Shown here: in pieces, positions 1-64,000 of the stretch | Layout of the letters: the number at the start of each line of letters is the position of its first letter | Numbering within the stretch: the first letter of the stretch is position 1 | Assembly (NCBI GenBank): GCA_019671135.1 | Contig: JAHRHY010000024.1 | Span: 62,001 to 126,000 of the forward strand | Reading direction: 5' to 3' | From: Linnemannia hyalina | Lineage: Eukaryota > Mortierellomycota > Mortierellomycetes > Mortierellales > Mortierellaceae | Length of the DNA stretch: 64,000 nt | The notes under the pieces: generated by a model | What the model saw: only the letters and a program-made list of their open reading frames with translations | Databases searched by the model: none | What the model was told of the DNA's origin: nothing | Made by a program: the position numbers and the translations under genes

Positions 1-2257
1 AAATGCCCAAGCTCGCTGTCGTTGCGCGTGGCCTTCTCAATCGGGACATCTAGCAACAGTTTCAGGCACTCGGGAGGAGGAACGGCAGCCATGGCCTCAC
101 AGGTCGGGATGCGGCCTAGGGGCACGTCGGCGTAAAATTGGCACCAAGCTAGGGATCCACCAAAGAGAGACTGTAAGCGTAGGATCCGCGCAGGTTCTTC
201 GGCCTTGCTCTTGCCTCTTTTCTTCTTGGAAGGGATGAAGACCGATTCGAAAGCAATTATGCGGAGGTTGTGTGGAGTCAGAGGTGTTACCGTGGACCCG
301 GGTTTTGACCCAAGATTTAGTGTGGATTGTGCTGGACCATGAGAGGATGATGTCAATTCTGAGAGTGTATTGGACGACAGTTAAGGCGCAGCATATCCTC
401 GAAATTGAGTAAAGTCTGGCCATATCGATGTTGCAGGAAGATTGATTGGTTGATAGGGGGACTGACTGGAAGAGGGATAAGCGCCGAGTTGTGGCGACGA
501 TACCGAGCGGCCATAGACGGGCGGTTGGAAGGAAGTCGGCTGACCACTGTTTCGCCGCTTCCGATGGTGTTCTGAACCAAAGTCATTAGGATTCGACAGA
601 TCAATAGCATCGCTTCCAAGGGTGTAGTTGGGATGTGCCAGGGTGTCATACTGTTGTTGTATTTATTGATGTGTCATCCAAAGTTGAGGATTGTACTGCT
701 GTTGTTGAAATGTGTTTGGGTGTGGATGGTACAACTCCTGGGGGTGTTGATGTTGCCCTTGTACGATGTTTTGGTGAATATGGTGTTGCATACCCGGTTG
801 GCTCTGCGTATACATCGGTGAATATACTTCTGCTTGTCGCATGAACGGGTTGTGCATGGCCAGTGTAGAATTGGAGGCGGTTGGCTGAACTCCAGAATAT
901 TGTTGCTGCTGTCGATCACGATGTGGTGACCCAATAATCTGTTGCTGCTGTCGATCACGGTGTGGTGTCACAGAGACCTGTTGCCCAAGTTGAGCATCGT
1001 GGCGTTGATAGTTTTTTCTTGACTATATAGCCAAAAACAGTGAAAAGGAGCGTAAGAACATATGTAACACATATGATGAAAAAAGCGTGCAGAGTATAAT
1101 TTTGCAAATACCTACATAACTTCCGGTCTGGTGAATGTTTGGGGAAGATGATTCTCTCACATTTGCGGCACGAGCAGCACCACCCGTAGTGGCAGTGGCG
1201 GTGGTAGTAGTGGTGATAATGGTCTTGCTACCTTGACCTTTGTCTCGCTGCTGCACTTTATGTTTCTGTGAGGCGAGCCGCTGTGCAGCCTGATATTCGC
1301 CACGTTGGGCGCTCTCAGTCGACTATTGGACCATGATAAGTGATAGTGTTAGTATAAAAGGTGCCATTTTTAAAGAAAGAGAGAAGTGATAAGCACAGTT
1401 TATCAAAGTACATACATAACTTCCGGTCTGGGGTATATTTGCGAAGACAGGTTCACCGGTAGATGCAGTATGACCATTATCAGCAGTGGTAGTATTTGAG
1501 GACCCATTGAAATCGTCCGTCTCCTGTTGACCTTGGAGGTGTCGAGAGGGTGCTAGAGGCAATCGATTCTTTTGTACATTGGCCATGGCCACTTGTTGCA
1601 GCTACGGAACCAGTTGAAGTGAGTCAGGATCAGATTAATAAATTTACGTCTTAAGAGAAAGATGATTCTCCATCCGCTAAAACCCTTCTCGCAGTTGATC
1701 TCAGGAATAAACGCACCTATGGTGAACGTCAACACTTACCGAAGGAAGTCCGTCGTGCTCATCTTCATTATCGGATGCTTGCCTTCGTTGGTCGTAATGC
1801 TGCTGTGTAGCTAAGTGACGTTGGACACTCCTAGTAGACTTTTTAATGAATTTTAATATTAGCGCCAGTAAGAGATATTCTATCCACAAATTCGCTTATC
1901 CAAGTGTCCACTTACAGGTGATTTTGGTAACCTCGCATTTTTGTTCGCTCGGAGTTGTGAATCACCACCATTCGAGACGCCACTACTGGGAAAAATGTCG
2001 TAGGTGCTATTATTACTCCGTGGATCACCGTACTCATTGTCATCTCCTCGATCTGATTCAATATCGCCGGCTCTGTCGTCCTCAGAATGGAACTCCTCGT
2101 TGGTCCTGTCAAAAGCAGATTCATCACTTTTTCTGCTCCAGTCTTCGTTCCATCCATCCCTACTGCTCTCTTTCGCATCATCATCGCTCTGTTGCCAGCT
2201 TTCGCAACCGTCCGATGGAGAGTTGGTTTGATCATCGTCCGATATGACGTGCCTCAT
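1..2257 (-). pseudogene. Multi-exon Gln-rich gene, 3' end outside window, two in-frame stops
   Basis: Five exons can be traced on the minus strand: about 2257-1916 (from MRHVISDDD), 1838-1740, 1601-1416, 1322-1112 and 1017 to the window edge, with GTAAGT/GTATGT/GTATTT donors and TAG/AAG acceptors. Exon 1 is Ser/Asp/Glu-rich. Later exons are Gln/Thr/Pro-rich with two RDRQQQQ blocks, and the last part (RIPTCEAMAAVPPPECLKLL) looks like the start of a folded C-terminal domain that leaves the window. The final exon has in-frame TAA codons at 665-663 (inside a Gln run) and 383-381, with coherent coding sequence on both sides, so the copy is probably broken, or two small introns are missed. Composition suggests a nuclear regulatory protein, but I recognise no DNA-binding domain. 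Confidence 0.55.
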
Positions 2258-2275
2258 TTGAGCAAAAAACAAATG

Positions 2276-2299
2276 AGTGTGTGTGTGTGTGTGTGTGAG
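2276..2299. repeat. (GT)n microsatellite
   Basis: A short GT dinucleotide run lies just upstream of the minus-strand Gln-rich gene. Apart from it I see no gene between about 2300 and 2720. Confidence 0.8.
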
Positions 2300-2723
2300 G
2301 GGGGGAGAAAGAAGAGACAAAGATAAACGGCTACGTTTCAATGGGACATGTTATCCTTTCACTAGAGGGAGGTTGATTAAACTGAAAGAAACCTGTATAT
2401 TTAGAAATCGCTCTCTATTGGTCGAACCTTGTTTGACCTGATGTCCCAATTCTTTGACCTGTTCTTTCAATTTCTAAGCCACCACTTGACCTGTTATCAG
2501 CCTAATGTACCACAACTCAACCTGTTCTCACATCAGCCCAGACCTCTGCTGAGTCCCACTACACGAAAAGCGACTCCGATGGTGGAAAAGTCGACATCTA
2601 CATCAGTACCAACCCTCGATTAACACAGCCAATCTACCCTCTTTGTTTCAAAACCACCGCCAACTGTTATTCCTCTTATCACACTGTACTTCAACTTTAA
2701 TATTTGATTGAATAGTTATTGAA

Positions 2724-2757
2724 CTAGCAAGTGGCCGCGGCTACGCCGCGGGCGCTG
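2724..2757 (-). other. Helitron 3'-terminal hairpin and CTAG end
   Basis: Read on the minus strand, a perfect 7-bp stem with a 3-nt loop is followed by CCACTTGCTAG and then T. This is the terminator arrangement of rolling-circle Helitrons (hairpin close to the 3' end, CTRR terminus, insertion between A and T). Being GC-rich in an AT-rich flank, it stands out clearly. Confidence 0.75.
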
Positions 2758-2982
2758 CGCCGGTTTCTCGATTCCCAGGTTTTGGTGTGTAAGGGCTAGA
2801 GGTGTTGCCGACCTGGGGTCTTATCTCGTTCATTTTGGATGTGTCTTGACTTCAAAGGAGGGAAAATAATATTAGGAATAAAAAAGTGAGCCAGCAAAAA
2901 GGATGAGAGGACTGATCTAAAGAACGGGCGAGCATTGTTCACTCTTTTAACATTTTGATCGATTCTATGGTGTAGGGTATGA

Positions 2983-4857
2983 TTACAGAACTCTCTTATA
3001 GACATCACTTCTAGTGTATGTGCCCTCAAGCCCGGGGATGCTGCCATGGATCATAAGAACTTTGACATTTTTGACGTCTGTGCGTCAAGAAAGAGAAATA
3101 TAAAGCTTACTGTGTGTGAACACAGCAGTAGGGAGATAGAGTCCGACATTTTCAAGGGTTTGACCCTGCACCTTGTTGATCGTCATGGCAAAAGCGGGCC
3201 TGACCGGGAACTGTCGTCTCTTGAATGTGATCGGGGAGGACTTGTCGTCTGTTGTTAAATAGGCTCTCGTGGGATGAAGACCGAGTCGGTGGCAAAAGGT
3301 CCCGTCAGGATTGTTGCCATGATACAGCGTGGCCTGAGTCCGCGGACGATCAAGCGAGTTCCGTTGCAGAGTCCTTTTTTTTGGTCCACGTTTCGGAAGA
3401 TAATGATGGGCATGCCAACTTTCAGCACCAGATAGTAGGGAGGTAATCCAGTGGGGTCCAAAGAGTTGAGATACTCTGTAGGATAGTTGGCGACGCCGTT
3501 GGTATCTGAATCCAGAATGGAGTCTTGGCCAAGGTACTCTGTTGCCTCGCCAGGAAGTAGTGTGGTCGCGAGGTCGTTCATATGATTGGCATCCTTGTTC
3601 AGTGTTGTCAAAATAGCGGTGCGCTTAATGTCGTGAGGTGCAAAGTTGCCGATGGAGATATTGGGGTAGATGGTGCGGATAAGTTGGATCTCGTGTTCGT
3701 TGTTGAGATTGGGTCCATGTGGCGTAAAAAGGATGTCGTCTGGAATCCTGATATAATCATCAGATTCGCCAAGGAAAATGTCTGCTCCTTGCCTTCACCC
3801 ACATGTAGCAAAAAATCGACGAAAGAAAAAGAGCTACTCTTGTCCTCCATGACTCGCATATTGCGAGTTAGCTTGAGTGTCTTGACCTTGGGCCAAATGG
3901 TGCAAGACATCTTTAGACATGCTCCTTCGATTTGAGACTGAGATCCATGAACAACCACCGGCAACACCTGTCGAAAGTCGCCACCGAACACGACAATCTT
4001 TCCACCGAAAGGAACCAAGGGTCGATCCATAATCCGGTCCACAGACTCAAAGACATGTCGATGCATCATGGGTGCCTCATTCCAGATAATGAGGTCGGCC
4101 GCATGAATAATGGATCCGACTTGTTGCTCGCGGGTGATATTGCAGGTCGAGTCTTTGAAAACTGGAATGGGGAACTTGAAGACAGAGTGTGCAGTGCGTC
4201 CACCATGAAGGATCAGAGCTGCTATACCGGATGACGCGAGGACAACAACATTCTTTTTCAGAACACCACTGATTTGTTCAATTAGTGTGTTGTAGAGAAA
4301 GGATTTGCCGGTACCATCTGGTCCGTCAATAAAATAGAGGTTGGACCCTCGGGGGCGGACGGGTGTGGAGACGGAGGCGATGCTTTCGTCAAATATTACC
4401 CGCTGCTCGACATTCAAGGCATGAATGTGGGAACCCGCCAGCTTGGCGAGCTCTTCACACGATTTTTCGCTGTGGTCGGAGGCGGACTTTGGGATGTAGC
4501 GGAGAATGTTGTCGCTGATGTCTTGTGGCATAGTGGGAAAGGCGGCCAGAGAAGGGAGACAGAACCTCTCACCGTCCTTAGGCTGGACAAAGTAGATCCG
4601 GGAAATCTTAAAGGTGTCCTTTTGGTTCCTCTTGTCCCACTTGCGATTGTTTTGGTCGTAGGTGTAATGCTCGCGAATCTCGGCGTATGTATATTTATGT
4701 GCGTCCTTGTCCTCTTAGTTCAGCTTAAAGTAGGCCATCAGTTGACTGTCGTTGTTACGGCGGGCGACACAAAGTAGATCCGCGTATGTGACGTTGTGCT
4801 GGCCTATGAGATGGACCTGTTGACGTTGCACAGCAGGTGAATGACCGTACAAAGGTT
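2983..4857 (-). pseudogene. Pif1-family helicase of Helitron (degraded)
   Basis: Pif1/Helitron helicase signatures follow in order: VQRQQVHL, TYADLLCVARRN, YTYAEIREHYTYD, the RIYFVQPKDGERF block, Walker A GPDGTGKS, the Walker B-like segment LIIWNEAPM, GGDFRQVLPV, then GMPIIIFRNVD/GLCNGTRLIV, and finally FAMTINKVQGQTLENVG and LYISLS with a VKNVKVL tail. Breaks: TAA at 4717-4715, a one-base frameshift near 3785, another frame change near 3200-3260, and TGA at 3087-3085 where the family usually has Arg. The role of the intact enzyme would be 5'-3' DNA unwinding during rolling-circle transposition. Confidence 0.85.
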
Positions 4858-5099
4858 ATTCAAGGATGCGTCACATGCTCTCATGGGAAGAGAGGTATCT
4901 CATATCGCGAAATTTGCGAATCTCAATGCGTGAAGGATGCTATTATACAAACGATAGTAAAAAAAAAGAGAGTGAGAAAAAATAGTAAGCAAGGTGTTGC
5001 AATGGTCAGACTCAAGAGAAAAAATGCCCAAAAGAAATACCTCCTTACTTGCTGCATTTGTTTGGTCTGCAGTGATTTAGCCTTCAGTGGCGGCGGTGT

Positions 5100-6041
5100 A
5101 AGATCCTGTAGCGGTAGCTGTGGCAGTGGCGGGGCTGGTGCTGGTGATGGTGATGGTGGTGATGGCGGTGGACGATAGTGCCGCTTCCGACTCCTCGTCA
5201 GTCTCCTCTTCAACAATCATTCGCCCTCGCTTGTCCAACGTAACCGAGGACGTTCCAACAATGGACGGGCGATCGCTATTGATGGTACCGTTTTGGTAGG
5301 CATTGTGAATGGCTATTGAAAAGACATCGTCAAAGTTGCCGTTCGTCAGCACACCATTCAGGGCGTCAATGAAATCATTGTTGTCGTTGAATCCATAGTC
5401 TTTGTCCGAGTCCTGACCAGTGACAGGGATGGCGACAGTAGGTGTATTGTTGGCAGAGACGGTTATTGCAACCTGCCCCTGCTCCTGCTCCTGCTTCTGG
5501 TCTTGAGTTGAGGTGGTCCTGAAAAAGACCCTGAATCGACGCCCACTCACCTTTGGAGTTGGCGTTGGAGTGGGGAACAACAGTGGCAACCTTGGGCTTG
5601 AAACTCCGGAGGTGTGTATACGCATCCTCAAAATACGTAATATTGTCGGGGACAGGGTCATGAACAGGAGCCGTTGAGATCAAGATGCTTCTGCTGTCGA
5701 TATCTGAGGTCATGTTGTTGATGGGGACATCAGGGATTGGATCAGAGACATTCACAATAGTTGCATTGTCGTTCTACGCATCGTCTGTGTTGCAGCGCCT
5801 GCGATTACTGAGAGTGGTGCACCCTTTACAATGCGCCGCAGCTGCCGAACCAAGACCTTAGGGCTCAAAGAGGACTGTTGCCTGCGATAAGTAGGAAACA
5901 GTACTAAAGGTCAGGGATGAACAGAAATGAACATAATAAATAACATAGTTGCATACAGACACTGACATAGACTTACTTTGGAGCAGCAGCAGAAGAACGG
6001 GTTCCGGTACGGGTATAAAGAGGCGTGGATGGTTTGCGCAT
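5100..6041 (-). CDS. Unrecognised acidic/Thr-rich protein, spliced or frame-broken
   Basis: A plausible start at 6041 (MRKPSTPLYTRTGTR) leads to a GTAAGT donor near 5984, then an exon beginning after a CAG near 5887 (KVLVRQLRRIVKGA). Coherent reading continues as DPVPDNITYFEDAYTHLRSF, then in another frame as DFIDALNGVLTNG and RGRMIVEEETDEESEA before a Thr/Ala/Ser tail. Frame switches near 5500 and 5760 mean either unrecognised introns or decay. It lies directly behind the Helitron helicase, in the place where captured host genes are often found, but no end of that element is visible upstream to prove capture. I do not recognise the family. Confidence 0.35.
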
Positions 6042-6226
6042 GTTGAAGAGGATAAAACTTGAGACGCTTACCCTTTTCTAAAAGAGAAATAATACAACCT
6101 CTTCACTCTCCTTGTGCCACGACATACCGTTACCCTACTGTTCACTGACCATGCTCAGTAGATTGGCGTCTGTGTTCTCTTCATTCTTGTTCTTCCTTGT
6201 GGTATGTGTGCTCGCGTCTTCGTATT

Positions 6227-6345
6227 TGTCCATGCCAAGCTGCATCCTCATGTCTGTCCATGCCATGCTGCGTCCTCTTATGTGTCCATGCCATGCTTCG
6301 TCTGCATTCTCATGTCTCATGTTTGTCCATGCCATGCTGGTGGAA
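6227..6345. repeat. Short minisatellite, TGTCCATGCCATGCT core
   Basis: Four imperfect copies of a TGTCCATGCCATGCT-like core, separated by ATCCTCATG-like spacers, are arranged head to tail. The open frames here only reflect the repeat. From 6350 to 6670 I see nothing beyond low-complexity GTTGTT/TTGCTGTT sequence and AT-rich DNA. Confidence 0.6.
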
Positions 6346-6670
6346 GTCTTTTTTGTTTCTGGTGTCGTTTGTTGCTTGCTGTTGTTGCTATTGTTGTTTG
6401 TTGCTTTCTGTTGCAGTTTTTGTTGTTGTAAAAGAAAAGAGAGGGAGGTTAAATAAAGGGGTGATCTTATCGATAACATGATGTTAAGCATGGAGACGCC
6501 ACGCGGTTGTGCAATTATGCAATTACAGAAAAATTGCTATATCATGTGATTTATCCCTCATGGATTTTAGTATATGAGATTAGTATATGAGATAGTAATA
6601 ACATCAATCATCACTGCTTCAACTCTCGTCCCCGTTCTATACTTCTCTGTCCCAGTCTTCGCCTGTTGCA

Positions 6671-7011
6671 ACAGGTCTCTGTTTGGTTTAAATGTTTTCT
6701 TAATAGCCCCCTTCCTTTCTTAAACTTTCGCTTTCGCTTATGGCTTATGGCTTATAGCTGGTCCATGCTGATTGGCTGATATTATTTGGTTCGGAAAATC
6801 AAGCGATCAATCGAAAAAAACGTCACGTTTTTGAGGGCCAATTGCATTGATCAACGAATGTCCTACAAAGGACGGACTATTCGCATTGTCATAGGTGCCA
6901 TGGACATATGTGTTACCTTCTTTTTAATTTTGAACCGACGAAACTAAACTAAAAAAATATATAAAGCTATGGATCCCTCACCCCGAAAATGCTCCTTATC
7001 TTCTTTTTCGT
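6671..7011 (+). repeat. DIRS left inverted terminal repeat
   Basis: This segment is the near-perfect inverse complement of 11783-12122. It contains a TATA-like ATATATAAAG at about 6957 that could start transcription of the element. Confidence 0.85.
6955..6966 (+). promoter_or_regulatory. TATA-like box in DIRS terminal repeat
   Basis: ATATATAAAG sits about 95 bp before the gag start at 7051. The same block with the same spacing precedes gag in the partial copy near 31620. Confidence 0.5.
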
Positions 7012-7120
7012 CGCCCTTCAGGAACACATCCAAAGCTTCGACATTCCTTCATGAGCGACCATATCAACACCGACAATAATGCACTTCACTCTCTCTCACC
7101 TGAAGAGGTGGCCACCCTAA

Positions 7121-8069
7121 GCGGCCCCTTCATGTGCAGAGGATATAAAAAGGCATATAAAAAATATCCAAAGCCCAAGGAACGGAGTGTTGACTTTCAT
7201 AGCTGACATATCTCTTTATAGTGGGCAACAGAACACAGAATAAAATAGCAATAGACAGCACAAGAATTTTTAAAATGTAATCTCTCCCCTGTATTTCGCC
7301 CCAAAGGAGGCCATCCATGTTCGGCTCCACCAACCATAGACTACAGTATAAAAATATCTGTCAACACCTATTAAAACAGTGTGTTCCTTGAGAGTACAAC
7401 AAATCTCATCAGCTTTTTCCTTCCACCAGTCTCCATTTTCTACATTCACCACCACTACTTTGTAACATCATCTACTTTAGCTGAGAAAGCCTTGGACATG
7501 ATCATCTCATATTGGATCCTGGATATTACAGATAGTAATTTCCTTTCCAATATGAGATGATCATGTCCAAGGCTTTCTCAGCTAAAGTAGATGATGTTAC
7601 AAAGTAGTGGTGGTGAATGTAGAAAATGGAGACTGGTGGAAGGAAAAAGCTGATGAGATTTGTTGTACTCTCAAGGAACACACTGTTTTAATAGGTGTTG
7701 ACAGATATTTTTATACTGTAGTCTATGGTTGGTGGAGCCGAACATGGATGGCCTCCAAAGATGCAGTTGAGAGTACAAGTGCTTTAGATGATCACATACA
7801 AGAACTACTCTGGCGAATCTTGCAGTGAGGGTTACAGGTTAATAGTAGATGGACACATTCAAGAGTGTGGTGTGCGAAAAATAAGAAGACTTTGTTGTTT
7901 GGAGAATAGGTTGGTGTTTAGTAGGATAGTTATGCAAGGAATGTTACAGTGGTTGTCTTATATGCTTGGTATCATATATACATTCTCATCCCATAGTCGC
8001 TATGGATATTGTCGAGATCTACAGAGATGTAACAAACACCATATGATAATTTGGACGTGAAAGGCCTCC
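7121..8069 (+). mobile_element. Foldback element F2 (copy 1) inside DIRS gag
   Basis: Begins GCGGCCCCTTCATGTGC and ends GGCCTCC. It matches 53256-54247 over its first about 185 bp and again from the GAGAGTACAAGTGC block to the end. A second element (F1, 7306-7756) is nested inside it. Unlike the 53-kb copy, the flanks here do not form a duplication, consistent with the loss of about 310 bp of gag on the right. Confidence 0.75.
7306..7756. mobile_element. Foldback element F1 (copy 1), nested in F2
   Basis: A near-perfect palindrome: GGAGGCCATCC at the left, GGCCTCC at the right, arms of about 200 bp and a short unique loop near 7510-7540. It is flanked by AAA on both sides as a 3-bp duplication, and the empty site is seen in the F2 copy at 53 kb (GCCCCGAAGATAC). 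Each arm holds the same short reading frame (WWKEKADEICCTLKE), so open frames on both strands are a by-product of the palindrome. Confidence 0.75.
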
Positions 8070-8779
8070 CAAGCTCAGTCCACTCGGCCCCTCGACAACT
8101 TTGCTATCGATTTTTTCGCCAACGTCACTGACCCCACTGCAAGGCAAACAGTGGCAGACTTTATCCAAATCATGCGCAGTAATTTGGCCAACAACGCCAG
8201 AGAAGTACAAGAGCTTCGCAACAGCAACTATCTCCGCGCCAAGGGACTCCAGCCTGTACCGGAGAAGAAGAAAGGCGTCAGCATCTCTCAAGAGGTCATC
8301 AAAGCCAACATCAAAGCAGTAGAGGAATATGCCAAGGCTCTCCCCGCCAAGAAGCCAGCCAACGGAGGATCGGGCCGAGGAGGCAAAGGCCATCGCGGCG
8401 GCGGCCGCGGTTGGGGCGGCAACAACTTTCAATACGGCCAGCAACAGCGACCCCAGTACCAACAGCAATACCAGAAACATTCGCAATACCAACAATACGC
8501 TCCAGCGTATCCTCCAGCGCCCCCGCAGCAGCAACAACAATTTGCCTTCCCGAACCAAGGCTTCAACGATTGGAACGGCCATGGACAGTTCCAAGGACAG
8601 GGTTTTCCCAGGGGCAACCGCGGACGGGGACGCGGCCGAGGCCAGAGCTCCCAATAGGAGGTCGACTGCAACATCATCTCCCGGAATGGCAGCGATTGAC
8701 AGACGACGAATGGGTCCTCAGCGTGATTGGGGAGGGTTTTCAAATTCCGTTCCATACATCCCCCCCAACAACCAATCTC

Positions 8780-10693
8780 CAACAGCACCGGTCTTCAATG
8801 TCGTCGGAGGATGAACAGGTGATCGAGGAGGAAATCGTCGCCCTGCTCGAAAAGCAAGCAATCGAGCCAGCCACGGATCCTGGTTTCCGAAGCAGGCTCT
8901 TCACCATTGTCAAGAAGACAGGCGACCTGAGGCCGGTCCTCAACCTCAGGCCCCTCAACCAGTATGTGGAGCAAACCAGCTTCAAGATGGAGACCACCAA
9001 GACGGTATGCGCCATGGTTTACAAGAACGACTACCTCACCTCGATCGATCTGAAAGATGCATTCCTCCATGTCCCAGTAGCACCAGCTCATCGACGTTAT
9101 CTACAATTCCAGTGGAAGGGCCGGATCTACCAGTTCCGGACCTTGCCCTTCGGTCTCTCTCTATCACCACTAGTGTTCACAAAGGTACTTCGTCCCCTTT
9201 TGCGCTGGGCTCGCCGCAAAGGGATTCGTCTCTCAGCGTACTTGGACGACATCCTGATCATGGCCCGATCGGAGGAGCAATCACGCAAGAACACTCAACT
9301 AGTGCGAGACAAGTTGACCGCACTGGGCTTCATCATCAACGAGAAGAAATCATCCCTGGAGCCATCCCAGACCCTGGACCATCTCGGATTCTCATTCGAT
9401 ACACGCAAGATGACTCTCGCCATCCCCAAGACCAAGCTGAGGGATCTCAGACGGGAGGCAACAAAGATGCTCAACAAGGGCCATGTTGCATATTTGCCTG
9501 TCTCGGGGGTGTCAGCTAATGTAATTAGGCTAGAGACAGTAATTTAGTCATATGACCAGACACCGACATAAATGGAGGTGTCTGGGCTGTTAACAAAGAT
9601 CCCTCTCTTGTCTTATCAATTCGATTGTGCGTGACTAGCGTAAAATTTTTCAGGCCATACCACTCTCAAGAACTTGTCCTCCTTCGTGGGCAAGACAATG
9701 GCCACCACATTAGCGGTATTCCCGGCGCGCCTGATGTCTCGCAACCTCCTTTATCTCAAGAACTCTACCCTGCGTCGTCAAGGAGCTCAATGGACGGACA
9801 CAGTAATCCTTACGGAGGAAGCGGAGAAGGATCTGGAATGGTGGATATCCAACCTTCGACAATGGAACGGCCACTCATGGATCCAAACGCCACCGGAGCT
9901 GGACATCTACACGGATGCCTCAGATGAGGGATGGGGGATCGTGATCGGTTCCCAGACCTGGAGCGGGACATGGACACAGGAGGAGCGCAGGATGCACATC
10001 AACTGGAAAGAGATCCAGACAGTGCTCCTTGCGGTCACCCTTCCTCAAGTTCAAGGACGGATGGTGAATGTCATTATCGACAACACCAGCACCATCTCCT
10101 ATATCAACAAGTTCGGCGGTACGAGATCACCTCCACTGATGGAAGCAGCAGACAGAGTGTGAAGATACTGTCTAGCTACCGGCACACGCCTGCAGATCAC
10201 GTACGTGCCATCTCTCTTCAACCCAGCGGATTCGCCATCCAGGAGACTGCAACAGCAGCTGGAGTGGAGCCTGGATCCACAGTTCTTCCAAGCACTGGAC
10301 CATTGGTGGGGGCCCCACCACGTCGATCTGTTCGCGTCGCCAATCAACACGCAACTCCCTCACTTCTTCTCTTGGCGCCCGCACCCAATAGCAATGGCAA
10401 TGGAAGCTCTTCATCACAGTTGGAAGAGATTGGGCAACCTCTACATCTGTCCTCCGTGGAATTTAATCCCACAAGTTCTGCAGCGTCTCAGGCAGGAGAA
10501 GCTGGACGCAACGCTGATAGCTCCGTATTGGCCGTCAGCAGCTTGGTTTCCCTCAGTCCAAGCCATGTCGATCTGCCCTCCAGTCCCGATCCCGAGAGCC
10601 AGCGTGCTTCCTCCTCGAGGAAGCGCAAGTCACATCCTACACAAGAATCCCCACTGGCATTTGGGGGCGTGGAGGATAAGCGGGCACGCTTAA
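8780..10693 (+). pseudogene. DIRS reverse transcriptase - RNase H
   Basis: RT motifs are clear: TGDLRPVLNLRPLNQYV, LTSIDLKDAFLHVPV, RTLPFGLSLSPLVFTKV and the catalytic AYLDDILIMA, then LGFSFDTRKMTLAIP. The frame is interrupted at 9479-9658 by a 174-bp insertion with GGCCAT at both ends, and resumes with LSSFVGKTMATTLAVF. RNase H follows: ELDIYTDASDEGWG, WKEIQTVLLAV, NVIIDNTSTISYIN. A TGA at 10160-10162, where TGG (Trp) is expected, separates this from the in-frame tail RYCLATGTRLQITYVPSLFN, which runs to 10693 and overlaps the recombinase frame. Confidence 0.9.
9485..9658 (+). mobile_element. 174-bp insertion in DIRS RT, intron-like, with 6-bp duplication
   Basis: GGCCAT occurs at 9479-9484 and again at 9653-9658. 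Removing one copy plus the 168 bp between restores the RT frame (KGH followed by TTLKNLSSF). The right end reads GACTAG...AATTTTTCAG, like a fungal branch site and acceptor, and the register 9480-9653 gives a GC...AG intron. A hairpin CAGACACC/GGTGTCTG lies in the middle. It may be an introner-like insertion or a small MITE. Confidence 0.55.
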
Positions 10694-11688
10694 TCCGCGA
10701 GGGTATCACCGAGGACGCTACGGCCTTCATCACGGACAACATCTCCACTACCAAGACCCGCCTACAATACGAACCCGTGCAGCAAGAGTTCCTACAGTGG
10801 CTCAAGGATGGCCACTATGATCAGGGTGTCAATGCGGCTGCCTTCATCGTCAATTGGCTCTACCACACTATGGCCACCAAGCAGCTGCAGTGGTCTTCAG
10901 TCCTGAGTAGGAAGACCGCTATCCTTGCTCTCTGTCGATCTCCCGAGGTCATATCCAACGACCCCATTTTCAAGTCCTTCCTTGCGGCCGGCCACAGCTC
11001 CGGCATCATTGATACCAAGCACGATCACTACTCCATCGAGCCAGTCCTTATTCATTTCCGGTCTGGTCTTGACAACCATAAGCTCCCCATGGTGGAGCTG
11101 GCCCGAAAGCTAGCATGGCTGCTAGGCGTGTGTGGGTTCATGCGTCCCGACGACATTTTCTGTACGGACGTAGCTAGATCAGCCGTCATCGGCGACAAAC
11201 TCCAGCTTGCGGTAGTCTTCCCCAAGGAAAAGCGAGGCCGCCAGCGTAATATCAAGTATGTTCACCTGAGCAAGCATAGCGACCAGGCAGTCTGCCCGGT
11301 TCACGCCTTCACCATCTATCGTGCGCGCACCATGGCTGCAGATGTCCCGATCCCGCACCCCAAAGATGACAAGCAGTTTATCACTCCACTGTTCCGTCAT
11401 TCCAACAACCCAGCCAAGCCTTTGTGTTCCACCACGATCTCGGTCTACATGAACACGATCTCGCGTCTTTTTGTCCCTAAGGGCGTCAGGCCACCCAAGC
11501 TTCGCGCCCTTGGTTCCACCCTCGCCGCCATGGCCGGTGTCCCTATTCCTGACATCATGGTTCAAGGCAATTGGTCTTCCCCTAGGATCTTCGAGAAGCA
11601 CTACCGTCTCTCCAGTGTCATCTTAAACAATCTGTCTGTTTCCACATTGGGGATCCCTCTGGAGCCACATATGGACATGGCACCGTAG
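10560..11688 (+). CDS. DIRS tyrosine recombinase
   Basis: The frame is open from about 9931, but its first 600 bp overlap the RT-RNase H frame and are probably not translated, so the start is uncertain. From KRARLIREGITEDATAFI the protein looks like the YR of DIRS elements: a helical N-terminal domain, then MVELARKLAWLLGVCGFMRP with the first catalytic Arg, KEKRGRQRNIKYVHL, PPKLRALGSTLAAMAGVP with the second Arg region, and NWSSPRIFEKHYRLS containing the nucleophile-type Tyr. It would integrate the circular cDNA. The frame is intact to the stop at 11686-11688, next to the internal repeat. Confidence 0.85.
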
Positions 11689-11693
11689 ACAAT

Positions 11694-11757
11694 GATCAAC
11701 GAATGTCCTACAAAGGACGGTCTATTCGCATTGTCATAGGTGCCATGGACATATGTC
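11694..11757 (+). repeat. DIRS internal complementary region
   Basis: About 64 bp (GATCAACGAATGTCCTACAA onward) are in direct orientation to 6848-6911 of the left terminal repeat and inverted relative to 11883-11945 of the right repeat. The position, just after the recombinase, and the orientation fit the circularisation region of DIRS elements. Confidence 0.75.
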
Positions 11758-11782
11758 CCACCCTCGCCGCCCAGTTTGCTAC

Positions 11783-12122
11783 CGAAAAAGAAGATAAGGA
11801 GCATTTTCGGGGTTAGGGATCCATAGCTTTATATATTTTTTTAGTTTAGTTTCGTCGGTTCAAAATTAAAAAGAAGGTAACACATATGTCCATGGCACCT
11901 ATGACAATGCGAATAGTCCGTCCTTTGTAGGACATTCGTTGATCAATGCAATTGGCCCTCAAAAACGTGACGTTTTTTTCGATTGATCGCTTGATTTTCC
12001 GAACCAAATAATATCAGCCAATCAGCATGGACCAGCTATAAGCCATAAGCCATAAGCGAAAGCGAAAGTTTAAGAAAGGAAGGGGGCTATTAAGAAAACA
12101 TTTAAACCAAACAGAGACCTGT
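11783..12122 (-). repeat. DIRS right inverted terminal repeat
   Basis: Inverse complement of 6671-7011, ending AGAGACCTGT followed by GCA. Confidence 0.85.
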
Positions 12123-12127
12123 GCATT

Positions 12128-12340
12128 GTGAAAAACTGCTCGTTGGTAAACAATACTGCCCTCCACTGCCCTCCCCACGACCCCCTCTTGTGTGCCCCTG
12201 ACTACTCTCTGACCTCTCTCTCTTGTGTGCCCCTGACCGCTGTCTCTTGTGTGCCCTCCGCTGCCCTCCCTCTTCTGCCCTCCCCTCCACTGCCCTCCAC
12301 TGCCTTCCACTTCACTCCACTTCACTCCACTGTTCACTGC
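12128..12340. repeat. Pyrimidine-rich tandem tract (CACTGCCCTCC / CTCTTGTGTGCCCCTGAC)
   Basis: Imperfect head-to-tail copies of an 11-bp CACTGCCCTCC-like unit and a longer TCTTGTGTGCCCCTGACC unit directly abut the right end of the DIRS element. No coding potential is credible. The rest, to 12670, is unremarkable. Confidence 0.55.
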
Positions 12341-12676
12341 TTTCCCACTCCCTTGCACAGCCCACATACCTCTGAACTAACAGCTGTACTTACATTTACA
12401 CTTCTCCTCCAGCCCGTCGATCTTCCCTCTCGTTCCTGTTGCTTGTCTCCCTTCCTCGCTCGCACTGTTCTTATAGCTGAAAACTAACACATCTGCTCTT
12501 CGCCATTTTGGCAACCACTCAAAATCCTTTAGCCAGGCGCACCCAGCAATCAAAGATCAGAAACAGGAAGGCACTCTGTAGACTTACTGCATACATGCCA
12601 GACTCACTGTACCCCTTAAGTAACACTGAACCTTTTAACGTGAGGTGAACAATTCTCCTGCAGGGAGGAGAGAAAG

Positions 12677-12975
12677 AGCCGACATCGAAGGATCAAAAAA
12701 CAACGTCGCTATGAACGCTTGGCTGCCACAAGCCAGTTATCCATGTTGACAAAGTACAAATTGAAGAAGTGACAGTTGGCAATGCAAATAGAGGCTAAAC
12801 GTTGTTACAAAAAGATGTGGTGGCTAGGCAGTGGCGGCGATGCTTTAAGTTAGCAGTCATGTTCTTTAGTAGATAGTATTAGTAGTGCGCCGAGCCCTCT
12901 TGTCTGCTCTTTGTCCTTTTACACATCACTTCTTGGACGAGAGCAGTATTGACAAGAGTTTCACTGGCGCGCTGC
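12677..12975. repeat. Dispersed repeat family shared with 30.8-31.2 kb
   Basis: Two blocks recur elsewhere. The inverse complement of about 12677-12745 matches 30757-30830 and 26310-26385. The block TGTGGTGGCTAGGCAGTGGC (12813 onward) through TTGACAAGAGTTTC matches both arms of the palindrome at 30894-31208. Here the second block is uninterrupted, so this is the simpler copy. Confidence 0.6.
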
Positions 12976-13416
12976 AGTGTTTCGTTTCGTGTGATTCTTT
13001 AGGATGCTATTATCACTACCCCCGACTATCAACCCCCCCGTACCAATTGAGGACTTAACAGCGGTCCTACAACTCTGGCCTTCGACCCTCTCCCCTGAGT
13101 AACAACGTTGGTTGGCAAAATAGCACATAGTGACAGATGGCAAAACGAAAGGACAATGGCAAAGTAGAGATTGGGAAATGTCAATGAACAAGAGCAAAGG
13201 CATAAATACATATTACCACATTGTGAGTGATCGGTCGACTCTTGTGTAACTTTGTGAGTGATCGGTCGACAGGTACCCTTGAATTTTCCTCAGTTGCCTT
13301 GCAATTTTCTTTGTGCAACCGTGATCGGCAAAGCATACGCAACATGAAATTGTGTATAAAACACGGAAATGGCAAGGTAGAAATGATGACCATCCTGGAG
13401 CCCATAGCGTAGCACA

Positions 13417-13649
13417 TATAAATGCCATCATCCTTTTCCGCCTCTTTCTCTCCTCCCAAAACCTGTCTGTCCCTGTTAGCTTCTGCTGTTGCCAGTTAAG
13501 TATTTTTTGCCAAAACTCCAACGAGCATACACTCAACCATCGCCCTGTAGCCTCTGCTTTGTAAGTCCCCATGCTACATTTCTTATCTTGCACTGGGTTT
13601 CGTAATACAAACACGTTCAATTAACTGTTACTGCATCATCCGCTTCTAG
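13417..13649 (+). promoter_or_regulatory. TATA box and 5'-UTR intron of membrane-protein gene
   Basis: TATAAATG at 13417 is followed by a leader and an intron, 13561 (GTAAGTCC) to 13649 (TTCTAG), which ends 28 bp before the start codon. Upstream, GTGAGTGATCGGTCGAC occurs twice, about 32 bp apart (near 13222 and 13254). Confidence 0.55.
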
Positions 13650-13677
13650 AAAGTGTACACCACCACCGGCTGCTAAA

Positions 13678-14544
13678 ATGCTGAACTTGCCCGTGGAAAC
13701 AAGCGTCAAATACATTCACAAGGCCTTTGGTCTCTTTGGCTGGTTCGCCATCCTTGTTGCCACCACGTACTTCTACGTTAAAAATGGATGTCCTCATACG
13801 GAAACAGTTTATTCCTCCTCGTGCTCTCCATACACGTACTCAGCTGGATTGGTCCCTGGCACCTCAATTCCACCAATCTATCTCTATAAACCTATCACTC
13901 TTTCCGGCAACACTGTTGCCTGCTTCATGGACCGATACATCTACACATTCCAAAATTACCGTGGCCCTGGCTATTCTCAAACCTTTCGCTCCGAACTGTA
14001 TTGCAATCAAGCCTATACCGGAAACGCCAGCTTGGTCCCTAGCAGCTCCTATGAACCTGTGTTTAACCGCACCAACTATGCCAAATTCGCATATGTCAAT
14101 AGTCCCAAGGCCGTTGCCCACGTCATGATGGCTGTGATTAGAGAGCCCAACCAAACAAACACTGCTTCCACTTCTGACATCAGTCAAGCAGGCTGTCACT
14201 ATATTCAAGGCGATCATGATTACGACTCATGCGGACTCGACTACTCCAACAAAACGGAAACTACCGTCAACATCACGCTGATAATGAAGGAGTACTTTGA
14301 CGGTTCAAAAGCGCTGATGACCGTTCTCAACACAGAGACCCTGTTCGCATGTGAGAGATGTCGTGTCCAAGATATTACCTTCCGTAATTTTACTGCCTAC
14401 CTTGCTGGATTGTCGACCTACATTGGTGGATTTACCACCATGTTCTTGATCTTGATCGGCCCGTGTTACGTGACCGGTATAATCCAGCTGTTGAAGAGAG
14501 GGAGAGAGGAGGAGGGTGGTGAAGAATTGTCTAGATTGATGTAG
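13678..14544 (+). CDS. Two-helix membrane protein, family not recognised
   Basis: 288 residues with no introns in the coding region. A first hydrophobic segment at about residues 17-35 (FGLFGWFAILVATTYFY) is followed by a roughly 200-residue loop with many Cys and several N-glycosylation sequons (NRT, NQT, NKT, NIT, NFT). A second segment at about 238-262 (LAGLSTYIGGFTTMFLILI) is followed by a short charged tail (KRGREEEGGEE). The layout suggests an exported, disulfide-bonded, glycosylated loop between two transmembrane helices. Start chosen at the first ATG after the 5'-UTR intron. The frame is clean, unlike its transposon neighbours, so it is probably a live host gene. Confidence 0.8.
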   Translation: MLNLPVETSVKYIHKAFGLFGWFAILVATTYFYVKNGCPHTETVYSSSCSPYTYSAGLVPGTSIPPIYLYKPITLSGNTVACFMDRYIYTFQNYRGPGYSQTFRSELYCNQAYTGNASLVPSSSYEPVFNRTNYAKFAYVNSPKAVAHVMMAVIREPNQTNTASTSDISQAGCHYIQGDHDYDSCGLDYSNKTETTVNITLIMKEYFDGSKALMTVLNTETLFACERCRVQDITFRNFTAYLAGLSTYIGGFTTMFLILIGPCYVTGIIQLLKRGREEEGGEELSRLM

Positions 14545-14765
14545 ATCGTTGCACTCTCGGTTATTGCTTCTTGATTTCTTGAATGGCACTATATACTTCT
14601 CTCGCGTTCGCACTGAAAATAATAAGGTCAGCTAATGTTGGCAGTGCTCGTTGAAGTGTCTTTGGAAAAAGGCAAAGAGCAAAAGAACCACCGTGCTACC
14701 CTATCTCTACTAGTGCAGCATTTACATTTGGCTAACTACGGTGACGGCGAACATGCATAGGAACT

Positions 14766-14815
14766 GGAGTTTTGGAATTTGTTCGAACAAATCTACAGAA
14801 TAATGGGCTTAATCT
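14766..14815 (-). rRNA. Very short 28S rRNA 3'-end remnant
   Basis: About 50 bp (GAACAAATCTACAGAATAATG onward) resemble the inverse complement of the last bases of 28S rRNA, as in the larger fragments at 15007 and 32808, but more diverged. Confidence 0.4.
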
Positions 14816-15006
14816 TAGCAGCGATGTCACATAACATAGACACTGCATATGCGATCAAATAGAAGGAAAGGACTCTTCTATTTGGTCGCAAGCGCTGCAT
14901 CTATTCCTGGCTGACAAGCCAAACACAACCATCACCAATATACCACCCTTAACAATGCCTTGAGAAAGAAAAAAAAGAAAAAAAGAGAGAGATGTTGTTC
15001 TTTCGA

Positions 15007-15090
15007 ACAAATCTATAGAACAATGGACTCAATCTCCGCAGATCGTAGCAACAAGGTTACTCCACTGCCTACAATACCCCGTTCACTGGA
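15007..15090 (-). rRNA. 28S rRNA 3'-end fragment (antisense), copy 1
   Basis: On the minus strand this reads as the 3' terminus of the large-subunit rRNA: GGGGTATTGTAGGCAGTGGA, TAACCTTGTTGCTACGATCT, then the ATTGAG/CATTG region. It matches 32808-32893 closely, including the bases past the rRNA end (CGAAAGAACAACATCTC and a T-rich run). Similarity to rRNA fades beyond 15090. This is an orphan piece, not a functional gene. Confidence 0.75.
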
Positions 15091-15475
15091 AAGATTTTTC
15101 CATTGCATACGCTACGCTTGGGAATCCTCTATTGTTGCGTATACTGTGAAACCAAGAGTAGTTCTCCAACGTACCATCGGCTGTAGGGTCGCTGAAGTTG
15201 CCAAACTAGCAGTGGCTCTTAACAACTGCCAGAGTAAACGTCACCCTGAACCAGTAAACCACACCCCTCTACTTCAGGTGCATTATTCCTCCTTGCCAGG
15301 AACTCTATCTGTGTGTGTATCTTTCTTTTATTATTAGCCGTGACTTCCGAAAAAAAAAAAAATTGAAAATGAAAATGAAAACAAAATAAAGGGGACTCTA
15401 GGTGATCTGTTGATCTCTATCTTTCTTTTTTCACGGCCGGAACACTCTCCCCGAATCTCTGATCGATCCTCCCCC

Positions 15476-16354
15476 ATGTCCCATGCGCCCAATCTTACGG
15501 CCCCCGATGTCGATATGGACGTTCGCACGACCCTCCGCCTTATTCAGGAGCAAATGCAGCAACAACAGGTCTTTATGCAGCAACAGCAGGTCCTTTTACA
15601 GCAGCAGCAAAACAGGATCCAACAACTGGAAGCCGAATCCATTGAGCAGGACGGCAAACTGGTCTACAGGAACCCTCGAGCGACCCTCATCAAGCTTCGC
15701 CAGGACCTTCTCAAGGTTTACCCAGCCATTGGCGAACCCAAGTTCTTCGACTCGGAACTACCCAAGAACCACAGCGTTTTTAACTGGAACGACTACCACT
15801 ACACTGAAGGTATGGATTACAAGCCTCCCCCGGTTCTGCAGCACTCCGAGGTTACCCTCACAGACGCGGCTAAGCGGCACGAACGCGATTTGGTATCGAT
15901 CCAAGGATTTTTGGCTCATTCGACCCGATTCTTCGACACTTTCGCTTTTGAAGTTCTGGAAGATGGAGATGAACAGTCGGATCTCGGCAAGAAGATACTC
16001 GGTCTCCTCAACACGGTACGCATATCCACAGCCCACGACGCTTCTAGGATCAGTCGGATGCGAGAGAACCTTTACCTCGATGAGCTCGGTATCAAGCATA
16101 GCAACGACAAGGAGGAATCCCTCTTGACTTTGGAATCACTGGCTGCTAAAAAAGCAGCCGCTGATCTGGTTCGGAAGACATACAAGAAGTACGAACCCCC
16201 AAAGGACAAGACCAAGAAGCCTGACAACAAGTCTATCAAAGACAAGTCAGCAACAGACGACACACCCAAGGACCAGCAGTTGGGAAAGTCGCAACCCAAG
16301 GACAAGTCAGGATATATATCCGACAACGGCAAGTCGGGTTACAAGTCGGACTGA
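15476..16354 (+). CDS. DIRS-like gag protein
   Basis: From MSHAPNLTAPDVDMD. A Gln-rich coiled segment (MQQQQVFMQQQQVLLQQQQN) at about residues 25-45 is followed by a helical core (PRATLIKLRQDLLKVYPAIG, TDAAKRHERDLVSIQGFLAH) and a Lys/Asp/Ser-rich tail with repeated KDKS and KSGY motifs. The position before RT and the composition fit a DIRS gag. An earlier in-frame Met at 15410 lies in the AT-rich leader and is less likely. Confidence 0.65.
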   Translation: MSHAPNLTAPDVDMDVRTTLRLIQEQMQQQQVFMQQQQVLLQQQQNRIQQLEAESIEQDGKLVYRNPRATLIKLRQDLLKVYPAIGEPKFFDSELPKNHSVFNWNDYHYTEGMDYKPPPVLQHSEVTLTDAAKRHERDLVSIQGFLAHSTRFFDTFAFEVLEDGDEQSDLGKKILGLLNTVRISTAHDASRISRMRENLYLDELGIKHSNDKEESLLTLESLAAKKAAADLVRKTYKKYEPPKDKTKKPDNKSIKDKSATDDTPKDQQLGKSQPKDKSGYISDNGKSGYKSD

Positions 16355-16488
16355 GGCAAGTATGGTAGCAAGCCTCGGTACAAGTCTGGTGGCAGTCAAG
16401 GCAGGAAGCAACCAGACCAGGGAAACGACGGAGAGAAGTCGGATTAGTAGGAGGACGACTTCTCAAGTTCCAGGAGGCATGGAGAGAG

Positions 16489-17373
16489 ATGACGGATTCG
16501 ACCTGGGTCAACAATATTATCCAGTCGAGCTACAGCATCATTTTCGACCGACCTCCACCACTGCGCCTACCACCGCTACACGATCCGTTCAATTCGCCGG
16601 AGGAGCGTACAGCGATCGATACAGAGGTCCGTTCCTTATTACAAAAAAGGGCTATCGAAGGCTGCAGCGGGAAGGGATTCTACAGTCATATCTTCACGAT
16701 TCCCAAGAAGACAGGAGACTTACGCCCAGTGTTGAACCTACGCCCACTCAACCAGTTCTTGACAGCACCAAAGTTCAAGATGGAGACCCTCACCAGCATT
16801 TGCAGGATGCTCAAACCAGGCGACTGGCTTACGAGTATCGACCTAAGCGACGCTTTCCTACATGTGGCAGTCCATCCAGCATCTCGCAGGTACCTCCGCT
16901 TCCGATGGGGAGCGGAGTCATACCAGTTTCGAACTCTGCCTTTCGGACTTTCACTTTCCCCCTTCGTCTTTACAAAAATCGTGCATCCAATTCTCAAGTG
17001 GGCGAGGGAGAAGGGGATCAGGATCTCGGCATATCTCGACGACATCCTCATCGCAGCCAGGACCAAGGAGGAGGCCAAGGAGCATACCCGTCTGGTTCGG
17101 GAACAATTGGAACGACTGGGCTTCCTCATCAAGGACGCCAAGTCAACATTCGACCCTACCCAATGTATCGACCATCTTGGGTTCAGGGTCAACACCGCCG
17201 ACATGACACTCTCCGTGCCAAGACCAAAGGTCCGCGACCTGCGCAGGGAGGCGGAGAAGATGATCAGGGCAGGAACCATCCAACTTCGACGGCTGGCAGC
17301 ATTTATCGGGAAGGCGATCGCGATGACGGTGGCAGTCTTTGGAAATAATAACCGGGGTTGTGATAAGCAATGA
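16489..17373 (+). pseudogene. DIRS-like reverse transcriptase, truncated
   Basis: RT motifs TGDLRPVLNLRPLNQFL, LTSIDLSDAFLHVAV, RTLPFGLSLSPFVFTKI and catalytic AYLDDILIAA are all present, then LGFRVNTADMTLSVPRPKVR. About 280 residues of domain are intact, but the frame runs out of family-like sequence at about 17340 and stops at 17373 in inserted DNA. It is clearly diverged from the RT at 8.8-9.5 kb. Confidence 0.85.
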
Positions 17374-17481
17374 GGTTATAGAAAAAGGGAATAACGAAAC
17401 AAAGAGAGGGATCTGTTTAATTCAGGGAGGAAGAGTCCTTATGTACTCTTCGTCCTAATGATACACGTGATTATAGCACAA
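17341..17481. repeat. Small element related (inverted) to the 9485-9658 insertion
   Basis: Contains AAAGAGAGGGATCTG...TTAA followed by a hairpin (GAAGAGTCC / GTACTCTTC) around TTATG. The inverse complement of the 9.5-kb insertion has AAGAGAGGGATCTTTGTTAA and then a different hairpin around TTTATG. The resemblance is moderate. It ends where an F2 fragment begins. Confidence 0.4.
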
Positions 17482-17719
17482 GGGGTACAGTTTATTAGTA
17501 GATGGAGACTAAGAGATTGGTGTGCAAAAGATAAGAGGACTTTGTTGTTTGGAGAATAGGTTGGTGTTTAGTAGGATAGTTATGCAAGGAATGTTACAGT
17601 GGTTGTCTTATATGCTTGGTATCATATATACATTCTCATCCCATAGTCGCTATGGATATTGTCGAGATCTACAGAGATGTAACAAACACCATATGATAAC
17701 TTGGACCTGAAAGGTCTCC
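17482..17719 (+). mobile_element. F2 foldback element, 3' fragment
   Basis: Nearly identical to 7839-8069, including the stretch TATGCTTGGTATCATATATA, and ends GGTCTCC (one change from GGCCTCC). It has lost its left part and marks the 3' break of the adjacent Ulp1-like gene. Confidence 0.7.
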
Positions 17720-19397
17720 TTAGGGGCTAGGGTCTTGTCCGCGTCGGAAGGGTCCTCGAACTTGCCGGCGTCCTTGTGTTGGCTGGCGACATCAGACTTG
17801 AGAGCGCTCTCTGCCTTTTGAGTCTCCTCGGCCCGTTTTCTTTCGTGGAAGCGACGTAGGACCTCATCCTGCTCCTGCTTTGTTTTACGCCGATAGTATT
17901 CCTCGACCTTCTCGTTCTGCAGACGTTTCCGCTCGGCCTCCCATTGCTGCTTCGCCTCGGCCTGCCGTCCAAGTTCCCATTGCATGAGTTTAACAACCTC
18001 ATCCACATGGGTTTCGTATGGAATAAGGGTGTGATGTTTCCAGTAAGCACTGAAAAACATATCGTCCTCGATCTAATTTGCAAATTGAGCATATAATTAG
18101 TAATGGAATATTAACATGCTGTATTCTTCAACTCAATAGCCACTTCCACTTCTAGTACCTTTGAGAAATTGGAAAGGAGACGCAGGAAGCGAATCCGTTG
18201 CGCCTGAGGAGAGGTATGAGGTTTCCAGTCCACATAGGGATTGCAGCGGCGCTCGATGGCCATGATGGCAAGGATGCCACAGGAGAAGGAGTTAGACTGC
18301 TGTTGGACCGGGAAGGACTGGATATTCAGCAGGGCTATGTCCCAGGCCTGGCGGTCTGTACGGTCGTCAGCCATACTGATCCAGTCGACGATTGCTTTGA
18401 TGGACTCCAAGGGAACCCCTCTGTTCAAGGAGTCCCCAAAAGCAATGGTATGGACATGTAGATCAAAGAAGACCACACCCCAATGACCATCCATGTGGAT
18501 AATGGAGAACATTTTTGTGGGCGTGCGCTTTACAATGAACGCCTTCCCATAATTCCAGTCCTGGCCATTCAGAGGCGGCATAAAAAGGGTTTTGTCGTCT
18601 TGTCCGTAACGGCGAGCCAGCGTCAATAAAATAAAACTGATCGCATCATCGGTCAGTTGACTGGTGGAACAAATCGAGTAGGTTATCTCCTTGCGGACAG
18701 AAATCTTGGTGTACGCCGGTTCGAACTGTTTCGACTCGTAATCCTTGTCCTTAAACAGCTGTTCGATGAGGTAAGTCGAAAACGCAGGATTGTCCTCCTT
18801 TACCACCGTGGTTATCCATGCCTCCAAATCGATGAGCCGTCCGGCAAGCCTTTTGGTGAAGATGACCTATATTTCAACAGAGCATTGTTATTTTTTGATT
18901 GTGTTCACTTGGTTTAGATAATTTTTTTTAGCTATCAAATAAAGTGGATGTATCCATACCTGAGCGAGCAATCTAGCGGTAAACAATGAGACTATCCCAA
19001 ACGGTTCCAAACGGTAGTAGATAAGGTGGGAAGAAGCACAGCGCTCGGCGCCAGCAAACTTGGTCTCCAACGTCGATCCCATAGAGATGATCTGGCTCAC
19101 TTTGTCCTCGGATGGGAGAGTTTTATGAGACCATGGAAAGTCATCCCAATGTTGGAGCCGGCGTTTGATCGAGCGAGTGAGAACAGGGACATGCTCGACC
19201 GGCCCGGTGGCGACCCAGTCTGGAATCTTGTGATAAGAGTTCTTCACAACTTCCCCAGTCATATCCTTGTGGAGTCTCCAGGCTGCTGTGAACGTGCGTT
19301 TTATGGGGACAGGACGATTGTCATCGGGAATAAGATCATGAGACGTTATGCCGATACCCCCGGAAATCCGAGTCCCTTTGAGATCTGCTAAGCCCAT
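17720..19397 (-). CDS. Ulp1/C48-type cysteine protease-like protein, 3' truncated
   Basis: Exon 1 (19397-18960) starts MGLADLKGTRISGG. A GTATGG donor at 18959 and TAG acceptor at 18867 join it to exon 2 (18866-18112), which carries the protease core: DDAISFILLTLARRYG, HWGVVFFD (catalytic His), FGDSLN (Asp), and QQQSNSFSCGILA with the oxyanion Gln and catalytic Cys. This is the SUMO-protease (C48) layout, so cleavage of SUMO-like substrates is possible, though such domains are also common in fungal transposons. A third exon (about 18072-17720) is a Glu/Lys/Arg-rich coiled coil (EEYYRRKTKQEQDEVLRRFH), but its frame does not join simply. An F2 fragment cuts the gene off at 17719. Function in this copy is uncertain. 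Confidence 0.7.
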
Positions 19398-19514
19398 GAT
19401 AGCAGGAAAAGGGAAGGGAAAAAAAGAAAGATCGCCAATGTATTACAATGGTGCTATTATTCACTATGTTAAAGGTTTTTTCACTTCAAGTTTTAGGGCA
19501 ATGTCACCAAAGTG

Positions 19515-19870
19515 AATCCGGCTACTGGGCTTGTTTCCAAAAAAAAAAAAAAAAAAAAAAAATCCGCTGTGTGGGAAGCTTACACACAGCCCTGTGTAAA
19601 AAAAAAAAAACGTCTCTTATTTACACAGTCCCTGTGTTTGAAAGAGAGACACACCCTGTGAAAACAAAAAAATCCTCTAGCATTTTTCTTATTCCAGCAG
19701 GATGTGAGAATAACGTCTCACAGCCCTGTGCGAATAACTTTATCCAAAAAAAAATGACCCTGTGTGTTAATAGAGGACACACCCTGTGAAAATCAAATAA
19801 CGCTTTAATTTTCGTCTTATTCCGACAGTCCCTGTGAGAATAAGGTCACACAGCCCTGTGTGAATAGATT
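19515..19870. repeat. Array of CACAG(Y)CCCTGTG palindromes with A-tracts
   Basis: A 20+ nt A-run is followed by at least seven spaced short palindromes of the type CACAGCCCTGTG or CACAGTCCCTGTG, each flanked by AT-rich 20-35 bp spacers such as TCTTATT and AAAATC. No coding potential. It abuts the 3' end of the minus-strand LINE and may be part of its tail or its target. Confidence 0.7.
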
Positions 19871-19881
19871 AATTCTTTTTA

Positions 19882-21535
19882 ATTTTCTAAGGTTTTATTT
19901 GTGGCTTGTTGCCGTATGGTTGAAGATGTAGACGTTTTGCGCTATGGCTTTCTTAATTTCTATGGAAATACAGTCAGAGATTTCCTCCGATGACTGTGTG
20001 TAATTGTGGAGGAAGAGGATGGTGTTTGCTGTGTTTATACCTATAAGGCAGCACGCTGGCAATTGTGGAGGGGTGATGCTGTATTTGGGCTTAATGGAAA
20101 AGATGGGGGGTTTAAAGGATAGCAAAGTATGGAGATCTTCATCGGACCATGTGGGCTTGTCCGTGTATTCTCTCAAAATGAACTGCCATGCTAGGTACTT
20201 GCCCCTGCATCCAAAGACATGGTGGTTTTTGTCAGCCTTTCTTTCCCTGCATCCCTGAGCGTCACAATGGGCGTCCTGTTTCCACCTGTGGGCCCGAAGC
20301 GTGCCACATGGGATAATGTCACGCTTGTATCGCCACCAGAAAGAACGGGCTCTATGTGGAATCTTGGTTTTCCAGAACTTGCGCCATTGGGACTTGGTGC
20401 CGGATTCAGGGTGCATCGTCGAAGGGGTCGGGGGAGGTTCGGGTTCGGGAGTCGGGGACAGGTACTGTCGGATCTGTCTGGTGGAGGCAGTCCCTAGAGT
20501 TACCTTTGTCTTGCCGTTGTCGAGGAGGATGAGTGAGCGTATTCTCTGAGCCAGGCGTTCTCCGGCGACTCCAGCATTCGGTGTCTGTATCGCGTCCAGG
20601 TATGCTTGTGACATTCGCCGAGTATTAGTTCCTGCAAGTTGTGTAATGAGGTCGTCTCTTATGGAGGCCATCCATATCCGGCTCCACCAACCATAGACTA
20701 CAGTATAAAAATATCTGTCAACACCTATTAAAACAGTGTCTTCCTTGAGAGTACAACAAATCTCATCAGCTTTTTCCTTCCACCAGTCTCCATTCTCTAC
20801 ATTCACCACCACTACTTTGTAACATCATGTCCAAGGCTTTCTCAGCTAAAGTAGATGATGTTACAAAGTAGTGGTGGTGAATGTAGAGAATGGAGACTGG
20901 TGGAAGGAAAAAGCTGATGAGATTTGTTGTACTCTCAAGGAAGACACTGTTTTAATAGGTGTTGACAGATATTTTTATACTGTAGTCTATGGTTGGTGGG
21001 GCCGGATATGGATGGCCTCCTATACACTTCGATTTCCGGGAGAGTCGGCGCTTGTATGCCGCCTTGAACTTGTTAGTCCCGTCTATCTCCAACTCGAACA
21101 GGTCTCCAATCCGTGCGGTGAGAGTGGTGTTGTCATTATCCATCGAAGGGAACCACCATTCCAGTGGACTCTCCAGAAAAGTGGTCGAATCTGGTAGTCC
21201 TGCTTGTATGGTGGGTGTCTTGAGTGGAGGAAGTGTGCTGACCGCCTTGACTAGCTGCAGGAGGTGGGGAAGTGTTTGAGTTGTTGGTGGAGTTTGTTCT
21301 CATGAGGGTCCAACATGAAGAATAGGCGGTGGATGTCCCTTGTCTTCCAAAGGATAAGATCCAGTACAATGTCCTTCCCCCAGGAGACTGTCGTAGTCGT
21401 GGCGTTGCGAAGGTGCTTGATGAGAAAAGCCTGTTGTTGCTTCGCCGGATCTATGACCCCAAGGCCGCCGTTGTGTCTAGGGGTGGTGATGACCTTCCAT
21501 GATGCTGATGGTTTGAAGGGGCAAACAAATCGCGT
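19882..21535 (-). mobile_element. LINE-type retrotransposon, 5'-truncated, minus strand
   Basis: Reading from 21535 down: FVCPFKPSASWKVITTPRHN, GGLGVIDPAKQ, VSWGKDIVLDLILWK, then, after an F1 insertion (21020-20663), the C-terminal part with WRKFWKTKIPHRARSFWWRY, IPCGTLRAHRWKQD and the zinc-binding CRERKADKNHHVFGC. It is collinear with the LINE at 22.2-23.9 kb but clearly diverged. The RT catalytic part lies upstream of the truncation and is absent. Confidence 0.8.
20663..21020. mobile_element. Foldback element F1 (copy 2) inside LINE
   Basis: 358 bp, almost all palindrome: arms of about 160 bp meeting near 20828-20860, ends GGAGGCC and GGCCTCC, flanked by TAT on both sides (20660-20662 and 21021-21023). 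Same family as 7306-7756, with a shorter loop. Confidence 0.8.
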
Positions 21536-22110
21536 AATGCAATCAAGAAAAAGAACTCAATGCAAGACTAGCAACAAGCGACCTAAAAGTGTTGGACCTT
21601 TCGTCGATCACGATTCAAACAAAGAAAACGTCCCGTCTATGATAACTCGATCAGAAAACTATATACTTGGCGCATTGTGATTGATCTTTCACTCTCCGCA
21701 AATAAAGGTTGTTCAGCCACAATAGCCACAACGACCACAAGACTAGCCATCGTATTTCGATGTACGTCGGACATGCAAATCATGCCTGCTGATGGGGGCT
21801 AACCTGGACAAATAAGTTTATTTCATCAACCGTTTCTTTCCCCAACGTCACTGGGGGTACCATACAACAATGGTCAAATCGTCATGCTTGAGAGAAACAA
21901 TGAGCATTTGTCGATCATTCGCTAATCGCTCCTTCCCAGAGACGGAGACATTAGCCCTAAACATGCAAAAATGTCATACCAGATGCACTCGCGTTAACCC
22001 ATGCTGGCATACTTCCCATTGCATCCCTATTTAATTCCGGGTTTGGACCATTTGATGACCCGGTTTTGACCAATTAATTAAGGTTTTACCGCAATTTGTG
22101 ACTTGTTTTT
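21536..22110. other. No clear gene; possible remnant exon at 21540-21680
   Basis: A short plus-strand stretch (RKRTQCKTSNKRPKSVGPF, then a KEN-like motif) ends with TGA at 21678. It could be an exon of a host gene split by the LINE insertion at 21535, but without a recognisable start or splice partner I cannot support a gene. The remaining DNA to 22110 shows nothing. Confidence 0.25.
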
Positions 22111-22205
22111 TTCATCCCGACGCGGTTTCTTCCCTTAAATTTTCCTCATCCCTTGATGTTGCCCCTTGTTGTTGTCCCTTGATCTTCTCCCATCCCTTCC
22201 CTTCT

Positions 22206-23918
22206 CCTCCACAACCGAATGGTCAGCATTGGAGGATACCCTACGGACCTATGGCCGCGCATCCAATGCCAAAGTCAACCTGTCCAAAACTGTGGCCTTT
22301 CCTATGGCCTCCTCCTACTCCAAAGAATTGCAGACTCATCTGGAACATTTGGACGTGCGATGGCATGACTACAACTCCGCCGATGCTTTGATCTACCTTG
22401 GATTCCCTATCTTTTTCAACCGCGATCAGGAAAAAGACTTCTGGGACAAGACTCTGAAGAAGATACAATCAGCCATAACCATACACTCTTCCCGATCCCC
22501 CTCCGTCCTGGGCCGAGCCACCACCACCATCAACTCTCTTATCCTCTCCAAACTTTGGCACCTATCCTGGATTGTCAACCCCCCGCTCGACTTTTTGCGA
22601 AAGGTGAAGGCTGCAGTCACCAAATTCGTATGCTCCTTTAAACCAAGGCCATCATGGGAGGTGATCACTACTCCAAGGGACAAGGGTGGCCTAGGCGTTA
22701 TTGACCCAGCTACTCAATGCCATGTTTTCCAACTCAAGCATATCCGCAATGCTCTCTCCACTAATGTCTCTTGGGGTAAGGATATCATTCTTGATATCAT
22801 CCGATGGAGGACCAAAACGTCTCACCGCCTTGCCTTCCTCCTAGCACCCCTGGACGGACAGTACAGATCCTTATTGGCAGGTTTTCCCGGTCTGCAACGA
22901 TTGGTATCTGCGGCGTCCCTCCTCCCTTCCCTCAAAGCACTGGCCCTTGCTGATCCCTTGCCGGACTCTGTAACACTTGCCTCCTCACCAATCGAATGGT
23001 GGTTTGAAACGACGGATACCACCATCAAGACCCTCAGACTCCGAGTGGAAGAGCTCTTTCAGTTTTCTCCTGACAACAATGGGCTCCTCCAACTGGTCAG
23101 AAAAACACACCTTTCCCCCAAGCTCCGCCTTGCTCAAGTGGAACTAGGGATCCAGGCCTACCAAGAACGTCGTCGAATGCGCCACAGTATGCAGCAAGCA
23201 CTCTCGAACCCACCCAAGATCACGCAGGATGATACATTGGCACAGCATATCCTCTCATCTGTCTTGATCCCAAACGACAGTAATCCCATCACTCTGGAAT
23301 CGGCCACGAACAAACACCTTCGAGCCTTTTTGAGGCAAGACACACCACCAAACCCAAACTCCTCAACCCAACCAGAGACGGGAACCTCGAAACAGTGGCG
23401 CCAATTCTGGAGCGCTAAAATACCACACCGGGCCAGGACCACGTGGTGGAGATTTAAAAGGGATTGGCTTCCTTGCGGAACTCTACGTCAAAAAATCTGG
23501 AAGCAGGATCCTCATTGGAACATGGCCGGATGTCGTGAGCGACGTGAGGACAAGGCGCATCACATCTTTCAGTGCGCTCCTAAATACATCGCTTGGTAAA
23601 CAATCCTCAAGGAACACACATCCAAACCACTTTGGTCAGATGATGACCTTGATAAAGTCTCGTCTTTCCATCCTCCAACCTTTGATATCAAACCCCAATT
23701 TAACATTACTATCCCACAATTGCTGGCTTGTTGCCTCATTGGTATTTCAACAGCCAACACCGTTCTTTTTCTTCATTAACACACTCAATCTAGTAGCGAT
23801 ATCATCCACACCATACTTCGCGAAATCACCAAAACCATAGCACAAAATAACTCAATCAAGGCTGTTTAAGCCACAATAAATCCTCTCTTTTCCCTCAAAA
23901 AAAAAAAAAAAACAACCC
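22206..23918 (+). mobile_element. LINE-type retrotransposon, 5'-truncated, with poly(A) and 17-bp duplication
   Basis: Flanked by the direct repeat CCCATCCCTTCCCTTCT at 22189-22205 and 23919-23935, and ending in an A-run at about 23897-23913. This is a textbook target-primed insertion. Only the 3' third of the element is present, inserted into a TTGTCCCTTGATG minisatellite visible on both sides. Confidence 0.9.
22215..23599 (+). pseudogene. LINE ORF2 C-terminal part (post-palm RT and zinc-binding end)
   Basis: Begins in the RT thumb region (NAKVNLSKTVAFPMA, ALIYLGFPIFFN) and runs about 455 residues to a TAA at 23597. Landmarks: SWEVITTPRDKGGLGVIDPA, SWGKDIILDIIRWRTKTSHR, WRQFWSAKIPHRARTTWWRF and the zinc-ribbon-like CRERREDKAHHIFQC. 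In the minus-strand copy the final part continues past the equivalent of this stop (WQFILREYTDKPTW), so the TAA in 'YIAW-stop' is likely a lesion. The catalytic YADD-type motif is not present. Confidence 0.85.
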
Positions 23919-23935
23919 CCCATCCCTTCCCTTCT

Positions 23936-24352
23936 TCTAGCAACCCTTGAATTTGGCGTTAACCCTTGATGTTGTCCTATTCTTTGGTGTTGGCCTTTTA
24001 CGTTGTCTCTTGGTAGTGTCCCTTGATAGTGTCTTTTGATGGATGTTGTCCCTTGGTATTGTCCCTTGATCTCTTCCCATCCTTCCCTTCTATGAGTACC
24101 CTTGAACTTTTTCCAGCATCCCTTTCTTTTTTTAGCACCTCTTGGATTTTAGTTATCCCTTGTTTTTGTCCCTTGATGTTGCCCTTTGCTGTTGCACTTT
24201 GATGTTGTTCTTTGGCATTGTCACTTGGTGTTGTCACTTGGTATTGTCCCTTGGTGTTCTCCCTTAGTGTTGTCCCTTGATGTTGTCCCTTGGTGTTGTC
24301 CCTTGGTGTCCTCCCTTAGTGTTGTCCCTTGATGTTGTCCCTTGATGTCCAT
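23936..24352. repeat. Minisatellite, about 15-bp unit TTGTCCCTTGRTGTTG
   Basis: Imperfect tandem copies of a CCCTTGATGTTGT/CCCTTGGTGTTGT unit run through this stretch and also at 22115-22205, on the other side of the LINE. The open frame on the minus strand (KGNIKGQKQGITK) is only the repeat read through. Confidence 0.75.
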
Positions 24353-24439
24353 TGGTCTCTCTATGCACATTTTGTTTATGCATCTGCTCAATGTCCATCT
24401 TTTCCTTCACACATCACTGTCAAGGCGACCTTCTTCATG

Positions 24440-24771
24440 TATATAAAGAAGCTACACTTACCCAGCGTCCTGTATCAAACATCCAATCCTAGCTCAACAC
24501 TCTGGACTCGCAACAGCACACGCAACACTCGCAACAACTTCTACAAGAACCATCGCCAGCACCCTCGCAAGAGCCACCACACAAACGAACTCCGTCGCAG
24601 AACTCTTGCCAGAGCATCACAGACCCTATCAAGAACGCTCACTGGTACGCTCATAGCATCTAACGATCATACACATAGAGTAAGATGTGCTGCTAAACTT
24701 TGTTGTTGCCACACAGGAAAAGACCCAGCTGTTTGTATACTAATGAACTATTTGCTGCTTTACCACTGTAG
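24440..24771 (+). promoter_or_regulatory. TATA box and 5'-UTR intron of secreted-protein gene
   Basis: TATATAAAGAAG at 24440, a CA-rich leader with ACACTCGCAACA-type repeats, and a likely intron from GTACGC at 24645 to TAG at 24771, two bases before the start codon. The leader itself is open in one frame but has a repetitive, non-protein-like composition. Confidence 0.55.
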
Positions 24772-24773
24772 AG

Positions 24774-25385
24774 ATGAGATCCAACTACATCTACTTCTTT
24801 ACTCTCCTGGGTTTAGTTGCAGTGGCGTGTGGCCAGGACGTCGATCAGGAGGAGGAGCAATGATTAGCGCGAGAAATCGAACAAATCATTTGCGTCACAG
24901 AGAAGGATGACATGGCAGTGTTCTACAGTTGTATTGAGTGTTGTCAAGGAATGCATCCGTACACTGCCTTGGCAGAACCCAATGCCATCGTCAGGAAAGA
25001 GTTGACACATACCCCAGAATTCGGACCACTGACCCGGGAGGCTATGTGCGGCAGCGCCTTGGGAGGATATGCAGACCGTCTCAAGAGAGCAGTTGCGGAT
25101 GTGAAAGGCGATTTGAAACCCGAATGCGCCACCGCGGCCGGGATTGCCAAATTCTATGACCAGAAGGTTGAGTGTTTCAGGGAATGCAGAGATTCAGAGT
25201 TTCCCGGGCAGAAAAAAATTTGTATTCCGTTTGTTCCCGACCCCACCGCTAATCCGCCCAAATACGTAGGACCTTCACCAGACTCTCCATATTCTATTTG
25301 GGAAGCCATTACAGGCGGCTATGACGCACCTCATAACTCAAATAAGTTTAGAACAGATGGGTCCCAGGGGGCGAACTCACATTAG
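24774..25385 (+). pseudogene. Secreted Cys-rich protein with an in-frame TGA
   Basis: The ATG at 24774 opens a signal peptide (MRSNYIYFFTLLGLVAVACG) followed by an acidic stretch. An in-frame TGA at 24861-24863 (context CAA TGA TTA) interrupts it, after which the same frame continues for 173 codons (REIEQIICVTEKDDMAVFYS, CIECCQGMHPY) with eleven further Cys to the TAG at 25383-25385. Only the upstream part carries the secretion signal, so the two halves belong together. The gene is either a recent nonsense allele, a readthrough case, or an assembly error. The Met at 24912 could start a non-secreted product, but that is less likely. I do not recognise the family; small secreted, possibly effector-like by layout only. 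Confidence 0.6.
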
Positions 25386-25399
25386 GCTCACATTAGGTA

Positions 25400-25920
25400 G
25401 TTTCATCTTATTATATTATTATCCCTTTTGAACTCTATTTTTACTTCTTATGCGTAGAAAACGCCAATAAGAAATATGTGGGCATACCTGAAGAAACAGC
25501 TTTGAAAATATCCAGAACGACCAAAAAGCTGTTATGAGCTATGGCAGAGAATATCGGTGGAGTGGTACAAGATCCCAGTCGAATATTGTCGTTCTCTCAT
25601 TCAAAGTATGCCAAGGAGAGTCGCTGCTGTTCACAGAGCAAAGGGAAAGCAGACTAAATACTGAGCAAGATACATGAACAAAAGGTATGAATATTTGCTT
25701 ACTTCATTTTAGTTGTATGGTTCAAAACTACCCCAATGATCCATGATAACTAAGGCAATGATATTTCTACAAGTACTATAGATGTAGGTCCGTTACGTAT
25801 TGATCTCCTCGTCAGAATCAAGGACACTTATAGCGCCAGGGTTGGCAGCATTTCTATCACAAACCAACGAGAAATTAAAAAAACCATATCATTTAATAAA
25901 ACATTGGGGCAGTTTTGAAC
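25400..25920. other. Intergenic, no feature seen
   Basis: AT-rich sequence with no credible coding region, RNA gene or repeat that I can identify. Confidence 0.5.
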
Positions 25921-25922
25921 CC

Positions 25923-26105
25923 TAGTGTATTCTCAAGAATGTTCGACATTCGGCATTCGATTCGATTCGATTCGCTTTTATTCGATTCGGCTCGACCTTT
26001 ATTCGACTTTTATTCGATTTAAATAAGGTCGAATCAAATAAAAGTCGAGTCTAATCGAATAAAAGTCGAATCGAATCGAGTCCTTATTCGACAGTTGAGA
26101 AAGTC
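25923..26105. repeat. (ATTCG)n-type array element, copy 1
   Basis: Starts TTCTCAAGAATGTTCGACAT, then arrays of GATTC/TTCGA with both orientations (ATTCGATTCG and CGAATCGAAT), so it can fold on itself. The same leader and array recur at 35622-35935. No coding potential. Confidence 0.7.
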
Positions 26106-26227
26106 TACTGACAGGGTATATCTGCATCTACTTAGTCCAACACATATAATTGATTGTGGAATTCACAGCGTTCCTACAACTCTGCCCCGACCCCCTTCCT
26201 GTGAAACAGTATGTAGGTGGTGAGAAT

Positions 26228-26312
26228 TTGTCGCACTTGCGTTTTTTCCAGATGACTTGTAGCACTTGCGATTATTCCAGAAGATGTGTAGCACTTGCGA
26301 ATTTCAGGGATA
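26228..26312. repeat. Three tandem copies of a roughly 30-bp unit
   Basis: TGTCGCACTTGCGTTTTTTC, TGTAGCACTTGCGATTATTC and TGTAGCACTTGCGAATTTCA follow at roughly 30-bp spacing. Part of the following 75 bp (ATAACTGGCTATTGGCAGTC) matches 30757 onward and the inverse of 12745. Confidence 0.55.
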
Positions 26313-26515
26313 ACTGGCTATTGGCAGTCAAGCGTTCATAGTGACGATGCTTATTGATCTTTCGATGTCGGCTCTTTCAATCCTTGCTTCGGCAGGAAAT
26401 TGAGGTCGCGTTGTTGATGCTATGTTCCCTACAAAGTGATTTTATTACTTATCTGCTTAAGAGTACTATATTACTTAATAGTGATAGTACTAGCTTTGGA
26501 AATCTTGGCCAGCGC

Positions 26516-29500
26516 CTAGGCGCCGTCGTCTCCGATCGAGTTGTCACACAAGTTCAAAGTGTTGAAAGCCGAGTTGCTCTTGAGTGCCTCAATCAGCGCC
26601 TTGGTTCCGTCGTCTCCGATCGAGTCGTCATACAAGTTCAAAGTGGTGAGAGCCGAGTTGGTCTTGAGTGCCTCAGCCAGCGCCTTGGCTCCGTCGTCTC
26701 CGATCGAGTTGCAACGCAAGTCCAAAGTGGTGAGAGCCGAGTTGGTCTTAAGTGCCTCAGCCAGCGCCTTGGCTCCGTCGTCTCCGATCGAGTTGTAACA
26801 TAAGTTCCAAGTTGTGAGAACCGAATTGCTCTTAAGTGCCTCAGCCAGCGCCTTGGCTCCGTCGGATCCGATCGCGTTGACATGCAAGTCCAAAGTGGTA
26901 AGAGCCGAGTTGGTCTTGAGTGCCTCAGCCAGCGCCATGGCTCCGTCGTCTCCGATCGAGTTGTAACTTAAGTTCAAAGTGGCGAGAGTCGAGTTGGACT
27001 TGAGTACCTCAGCCAGCGCATTGGTTTTGTCATCTCCGATCGAGTTAAAGTTCAAGTTCAAAGTGGTGAGAGTAGAGTTGGTCTTGAGTGCCTCAGCCAG
27101 CGCCTTGGCTCCGTCGGATCCGATCGAGTTGTAACTCAAGTTCCAAGTTGTGAGAGCCGAATTGCTCTTGAGTGCCTCAGCCAGCGCCTTGGCTCCATCG
27201 GATCCGATCGAGTTTTCCTCCAAGTTCAAAGTGGTGAGAGTCGAGTTGGTCTTGAGTGCCTCAGCCAGCGCCTTGGCTCCGTCGGATCCGATCGCGTTAT
27301 CATGCAAGTCCAAAGTGGTGAGAGCCGAGTTGGTCTTGAGTGCCTCAGCCAGCACCTTGGCTTCGTCGTCTCCGATCGAGTTGTAACGCAAGTTCAAAGT
27401 GGTGAGAGCCGAGTTGGTCTTGAGTGCCTCAGCCAGCGCCTTGGCTCCGTCGCCTCCGATCAAGTTGTCGAGCAAGTTAATAGTGGCAAGATTCGAGTTG
27501 GTTCTGAGTACTTCAGAAAATGCTAGAAGTCCTTTAAACCAGATCTTGTTCATTTGCAAGTCCAAGGTGGTTAGAGTCGAGTTTGTTTTAAGTGTCTCAG
27601 CCAGCGCCTGCGCTCCATTATCTCCGATCGAATTCCCTTGCAAATTCACAGTGGTCAGAGTCGAGTTTATCTTGAGTGCCTCAGACAGCGCCTGTGCTCC
27701 GGTGTCTCCGATCGAGTTGTTGGACAAGTTCAAATTGGTCAGAGTCGAGTTGGTCTTGAGTGCCTCAGACAGCGCCTGTGCTCCGGTGTCTCCGATCGAG
27801 TTGCCTTGCAAGTTCAAAGTGGTCAGAGTTGAGTTGGTCTTGAGTGCCTCAGACAGCGCCTGTGCTTCGTAGGATCCAATCTTGCTGTCCTGCAAGTCCA
27901 AAGTGGTCAGAGTCGAGTTGGTCTTGAGCGCTTCTGCCAGTGGTTCTAATTCCTTTGCTCCAAACGGTCCAGGTACCAACTTGAAAGATAGCTCAGAACG
28001 GTGGGATGGTTTCTTTGGGTGAAAAGCGGAGAGCATAACAAAGTCCCTCGGCAAGACAACATGAATCGTTTTCATACTTCGAAGTTCAATGATGCGGTAA
28101 AGCGGTTTGAAGCGGGATGTCGGTATCATTTTGCTGAAGGTGGATCGGCCAAGACTAGTTCCAAATTGTCCAAGATCGAGTCGGAGCATCGGTAATCCTG
28201 ATTTCTTGAGTGCATCGTGTAATGCCTCAAGATCACTCCTGGTACACTCCCACCTCAATTCCACAACGAGTTCGAGGACACTCTTGGCTTTGACGACGGC
28301 ACTATAAAACTCGGTGGCGGCAAAACTGGACCTCAGAGTTATAGTGATCTTTCCCAGTTGCTCATCAAATTCTCCTTGCGCTAGCTTGACCACATCGCGG
28401 AGCTTCTGATCATGCTTCTCTTGATAACCGGCTCGGTAGTGGTCACGACAAACCCATTTGACATGCCCCTCCGAAGTAGTCATTCGATAAAGGTTCCCGA
28501 GAAGATTCTCCTCCTCCGCTGTCTTCAAGAATGATCCTAACTGGCGCAACTCGACACCTTCTAGACCCTCGACATTGCTCAAGTAGTTGGTCAGATCTTG
28601 TTGCGGCATTGCTGCCTGAGACTCAGTGTTGATGAAATCCCCTGGAGATGATGCTTGAATTCTGGTCAATTGATTATCGATACATGCGACAGAATAATCG
28701 ATCTTGGCCGCGACTGACTCGACAGCCTGTTTGACAGAGTCAGCTAGCTCAACAACATTAAGACTAGCCAAGGTAGGCATAACATGACCAGCGACACCTG
28801 TGCCGAGCTTGATCAGCTCAAGCATCAACAAAAGAAACGGACCATATCTCTTGAAGAATTCGGTTGGCTCGCGGATGAGATATCCCTCGTGTTTGGCCAG
28901 GTGGAGATGATGTGGCACCTGAATAATAATCAAAATAACGATTAGCATTAGCGGGCATAAAATTTAACGAGATAAGAGAGCTATTTTAGCGGGAGCCGTG
29001 CTACTTTTAACACAGCCCGTCTCCCTTACATGGAAAGGACCAGATCGGATATGGCATTGGCCGATATAGTGTAGTACCTTGCTATTACTGGGCTCGGTAT
29101 GCTTGCCGCACTCACAAATGAAATACAGTCGAAACTTGGCCCTGAACCAGTTGCTAGGATCGTACTTGGTCAATTCTTCTGGAAGCACAATAAACAGCCG
29201 AGGAATAGGATACTCCGCAAGTTCCAACTGCTGCGTCAAAATAGCCTCGGTCTTGCTCTGGATCAGAATCAGTCGGTCATTCATCTGCCTTTGCAACTCC
29301 AAAACCTCTCGGACAATCTGCTGAGTAGTAGCGCCTTGGTGCTGGGTCATGGCGCCCTGATCGTGAAGTGCATCCAGCCTACGAATGACTGCACCCTGGA
29401 ATCCCTGGCAAGGCTCGGTAGATGAGTGGTCGGCGGAAGTCTCCGCAGCTATGGCAAGGCTAGAAACCGACTCAGCAGGTGCCGCGGGCGAGCTTGTTCC

Positions 29501-30313
29501 AGATCCTTTAGCGGATGAGCTTGATGGAGGGCTGGCGAGGAGCACACCAATGATGGCGCCGGGAGGACAGGCATCCGCTTGATTATTGTATTGGGTGTTG
29601 ATTGGAGGATTGGCAGGGGTATCGATGGCAGGATTGGTTGAAGCATTGGCGGGAGCACTGGTAGAAACATTAATTGCTGCATCAGCTGGTGGATGAAGAT
29701 TGACGGGAGCATCGCCGGAGGGATTGGTCGGAGTTTCAGCAGGATCAGCAGGAGGAATAGCGGAAGGAATGGCAGCAGGACTGGTGTTTAAAGCATCGGT
29801 GGGAGCATCGGCGGGAGTATCGGCGGAAGCATTGGCAGGAGCATTGGTAGAAGCATCGGCGGGAGCATCGGTGCAAGGAATGGCAGGGGGATTGGCAGCA
29901 AGATTCGCAGGAGGGTTGGCGGAGGTGTCATCTCGGCTATTGGCAGGAATTGCCATCGGCGAGTCGACATGAACATGCTCGGCAGCAGAGGACAAAACAA
30001 CGTCCAGGACTACACCTGCGTGGTGTTTGATGCAGTGAGGCACGATTCTAGAGTAATGTAAGCATAGTCTCAGCATGACTAAACTTCGTTGTCCTGTCTC
30101 AAACATGTACTCTGGCGTTCTTTTGGGTTACCTTTTTCGATTCGGATCCTTCATCATAGTAACAGTGACTTTGCCGTTCTTGACGTGTTTGACTCCTGGA
30201 AAGACTTGTTCAATGTCCTCCCAGGAGACGACATACTGCCCATCGATATGATCGCAAGGGATTTCCTCAATATCCATGCTCCCAATCAAGCGAAACGATT
30301 GAGTGAGCTCCAT
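26516..30313 (-). CDS. NOD/RNI-type leucine-rich-repeat protein with 17 LRRs
   Basis: Three exons: 30313-30132 (MELTQSFRLIG, DIEEIPCDHIDGQYVVSWED), 30047-29078 and 28918-26516, joined by GT-AG introns of 84 and 159 bp that keep frame (AG|A giving Arg, then phase 0). Exon 2 has a roughly 150-residue Ala/Pro/Asn/Thr low-complexity stretch, then EVLELQRQMNDRLILIQSKT and LFIVLPEELTKYDPSNWFRA. Exon 3 has a helical region and then 17 ribonuclease-inhibitor-type 28-residue LRRs of the form ALAEALKTNSTLTTLNLxxNSIGDDGAK. No NACHT or P-loop is visible. The last repeat stops at TAG exactly where the other repeats have Lys (AAG). About 1,180 residues; likely cytoplasmic scaffold or recognition protein. 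A start upstream at MQDIHPE is possible. Confidence 0.85.
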
Positions 30314-30756
30314 TGTTGTCTCTGGATGAATGTCTTGCATGTAAATGATAAAGAAAACGGCGGGTTTGTGTAGAAAAGCGAAAATGAAGGGAATGGTTGG
30401 GATGGAAGGTGAGTTGGAGTGAGTGAAAGAGACAAAATTTTGGTTTTCAACTCCAACATTTGGCCGTCCCTCCACAGCATCTGGATGTAGTACACTATTT
30501 TTATATCAAGGGGAGAGTGCATGATTGATGTATGCTCTGTCATTTGATATTGATCATGGTTGCACAAGGAAAATTTCAAGGGAACTGAGGAGAAAGTCGA
30601 GGGTACCTGTTGACCGATTACTCACAAAGTGCTTTGCCACTCTCCCTTTGTCCCTTTGTTTTGCCATCTGTCATCTTGCTGTGTAGTTTTACTATTTGTT
30701 GCTCTACTACTTACTGACATTCCACTTATTATTGTTTCGCTAGCTATTTCAACAGA

Positions 30757-31208
30757 GATAACTGGCTTGTGGCAGCCAAGTATTCATAGCGATGTTGCTT
30801 TTTGGTCTTTCGATATCGGCCTTTTTAATTAGAATTCCAGGCTACGTGATCATTTGTTCAAATGCTGAAATTTAGGGTGTTGTTACAAAAGATGTGGTGG
30901 CTAGGCAGTGGCGGCGATGCCTTAGGTTAGCAGTCATATTCTTTAGTAGACATAGTATTAGTAGTGCGCCGAGCCCTCTTGTCTGCTCTCGTCCAAGTGA
31001 CGTGTAAAAGGACCTTGTATTCATATTATTAAAAGAGGGGGTTGTTACCTGCAGCGTGCCAGCGAAACTCTTGTCAATACTGCTCTCGTCCAAGTGATGT
31101 GTAAAAGGACAAAGAGCAGACAAGAGGGCTCGGCGCACTACTAATACTATGTCTACTAAAGAATATGACTGCTAACCTAAGGCATCGCCGCCACTGCCTA
31201 GCCACCAC
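30757..31208. repeat. Dispersed repeat with long inverted arms
   Basis: The block GTGGTGGCTAGGCAGTGGCG (30894-30990) is repeated inverted at about 31110-31208 around a roughly 120-bp spacer that includes GTCCAAGTGACGTGTAAAAG and its partial repeat. The single-copy form at 12813-12975 shows the un-rearranged order, so this looks like an inverted duplication. Confidence 0.6.
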
Positions 31209-31424
31209 TGTCAAGAAAGCAGACCAAGCAATAGAATGAAGTAGATAAAGAGAACCTTGATCAAGGACTAGGAAATGAGTATAAGGAATAGGTTAAAGCG
31301 TATGTTGTATTGGCGATACCAAGTAAAGAGCTATAGATTTGCTATCTAAGGCCCTTTTATATTTGTTAGGGCGAAGTCACAAGAGCAAGCTCTTGTATCG
31401 TGACAACCACATCTTTTTGTAACA
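31209..31424 (-). mobile_element. Possible solo LTR
   Basis: On the minus strand it starts TGTTACAAAAAGATG and ends TTTCTTGACA, so it has TG...CA ends over 216 bp, with a TATA-like AAATATAAAAGG inside. No target duplication is seen, and the start overlaps a repeat that also occurs without it (30881), so this is tentative. Confidence 0.4.
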
Positions 31425-31549
31425 GTATCATGGTGACTTAAGGGGCGTGATAAATCTCACTTTACTGTGTTCCTTTTGGTAGACTTCGTGGGGGTGGGAG
31501 TGGTCTTCTCAATAAGACGCAGGGCATCCGCCAACGGTGCTCGATCATT

Positions 31550-32300
31550 GTCTACGGTGCCATGTCCATATGTGTTACCTTCTTTTTAATTTTGAACCGA
31601 CGAAACTAAACTAAAAAAATATATAAAGCCATGGATCCCTCACCCCGAAAATGCTCCTTATCTTCTTTTTCGTCGCTCTTCAGGAATACATCCAAAGCTT
31701 CGACATTCCTTCATGAGCGACCATATCAACACCGACAATAATGCACTTCACTCTCTCTCACCTGAAGAGGTGGCCACCCTTAGGGCTCTGGTCAACTCTC
31801 ACATCTCCCAACCTACCACCACTCCCACTCCCACCACTATCGACGTACCACGCACGCAACTGCTGGTCATCTCTGAGGAAGTCCAAGAGCTCATCCCAGC
31901 CATCTCTGGACAACATTTCTTCTTTCCTCCTGCCGATCCCGACGAGGACACCATCTCTCCTGACGATTTGCACTTCCCTAAGAACCCTCACCAGCAGTAT
32001 ACTGCCCCGGGCTGGGATCTTCCCTTCCCTGTCGACCGGTCTTCACCTTATTACCATCAGGAACAAACTCTGGTCAGGATTATCGAACGCCAAGCTCAGT
32101 CCACTCAGCCCCTCGACGACTTTGCCATCGATTTTTTCGCCAACGTCACTGACCCCACTGCAAGGCAAACAGTGGCAGACTTTATCCAAATCATGCGCAG
32201 TAATTTGGCCAACAACGCCAGAGAAGTACAAGAGCTTCGCAACAACAACTATCTCCGCGCCAAGGGACTCCAGCCTGTACCGGAGAAGAAGAAAGGCGTC
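31550..32300 (+). mobile_element. DIRS element fragment (leader and gag)
   Basis: From the CATGGACATATGT-like block through ATATATAAAG and gag, this matches 6895-7120 and 8070-8282 of the full element. It supplies the about 310 bp of gag deleted there. Similarity ends near 32300. Confidence 0.85.
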
Positions 32301-32315
32301 AAACCTCAAATGTGA
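31713..32315 (+). pseudogene. DIRS gag N-terminal part, truncated
   Basis: MSDHINTDNNALHSLSPEEV through VPRTQLLVISEEVQELIPAI, DEDTISPDDLHFPKNPHQQY and DFIQIMRSNLANNAREVQEL to EKKKGV, then foreign sequence and a stop (32313-32315). The frame itself is clean for 195 codons, so the fragment is young, but the RGG tail and everything downstream are lost. Confidence 0.8.
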
Positions 32316-32775
32316 CATCAGCTCCTTGATCTATGATCATGAATACCTGATGGGGCAAATAAGAATGAGCCGTGAGAAGAGGGAAGGAAAGAGAACGTGA
32401 GAATGTATTTTATGTATTTTGTCCGCTGGGGGACCTAAAAATGGCTGTACGATCCGGTTTGTGCTGGTTCTCACTTCGGTTTGTGTGGTATGTCCATTCG
32501 GTTTTGTGCGGTTTCTCCTTGGGGTGTGCGGTTTCCTCGCTGGTTCTGTGCGGGTTCTTTTTCGGTTTGCGCGGTTTCTTTGAACAGCGAGAGCCCATTC
32601 TGCAAAACGCACAAGCGGATTTTAAACCGGTGCGCCAAGGTATTCAACAAAATCGCGCCCTTTGTGGACCAGCCCAGAGCCCTGCCGCAAGGTTTTCAAA
32701 TGCGAGATCGTTTGAAAAAATGTGTTGAAATGCCCTTAATAACTCCGCCGAACGCCAAAAAAAAAAAAAAAAGAG
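32316..32775. other. No gene; GGTTTGTGCGGTT-rich stretch and poly(A) run
   Basis: 32450-32590 contains repeated GTGCGGTTTCTC / TTCGGTTTG-like words, and 32757-32773 an A-run. No coherent coding region is seen. Confidence 0.4.
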
Positions 32776-32807
32776 AATAAAAGATAGAGAAGATGTTGTT
32801 CTTTCGA

Positions 32808-33170
32808 ACAAATCTATAGAACAATGGGCTTAATCTCAGCAGATCGTAGCAACAAGGCTACTCTACTGCTTACAATACCCCGTTCAATTAAAGTCGTCTG
32901 CAATGGATTTATCTCTTCCAATATTTGAAATTAACATTAGCAGAAACCTCACAAAGCCTTTCCGCTCTGCAAGATAACCCCACGTAGTATGATTCAGGAT
33001 CCGAGGATCTATTCGTATTCAACTAAAAATCGGAAAAGGCGGTAATCGTCGCGTTCTAGCACGGGTTCTGACTTAGAGGCGTTCAGCCATAACCAAACGG
33101 ATGATAGCTTCGGGCCATTGCCTGCTCAGGCAGGCCCAAATACCAATATCCGAAGAACAGGCCTCTTCGC
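32808..33170 (-). rRNA. 28S rRNA 3'-end fragment (antisense), copy 2, degenerate
   Basis: The plus strand shows the inverse complement of the end of large-subunit rRNA: AATCTCAGCAGATCGTAGCA, ACAAGGCTACTCTACTGCTT, ACAATACCCCGTT, and further in CTTAGAGGCGTTCAGCCATA followed by GATGATAGCTTCGGGCCATT. So about 360 nt of the 3' part, including the region near the sarcin-ricin loop, is present with many substitutions and small gaps. It is an orphan rDNA fragment on the minus strand. Confidence 0.8.
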
Positions 33171-33539
33171 CACAAAAGTCTGATGCACAATATGTGTCGC
33201 GTCCTACACTAGGGTTAGAGCTGATCGGTAGGCTCTTGGCATGATCGGTTACCCCTAAGAACAATGGTTCGGCCCCCGGAGCCATTGATCAGCCCCCAAA
33301 ACTGATGTCTTCGCCCCTAGTTCAATTACCCCTTTTATTTATTTATAGCCGCCTTTACACACATAACCCCAAATAGTTTGATCTTGACCTAGTACTGTAA
33401 CTTGAATAATACTACGTCTCTGCCTTTGACACCCACTCTAACTTCCTGATCATTACATCTTCCGTTCCCACACATCCATCAGATCCCGCCTCGAGAAAGG
33501 TCAATCCTGCCTTACTCTAGTCTAGATTCTCGACAACAT

Positions 33540-34330
33540 GGTGTGGGAGTGCGCAAGGGCGTGGATAGCGGAAAAAAATGAAAAAGGCATACACAACGCA
33601 TGAATAAAGAAAAGGGACATGTGAACAGTGCGGGGGCGTGGCTAGCGAAAGAAAACGAAGCATGCACAGCGTAGGAGGAGAGAAAGGGAGTAAAATAGCT
33701 TGCAAGGGCCTGGATAGCAAAGAGAAAAATAGAAGGCACAGCGGATATACAGCGAAATGGGGTACGGGTTCGTGCCAAGAATTGAGTAGCAAACAGCGAA
33801 GTAGTAGCCAGAGCGCATGAAGTGGGTGACAAAAAAAAAAAACAGAATTGCTGCAAGCATAGCGCATGAATAGGAAAAGGGGTATGGGAACGTGTCAGGA
33901 TGAGCAAAAAATAAATCAAAAAGAGGTATACGCACAGCGACCGCAAAGAAGTTGGGGGGGAGGACCGTGCTTGGGCGTGAGTAGCGAAAAAGAAAATCAT
34001 GCAAAATACGGAAAAGAGGTATGGGAACGTGTTAAGACAGGACTGTATGCACAGTACATGAAAAGAAAAAGGGAAACAGGGGAACAGAAGCTTACCAAAT
34101 CTTGGATAGCGTTAGGGGCATGGGAACGTTCCAAGGCGTGGGTAGCGATTCACTAGCGAAGAGGGGAAAGAGTAAGCACAGCGCATGAACAAAGAAAAGG
34201 GGCATGGCAACGTGCCATGGTGTGAGTAGCGACAGCAAGGGAGAAAAGAAGAGAAAGGGGAAAAAAAAGAAAAAAAGCATGCACGGCGCATGAGCAAAGA
34301 AAAGGGGCAGGGTAGTGAAAGAAAGGGCAA
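33540..34330. repeat. Degenerate tandem repeat, GGGAACGTGCCA family, copy 1
   Basis: Irregular tandem units of very roughly 80-100 bp with the words GCGCATGAACAAAGAAAAGG, GGCATGGGAACGTGCCA and GTGGGTAGCGAAA between A/G-rich spacers. The same family occupies 54540-55150. Open frames on the minus strand (HALC, FPFL) come only from the repeat. Confidence 0.7.
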
Positions 34331-34469
34331 TATGCATATACAGCGCTTTAACAAAAAAGAGAATGGGAACAAGTAGAACAGAATAGACATTCCGTGTCCG
34401 GTGTATTCAGTGAGCCTGTCGTTTAAAGCAATCTGAACACAGGCGTGCAACCAGAGGTCATAAATCACA

Positions 34470-34715
34470 TATATAAAGAAGTGGTATCTTCCTGCTCCAC
34501 CACCGCAACTTAACCTATCCTTCCTCAAGACGCTAGAAGCAAGAACCAATCCAAGCACCCTCGCAGAACCCTCTCAAGAGCACCACATATCCCTCTTACA
34601 AGACCTGCTCTTGACCAGACTCCCGTAAGGCAGCATGAGTGAACATTGGCAATTAAACTTGAGAATAGCTGTCGCTGCTATAACTGATATTTTTGTGTTC
34701 TTTTCTCTAATCCAG
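34470..34715 (+). promoter_or_regulatory. TATA box and 5'-UTR intron of trefoil gene
   Basis: TATATAAAGAAG at 34470 (same 12 bases as at 24440), a CA-rich leader with CTCTCAAGAGCACC, then an intron from GTAAGG at 34625 to CCAG at 34715, six bases before the start codon. It begins about 140 bp after the tandem-repeat block. Confidence 0.55.
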
Positions 34716-34721
34716 AACATC

Positions 34722-35138
34722 ATGGAATTACTCTGCGGTTATTTCAAGCTCCAAAACAAATCGACTTCTGCGTGGATCGCCAACACTGGCGATGGTGGAG
34801 AGATTGTACCGTATAAAGGCACCGACTATGATGATCAGTACTGGAGGGTCGTTTCTCGTGACGGTGACTTCTTCAAGCTCCAGAACAAGAAATCTGGCAA
34901 ATGGATCGCTCACACTCACGGTGGCGGCGACCGCATCGTAGCGTTCAATGATGCTGATTACGAGGATCAATACTGGAAGGTTGTTCCGCATGATGACGGT
35001 AAACACTTCAAGCTCGAGAACAAAAAATCTTGCGAGTGGATCGCTAACACTCACGCTGGCGGCGATAGAATTGTCCCTTATAAGGGCGCCACTTATCCCG
35101 ATCAGTATTGGAGTGCGACTTGCCATAAGGACTTATAG
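34722..35138 (+). CDS. Three-repeat beta-trefoil-like protein
   Basis: 138 residues from MELLCGYFKLQNKSTSAWIA, with no signal peptide. It consists of three repeats of about 45 residues, each of the form FKLxNKKSxxWIAxTHxGGDRIV...DQYWxV, spaced evenly (first at residue about 8, then about 51 and 96). Threefold repeats ending in a DQYW motif resemble ricin-B-type or related beta-trefoil folds, so sugar or ligand binding is a fair guess, but I cannot name the family. The start is set after the 5'-UTR intron; an earlier ATG at 34635 lies inside that intron. Confidence 0.7.
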   Translation: MELLCGYFKLQNKSTSAWIANTGDGGEIVPYKGTDYDDQYWRVVSRDGDFFKLQNKKSGKWIAHTHGGGDRIVAFNDADYEDQYWKVVPHDDGKHFKLENKKSCEWIANTHAGGDRIVPYKGATYPDQYWSATCHKDL

Positions 35139-35395
35139 GGTCTATACCTTTTTTTTAAACAAAGCCATAAGCGGAGCGGCAGAAATGATTAAAGTATGAC
35201 CAAACTGATCAAACTGATCAAATGTTCCTAATTTTTGTTGAAAAAGGCAGCCACTCGGTCCATTTAGCTTTTGGGAACATATGAGTGCGCTTTGTGGTAG
35301 AAATTTAGACAGGAAGAGGAATAGATATGAGTGATAATGGGAAGGGGGTCAAAGAGGTTAGAGAGATCAAAGAGGAGAGAGGTCGGTGAGAAAGA
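35139..35395. other. 3' flank of trefoil gene, no other feature
   Basis: AT-rich 3' sequence with GAGGTTAGAGAGATCAAAGA-like purine runs. I see no gene. Confidence 0.4.
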
Positions 35396-35621
35396 TCGTC
35401 AGAGTATCCATTCTGTATGACTGTCAGGTGACGGTTACGCCTAGGTCATGGGTCAAATCCAGCCATGACCACTAATTTCAAGATCCTTCCTTGCTGACTA
35501 ATCAAGGGCTGACTAATCAAGGATCCTAGAAACCTCTAGAAGCCATTCTGGCTTCTATCACACATATAAATAGTATAGTCATCCTAGTAGTCTAGTTCTA
35601 TAGTTCATAACTCACAGTTAG
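35396..35621 (+). mobile_element. Solo-LTR-like fragment, copy 1
   Basis: Starts TCAGAGTATCCATTCTGTAT and continues through TTGCTGACTAATCAAGG, AGAAGCCATTCTGGCTTCTA and a TATA-like CATATAAATAGT, as in the better-preserved LTR at 59159-59453. It is cut at the right by the (ATTCG)n element. Confidence 0.65.
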
Positions 35622-35935
35622 TGTTTCTCAAGAATATTCGATATTCGGCATTCGATTCGATTCGATTCGATTCTTTCGAATTCGAATAGTGGTCTCATTC
35701 GATTCGATTCGATTCGATATTTTCGAGCTCCGATTCGATTTGATTCGACTTTTATTCGACTCGATTCGACTTTTATTCGATTCGACCTTATTAAAATCGA
35801 ATAAAAGTCAAATCGAATGAGGTCCATATTCGACTGTTGTCGAATCGAATGCACTCGATATTCGAATCGAAAAAATCGAATCGAATTCGAATAAGGCCCA
35901 TATTCGACTCGATTCGATAGTTGTGAAACTCTAGC
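35622..35935. repeat. (ATTCG)n-type array element, copy 2
   Basis: Leader TTCTCAAGAATATTCGATAT, then long runs of ATTCG in direct and inverted orientation, ending GATAGTTGTGAAACTC. Highly self-complementary. Longer than the 25.9-kb copy and inserted at the end of an LTR fragment. Confidence 0.7.
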
Positions 35936-35949
35936 GGCATTCGTACCTG

Positions 35950-36660
35950 GGACGATTGTTTTCCTTGTGTCGTGGAGCCTCAACTGCTTTCCTCTTCTCT
36001 CTATTTAGCCCAAGTGCCACCAAACAAAAGCATCAGCGATGGAGACTCCTCGACTGGGATAATAGGAGGTACGATATATGCGGATTAGGATTGAATGGAA
36101 GCTTCGCTCATACCTATCGCGTGTGCGCATTGTATGGACTGGTTGTGCTGGAACGAAGTCGTCGTCGCTGTTTGGTGCCCGAGCTTGGTCTTCAAACCTG
36201 ATTTGCAAAGCGCCACCAGAGAAATAGGGCGTTAGTGATGGGGGATCGCTTTTCAGGACATTGGGAGGTGCAACAAGTGGTGTAGCGGGCAAGGGCGTTG
36301 TCGTTCATACTCTTGCGAGGGCATTCTGTGTGAGGTGTGAGTGTGGTTGTGGGTGCGCGAAGACGGGATGAGAAGCTTGGGAAAGGGTATGAAGAGTGTG
36401 AAAGAAAGGAAAGAAGCTAAAAAGAAGAAAGCTAGCCCAGCTTTGCTTTGATGTTCATGTGCTAACATTTTGACTCTGTTTATTTCGTCATCGACCCAAG
36501 TTACCAACCTGTCCACCAAATAGACTTTTCTCTGTTCTATCTGTATCGCTGCCGACGAGACCCGCGTACCATCATGGAGCCTTATTGAGTATCGCTGTGC
36601 TTTCACTGGTAGTGTAGGAAACAACGTAGCCTTCCATGTTTCCCCGGCAGCAGTTGCATC
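35950..36660 (-). other. Fragmentary coding-like DNA, unassigned
   Basis: Minus-strand stretches such as KVYLVDRLVTWVDDEINRVK and QRYSIRLHDGTRVSSAAIQI look protein-like but lack a start, and are followed by GTG/GTGTGA low-complexity sequence. They could be the tail of the decayed Crinkler gene or a separate fragment. Confidence 0.3.
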
Positions 36661-38342
36661 GTTATTCACAAATAACCTAATTTTCCTAGGATGATACGTC
36701 GACAGGACACCCAGGGATTTGATGTCCAAGGTGATACTCGAGGAGATTGTTCCAACGCCCATTGGCACAACATTGGTCGCGGATCGGTTTCCAGGTAAGA
36801 AGAACGGAATTTTGTGCTGCCTTTGTCTCTCAGAATCTGGGCTTCGTCCACAACCAGCCTCAACTTGGACCCAGCCGGGTATCGGCGACTAGTCAGTAGA
36901 TCGCGCACCAACAAAAATTCGTACTGAATGACAGTTGTCACGACTAACTCGAAAAGTGAACGTTCGTTCAGCTTTTTAAACAGCATCTTAAACAGGTTCA
37001 AGAAAACATCCTCAAATATGTGAGGACAGACTTGGAGAATGGCCCAGCTTGCACATGAAAGGGTCTGACGTCAATTGGGGACCTGCAAACAATATTTGAG
37101 GAGCAACAGTCGGGACAGGAAAAGCTCCAGGGTCATGTTCCTCGCAAAAGCGGTGTTCTGCTCTGGACCTTGTTCCTCCACTGTTTTTTGTCTATGAAAT
37201 CAGCAAGAGATGGCTGGGATCGCTTGGCCCAAGATCACCCTTTGCCGCGTTGAAGTAGAATCCCCATTGAAGACAGGGCATCTCTATCATCGAGCGAGTT
37301 TTTCACACCCCTAAAAGATGGTAAAATATCAGAATAAGATGTTGGTCTTTCGGAAAGCAACATTGCGGCAAGCACAATAGATGTACAGATGATCTAAAAT
37401 AGCAAGATACGTACCGATTCGCCGAACACGGGGAGGCCCTGTGCTTGCATGCCTTCCAGCTTGCTCAAAAGAACGTTTGACCGAAATCGCTCAGGAATCG
37501 GCTCGCCAGCGTTCAACGGAGGGTTTGGTAAATCCAGAAAAAGAAGAGTTGATCCTGAATCCTGGCTGTCAACAACGCCTCGCCGTAGGACTTTGGGTAG
37601 CCCCCTAATTCAACTGTAGTGACAGGTAAACTCTTTTCGCCTCGCACGTATGCATTCAGGAAGTCAGAGGCAGGAGATCCAGTTGCAAAGAATCGGTCCG
37701 TGATCTTTTTGATATCAGCTCTGAGGCCACCTATTGACAGAAAGATAATCCATTAGAAATGAGTGTCAATTACAAGAAAAATGAAGTGAATTACAATGAA
37801 AAAAAAAGTTGATGGCCGAGCTCACCAGATAAAGGCGTACTGGGACGAGAATTATCCGAATGCGGAGTTGGGGCTCGAGTGGGGATAGGAGCATGGACTA
37901 TGACGGATGAGTGTGGTCGGTTAGTACAAACACAGTGGAGAAGTCCTGATGCAGTGAAATAAGGTTAGTACAAAAGAAACAAGCTCATGCGCAAGGTATG
38001 TGCATTACCTGGCGGGGGTCGTTGAACGATGATGTGGATTGTTTTCTTGCGTGGTGGCTCGGTAAAGACTTCAGAGATGTCGTCTGCCTCTTCGAGTTCC
38101 TCCTTCGACGGGACATCAGCTGGCAAGGTGTCCTTGCGTTCCTTCTTGGGCAGGATGGGAATGGAGACGCGCCAGAGGGTCAGGGACTTCGCAACAATGT
38201 CGTCAAAGTCAGGGCTCTGCTTGGTCTTGATGAGGCCCTTGGGATGATCCAGTGTCTTCGTTGGGTCAATCTCGACAGAGAACGCGGTACTCTCTCCATC
38301 AACAAGGCAGAACGGGGTTAAGTGGTTGTCGCCGTCGGGCAT
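36660..38342 (-). pseudogene. Crinkler (CRN)-type protein gene, degraded
   Basis: Exon 1 (38342-38009) from MPDGDNHLTPFCLVDGES encodes a Crinkler-like N-terminal header (AFSVEID, LIKTKQSPDFDDIVAKSLTL, WRVSIPIL, TIHIIVQRPPP). GT-AG introns lead to exon 2 (37945-37826, a Pro/Thr/Ser linker) and exon 3 (37730-37415, DIKKITDRFFATGSPASDFL), which has a frame change near 37600. Exon 4 (from 37310) contains shifted and stop-containing NTPase-like sequence (GFYFNAAKGDLG in one frame; Walker-B-like LRLVVDEAQIL near 36840). The P-loop is not evident. In intact relatives the header precedes an ATPase/nuclease module; this copy cannot make a full protein. Confidence 0.65.
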
Positions 38343-38786
38343 TGTGTTGCGAAGCATCGAAGAGAAAGTTAGGGAAAGAGAGAGTGAGGGAAATGAAGAA
38401 GGTGAGGAATGGAAAGAACAGAACGAAGGAGAAAGGAAGTGAGGGTGAAGTGAGAGAAGGAAGGAGTGGCAAAGGCGATGAGTAAAGGGCGTGGGAATGA
38501 CAGCAGCGGCAAGTACCTTTATTTCATAGCTGCAAGGAAATAATGAGTGTGACGTTTCCTTCCCTCCAGGGGAGACGTCCATAATTCTCTTGTTGGTTGA
38601 AAGAATCTATGTGATCTTCCCTAATATGGATCGAAATTAACTCTCACAAGACTTTACTGGGCTACTATGAAATAACACTCAAAGCTGTTTCTTCCTCACC
38701 ATTTTCCTACTCTTACTACCTCAGCAAACCGACTATCCTCATCAACATTCGTTTCTTCCGACCCCAAAAGCACAAGCCCCAACACC

Positions 38787-41700
38787 ATGGGGCTCTTCGA
38801 CTGGTACCCTTTCATTCGCAAGAAGGGCTACAACCCTACTGTTCTATACCAATCAGTCCTAGCCTCCCTGACAACAGGCACACGTCGCTTTGATGTGATG
38901 GCCAACTGCTTTCCCGTCATCCAACAAGCCTACTCGAACCAGAACTTGCCTCCGGATGATGCGCACAGGATTTTGGAAAACGACATTAAACGATTTGGCG
39001 ACCCACTCAACATGCGTTTATACATTGACGGCGATCAGGCAGAGGAAAAAATGGATATAGCCAAGGCACGAGACGCAAAGCGACACAAGGCCCTGAACCG
39101 GACGGAAAAGAGCATCAAGGTTTTCGAGGAGAGACTGAACAGCAATTTGAGGGTCAGGAAACGACACCTCACTGACGTCAAGGCTGGACTCAAGTCGTCT
39201 TTTCACTGGTCGTTGAGGAGTCGCCAGGAGTTTGCCAACTACATGCGGCACCGCGGTTGGACTGTTATCGTTTGCAGGACGGAGGCTGATCTTGCTATTG
39301 CTATGGATGCTCAGGGCATTGACGTCATTATCTCGAAGGACAGTGATATGATGGCGTATCAATCAGTCACGACCCTCTGGCGTCCAGTCTCCAATAACCT
39401 TATCCTCGTTTACAAGCCTCCCGATGTCCTCGCAACTCCTGGTATCTCTCGGACGTAGCTGACGGCGCTCGCGGTAGTATCTCGAAATGACTATCACAAG
39501 AACATCTACTCGCTTGGGCCAGCAACCAACTTCAGCATTATCAAATCGATTGGATCAAGACCAGGTAATATCGCGTTGAAATTGAGTGGCGACTTCTTTT
39601 TTTTGGTATTCTCAGCCAAATATTTTACAAAGCTGGTTCTCATTCTGATTACCTTTTTTTTTTTAAAATAGACGCCCGAGAGATTGTCGCTGCCTACCTT
39701 ACCCACGGCCAAGTCGTGGTGAAAAACACGAAAGAGGAGACATTCGAGAACTCGATCCGGGTGTTCATTCTTTTACAGCAAGAGCCAATCCAGCCTTTAG
39801 TCCAAGAGCCGCAAGCCCTGCAGCTCTTCCGTGTATTGCAGCACAGGTTCAACGAACTTTGCATCAAGCACCAATCCATAAAAAATATTCGAGCGGCAGG
39901 AGTCAAAGAGAGGTAATTGTACAATGTATTTTTTGAGGATTTTCGCACTTTGCGGAGAGTTATTTATGAACTACAGTTCTCATCATATGCTTTTGTTGGT
40001 ATGTAATAAATAGGCCCAAGGATGACATTGTACGGCTACCCTCGCCAAAGACCTTCAACCGGTACCGGACGGTCGAGTCACCCGCTGCTATCTCCAAGAC
40101 AAAGACCGTCACTACACCGCAACCTGCGCGTGGTCCTTCACAACAAATCTCTTCTGATTCCAGTCCATCTCAACAGTCTACTTCTGTGATGTCTGCCCCA
40201 GATGCTGACGGCCATCCACCCTTATCAAGGACACGGATCCCGCGGAACCGAGGACGATTCTCGTTCAAGGAGAGAACCCGCAAGGTTGTCCATGCTCCAC
40301 CTCCCAAGGCTAAGCAATTCAAACTGAAGTTTTACCAAGAACGACCGGAGACTGTCAACCCCACCCCAGCCAAAAAGACGATGTCAAAGGCCAACAAACC
40401 ACCACAACCCAACATGAAACCGATCGCCGACAAGGACAAGAGGGGATTATTGCGATCTCTTTCTTGGCACCATCCTACCGCATGGCTGGAAATTGGCACC
40501 ATGGAGGCGAATGTTGGACGTGTATCAGGAGATGGAGCAACACTCGGAAACCCGGAAATCCCACTGAATCTTAACATTGTGCAGCAGGAAGTGGTGGATT
40601 GCCTACAGGAGGCTGTCCAATCAGCAGCGACTGTCAAACGGAATGCCCAGCGGCTGATCGGAGAGTTTGTTGAGACATTGGCTGTCAGGATGCACGCCGC
40701 AGAGGAGACGAAGAGGGCAGAGTTGCAGAAGCTCTCCCCGCCAATGACCATGACCAACGTCGAGCGTTGCAAAGCCAAGCGCGATGCTGTCACAAAGGAC
40801 GAGCGAGAAATCCTTACCCATCTATGTGTGCGTATCAAACCCAATGCTGCCGACAAGGAGCAACAGGATGTTGAGCAGAAGGAGGAGGACAACACCGACC
40901 TGGACGACAAGGGCAATCTCGAGCAACAATTTCTGCGGCCTTTCCTGGCATATCTCTATTCCGGGAACTACCCGAGTAAAACAGGAGTGGGTGTCGTTGT
41001 GAACAAGCTCATTGACTGGTCGACAGATCACGGGTTCCATCACCCTATTCGGGATAGGAGAGACCTCAACGAGACTATGCCGTTCACCCCTTCCATGCTT
41101 GTCCGCTCTGTCTCAGTACAACTCGCAGTCGAATTACAGCGGATCTATGGACATGGCCCCCATGACCTTCACAAGCAGGTATGAATCAAAGCATCAGTAC
41201 CTACTTTATTATGTATTTCAATTTAAATCACAAAGTTAACATTCTCACTCTTGTTTTTCATTTTTAGGCCACAGCTATGGTGGAGAAACATTTATTGCCA
41301 CCAGAGGCCGACATTGGTATACAGGACGACATCTCCGCTGTTGAGAACTTTCTTCAACTAAATCGAATCACTGGCAACAGGCGTCGGATTATCCCTCTCA
41401 CCTCGTTCGAGTTACCATTCGTGTCGTTCGCTGAGCCTGAGCTTGCTTCGTTTTTCTGGAAGAGAGAATCGCTCAAGACGCGACTTACGGATCTGGTTGC
41501 AGAGGATGGATCTCCTGCCAATGGCTTCAACTTCCGGCCTACAAGCTCCGTGAGTTGCAATCAGTACGGTACCGTCGGTTGGAACCTACCAAGCTGCCAC
41601 CCAAGCTGACGTCTACGGTTGGAGGCACAGACTACTATCTCCAAGAAATCCGGCGTGTGATAACCTGCAAGGAGGATATCGAGAAGCTTTGGCCAGGTGT

Positions 41701-42961
41701 CCCTGTCGAAAGGATCAAGACTTTGACATTGGACGGTGGACAAGTATGCGTTATTGGTGCCTTCGCGGATCTTGCAGAGGACGTGTTGAGCCAGTCTAAG
41801 GGCAAGGATAATGCGAACGAGTCATCTATGGAAGACGTCACCACCACCACCACCGTCGCCACTACCACCGCCACCGACAATCAGCAATCGATTAATGCAA
41901 CTACCGCCGTATCGACCAAAGTCCCCATCCCGTTGCCACAGTCACAAGGGTTACCTACCTTCTCGTCCAGGACAACATTTCTGAACCTGGCTGTCAAACA
42001 GAAAGCCGTTTACCAACCTACGTTCAGATTCCGGCGCTGGCTTGAGGACGCAATGCAAGAGCAGGTCTCTGTAGATGGACAGCAGGTATCGATATCCGAC
42101 ATCGAGTCTCGACTTCCGCCCCTCAAAGGCCAAGGCTCGAGCGTGATCAACTATGTCCAGGAGCTGAAGCGGGTGGAGGAGTGTCTCCAGAAGTTTTATG
42201 CTGGCTCGGGAAATCTGTACAAGCGGCAGAAGTGGGACATGGAGAGGGCCCGCGATTATGAGTACCAGCTTATCGCAAATCGGCTCCCTGGGATCGTGGG
42301 AGGAAGTCTTGGCGAGCGATATGACCCATCAAATCCAGTTCTCATTGGCGTCGGTCTTGGGAACTTCTCTATCACGAGCGGACTGTCAGCCCTCAACTCG
42401 ACCTTTCTCAGCTACTTCATTCAAAAGGTAACCATTGCCTTGAAAGTGTCCATTAGCGGAGAGTACCCCTTTATGGGTCTCCGTGTGGTAAAAAAACTAA
42501 TACGTATGCTCCTTTGATTTTTTTTCCGGAATCAGGCCCGCTCTCTCGGTTACATTATCGTCGGTCTGAACGAGTACTACACGAGTAAGAAGTGCCCTCA
42601 CTGCGGCCACTTTGTCGCCCAGGTCACTCTCCGCCGCTTCTACTGCCCCGAGTGCCAAGTGTATCATCATCGCGACGTTATGGCAGCCGAGAATATGGCG
42701 AACATTGTGCGTGGATATCTGGAAAAGCAAGAGCGGCCTGAGTATCTACACCCCGTAGCCGCTGACGGCTCTCTCCCATGGATGGCAAAAGCCGGCGCTG
42801 GACCCGCTACAAGTTCCACCGCCGCCTCCTCCAGCAGCAACACCACCACCGCCATCAATCGACCAAAGGGATCGCGCAAGAGGGCAGCTTCGACCTCCAG
42901 CTCAAGTCGGGGTCGTCGTGGGAAGGTGGCTCAAGAGGATTTATGGAGCAGCTATACATAG
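38787..42961 (+). pseudogene. FEN1/XPG-type nuclease fused to TnpB/Fanzor-like RuvC domain, copy 1
   Basis: Exons 38787-39564, 39672-39912, 40015-41178, 41268-42427 and 42536-42961, with clean GT-AG introns. N-terminal flap-nuclease core: MGLFDWYPFIRKKGY, RRFDVMANCFPVIQ, LYIDGDQAEEKMDIAKARDA, RTEADLAIAMDAQGIDVIIS with SKDSDMMAY, then the H3TH-like LTALAVVSRNDY. The acidic residues expected of FEN1/XPG are present. After a basic Pro-rich linker and a helical region comes a RuvC-like core: LTLDGGQVCVIGAFA (motif I Asp), VGLNEYYTSKKCPHCG (motif II Glu, first zinc pair), FYCPECQVYHHRD (second pair, motif III Asp), then AAENMANI. Tail is Ser/Arg-rich and basic. Lesions: TAG at 39456-39458 where copy 2 has Gln, and a deletion/frameshift near 41530. 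Function inferred only: DNA cleavage, perhaps RNA-guided. Confidence 0.8.
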
Positions 42962-43023
42962 TCTGTGTGACGGTTCGCCCACACACATTAGTGCAGATAG
43001 GAGGGTGTGGGTGCACAGATGCG

Positions 43024-43040
43024 TCTTCGGTGACGTAATT
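43024..43040 (+). other. Conserved 3' block TCTTCGGTGACGTAATT, copy 1
   Basis: A perfect 17-base match to 47948-47964, here 62 bp after the stop codon. The surrounding 80 bp (TTAGTGCAGATAGG / TTAGTGCGGGTAGG) are also partly conserved. Possible element end, guide-RNA part or transcription-end signal. Confidence 0.6.
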
Positions 43041-43129
43041 TAGGCGCCCATTCTCCTCAAGTCTCCCTCCAGGAAACAGGAAGAGCAATAACTAATCGAC
43101 ACACAGAGAATTGTTACCCTTCTTCCTTC

Positions 43130-43290
43130 TTTCTCACTCTTCTTTCTCCTTCTCCCAACACTCTCCTTTCTTCCCTCACTCTTTCTCCCAACACTCTTCT
43201 TTCCCCCAACACTCTTCTTACCCCCAACACTCTTCTTACCCCCAACACTCTCCTTTCTTCATTCACCACTCTTCATTCTTCCTTCGCCAC
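43130..43290. repeat. CT-rich minisatellite, CCCCCAACACTCTTCTTA unit
   Basis: About seven imperfect 17-20-bp units with the words CCCAACACTCT and TTCTTTC lie directly upstream of the copy 2 start. Confidence 0.65.
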
Positions 43291-43329
43291 CCATCTTTCT
43301 TCCCACGCCCATGCGCCGATTGCGACAAC

Positions 43330-46300
43330 ATGGGGTCTCTTTGACTGGTTTCCCTTTTATTCGGCGGAAGGGTATGACCCTGTTCAGCTTTATCACACGG
43401 TCATCGGCAGCCTCCTCACCACTGGTCGACGGCGATTTGATGTGCTTGGCAGCTGTTTTCCGGCAATCAGGATGCCTATTCCAAGCATCCACAGAAGGAG
43501 GCCCATAAAATATTGCAGAAGGAAATCGAGCGGTATGGGACATCAACCAACATGAGTTTATACCTTGATGACCCTCAGGCGGTCGAGAAGAGTGCTACAG
43601 CAGAAGCGCGCGAGTCGAAACGACAGAAGGCTATTGAAAAGCTTTCGGATAGCTTGGATACCTTCGAGATGAGGATCAACACAGGATCAAGAGTGCGCAA
43701 GTGGCAGTATGACGATATCAAGAAAGGCCTTGGATCATCATTTTACTGGAGTCTCGACAGCAGGAAGGACTTTGCTCAACATATGACCGAACAAGGATGG
43801 ATTGCTGAGGTCTGTGATACCGAGGCGGACGTCAAGATTGCCAGAGATGCACAGTCAAGGGATATTATTATCTCCGGAGATTCTGATATGCTCGGTTACG
43901 CGAACATCCACACTCTGTGGCGCCCTGTCTCCAAGTCCGTAATCCTGGTCTACTCTCTGCCAGATATCCTCAAGACCATCGGATTCACACGTGCGCAACT
44001 CACGGCGCTTGCGGTTGTCTCTAAGAATGACTACCAACGCAATATCAAGGGCCTTGGTCCGGCTAGTAACTTTGGTGTCATAAAGAAGATTGTACGTTTA
44101 TTAGGTAACGTTGTGCTGAATACGTTCTTTCTTTCCTTATATCGTTGTATACGTTGTATCGTAACCACAACTTTTTGTTTCTTGTTGAAATAGATCCCCA
44201 TTTGATTGTTGCCGCGTATCTGTCCGACCCCACCGTTATCTCCAAAAACAAGCTGGAGGCGACATTCAAGGATTCCATCCGAGACTTTATTGAGATGAGG
44301 CAACAAGTCATGAACCCACTCCGGCCGAACCCAACCCAAGCAGTTTATCATGCTTTACAGGAGCGTTTCCGAGACCTATGCCAGAAGCGCGAATCTCTCA
44401 AAGATGTCAAAGGAAGCGAAGCTCAGCCAACGTAAATTGAGAAACCTAACCTATTGTTTTTTGTTTGTTTTGTAAGAAACATCAATGGATGATTATCTCA
44501 TTGTTTATTATTTTCGCATTGCATTATTAGGCCTGTCGAAGAGCCGATTGGAATCCCCCGTTCATTCAATCGATATCGCACAGTGGAGTCTCCAGCAAAC
44601 GTAGCGAAGGACACAAGAGTTCCTTCCCCACCACCTGAGGATAGTGGCCACCCGGCTTTGGCTAGGACAAGAATCCCACGTCATCGTGAGCGGTTCTCGT
44701 TTCAAGAACGAACTCGCAAAAGGCTCCGTGCTCCACCTCCTCGCATGAAACAGATGACACTCAAGTTCTACAAACAGCCCCCCGAGACAAGCGCCAAGTC
44801 TCCTCCCAAGCCGAAGACCAACGTCGAGAAGGCGCCTGCTTCGGCCAAGAAGCCCTTAACAGAGATGAAGAAGGCTGGTCTTGTTCGGTCGCTCGCCTGG
44901 CGCCACCCAACAGTCAGCCTTAAGGTGGGAACTATCAACACCAATACCAAGAGAGTTTTTTTTGGGTGGGCAGACATCAACAACCCCCTCTCCGACTACA
45001 CCAGGATCTATCGCGCCCTTTCCAACGACGCCCACTCTGTCCGCGTCCGATCCACAGTGTTCAGTGGTGGAATGTTTGCAGGAGTGTTCCCGTCTGGCGG
45101 CCGACAAAAAACGCGAGGCTCAGCGTCTTATTGGTATCTTCGTGGAGACACTACGTATTCGGATGGATTCCGCGGAGGAGGCCCTCAGGATCGAGCTGCC
45201 GCCCGAAAAACTGACCGTGTCGGAAGAACAGCGCACTAAAGCGCGCAGAGATGCTGTCTCAGACACTGAGCGCAAGATCCTCGACCACCTGTGCGAGCGG
45301 ATCAAGCCCAAGGATGATGGCGAGGATGACGATGAGGATGCCGCCGACAAAAAGAGAGAGAACAACTCCGACCTCGATAAGAAAGCGAATGACCAGGATG
45401 GATTTTTTTCTCTCATTTCTCACCTTTCTCTACTCCGGCAACTATCCACAAGAGAGGGATTTGAAAGGATTCGGAGCGAGAGATCTCTTACCCAAGGACA
45501 AGGACGAAGACGAGGACAAGGACAAGGGTAAGAAGGAGAAGACTAGCCCTGGAATTGTCGTCAACTATCTGATCGACTGGCTTGTCACTAGCCATTTCTA
45601 CGACCCAGTCGGAGGCGAGGTGAGATCGAGGTCAAGATGCCCTATACTCCTACGTACGTCGTTCGATTTGTGGCGTGTCAATTGGCTGTGGAGCTGAAGA
45701 AGCTTTACGGGAACGGAAGTCATGAACTGCGCAAGAAGGTATAGTGTCTCGAAGTACTCTTTATGATTGTCAAGGCCGTTTTGTATTAGTAGAAGCATCT
45801 CTAATACTGATTATTTTCCTTATAGGTTCTGACCGTGCAGAAGAAGGGCGTACTGGATGCCAGTATTGATATCGGGATCTAGGAGCAGATCTCGACCATC
45901 GAAAACTTCGTGTTCCTCAACAAGCTCACCAGCAACAGCAGGCGAATAGTACCTCTCACTACCTCACAGCAGCTGTTTGTATCGTTTTCAGAACGGGAGT
46001 TGGGGAGTTGGTGTCGTTCTTTTGGAAGAGAGAGGTGCTAAAGCAGAGACTTTGTGAGTTGGCCCTCTAGAGCAGTACCGTAATTTACAACACTTGGGAG
46101 CCTCGACAGCTGGATTGGATCCAAGGAGCCAGACTTTATTATCAAGCATTTCATCTGTGATGTTGGCTCGGAGGGATTGACCAGCAGACAGAAGAAGAAG
46201 GCTGGACATCGAGCAGCAGTCAGATTGTGGACGCTGGATGATATTCGGTCGCGTCTGCAGCAGTTCCTGCAGGAGGATGAGAAGAAGGTCAAGAAGAATA

Positions 46301-47875
46301 TCAAGGATGATGACGAGGGCGAGTTCCACCCGGCTATGTACAAGGAGAAGGGCTATGTCCTTAGAGGGTCGATCTCACAGACGGGCTCCGAGTGAAGTTG
46401 CTGTCGTTCAAGCTTCGCGAGTTGCAGGATATGCGGTACCGTCGCTGGAGAGAAGACCGATTGCCATCCAGGCTGACCTCGACTGTGGGCGGGACAGACT
46501 TTTTTTGCAGGAGATTCGCAACATGCTTACCTGCAAGGAGGACATTGAACGATTGTAGCCAGGAGTCGACGTCAAGGACATCAGAACTTTAACCTTGGAT
46601 GCTGGACAGGCCTGCATTGTTGGAGCATTTGCTCATCTCCCCGAGGAAATTGCGAAGAGGGTGAAGGGCAAGGAGGTTGCCAAGGATCTGTCTTCCAGCG
46701 ACATGGAGGGCGTTGTCGCCACAGGACCTCTGGACCCTGCGTCTGTGTCAACATCATCAGTCTCCTCAGCGTCGACTATGGCATCCTTGTTGACACCTCT
46801 GGATACCTCCGGCGGCTCCTCTTCTAACGACTCGGCTCCTCGATCTGCAAAGAATGTCTCATCGCCATCCATCTCACCTCAGCCCTCCACGGCCAACCCA
46901 GCCCTGTCACCAAGACCGGTATTTTACAATCTTGCTGTCAAAGCCAAGGCCGTCTATCAAACCCACTCTCAAATTTCGGAGATGGACGAGGAGCGAGAAG
47001 GATAACATACCGGTCGGTGAGGACAGATCGATCACAGACATTGAGACACACCTGCCCCCTCTGCGAGGGGTCCTTCGGCGAGTACTATCGACTATATCAA
47101 GGAGGTAGAGCAGGAGGAGGAGATGTTGAAAGCATTCTACAACGGTCCGGATGGCAAGTACAAACGGAATCATTGGGACATGCAGCGAGCGCGCCATGGG
47201 GAATTCCAGCTTATCGCCCATCGTTTGCTTGGAATTGTGGGAGGAGGACTTGGGATACTCAGCGATCCGTCCAAACCCGTCATCATTGGGATAGGATTAG
47301 GGAAATTCGGGACCAAGAGTGGATTGACGTCGCTTCATTCTACTTTCCTCTCCTACTTTGTACCCTTGGTAAGCATTGTCTTGTGTCTATTTATTGTCAA
47401 TGAAAAGACGCTGTGCAGAAGCAAGTAACTAACAAAATTCCTTCATACTTCATTTCAGACTCTCTCACTTGGATATCTTGTTCTAGGCCTAAATGAATAT
47501 TATACTAGCAAAAAGTGCCCTGGATGCGGACAGTTCGTGGGCCAGGTCGACATGTGACGCTTCTATTGCTCCCAATGCTAAGTTTTCCACCACAGGGACG
47601 TCATGGCAGCTGAGAACATGGCGAACATTCTACAGGGCTATCTCCTCGACTTGCAGCACCCCGACTATCTCTACCCAATCGCCCCAGTTGGAAGTATGCC
47701 CTGGAAGGAAGCAAGCAGCGGACTCGGAACCCCCTCCACCACAGGCTCCACCGCAACCAAGACCGCTACTACTAGTGGCCTCACCAAGGTTGCCCTTCGG
47801 TCCAAAGGTCAGCGGAAACGATCGTCGACTGCTTCGAGTCTGAAGCAAGCCCCCTCGAAGTCAGCAAGAAATTAG
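43330..47875 (+). pseudogene. FEN1/XPG - TnpB/Fanzor-like fusion, copy 2, heavily decayed
   Basis: Same domain order and intron positions as copy 1. Start ATG at 43330, with single-base insertions in the first 40 bp that break the frame. Nuclease landmarks: LYLDDPQAVEKSATAEARES, EVCDTEADVKIARDAQSRDI, SGDSDMLGYANIHTLWRPVS, AQLTALAVVSKNDYQRNIKG. RuvC side: LTLDAGQACIVGAFAHL, YYTSKKCPGCGQFV, HHRDVMAAENMANI. It retains a segment (WTLDDIRSRLQQFLQEDEKK, GYVLRGSI) that copy 1 lacks. Further frame changes near 45100, 45410, 45620 and 46390; stops at 45880 (TAG for Gln), 46556 (TAG for Trp), 47556 (TGA) and 47579 (TAA for Gln). Not translatable as one protein. Confidence 0.8.
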
Positions 47876-47947
47876 TGAGTTTAAGTGTATCCGTGAATAC
47901 ACATTATTATTAGTGCGGGTAGGGGGCAGTAGATACGATGATGAGTC

Positions 47948-47964
47948 TCTTCGGTGACGTAATT
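47948..47964 (+). other. Conserved 3' block TCTTCGGTGACGTAATT, copy 2
   Basis: Identical to 43024-43040, here 72 bp after the stop codon of copy 2. The coding sequences themselves have diverged a lot, so a perfect noncoding match stands out. Confidence 0.6.
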
Positions 47965-48021
47965 ATCACCCCCCTTTGTCCCCCAGTGATGTCTCGTTGC
48001 ATCTCTTTCTAACCCATCAAC

Positions 48022-48175
48022 CAGCTCCCACACAACACGCACACACACACAACACGCACACACACACAACACGCACACACACACAACACGCGCACACACA
48101 CAACACGCTCACACTCTCTCACACTCTCTCAGTCTCTCTCTCTTTCGCTCTTTCGATCTCTCAGTTTCTCCTCTC
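48022..48175. repeat. (CA)n and (CT)n microsatellites
   Basis: A CACAACACGCACACA repeat (48030-48110) is followed by CTCTCT/TTTCGCTCTTTC sequence. Confidence 0.85.
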
Positions 48176-48254
48176 CTCATTCTAAGCGCGCCTGACCTTT
48201 GTGATTCTTCTGTTAACAAAGGTAAATCGTTGACCTCTGGTCTTCTCGCGCGTA

Positions 48255-48590
48255 GAAACACCCTGTCATATAAGTGGCCCGCTTCTTATGCTCCAGCAGA
48301 TATACTTCGGGCTCTGCCGAGACGGGAAGTGGCTACGACAGCGGTGGTCCTCAGAAGGGCTCTGCATGGCATGTGCTCTCTAGGGCGCCATGTGATACCT
48401 CTGTGCGATTCAATGCGTGATAGGTGGGCAGAAACACCCTGTCATATAAGTGGCCCGCTTCTTATGCTCCAGCAGATATACTTCGGGCTCTGCCGAGACG
48501 GGAAGTGGCTACGACAGCGGTGGCCCTCAGAAGGGCTCTGCATGGCATGTGCTCTCTAGGGCGCCATGTGATACCTCTGTGCGATACTGT
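48255..48590. repeat. Tandem duplication, period 176 bp
   Basis: GAAACACCCTGTCATATAAG and the following about 155 bp at 48255 recur almost unchanged at 48431. Only a few differences are visible, so the duplication is recent. No coding role is evident; it lies about 110 bp upstream of the 604-residue gene and could affect its promoter. Confidence 0.85.
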
Positions 48591-48703
48591 CAATGCTGAC
48601 TGGAAGGTTGGAAGTTGAAGACATTACTCTTCATGTTTGCTAACATACATTAAACATTATTACTTTTCTTTCTGCCGAGTTCTCTGATTAGGCACTTTGC
48701 GTC

Positions 48704-51428
48704 ATGGCTACACACGTTCCATGGGCCATGAATAAAGAGTCAGGCAAAGAGCATGTCTCCTTTGGGAACTTTGTCCGGCATTTCGATCTGACTGACAGGG
48801 ATTCCGCGACTAAAGCCTACACTGCCCTGATTGATTCTCCTCTATTGCGCAGCGAACGACGGAATAAACTCCAGAGCGCATTCCGGGATTTCTTGGATAA
48901 TCATGCAGAACGATTCTGGGCCGAACTTGAATCCCAAGTGTGCTCAGAAATTACAGCCAAGCAAGCTGGGGCAACAGCTCAGAAGGTTGGGGTAAAACAA
49001 GCAGAGATCTCTTATACAAAGTATTTTGCAAACGTTGACGGTAAGCACAGTTCATCTATTTTCACAAGCCGTTGGATATATGACGGAGAAGCATAGTTAT
49101 CGATCTCACAGTAATAACGTAACTCCCGCCAGAATCGGTGCGGGCCTCGGTTACTCTTTCACCCGACGACGTCGTATATGATATCATCGCCAACGCTGAT
49201 CAGGCAAACGAACAACGTATGTCTCTTTAGTCATTTGACGCTTTTATATAGTATTAAATAATATATGTGAAATCTTATGCTTGTTGTTCGTTATGCTTTA
49301 GATCAAACAAGGTCGATCCGAATACCTCCTACAAGTCGTTTGTCGTCTCTTGTCGGTAAACAGCGAGCTCAGGGGACAGGTATGTTTCTTCGATCGATGA
49401 TGAAATGTGATCATTTGTAGTGTAGTAGTGTAATATATAATAATAATGCGATCATGCTTCGATGTGCGACACCAGAGGCGACGAGCACTACAGGTAAGAA
49501 ATCGAGTCTATCTATGATGTTCTGTGAAAGCAGCGTGGCGCTTGGGTCTTCGCAACTAGTGGCTCATTTCCGCTTGTCTCTCTGTGTTTTCATGACCACA
49601 TTTCTCTGCGTCCTGTTTCTCTCTGATGTTCTACTGTGGGACTACAGCATATTTGAAACGGGATGTTGATGGCGATGTCACATTCGCGATGGTCATCGAC
49701 CTTGCTGTCGAGGATGTTGAAGCTGAAATCACAGGTATAGCACTGTCTTTGTTACTTACATCGCCTTTTATTATGTGAGATTAGACGAGGCGATTACTGG
49801 CGCGCTACCGTCAGCCACACTATCTTCTAGAACGACCTCGTCGACCAGCCCCACGGCGCCAGCGCTATCGTCCTCACAAAAGTGCAGAAAATCGGTAAGC
49901 TGAACAATGAATGAAGCTCGCGAAATTCATTATCGTTGACGACTACTAATATATCTGTTATTTGACTATAGTTCACTAAAAAGAACCGTCGATCGTTGGA
50001 AGGGCGTTATCAAGCGCTCGGAGAAAAATGGATCCTCGCATCTGGGACAATCGTAGAAGACGTGCTATATACTGCAGGCTCAGATGAGGACTGCGCATCA
50101 TTCAGGTACTTTTATCGTTGTCTAGCTTTCTTGTGGTCCTATAAACAAGCACATGCTACATGCTACATGCTACATGCTAATGGTCGTCATGTTTATCAGT
50201 CCCATTCACAGTTTCATGCTCGACCTGGATGATGCCAAGACGAAAGTGCTGTTTTCTGAGGAGGACTGGGAAGAGATAATCTCGGATCTTCCACCTTATG
50301 AACACTATGGCAAAGGAGCTGGCGAGTATCTGGATAAATGTATGGAAGTTGCCAGTAGGGAGGATATGAGAAAGATCTTGGAAAAGCGACAGGATGACCC
50401 CGAATGCAAGATCATATACTATTGTATGGATCAATGGTAAGTTCTCGTGGTTACCTCTTCTTCATTTTATTGTTGATTGACATGGACACCTAACTATCAT
50501 GCCCATTTTTGCCTACAACCAAAAACAGGGAGGAGCTGCTAAGCTCTGAATCATCGCCTTTCCCCGTGGCAGCACAGTTGGGAGAAACATGGTGGAAGGA
50601 TAATGCATGGGGGGTGTGCCGGCGTCTCGCCACAGGCATCAAAGATGCCTTTATAATCTTGGGAGAGAAAACTGGCCATGACTCGACGGACAGAAGGAAT
50701 CAAGACATCGGCACCGTTGATAGAAAGAAAATCGGTGTCAAGGCCGACTTCCTATGGCGCACAATATCATCCCCTGGCATCGATTGGTCGGTTGGGGAGT
50801 CAGCGACCGTGTGGGACCCAGCCTCCATGAAGTATCGCAACGAAGGTGTCTTCAAGCTGCCTCGACAACTTCATGACATCTTGGTTGCGAGAACAAGTGA
50901 GGCTGGTGGCGTTGACTCTCTTCGCAAGGAGTATATATGCGGGTTATTGACTGGAGGTAAGACTGTCTGCTTTCAGGCGTTTATTTGTTTGCGAATTTGA
51001 CTTTGGTACTAATCGAGCATTGTTAAAAATACACTAAAAAGGGCCTGTCATACAGCGGGTGCAGATCTGCTGGGGCACCAAAGGAGTGAACATCACACGG
51101 TTTTTCAGGTCCCCAGAGCGTCGCCTTTTCCCCACTGTTCAAGAGCTTGGCATAAGCTTGATGGCTGTGCATGACCTCCTCATCCTCCGAGTAAGTGATG
51201 GACGTGCAGTAAATAAATGTGAAGTGAAAAAAAGAATGCAACTGATAGAGATATACTCTGGGGTAATCCTTCTAGGCCACAACTCGTCGCCTATGCCATA
51301 AATACCAAGAAAGTCGCCGTGAGTTTTCCAAGTCCTCAGCCGAGGCGAGGCGCCAGGAGCTACTCCTCCCTTCCGTATCGCCCAGGGATAAGAAGAGGAA
51401 GTTTGGCCTGCTTAGTTCTTCCCCTTGA
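48704..51428 (+). CDS. Intact 11-exon gene, 604 aa, family not recognised
   Basis: Exons 48704-49040, 49133-49216, 49302-49379, 49476-49493, 49648-49734, 49785-49894, 49972-50105, 50200-50436, 50529-50956, 51042-51190 and 51276-51428. All junctions are GT-AG and the phases add up to 605 codons with stop. The fourth exon is an 18-bp micro-exon. Starts MATHVPWAMNKESGKEHVSF; the middle is Ser/Thr-rich and the C-terminal half is more structured (EEDWEEIISDLPPYEHYGKG, ETWWKDNAWGVCRRLATGIK, VKADFLWRTI, FPTVQELGISLMAVHDLLIL), ending in a basic DKKRKFG segment. No signal peptide or membrane helix. I do not recognise it; multi-intron families like this are common in these fungi. The upstream 176-bp duplication may carry the promoter. 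Confidence 0.7.
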
Positions 51429-51499
51429 TTATCTTCGTTGGCTGTTTCTGTTGCATATTCATCTTCTGAACTCAACAGGTAGATCCATCCAAATTAAAG

Positions 51500-51741
51500 T
51501 CATGCTTGTTGGCATCTATCGTATGTATTATCCGTCAGGCTGTGACCATAGACTACCTACGGATTGCTATGCTATTTATATATGTGTGATAGAAGCCAGG
51601 ATGGCTTCCAGAAGTTTCTAGGTCAGCCCTTGATTAGTCAGCAAGGGAAGGATCTCGAAAATGGTTGGTCAAGGTGGGATTCGATCCATGACCTGTGTGT
51701 GACCATCACATGACAGTCATATCAGAGTGGATACTCTGACA
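51500..51741 (-). mobile_element. Solo-LTR-like element, copy 2
   Basis: On the minus strand it begins TGTCAGAGTATCCACTCTGA and continues ATATGACTGTCATGTGATGG, TGCTGACTAATCAAGG, AGAAGCCATCCTGGCTTCTA, CATATATAAATAGC, as in the LTR at 59159-59453. The 3' end is not clear and no duplication is seen. Confidence 0.65.
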
Positions 51742-51889
51742 CAATGTCGCAACACACATACAAGAGGCGGAAAAATAATCACAGGATGCATGTCGGGAAC
51801 AGCTTTCGAACAACCCTTATGAGTAGTCGTTGTTCAATTTTTATTGAAAGGTAGCCTATCACCTCATTTTTGTTCTGATACTGTGTTTT

Positions 51890-52600
51890 CAGCTTTCGAA
51901 CCTCATAGCAAACACACAAGGTCCACCCGTGCGGACGCCTCATTGACCATCACCTATGCCTGGCCTTAGCCTGCCTGCTCAGCTACCTGATTCGCGCAGA
52001 AAGCTCAAGAGAGGCATGGAAGACACGGCTGATCGACAAAAAAAACGTATGTTTATTTGTGTAATTAGATATGAGTATGGAGATGGTTCAAGAAAACTGA
52101 TCGGCTTAATTTCTGTGGATATTAGCTGCTGTTTTTGATGAAGAATCTCCATTCAACCCCGAAGGTAAAATCGACGGAGCTGAATGATGGAGCTGATGTC
52201 GTGTGTATGGAAATCAACTAACTTGGTCTAACCATGTTCTTTGCTTACAATATATGATGCAGCAAATGAAGACCTCGATAACGCTACAATGAAGTTTGCG
52301 GGGAGCTCTATTCCAATCGCAGGTACACACAAGCAACGTTTCTAGATTGTAATGATGGGCAGACATCTTGAATCCCACTTACCCTAACCCTGACCACTCC
52401 ACGAACAGGTCAAAAGCGTCCACGCGGAGCTGGAGGAGGTGCCGGAGCAAGGTGAGTAAATATTTAAAACACTTGAGTGTCACTCAGAGAGTCGTACCTA
52501 CGACTCGTAGGTCTCTCACTCTGCTTGACCTCGGACATTTATTTTCTGCGCGTTTCCCCCCACCTGGCACTAATAGAGTTTGATATGGTACCGAACCCCT
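51890..52600 (+). other. Possible remnant exons of a second multi-intron gene
   Basis: Short coding-like pieces bounded by intron-like ends: LPDSRRKLKRGMEDTADRQK before GTATGT, VFDEESPFNPEG before GTAAAA, ANEDLDNATMKFAGSS before GTACAC, and GQKRPRGAGG before GTGAGT. The pattern of tiny exons resembles the start of the gene at 48.7 kb, but there is no start or long 3' exon. Confidence 0.3.
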
Positions 52601-52837
52601 TCAATGATCACAACGATTCTGGGATTGGTCAAATGCTGGTTATACTATCACAACTTTGTCGCTGATAGTAATCTATTCGTCTGGTCTATCACAGAGAGTG
52701 ACTCTGACTGTCAGAGACTACCACAGCAGTAATGCCCTCTCGCACTAAGCTCACAGGCTCGCCGCAGAACAAAAGTCTGATACGTTTTAAAAAAACGTCT
52801 ATTTTAAACAACATAATTGTTCTATCTTTGTTATCAG

Positions 52838-53137
52838 TAGAGTTCAGTACGTAACGTATTAAAGTTTGAAGGTAGTTAGAAACTAAAAAGACCCCGCAAG
52901 TTGAAAGAGAAAATCGGGATGCATTAATCCAATTAACTGATTCATTCGATTCAGGCATTTCGATTCCGACGATGATCCGATGTCGGTCCATACAAAAAGA
53001 AGCAAGTGGTAATGAATGAGGCTACGAATCAAGAGAATGAATGACAAGAATCTGGGGGCCGGTCGGAACATTGGTGAATGAGCATTTCAAAAAAAAAAGT
53101 CGAAATCGCAAAAAGAGGAATCTTTTTTGGAGCACAG
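52838..53137 (-). mobile_element. Tc1/mariner-like foldback element, partial copy
   Basis: Nearly the same sequence as 57615-57921 (GGGATGCATTAATCCAATTA, GATGATCCGATGTCGGTCCA, ATCTGGGGGCCGGTCGGAAC), ending in the terminal block TTTTTTGGAGCACAGTA (one change from CACTGTA). The left arm and centre are missing. Confidence 0.7.
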
Positions 53138-53194
53138 TATCATATAACTACAAATACAAAATATACAGAAAATCCCACAAAAAACAAAAGCGAC

Positions 53195-54351
53195 ATGTCA
53201 AGATCATACACCGACGACGAAACCCAAACTCCTGGTGGCAACGTCAGATTCCCTAGCGGCCCCTCCATGTGCAGAGGCTATAAAAAAGCGTATAAAAATT
53301 GTCCAAAGCCCAAGGAATGGAGTGTTTACTTCCATAGCTGACATATCTCTTCATAGTGGGCAACAGAACACAGAATAAAATAGCAATAGACAGCACAAGA
53401 ATTTTTAAAATGTAATCTCTCCCCTGTATTTCGCCCCGAAGATACAGCTGAGAGTACAAGTGCTTTAGATGATCACATACAAGAACTACTCTGCTGAATC
53501 TTACAGTGAGGGGTACAGTTTTAATAGTAAATGGAGACATTCAAGAGATTGGTGTGCAAAATATAAGAAGACTTTGTTGTTTGAAGAATATCATGGTATT
53601 TAGTAGGATAGTTAAACAAAAAATGTTACAATGGTTGTCTTACATGCCTGGTATCATACAAACTTTTCTCATCTAGTAGTCGCTATGGATATCATCGAGA
53701 TCTACAGAGATGTAACAAACACCATATGATAATTTGAATGTGAAAGGCCTCCTATCCTACTAAACACCATGACTTCAAACAACAAAGTCTTCTTATATTT
53801 TGCACACCAATCTCTTGAATGTCTCCATTTACTATTAAAACTGTACCCCTCACTGTAAGATTCAGCAGAGTAGTTCTTGTATGTGATCATCTAAAGCACT
53901 TGTACTCTCAGCTGTATCTTCGGGGCGAAATACAGGGGAGAGATTACATTTTAAAAATTCTTGTGCTGTCTATTGCTATTTTATTCTGTGTTCTGTTGCC
54001 CACTATGAAGAGATATGTCAGCTATGGAAGTAAACACTCCATTCCTTGGGCTTTGGATAATTTTTATATGTTTTTTATATCCTTTGCACATGGAGGGGCC
54101 GAATAGTTAAACAAAAAAATGTTACAATGGTTGTCTTACATGCTTGGTGTCATACAAACTTTCTCATCTAGTAGTCACTATGGATATCATCGAGATCTAC
54201 AGAGATGTAACAAACACCATATGATAATTTGGACGTGAAAGGCCTCCCTAGAGAAGAAGACGCCCCCACTAGCATCCTTCCTTCTCCTAGCAAGTCTCCC
54301 CCCTCTCTCCCTTCGAACGCGGAATTCCAAACCCCCACACACCACTTCTAA
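53195..54351 (+). pseudogene. Small ORF split by F2 insertion
   Basis: MSRSYTDDETQTPGGNVRFP is followed at 53256 by the F2 element. Removing the element and one CTA copy puts the downstream sequence (EEDAPTSILPSPSKSPPSLP) in the same frame, to a TAA at 54349-54351. The uninterrupted product would be 53 residues, Pro/Ser/Thr-rich, and might be a first exon of something longer. Family not recognised. Confidence 0.5.
53256..54247 (+). mobile_element. Foldback element F2 (copy 2), with inverted internal arms
   Basis: Starts GCGGCCCCTCCATGTGC, ends GGCCTCC, flanked by CTA at 53253-53255 and 54248-54250. The first arm (53256-53611) is repeated in inverse at about 53754-54102, while the 140-bp tail (ATAGTTAAACAAAAAATGTT to GGCCTCC) is present twice in direct orientation (53612-53751 and 54105-54247). 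So the tail follows each arm end, as if an inverted copy had been captured inside the element. Confidence 0.75.
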
Positions 54352-54539
54352 ACAATCTAAATAGAAAGAGAAGGCCAGTAGGCCACCTACGTTCAAAACA
54401 GGGAATATGTTATTGTCTGCGCTAGACACGAATGAAAAGGGACCCAGAGCCTAAAGACCATCAAGGACTACGTAAGTTTAATTGCATATCATGCGTGATA
54501 TGCTTATCGACCGGTGAGAGCGAAAAGCATAGAGTATTT

Positions 54540-55150
54540 AGAGCTTATACATACAGCACATGAAAAAAGCAGCAGAGGAATGTGAGCAACAACAAAAAAG
54601 AAATATATGCACAGTGCATGAAAAGAGAAAAGGGGCAGGGGAACGCGCCAGAGATTGAGATGCGAAGGAAAAGAGGGGGAACTCAGAGCGCACGAAAAGA
54701 CAGGAAAAAAAAGGGGGCAAGGGAACGTGCCAGGATGTGGGCAACGAAAAAAAAAGACCATGCACAGCGCATGAACAAAAAAAGGAGCGTGGGAGCGTGC
54801 TATGGCGTAGGTAGCGAAAATCATAAAAGGGGAAAAACAAAACGAGCACAGCCCATTAATAAACAATAGGCACTTGAGAATATGACTGGACGTTATTGGC
54901 AGAAGAAAATATGCATGCATAACGCATGAGCAAAGAAAAGGGGTACTGCTAGCGAGAGAAAGAAAAACAAGCACTCAGAGCACATGAAAAAAGAATACAG
55001 CACAGGTGCATGGAAGAGCGAACGAAGGTAGGATCCAGAACAAGAGGCACACTGTGTGAACAAAGACTAATGCCCCTTCCGCGGGAGTGAGAAGCTGAAG
55101 AACAATGCACTGCTGTTGAACAAAGAAAAGGTGCATGGGAACGCGCGACG
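54540..55150. repeat. Degenerate tandem repeat, GGGAACGTGCCA family, copy 2
   Basis: Same words as 33540-34330 (GCGCATGAACAAA, GGGGCAAGGGAACGTGCCAG, GTAGGTAGCGAAAA), again in A/G-rich spacers. It ends about 440 bp before the TATA box of the secreted-protein gene. Confidence 0.7.
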
Positions 55151-55587
55151 GTTTAAACGGTGTCGAAAGGAAAGAGATTTTTCGATTTCTTTTTTCGGGG
55201 GAGGTGGAGGAGACGACTTGGAATTCATGGAGGAGAATTGTGTGGTGGTTGGGAATCTATGAGTGCTGACAAGAAGACAAGACAAATTAACCGAGACGGC
55301 AACGTTTGTCCATTGCAACCACTGAAGGCGGATTCGGGAAAGTTTCCTTGCTTCTGATGTCATTCGTGCATGGTCCAGGTCGCGTTGAAAGAAGACGTGC
55401 GTGTTTGTTAATCATCTGGCAAGAAAAGAATCTCTCTTGTCCAAGGAAGTGATGATGAGAAATTGGTGCATGTTCATTGAAGTCGAGAGCGGGAAGGGGA
55501 AAGCAGAGGAGGGTGGGATTTTTTTTTCATCCCTGACAACCACATCCACTGGCAAGGCTTCAAAAGAGAGTCGGGACCCTCATCTTG

Positions 55588-55820
55588 TATAAAAAGAGCA
55601 GGGATTTGGAGGACCAACACCATCATTCCACTGCCTCGACTCCCAAGAACCAACTCAATCTACCTTCCCAAGAACCTTCCCAAAACCCCTTGCTCAATAG
55701 GTAATGAACGTTCTTTTGACAGCCTCGTGAAATTTAAGCCCCATGCATTACTGCAGCTGAAGCTAACTTTGAATATTTCCCTCTGTGACAAACACCAATA
55801 CAATCCATCTCATCTGCAAG
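55588..55820 (+). promoter_or_regulatory. TATA box and 5'-UTR intron of secreted-protein gene
   Basis: TATAAAAAG at 55588, a CCAAGAACC-rich leader, and a probable intron from GTAATG at 55701 to GCAAG at 55820, sixteen bases before the start codon. Confidence 0.5.
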
Positions 55821-55836
55821 CATCTCTCTTTCTGCA

Positions 55837-56439
55837 ATGGCCTTCAAACGTATTTCTGCCGTGCTCTGCTTTGCACTCGCCTTGAGCGGTGTGTGTAACG
55901 CTGCTCCAAGAAGCCAATTCACGAACTCCCTTGAGGATTGGATTGCTCGCCCATACCGCCTTCAAGAGGACTCTACCGTTGCAATGCCCCAGTACCGCCA
56001 TCCTCAAGGGGACACCGCTGACGATGGTATCCACGTGGATACCCATGAGTTGGAAATCACTGTAATCCACCCTCATCAGTTCATGGAGATGTATGGTTGG
56101 ATTCCTCACATGGACGAGGACTTTAGGGAGTTCAGAATGTTGGAGGATGACAACTGCGTTGAGTTCAGCATCAAGATTATCAAATTCAAGGCTTGCAAGT
56201 TTGAGCGAGGTATTACCTTGGATGTGAGTGCCTTTGGTATCAAAGCCAATGCCATTGAATGCGCTGATGTCCATCAAGGATGCTCCGTCAACCCCATTGA
56301 CAGCATTGCTGGAAAAGTTGGTGTCAATGGAATCTGCCGCAATGGAAAGGTTAACATCTCGGCCAACTTGTGCATTGGACCCAAGATCTTCAGAAAGTGT
56401 GCCAACATCCCCCACGTCAGCATTGGAATCTCTTGCTAG
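55837..56439 (+). CDS. Secreted Cys-containing protein, family not recognised
   Basis: 200 residues with a clear signal peptide (MAFKRISAVLCFALALSGVC, cleavage likely after CNA). The mature part has an N-terminal polar region (EDWIARPYRLQEDST) and a compact C-terminal half with eight Cys: DDNCVEFSIKIIKFKACKFE, ANAIECADVHQGCSVNP, GICRNGKVNISANLCIG, and FRKCANIPHVSIGISC at the very end. Alternating hydrophobic strands suggest a small disulfide-bonded beta fold. Frame intact, with AATAAA-like sequence about 190 bp downstream (56633), so probably expressed and exported. The C-terminus does not look like a GPI signal. Confidence 0.8.
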   Translation: MAFKRISAVLCFALALSGVCNAAPRSQFTNSLEDWIARPYRLQEDSTVAMPQYRHPQGDTADDGIHVDTHELEITVIHPHQFMEMYGWIPHMDEDFREFRMLEDDNCVEFSIKIIKFKACKFERGITLDVSAFGIKANAIECADVHQGCSVNPIDSIAGKVGVNGICRNGKVNISANLCIGPKIFRKCANIPHVSIGISC

Positions 56440-56655
56440 AGCAGCTAGATTTCTTTTTTTTCTCGTAGGCTTTCCATTCGCCAATCCCACTTTCTGGTTC
56501 CATTATCTGGACTGTCGTATGAGGTCTCTCTCGTTCGCCATCTTCTTCGACCCCCATCCTTATCCTTTTTTCTACCTTCACCGTTTGTCCTTTTCTTACC
56601 TGCTCCTTTCTTCAAAACACAAAAAGCAAAAATAAAAAATATATGGGACAATCTA

Positions 56656-57923
56656 CAGTGCTCCAAAAAAGTGATTCACCTTTTTGCGATTTCGAGTTTT
56701 TTTTGAAATGCTCATTCATCAATGTTCCGACCGGCCCCCAGATTCTTGTCATTCATTCTCTCGATTCGTAGCCTCATTCATTACAACTTGCTTCTTTTTG
56801 CATGGACCGACATCGGGTCATCGTCGGAATCGAAATGCCTGAATCGAATGAATCAGTTAATTGGATTAATGCATCCCGATTTTCTTTTTCAACTTGCGGG
56901 ATCTTTTTAGTTTCTAACTACCTTTAAACTTCAATGAGTTACGTACTGAATCCTGTAGGGCTATCTTTCAAAGTTTGGAGTTCTTACTCATAGTCTTTTC
57001 TATATGACCTACATGCCCGATTTTACATGGACTTAGCACGTGTAGCTGTGTTTTTTTAACCACAAGCTCAGTGCGCTTTCTACTGGCAAACTGAAAGCTG
57101 GCCCATTTGTAGCGCATGGTGTATAATCTAAATGTGGTCAATGTAAGAGGCCAGTTATTCTCTATGGAGCGCAATATCATGACAATGTGTGAAATCATGC
57201 TAGCTCCATGTAACAATACTTACATTTGGGGGTTTCAAACCTTGACATTTGATGGCTTATAGCCAAAATGCGCCCTCCATCAAATGCGCCTTTGCTTATT
57301 TTGAAATACACCACCTCGAGGGCAGATGTATTTCAAATAAGCCATCGAAATCAGCGCTTATTTTTTTTGGCCAATGTCAAGGATTGAAACCCCCTATTAG
57401 TGATATTTCATGCTAGCGTTATGATAATCCCGTACCTTTTGTATGATGATAATCCACTCCATATCTTATACATGGACCAGCTTTCAGTTTGCCGGTAGAA
57501 AGCGCACTGAGCTTGTGGTTAAAAAAACACAGCTAAACACGTGCTAAGTCCATGTAAAATCAGGCATGTAGGTCATATAGAAAAGACTATGAGTAAGAAC
57601 TCCAAACTTTGATAGATGGTCCTCGAGGATTCAGTACGTAACTCATTAAAGTTTAAAGGTAGGTAGAAATTAAAAACGACCGCACAAGTTGAAAAAGAAA
57701 ATCGGGATGCATTAATCCAATTAACTGATTCATTCGATTCAGGCATTTCGATTCCGACGATGACCCGATGTCGGTCCATGCAAAAAGAAGCAAGTTGTAA
57801 TGAATGAGGCTACGAATCGAGAGAATGAATGACAAGAATCTGGGGGCCGGTCGGAAAATTGGTGAATGAGCATTTCAAAAAAAACTCGAAATCGCAAAAA
57901 GATGAATCTTTTTTGGAGCACTG
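56656..57923. mobile_element. Long palindromic Tc1/mariner-like non-autonomous element
   Basis: 1268 bp flanked by TA on both sides. Ends CAGTGCTCCAAAAAA and TTTTTTGGAGCACTG. The outer about 420 bp on each side are inverse complements with minor differences (GACCGGCCCCCAGATTCTTG, CGACATCGGGTCATCGTCGG, CAGTTTGCCGGTAGAAAGCG). No transposase frame. TA duplication and CAGTG ends fit the Tc1/mariner superfamily. A partial copy lies at 52838-53137. Confidence 0.85.
57228..57396. mobile_element. Small inverted-repeat element nested in the palindrome
   Basis: GGGGGTTTCAAACCTTGACAT at the left and ATGTCAAGGATTGAAACCCCC-type sequence at the right, with a second internal pair (GATGGCTTAT / ATAAGCCATC and TGTATTTCAAA / TTTGAAATACA). 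It interrupts the centre of the larger element. Confidence 0.55.
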
Positions 57924-57925
57924 TA

Positions 57926-58840
57926 GGATGAATCGTTTGGAGAGTATGCTTATGGGAAGGAAGAACAACGTGTCGAGGAATCCAGAATGGACAGAGAGGA
58001 TTTTCGGCGTTCGTAAACGGCGGCAGCATCGAGCAGTGTCTCCATACTCATGCAATATGGCGTCCCCCTCGTCCCAGAGGTTGCTCCGCCGGTCATTCAG
58101 TCCCGTTAGTCTCTCCAACTCTGGCAGTATCCGTACTGGATTAAGTATTTTAAGCTTTGCTAGCGTAACGACAAGCGCACCAAGAGAAGAATGAGATCCG
58201 ACGGAAGAGATAGAAGAATAGCTGGGATGTTGATATCCTGATGCCTTGCATAATAAGACTGACTCTATACCATTTCTGTTCTACTACAATGGCTCTACAA
58301 CGACGGTGTGCTCACTTGATTCTAGGCGAGAGGGCGAAGGAGAGAAAGAAGCAGCTAGAACGACTAGAAATGAGGCATTCAATGCTTCTCATTTTTTGTT
58401 TTTTCTTCGACAGAACTGTAATATAAACAGCTGGGGAGAGGAAGATGGTGAGAAAGAAGCTGGGGTCTTTGTTGAGCCCTATGAGAATATATATAATACT
58501 ACTCCCTTCATAGAGAATGAGGAGTGAGTGGACAGACACTGAGATGCAACAAGAACTATGGTGGATATCTAGGTGTGGTTATGAACTGCTGCTACCTTAG
58601 TATGACCTTTATCACAATTACTATTGCCTCTCCCTATAGTTAAGAATTTAGGACTGCGGCTGTATGCAACACCTCCGACAACAACAACTCAATGGCCTAT
58701 AGAGTGCTGATATGCGTTCGCTATTCAGGTAGATAATAAACACAATTCAGAACGAACACGCTACTCTACTAATGTTCTCATCGATGATAGAGGTTCTTAC
58801 AGCCCTGTGAAGACATCCAAAAGAATGGATGGATTCGAGA
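57926..58840. other. No gene recognised
   Basis: Right flank of the palindromic element. AT-rich with scattered short open frames (such as GGCAGCATCGAGCAGTGTCT near 58021) that show no family-like sequence. Confidence 0.4.
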
Positions 58841-61775
58841 CTAGTTTATATCTTGATCGATAACATTTTCAAGACCCTCTGCTTCCTCTATGTCCACAGC
58901 ATTCCCCCTCAGGGACGTATGATTTTCAAAAAATCTTCCTATAGCGCCTCCGACCATCTTCTCCTCGCCGACACACTGAAGATCAACTACCGGTGGTCCT
59001 TGCTCGCACTCGCCGGACGTCCATAAAATGCCACAGCCCTTGAAGTTCTTCTGGATTCTCGAAATATCCAATGCAGTCGACGGCTTCTTGTGTCTAGTGC
59101 TGTTGGAACGAACGCCGACATCTCGCTCGAACATCCGCGAAATGGCCTGAAAGGTTTTTGTAACGGGCTTTTACCGTCTTGTTACGGGCTTTTACCGTCT
59201 GGGTTAGGTTTTTTGAGGAAGAGTTGTTTTAATAAAAGTGAGTTCTGAACTACTGAACTAAACTATGAACTATGTACTATTTATATATGTGTCCGATAGA
59301 AGCCAGACGGGCTTCTGGAAGTTTCTAAGGTCCTATTGATTAGTCAGCCTAGTGTCAGCAAGGACTAGAAGGATCTTGAACTTGGTCATGAGTTTCGATC
59401 CTGTGACCTAAGGGTGTCACATGGTCAGTCATATCAGAGTGGATACTCTGACAGTTTTGATGTTGGCGGAAATGGCATCCTGGAGGTATTCCCAACTCAT
59501 ATTCGAGCCTTTAGCTGAAAAGATGGCTTTGATGAGATAGTTGTGGTTTTCCTGCATCATGTCCGTCGTCATCCATCCACCAGCAACGCCTTTCGGATTC
59601 ACCAGCATACTCGACAGAACCCCCTCTCGCCCATTCATCTGTCCACAGATGGCGAATGCCATAGTGGAGGCGTAAAAGCTCGAGGGCATAATTGGTGTTG
59701 CCACCCCCATGCATCATTAAAGCGATGAGCGGCAGCACATGCTTGATGCGGCCAACATCGCCAGCTATGATGGCCGCGCCAAGCTCAATGTAGACAGCCA
59801 CATCGCGCAGGAAAAGAAGGGCGTTGGTGTTGGCGGTAGTACACGGAAGGCCAAGCAGCGATGGCGAAGGTTGGGAGCAACATGACTTGGTGATAATTTC
59901 TGTGACGTTCTGAACAGCCACTCGTACGATACAGCATGATCCCGCAGAGACTGATAGAGCAGCTGCACCTTCGCATCAAAACTTATCCGCAAGAGCTCAT
60001 CGACGGCGTGAAACACGAGCTTGTCCTTGCTTAAATGCTTGCGGTTCAGCAGACATGCAATCGATGCCAGGGTCCCAGGGGACTCTTTAGAGCCAAGGTG
60101 TGTCCTCCAAATGGTACCGCACAAATTCATCTCCAAATGAAAAAGTTGGAGAACAGGATGTACCTGTCAAGGTTGAGGGATACGTTTAGTTGTCGAAGAG
60201 ATATATTTTTAAAGGGGCCATGCCCTGAGTAGCAAAAAGCAACTTCTTTCCGCTTCATATCACATTTCATTCACTTTGACTTTCACTTACCCACGACAGG
60301 CTGTGGTAAGGATCAGGACCGAAGGATCGGTGGACCTTGAGCGTCAGCAGCCGTGACACTGTCATCTGATCCCCAGCGACAATTGTGTTCTTGGGGTCGG
60401 CAAACCAAATTTTCGGCAAATTGAGATTGACCTCCGTAATTCTCTGCAGCACTGACAAGTTTCCTGCAATGGTGGACTCGTCCAGTTTCATAACTGGAAG
60501 TGGGAAGACAATACTCTTGACGAGGTCTAGTTGCTCGACAGGAACAACAGGAATGGCGGACGTTGTTGATCCTTCCGGTAACGAGCGCACAATGGAGTCC
60601 GAAACATGTGATTGGCAAGTATTGAAAAAAGCCTCAAGGTCGCCGTCGTTAGGGAAAAAATGGTTGGTATCTGCATCCGGTCTCTCCTCCACTGGACGAA
60701 AGAGAGTAGGTGCGGACTTGTTCATATCCGAGGGTGAAAGGATGACGGTGGCAGCAGTGCCGTTGTCGAAAGTATCCCGTTTTTAGGCCCGCTGGTGATG
60801 ATGCTTGGTGGCGATATTGATATTATTGTAAACGACATAAAAGTCGTTGTCCTGGACTGCCTGTATGACACGCCAGCACGCATCCTTGGTCAGTGACCTG
60901 AGGCAGTTGCGAACTTGACTGTACGAGATCGAAAGCCCAAGGCCAGAGAGGACCTCAAGGACTCTCCTCGGACACCCGGTGCAATGCAGAAAGATGCCAA
61001 GGATTGTCTGGAAAGCGTTGGCTTTTTGAGACGACATAAAGAGCAGCATCGCTGAAATGCAGCCGCGGACTGATGATGGCTTCCGAACACGGCGACGCCT
61101 CAGCGCCCTCCTTGTGAGGTTTTGGACAGGCACATCCTCCTTGAGTATGCCCTTCAAGAAACGTATCAAGTACATTGCGCCACTATTATTGCCACTAGTG
61201 TTGAGCCCTCCATCCGCATGCGCCTTGCCATCCATCATTCCATCGTTCTTGTCGTCTGCCGTCCCAGCGGCGTAGCGATGGAGGAAACCAAAGTCGTCGA
61301 GCAAGTAGCCGGCAACCTTCTCCTCTGTGACATTGGTGTGTGGAAGCCGCCATTCTTTTTTGACATCATTGTCATCCAGATGCCTGAGAGTACGGTCGAC
61401 AATAACATCGACGGCGCTATTGACAAACGATTTGTCCCACCGCTCGTGCTTTTTGTCGTCTCGGAGCCGCTCGTCCCAGACCTGTATAAGTCGCCGTGGA
61501 CCATGTGCCTCGTAGAACGGATTGGTGTAGTCTGTAGCTGTCCTGTCATCAGACTTGAACAACTCCACAAGGAATTTAGGCAGGGACAAGTCCTCTGCTT
61601 TAATGCCTTCCAGAACCTTACGAAGTTTGTCTGATATATAGGCCTAGAAATTGTACATCCAGCTGTTAGAAGCCAAGGCAATGAATACTATAGCTCATTT
61701 CATTTTCATCAAAGTCAATGCATTTTAAATGTCGAGACGGCTGCTTACACGTTTTTTGCCGCCGGAAGGTGACAT
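58841..61775 (-). pseudogene. DUF6589-type transposon protein gene, interrupted
   Basis: Exon 1 61775-61749 (MSPSGGKKR), exon 2 61643-60291, exon 3 from 60163. Landmarks I associate with DUF6589 proteins: YISDKLRKVLEGIKAEDLSL, DFYVVYNNINIATKHHHQ, DNGTAATVILSPSD, NTIVAGDQMTVSRLLTLKVH, QLFHLEMNLCGTIWRTHLGS, LSKDKLVFHAVDELLRISFD, NALLFLRDVAVYIELGAAII, MLVNPKGVAGGWMTTDMMQE. Breaks: in-frame TAA at 60785-60783 with family sequence on both sides, a frame change near 59830-59900, an extra G in the run near 59630, and a solo LTR at 59159-59453; beyond it the frame continues (FQAISRMFERDVGVRSNSTR) to 58841. DUF6589 proteins are thought to be transposon-derived; the activity is not established. Confidence 0.75.
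59159..59453 (-). mobile_element. Solo LTR with 5-bp target duplication
   Basis: 295 bp, TG...CA ends (minus strand TGTCAGAGTATCC ... GTTACA), flanked on the plus strand by GTTTT at 59154-59158 and 59454-59458. It interrupts the DUF6589 frame exactly: joining the flanks gives ANIKTFQAISRM. Contains ATATATAAATAG and a tandem pair of TAACGGGCTTTTACCGTCT near its end. Related copies at 35396 and 51500. Confidence 0.85.
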
Positions 61776-62072
61776 CAGCGCAGTTGGCTCAGATCCTTGG
61801 CTCTCTGTCGAAGAGGAAATGGGTACCTAAGTGACAATGGAGAGACTTAGATTGGGAATTGGATTCCCAACCCTTGTAATCTGAAAAGTCTGAACCGAGC
61901 CTAGGGTCACAGTAGTGAAAAATTGAGCGGAGGAGGGGATGGGTTCAGAGCTTCCATATACGCATTGAAAAATTGGCGGCGTCAATGGACAAGTCAACTC
62001 CACAACAAGTTCCAAAGACACTGAATAAAAAAGAAAGGATTTAATGCCTGCTGTATCTGTCTAATAGTCCTA
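61776..62072. other. Intergenic, no feature seen
   Basis: Spacer between the 5' end of the DUF6589 gene and the stop of the F-box gene. No coding region or repeat is evident. Confidence 0.4.
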
Positions 62073-63296
62073 CTAAAGGTACTTGTCGAATTCCTCCCCA
62101 AGCTCAATCTTCGCATGGGGCCAATGCTCTTTGAACCAGGCTTGTTCCCTCTCGCCCTTCACATAAACCTCCATGTCCTCCAGCTGAACCACCCTCAACT
62201 CTTTCAATCCTTTCAGCAGATCCAAACCACTGTCCAAAGTCATCGCAAGGCAGTCAAACTGTCTCCTGTACGTCTCGTCCAATTCATATTCCAACGTATA
62301 CTTGCAGCTCTCCAAGTCCAGCTTCAGTTCCCGCAACCTCGTCAACTTGGCCAGCTTGGTGTACACCTGACACTGGAGGTCGAGACTTTCCTGAAGGGAA
62401 CCTTGGACAACAAAGACGTCCGCTGGATTATCGCCAATGTTGCGGGTGATATCTGGGCGGGGGATGTTACCGATCCTGCATTGGAAGACCTCCAGACCTA
62501 AGCAGACCCATTCCATCTCCACAATCTTCCTGGCGTCCAACCATCCTCCTGCAGTTAAGCCGTAGTACCCGACAACAGAGAGTTCCTTCAGCTTGGGCGC
62601 AGAGCAAAGCAGCAGCTGTAAGAGCCTATCCGTGGAACTAGCTTCACTCCTACAGCGGAACACCTCAAGGAATTCGGCATGCCTCGCAAGCACCTTCATG
62701 GATCGTGGCCCAAAGTTGATCCCATTGCCGAGATATTCATCGCCATTCAAAACAAGCCTCTTCCATTTTGCACCGGTCAGCTCAAGAAGCTGCGCTATAG
62801 CCTGATCTGTCGACTCTTCGAGCCCGGCATCGATTTCCGCCGAATTCAGGTTTGGGAAGACTGGGCGAGGATTAGAGGAAGGCGGTAAGAGCTCCAGAAA
62901 CGAGGGTAGCGCACCGTGGTGTCCGTCCCCCCAAACGCTCCACAGTGTGAGCGAGTGGACATGCTCTCGATTGGCCTTCAGCAGGTTGACCTTCAGCAGA
63001 TTGACCCGTTTATGATCAATGTCGGAGCCCAAATCCAACATAGTCTCGACATGTCTCCAGAGGTAGCGGTGGAAAATCGCTCTCCAGGATTTGGAGACGA
63101 GGACACTGAGACGCAAGTCGTTTGAGTTGAGATGGGACGCGACCATTTCATGAACCTCTGGTGGAAGATCGCCAAACGAGGTGACGTCTGTAGTGATGGA
63201 CTCCTGATTCATTGTAGTTGGCTCCTGTCTCGATGTTGTTGATTCCTGCTCTGTCGCGGGAGGGTTCCAGTTGGGTGGAGTGAATAGTATTTTCAA
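62073..63296 (-). CDS. F-box protein with LRR-like C-terminal region
   Basis: 407 residues, single exon. After a polar N-terminus with repeated QESTT/QEPTT words comes an F-box at about residues 42-80 (FGDLPPEVHEMVASHLNSND, LRLSVLVSKSWRAIFHRYLW). The rest has irregular leucine-rich strands (VHSLTLWSVWGD, LKELSVVGYYGLT, LTRLRELKLDLESC, LKELRVVQLEDMEV), typical of substrate-binding parts of F-box proteins. It would act as the adaptor of an SCF ubiquitin ligase. A short in-frame duplication gives VNLLKVNLLK. The first Met (MKILFTPPNWN) is used; MNQESITT, 28 residues later, is an alternative. Frame intact. Confidence 0.85.
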   Translation of the reverse strand: MKILFTPPNWNPPATEQESTTSRQEPTTMNQESITTDVTSFGDLPPEVHEMVASHLNSNDLRLSVLVSKSWRAIFHRYLWRHVETMLDLGSDIDHKRVNLLKVNLLKANREHVHSLTLWSVWGDGHHGALPSFLELLPPSSNPRPVFPNLNSAEIDAGLEESTDQAIAQLLELTGAKWKRLVLNGDEYLGNGINFGPRSMKVLARHAEFLEVFRCRSEASSTDRLLQLLLCSAPKLKELSVVGYYGLTAGGWLDARKIVEMEWVCLGLEVFQCRIGNIPRPDITRNIGDNPADVFVVQGSLQESLDLQCQVYTKLAKLTRLRELKLDLESCKYTLEYELDETYRRQFDCLAMTLDSGLDLLKGLKELRVVQLEDMEVYVKGEREQAWFKEHWPHAKIELGEEFDKYL

Positions 63297-63299
63297 TCG

Positions 63300-63832
63300 C
63301 GGTTTGTGATTCGGTTATGAAAAAGAGGGTCGACAGTTTCACGTGATCTAAGTACCTCTTTCTACAATTCAGAAAGGTTTAAACTCGTCAATCGTGAAAC
63401 GTTGCGTCCATGTGCACTGTGGTTGGTCGTTAGGCTGTCAAAAGGTTGGTGATTGCGTGTGCATCCGTATGTGTGAGTGAGAGTATTAGGAACAAAAGAA
63501 AGAAAAAAATTTGGTGACGTGCTGGGCACTTGGAGATGGTGGTAGCCTTAGAACGATATGTGTAATCTAATAGCAACAGAAGGAGGGCAGTGGACAGAAG
63601 CAGAAGGCAGAAACGGATGGTGTTTAATATACAGAAGGAAGGGGATATTTATAGTGTACAGGGAGTTGGGGGCGTAGCTGGGGCGTAGCTGAAGGTAACG
63701 CAGAATATTAGTCTAGTTCAGTGTTCGATATCAAGAAAGAAAGGTGCTTTTATGTTAGGACTAGTCTCGAATCCATCCCTTCACTTTACGTGAGTTGGAA
63801 TCTCATTCCAACATCTTCACGAAGTGAAGGTG
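63300..63832. other. Upstream region of F-box gene, no other gene
   Basis: AT-rich. Contains a direct repeat GGGGCGTAGCTG (63670) and a hairpin TTGGAATCTCATTCCAA (about 63796-63812) next to the MITE. Confidence 0.4.
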
Positions 63833-63989
63833 CGATGGGTACCCGGCAGACCTGATTTTTTCATCCTCATATGGCAAGTTGTTAAGGGTTCAGGGTGAGG
63901 ATTTTATTTGATGCGCTGAGGGCAATGTCTAAACCCTTAACAACCTGCCATATGAGGACGAAAAAATCAGGTCTGCCGGGTACCCATCG
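63833..63989. mobile_element. MITE with about 57-bp terminal inverted repeats
   Basis: CGATGGGTACCCGGCAGACC at the left and its complement at the right (GGTCTGCCGGGTACCCATCG), with a near-perfect match inward through TGATTTTTTC and CTCATATGGCA to TTAAGGGTT. Only about 45 bp of unique sequence lie between the arms. No clear target duplication in the visible flanks. Confidence 0.8.
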
Positions 63990-64000
63990 AAAAAACCCAG

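What the first reader, a model, noticed from the sequence alone, without database searches (positions are those of the whole stretch)
38787..47875. Flap-nuclease (FEN1/XPG) fused to a TnpB/Fanzor-like RuvC-zinc ribbon, in two tandem copies
Seen: one spliced frame joins a XPG-like core (acidic motifs FDV, IDGDQ, TEADLA, KDSDM, NDY) through a basic linker to a RuvC core with LDGGQ, NEYYTSKKCPHCG and CPEC...HHRD. Both paralogues share domain order and intron positions. Known: TnpB/Fanzor proteins use RuvC D-E-D residues and a zinc ribbon and are RNA-guided; FEN1/XPG enzymes cut 5' flaps at ss/ds junctions. I know of no described protein with both. Inference: an R-loop formed by the Fanzor half could present flap or bubble substrates to the XPG half, as part of a mobile-element or homing mechanism. 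The split could also be two adjacent genes, but continuous exons and in-phase introns in both copies argue for one protein.
Basis: partly seen in the sequence, partly recalled or inferred. Interest (0 to 1): 0.95.

Follow-up and report, generated by a model that had tools for sequence, protein, structure and literature searches.

The report
Flap nuclease fused to Fanzor
In a soil fungus and its relatives, a family of repeated, transposon-like elements carries one predicted gene that joins a predicted DNA flap nuclease to a Fanzor-like nuclease that is likely RNA-guided; the two copies in this window are broken, but an intact copy exists in the same genome.

The parts
38561..38570 (.). left direct repeat TCCCTCCAGG (target site duplication)
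   Evidence: Identical to 43064-43073; the only two occurrences in 38-48.5 kb
38571..43063 (+). copy 1 element, 4493 bp
   Evidence: Homology to the C4 and C22 copies starts at 38579/38574 and ends at 43063, between the direct repeats
38787..39564 (+). exon 1 of copy 1: XPG/FEN1 core
39456..39458 (+). in-frame TAG (lesion); the intact C4 copy has a sense codon here
39672..39912 (+). exon 2: end of the XPG core and start of the linker
40014..41178 (+). exon 3: conserved basic linker and start of the Fanzor-like half, in one open frame
41268..42427 (+). exon 4: middle of the Fanzor-like half and RuvC1 (LDGGQ); a 256-bp deletion at 41522/41523 shifts the frame
41732..41734 (+). RuvC1 catalytic Asp codon (D of LDGGQ)
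   Evidence: D in 47 of 47 aligned rows with a residue there
42536..42961 (+). exon 5: relocated RuvC glutamate, zinc ribbon (TNB) and RuvC3
   Evidence: PF07282 E 2.2e-14
42572..42574 (+). relocated RuvC glutamate (Ealt, E of NEYYTSKKC)
   Evidence: E in 36 of 38 aligned rows; place as defined in PMC10711439
42674..42676 (+). RuvC3 catalytic Asp codon (D of HHRD)
   Evidence: D in 38 of 38 aligned rows
43000..43058 (+). conserved 3' terminal hairpin capped by UUCG; candidate omega-RNA scaffold
   Evidence: z -4.0 for this copy (C17:105025); pairing kept in 17 of 17 non-redundant copies; motif at 25 of 31 fetched PF07282 loci
43064..43073 (.). right direct repeat TCCCTCCAGG
43331..47875 (+). 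copy 2 (public model KI688_007302), decayed member of another subfamily
47949..47976 (+). 3' end motif of copy 2, hairpin decayed
   Evidence: 3 mismatches to the pattern, 0 expected by chance; z -0.3

Best explanation
Copy 1 is a decayed member of a family of transposon-like elements of Mortierellaceae, in which an intact copy encodes one predicted protein with a predicted EXO1/FEN1-type flap nuclease joined by a basic linker to a Fanzor-like RuvC nuclease, and this protein likely acts as an RNA-guided nuclease that would process the DNA ends it makes. Shown: the fused frame in an intact copy, predicted folds, conserved active-site residues, element ends with direct repeats at some loci, and the 3' hairpin. 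Inferred: a transcript runs through the 3' hairpin into the flanking DNA and so gives a scaffold plus a guide that matches the insertion site. Inferred: the Fanzor-like half cuts the empty site (a homologous chromosome, or the donor site after excision), as proposed for TnpB (recalled), and the XPG half trims 5' flaps or resects 5' ends so that repair copies the element in. Inferred: insertion itself may use a Mutator-like transposase supplied in trans.
Against: Both window copies are broken. No transcript, guide RNA, cleavage or transposition data. RuvC1 is DPG in 0 of 47. Some annotations split the halves into neighbouring genes (BGZ68_009834/009835, BGX26_003973/003974). 61 of 97 PF07282 matches have no XPG match upstream, so the Fanzor-like side may also occur alone. 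The hairpin could act as DNA or as a transcript end: 6 of 31 fetched PF07282 loci lack it, 5 of 19 copies have z between -0.1 and -1.8, the cognate arm ranks first in only 3 of 14 and is worse than average in several, and RNAalifold on a plain alignment did not find it. The 5' inverted repeat is clear in 4 of 10 loci and direct repeats in 3 of 10; none at C4 or C48. dN/dS between young copies runs from 0.14 to 1.07. No transposase was looked for in the genome.
Confidence: 0.6

Rival explanations
1. Two adjacent genes: an XPG-like nuclease and a Fanzor-like nuclease travel in one element but are translated separately.
For: Some annotations split them; in P0017, P0021 and P0025 a Met stands just before the Fanzor-like half (read by eye).
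Against: The join lies inside one exon with an open frame; the linker itself is conserved (R347, R356, P436, K440, Q441, K445 invariant in ten proteins); the Met is missing at that place in P0001, P0009, P0010 and P0044; 51 of 137 listed predictions are fused.
Confidence: 0.12
2. Not RNA-guided: the RuvC half works as a transposase-like DNA nuclease that recognises the terminal hairpin or inverted repeat as DNA, and the XPG half cuts flaps at the ends.
For: The 3' arm of the hairpin is also the terminal inverted repeat where one is seen, so it could be selected as DNA; no other gene was noticed in copy 1; RuvC1 lacks DPG.
Against: The fold match spans the whole Fanzor body, not only RuvC (model residues 32-812 to PpFz1); G-U pairs, a UUCG loop in most copies and a more stable sense strand in 15 of 17 point to RNA.
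Confidence: 0.17
3. A host gene family with a repair or regulatory duty, not a mobile element.
For: Long-term constraint on both halves; no transposase noticed in copy 1.
Against: 66 XPG matches at 55 loci and 97 PF07282 matches in one genome, groups of copies with identical scores, copies with shared sharp ends and unrelated flanks, direct repeats at three loci.
Confidence: 0.06
4. Annotation or assembly artefact.
For: Both window copies are broken, and public models splice around the lesions.
Against: An intact copy reads through without lesion; fused predictions come from nine Mortierellaceae genera.
Confidence: 0.02

Closest known systems
Fanzor1 (SpuFz1, PpFz1, GtFz1)
   Same: Fold of the C-terminal half, relocated RuvC glutamate, zinc ribbon, fungal repeated element, hairpin at the 3' end next to the flank.
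   Different: N-terminal FEN1/EXO1 nuclease and long linker; RuvC1 is DLG, DGG or DAG, not DPG; about twice the usual 600-700 aa (PMC11423790, passages).
Fanzor1 in MuDR-like elements of Rhizopus, Phycomyces and Mucor (PMC3627910)
   Same: TIRs and 9-bp duplications without their own MuDR transposase (section 12 read whole).
   Different: XPG and FEN1 do not occur in that text; here a clear TIR in 4 of 10 loci and a duplication in 3 of 10.
FEN1 / EXO1 / XPG (Rad2) nucleases
   Same: Predicted fold, Met-Gly start, seven active-site carboxylates, NDY motif.
   Different: About 14-20% identical in the structural alignments; fused to a Fanzor-like half; one relative, P0021, is named 'Rad2 nuclease'.
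IS200/IS605 and IS607 TnpB
   Same: RuvC with zinc ribbon; D-hydrophobic-G at RuvC1 in most members here (DLG 33 of 47). Hairpins at IS605 ends are recalled.
AcademX transposons (recalled; two searches found no paper)
   Same: As I recall, a eukaryotic DNA transposon lineage whose protein carries an XPG nuclease.
   Different: Recalled to have a DDE-type transposase and no TnpB/Fanzor half; not compared here.

Membership tests
Fanzor | RuvC2 glutamate six residues upstream of the zinc finger (Ealt) | tested here: met
   E in 36 of 38 aligned proteins; definition in PMC10711439 section 23, read whole
Fanzor | RuvC1 motif DPG | tested here: not met
   DLG 33, DGG 9, DAG 5 of 47
Fanzor | Fanzor fold | tested here: met
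Fanzor | Structured omega RNA at the element 3' end | tested here: inconclusive
   Hairpin conserved, not known to be transcribed or bound; no Rfam match there
Fanzor | RNA-guided double-strand DNA cleavage | not testable with these tools
   Needs purified protein and RNA
XPG/FEN1/EXO1 nucleases | FEN1 fold | tested here: met
XPG/FEN1/EXO1 nucleases | Seven active-site carboxylates | tested here: met
   D35, D78, E163, D165, D182, D184, D232 invariant in six diverse members; 12 of 15 intact at all ten sites of both halves. Which FEN1 residues are catalytic is partly recalled (D86, D181, D233 appear in PDB titles)
XPG/FEN1/EXO1 nucleases | 5' flap or exonuclease activity | not testable with these tools
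   Needs an assay
Mutator-like (MuDR) element | TIRs and about 9-bp target duplications | tested here: inconclusive
   Duplication at 3 of 10 loci, clear TIR at 4 of 10
Mutator-like (MuDR) element | MuDR transposase | not tested
   None noticed in copy 1; the genome was not searched for one

The most novel reading that the evidence does not exclude
The fused protein is itself the mobility machine: a eukaryotic transposon without a DDE transposase, in which the Fanzor-like half, led by the element's own 3' RNA, opens and cuts the chosen target while the built-in FEN1/EXO1 half removes the flap, so that two coupled nucleases insert or copy the element.
Probability: 0.15. Interest if true: 0.95.

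Novelty: new variant of a known kind. Interest (0 to 1): 0.82.

Why it matters
If the protein works as its parts suggest, it is an RNA-guided nuclease that brings its own DNA-end processor, something editing work tries to build by hand. It would be a second eukaryotic route to the relocated-glutamate RuvC (Ealt without DPG), which bears on how Fanzors arose. It is also directly testable: intact natural copies are in public genomes, the candidate guide scaffold is a short hairpin at a known place, and each element's flank predicts its own target.

Tried and rejected
Intact gene in the window: rejected. Canonical Fanzor: not filed as such, DPG absent in 47 of 47. XPG_I and PF07282 alone were too weak or too general, so profiles and folds were used. 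RNAalifold on the plain MAFFT alignment of 17 ends gave no long hairpin, because the 5' arm was misaligned; the arms were then compared copy by copy. The script was meant to forbid pairs within an arm but did not; plain minimum-energy folds were used and only loop-spanning pairs counted. The 17 copies are those left from 30 motif sites after I dropped 13 (near-identical copies, both window copies, four sites not at an element 3' end). One search joined loci in a wrong orientation (14691 conflicts) and was replaced (0 conflicts). The TSD scan missed the window's repeat, which I saw by eye and checked. One search had a splice one base off; one search replaced it. Rfam found nothing at the hairpin. 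Tests not completed: genome-wide counts of the 3' motif and of the 5' TIR, and a second XPG query to see whether the 61 PF07282 matches without XPG have a more divergent one. A one-phrase mention of 'Fanzor flap endonuclease homologs' in viral contigs (PMC11071296, passages) describes no fusion.

Full report
Where it is. The window is G000:C17:62001-126000 of a 51.5-Mb genome. The protein encoded by window copy 1 is on record as KI688_007301 and that of copy 2 as KI688_007302 of Linnemannia hyalina, family Mortierellaceae.

What is in the window. Copy 1 (38787-42961) has five exons and four introns. Read as it stands it is broken: TAG at 39456-39458 inside the XPG core, and a frame change at 41522/41523, where 256 bp present in the C4 copy are missing. 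Copy 2 (43331-47875) falls into seven tblastn pieces with stops and frame changes. The public model of copy 1 skips around the lesions and loses the NDY motif. The two copies are 51% identical over the longer XPG stretch, so they belong to different subfamilies.

An intact fusion in the same genome. C4:1735473 onward is 98% identical to copy 1 and, spliced at the same places, reads through as one 1335-aa protein, identical over its length to the public protein KI688_002751. In the host genome the XPG exon of copy 1 has 66 matches, which cluster into 55 loci; PF07282 has 97, of which 90 pass the Pfam cut-off. Of the 55 XPG loci, 36 have a PF07282 match 1.5-8 kb downstream on the same strand, against 3 of 55 upstream. 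The other way round, 61 of 97 PF07282 matches have no XPG match upstream; part of these may be truncated or more divergent copies, part may be Fanzor-like genes without XPG. I could not test this.

Relatives elsewhere. A search with the C4 protein found 22 proteins, a search with the Fanzor-like half of P0017 found 190, of which 120 were listed, and a search with an XPG-half profile found 37. The named hits that I saw are from Mortierellaceae genera by their names; two were looked up in the taxonomy (Linnemannia, Modicella); the rest are unnamed metagenome proteins. Of the 137 proteins from the first two searches, 51 score above 50 bits for both halves, 80 have only the RuvC part, mostly short exon-like fragments, and 3 have the XPG and middle part only; the 51 include five L. 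hyalina proteins, among them the public models of both window copies. The 51 come from nine genera (Linnemannia, Haplosporangium, Podila, Mortierella, Gryganskiella, Entomortierella, Dissophora, Benniella, Actinomortierella). The search method needs shared 5-residue words, so distant relatives in other phyla may be missed.

Is it one protein? The linker and the start of the Fanzor-like half lie in one exon with an open frame. The linker has invariant residues in ten fused proteins. The distances of the two halves correlate across 25 proteins (r 0.716, 0 of 5000 permutations); with P0061, whose XPG half is not recognisable, the value for 26 is 0.368, 2 of 5000. Between the distant copies C4 and C13 dN/dS is 0.17 for the XPG part (251 codons) and 0.09 for the Fanzor-like part (354 codons), but dS is saturated. 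Between young copies it runs from 0.14 to 1.07, as expected of transposon copies drifting after insertion. Against: at least two annotations put the halves into neighbouring genes. No transcript was available.

The element. Copies of the window's family share sharp ends with unrelated flanks. Copy 1 runs from 38571 to 43063 between two identical 10-bp repeats. In ten loci with both ends at hand, a terminal inverted repeat is clear in four (16 to 22 of 26 positions: C4, C22, C48, C13) and a direct repeat in three: window 10/10, C13 9/9, C22 8/9; none at C4 or C48. This resembles the MuDR-like Fanzor1 elements of Mucoromycotina described in PMC3627910 (section 12 read whole).

The 3' hairpin. 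Downstream of the stop codon lies a conserved end, CTTCGGTGACGTAATT..GCGCCCATTGTCC. In the 50 fetched stretches there are 30 sites; 25 lie 143-636 bp after a PF07282 match, 23 of them at 303-381 bp, and 25 of 31 fetched PF07282 loci have it. The window has two matches, one per copy, with none expected by chance. The end folds into a long hairpin: 17 of 17 chosen copies have 11-24 pairs across the loop, with two-sided changes at six or more positions; 14 of 19 have z of -2.6 or lower and 5 lie between -0.1 and -1.8, copy 2 of the window among them, while control stretches upstream lie between -1.4 and 1.8. The sense strand is more stable in 15 of 17. Pairing each 5' arm with its own 3' arm is better than with those of other copies (3 of 2000 permutations as low), although the own arm ranks first in only 3 of 14. 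In Fanzor1 structures a stem-loop sits between the core of the omega RNA and the guide (PMC11423790, passages). I therefore read the hairpin as a candidate scaffold with the flank as guide. Whether it is transcribed is unknown.

How it most likely works. Inferred from the parts: RNA made through the 3' end guides the Fanzor-like half to the site that matches the flank; the RuvC centre cuts; the EXO1/FEN1-type half trims flaps or resects 5' ends; repair from the element-bearing copy restores or spreads the element. Each step after the predicted structure is untested.

In print. Ten full-text searches of an open-licence library turned up no description. In three Fanzor papers searched for the words XPG and FEN1 there was none; for PMC11423790 FEN1 and 'fused' were absent. 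Subscription papers and supplements were not searched, so the fusion may be listed somewhere unremarked.

Noticed in passing
5' flanks of the elements, e.g. window 38540-38570: TGACGT or its reverse complement stands within 45 bp upstream of the element in 7 of 9 copies, against 2.1% of 45-bp stretches of the window. C23 and C49 are related copies, so 6 of 8 is fairer. It may be a target-site preference; the same hexamer is in the element's own 3' hairpin.
   Followed up: partly
G000 C1:941863, C48:114662, C48:302185, C6:27537, C5:672241, C15:578135, C44:398624/1911547/2231971, C48:1529947, C47:2516507: Eleven XPG-part matches with identical scores (30% identical to copy 1), each with a PF07282 match about 3.6 kb downstream: a young, recently spread subfamily. 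Its sequence could not be fetched.
   Followed up: no
G000 C4:130712 and C1:3808662 groups: Two further groups of PF07282 matches with near-identical scores and no XPG match upstream; perhaps Fanzor-like elements without the flap nuclease.
   Followed up: no
G000 C44:133471-138047 (in the stretch C44:131055-139201): An element of another fused subfamily follows directly on a piece of a window-type element, broken off in intron 4: nested or recombined copies.
   Followed up: no
G000 C1:609541, C8:349633 and C21:33260: This subfamily has two hairpins with UUCG loops in a row at its 3' end.
   Followed up: no
window 48254-48585: Tandem repeat of 176 bp, 1.9 copies, 99% matches.
   Followed up: no
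window 49787-51193: 98.8% identical to a stretch next to a 5' fragment of the copy 1 family on C11; another repeated element.
   Followed up: no
public proteins P0002 (KI688_007301): The automatic gene model hides the stop and the deletion of copy 1, so public proteins of this family should not be taken as intact without a look at the DNA.
   Followed up: yes
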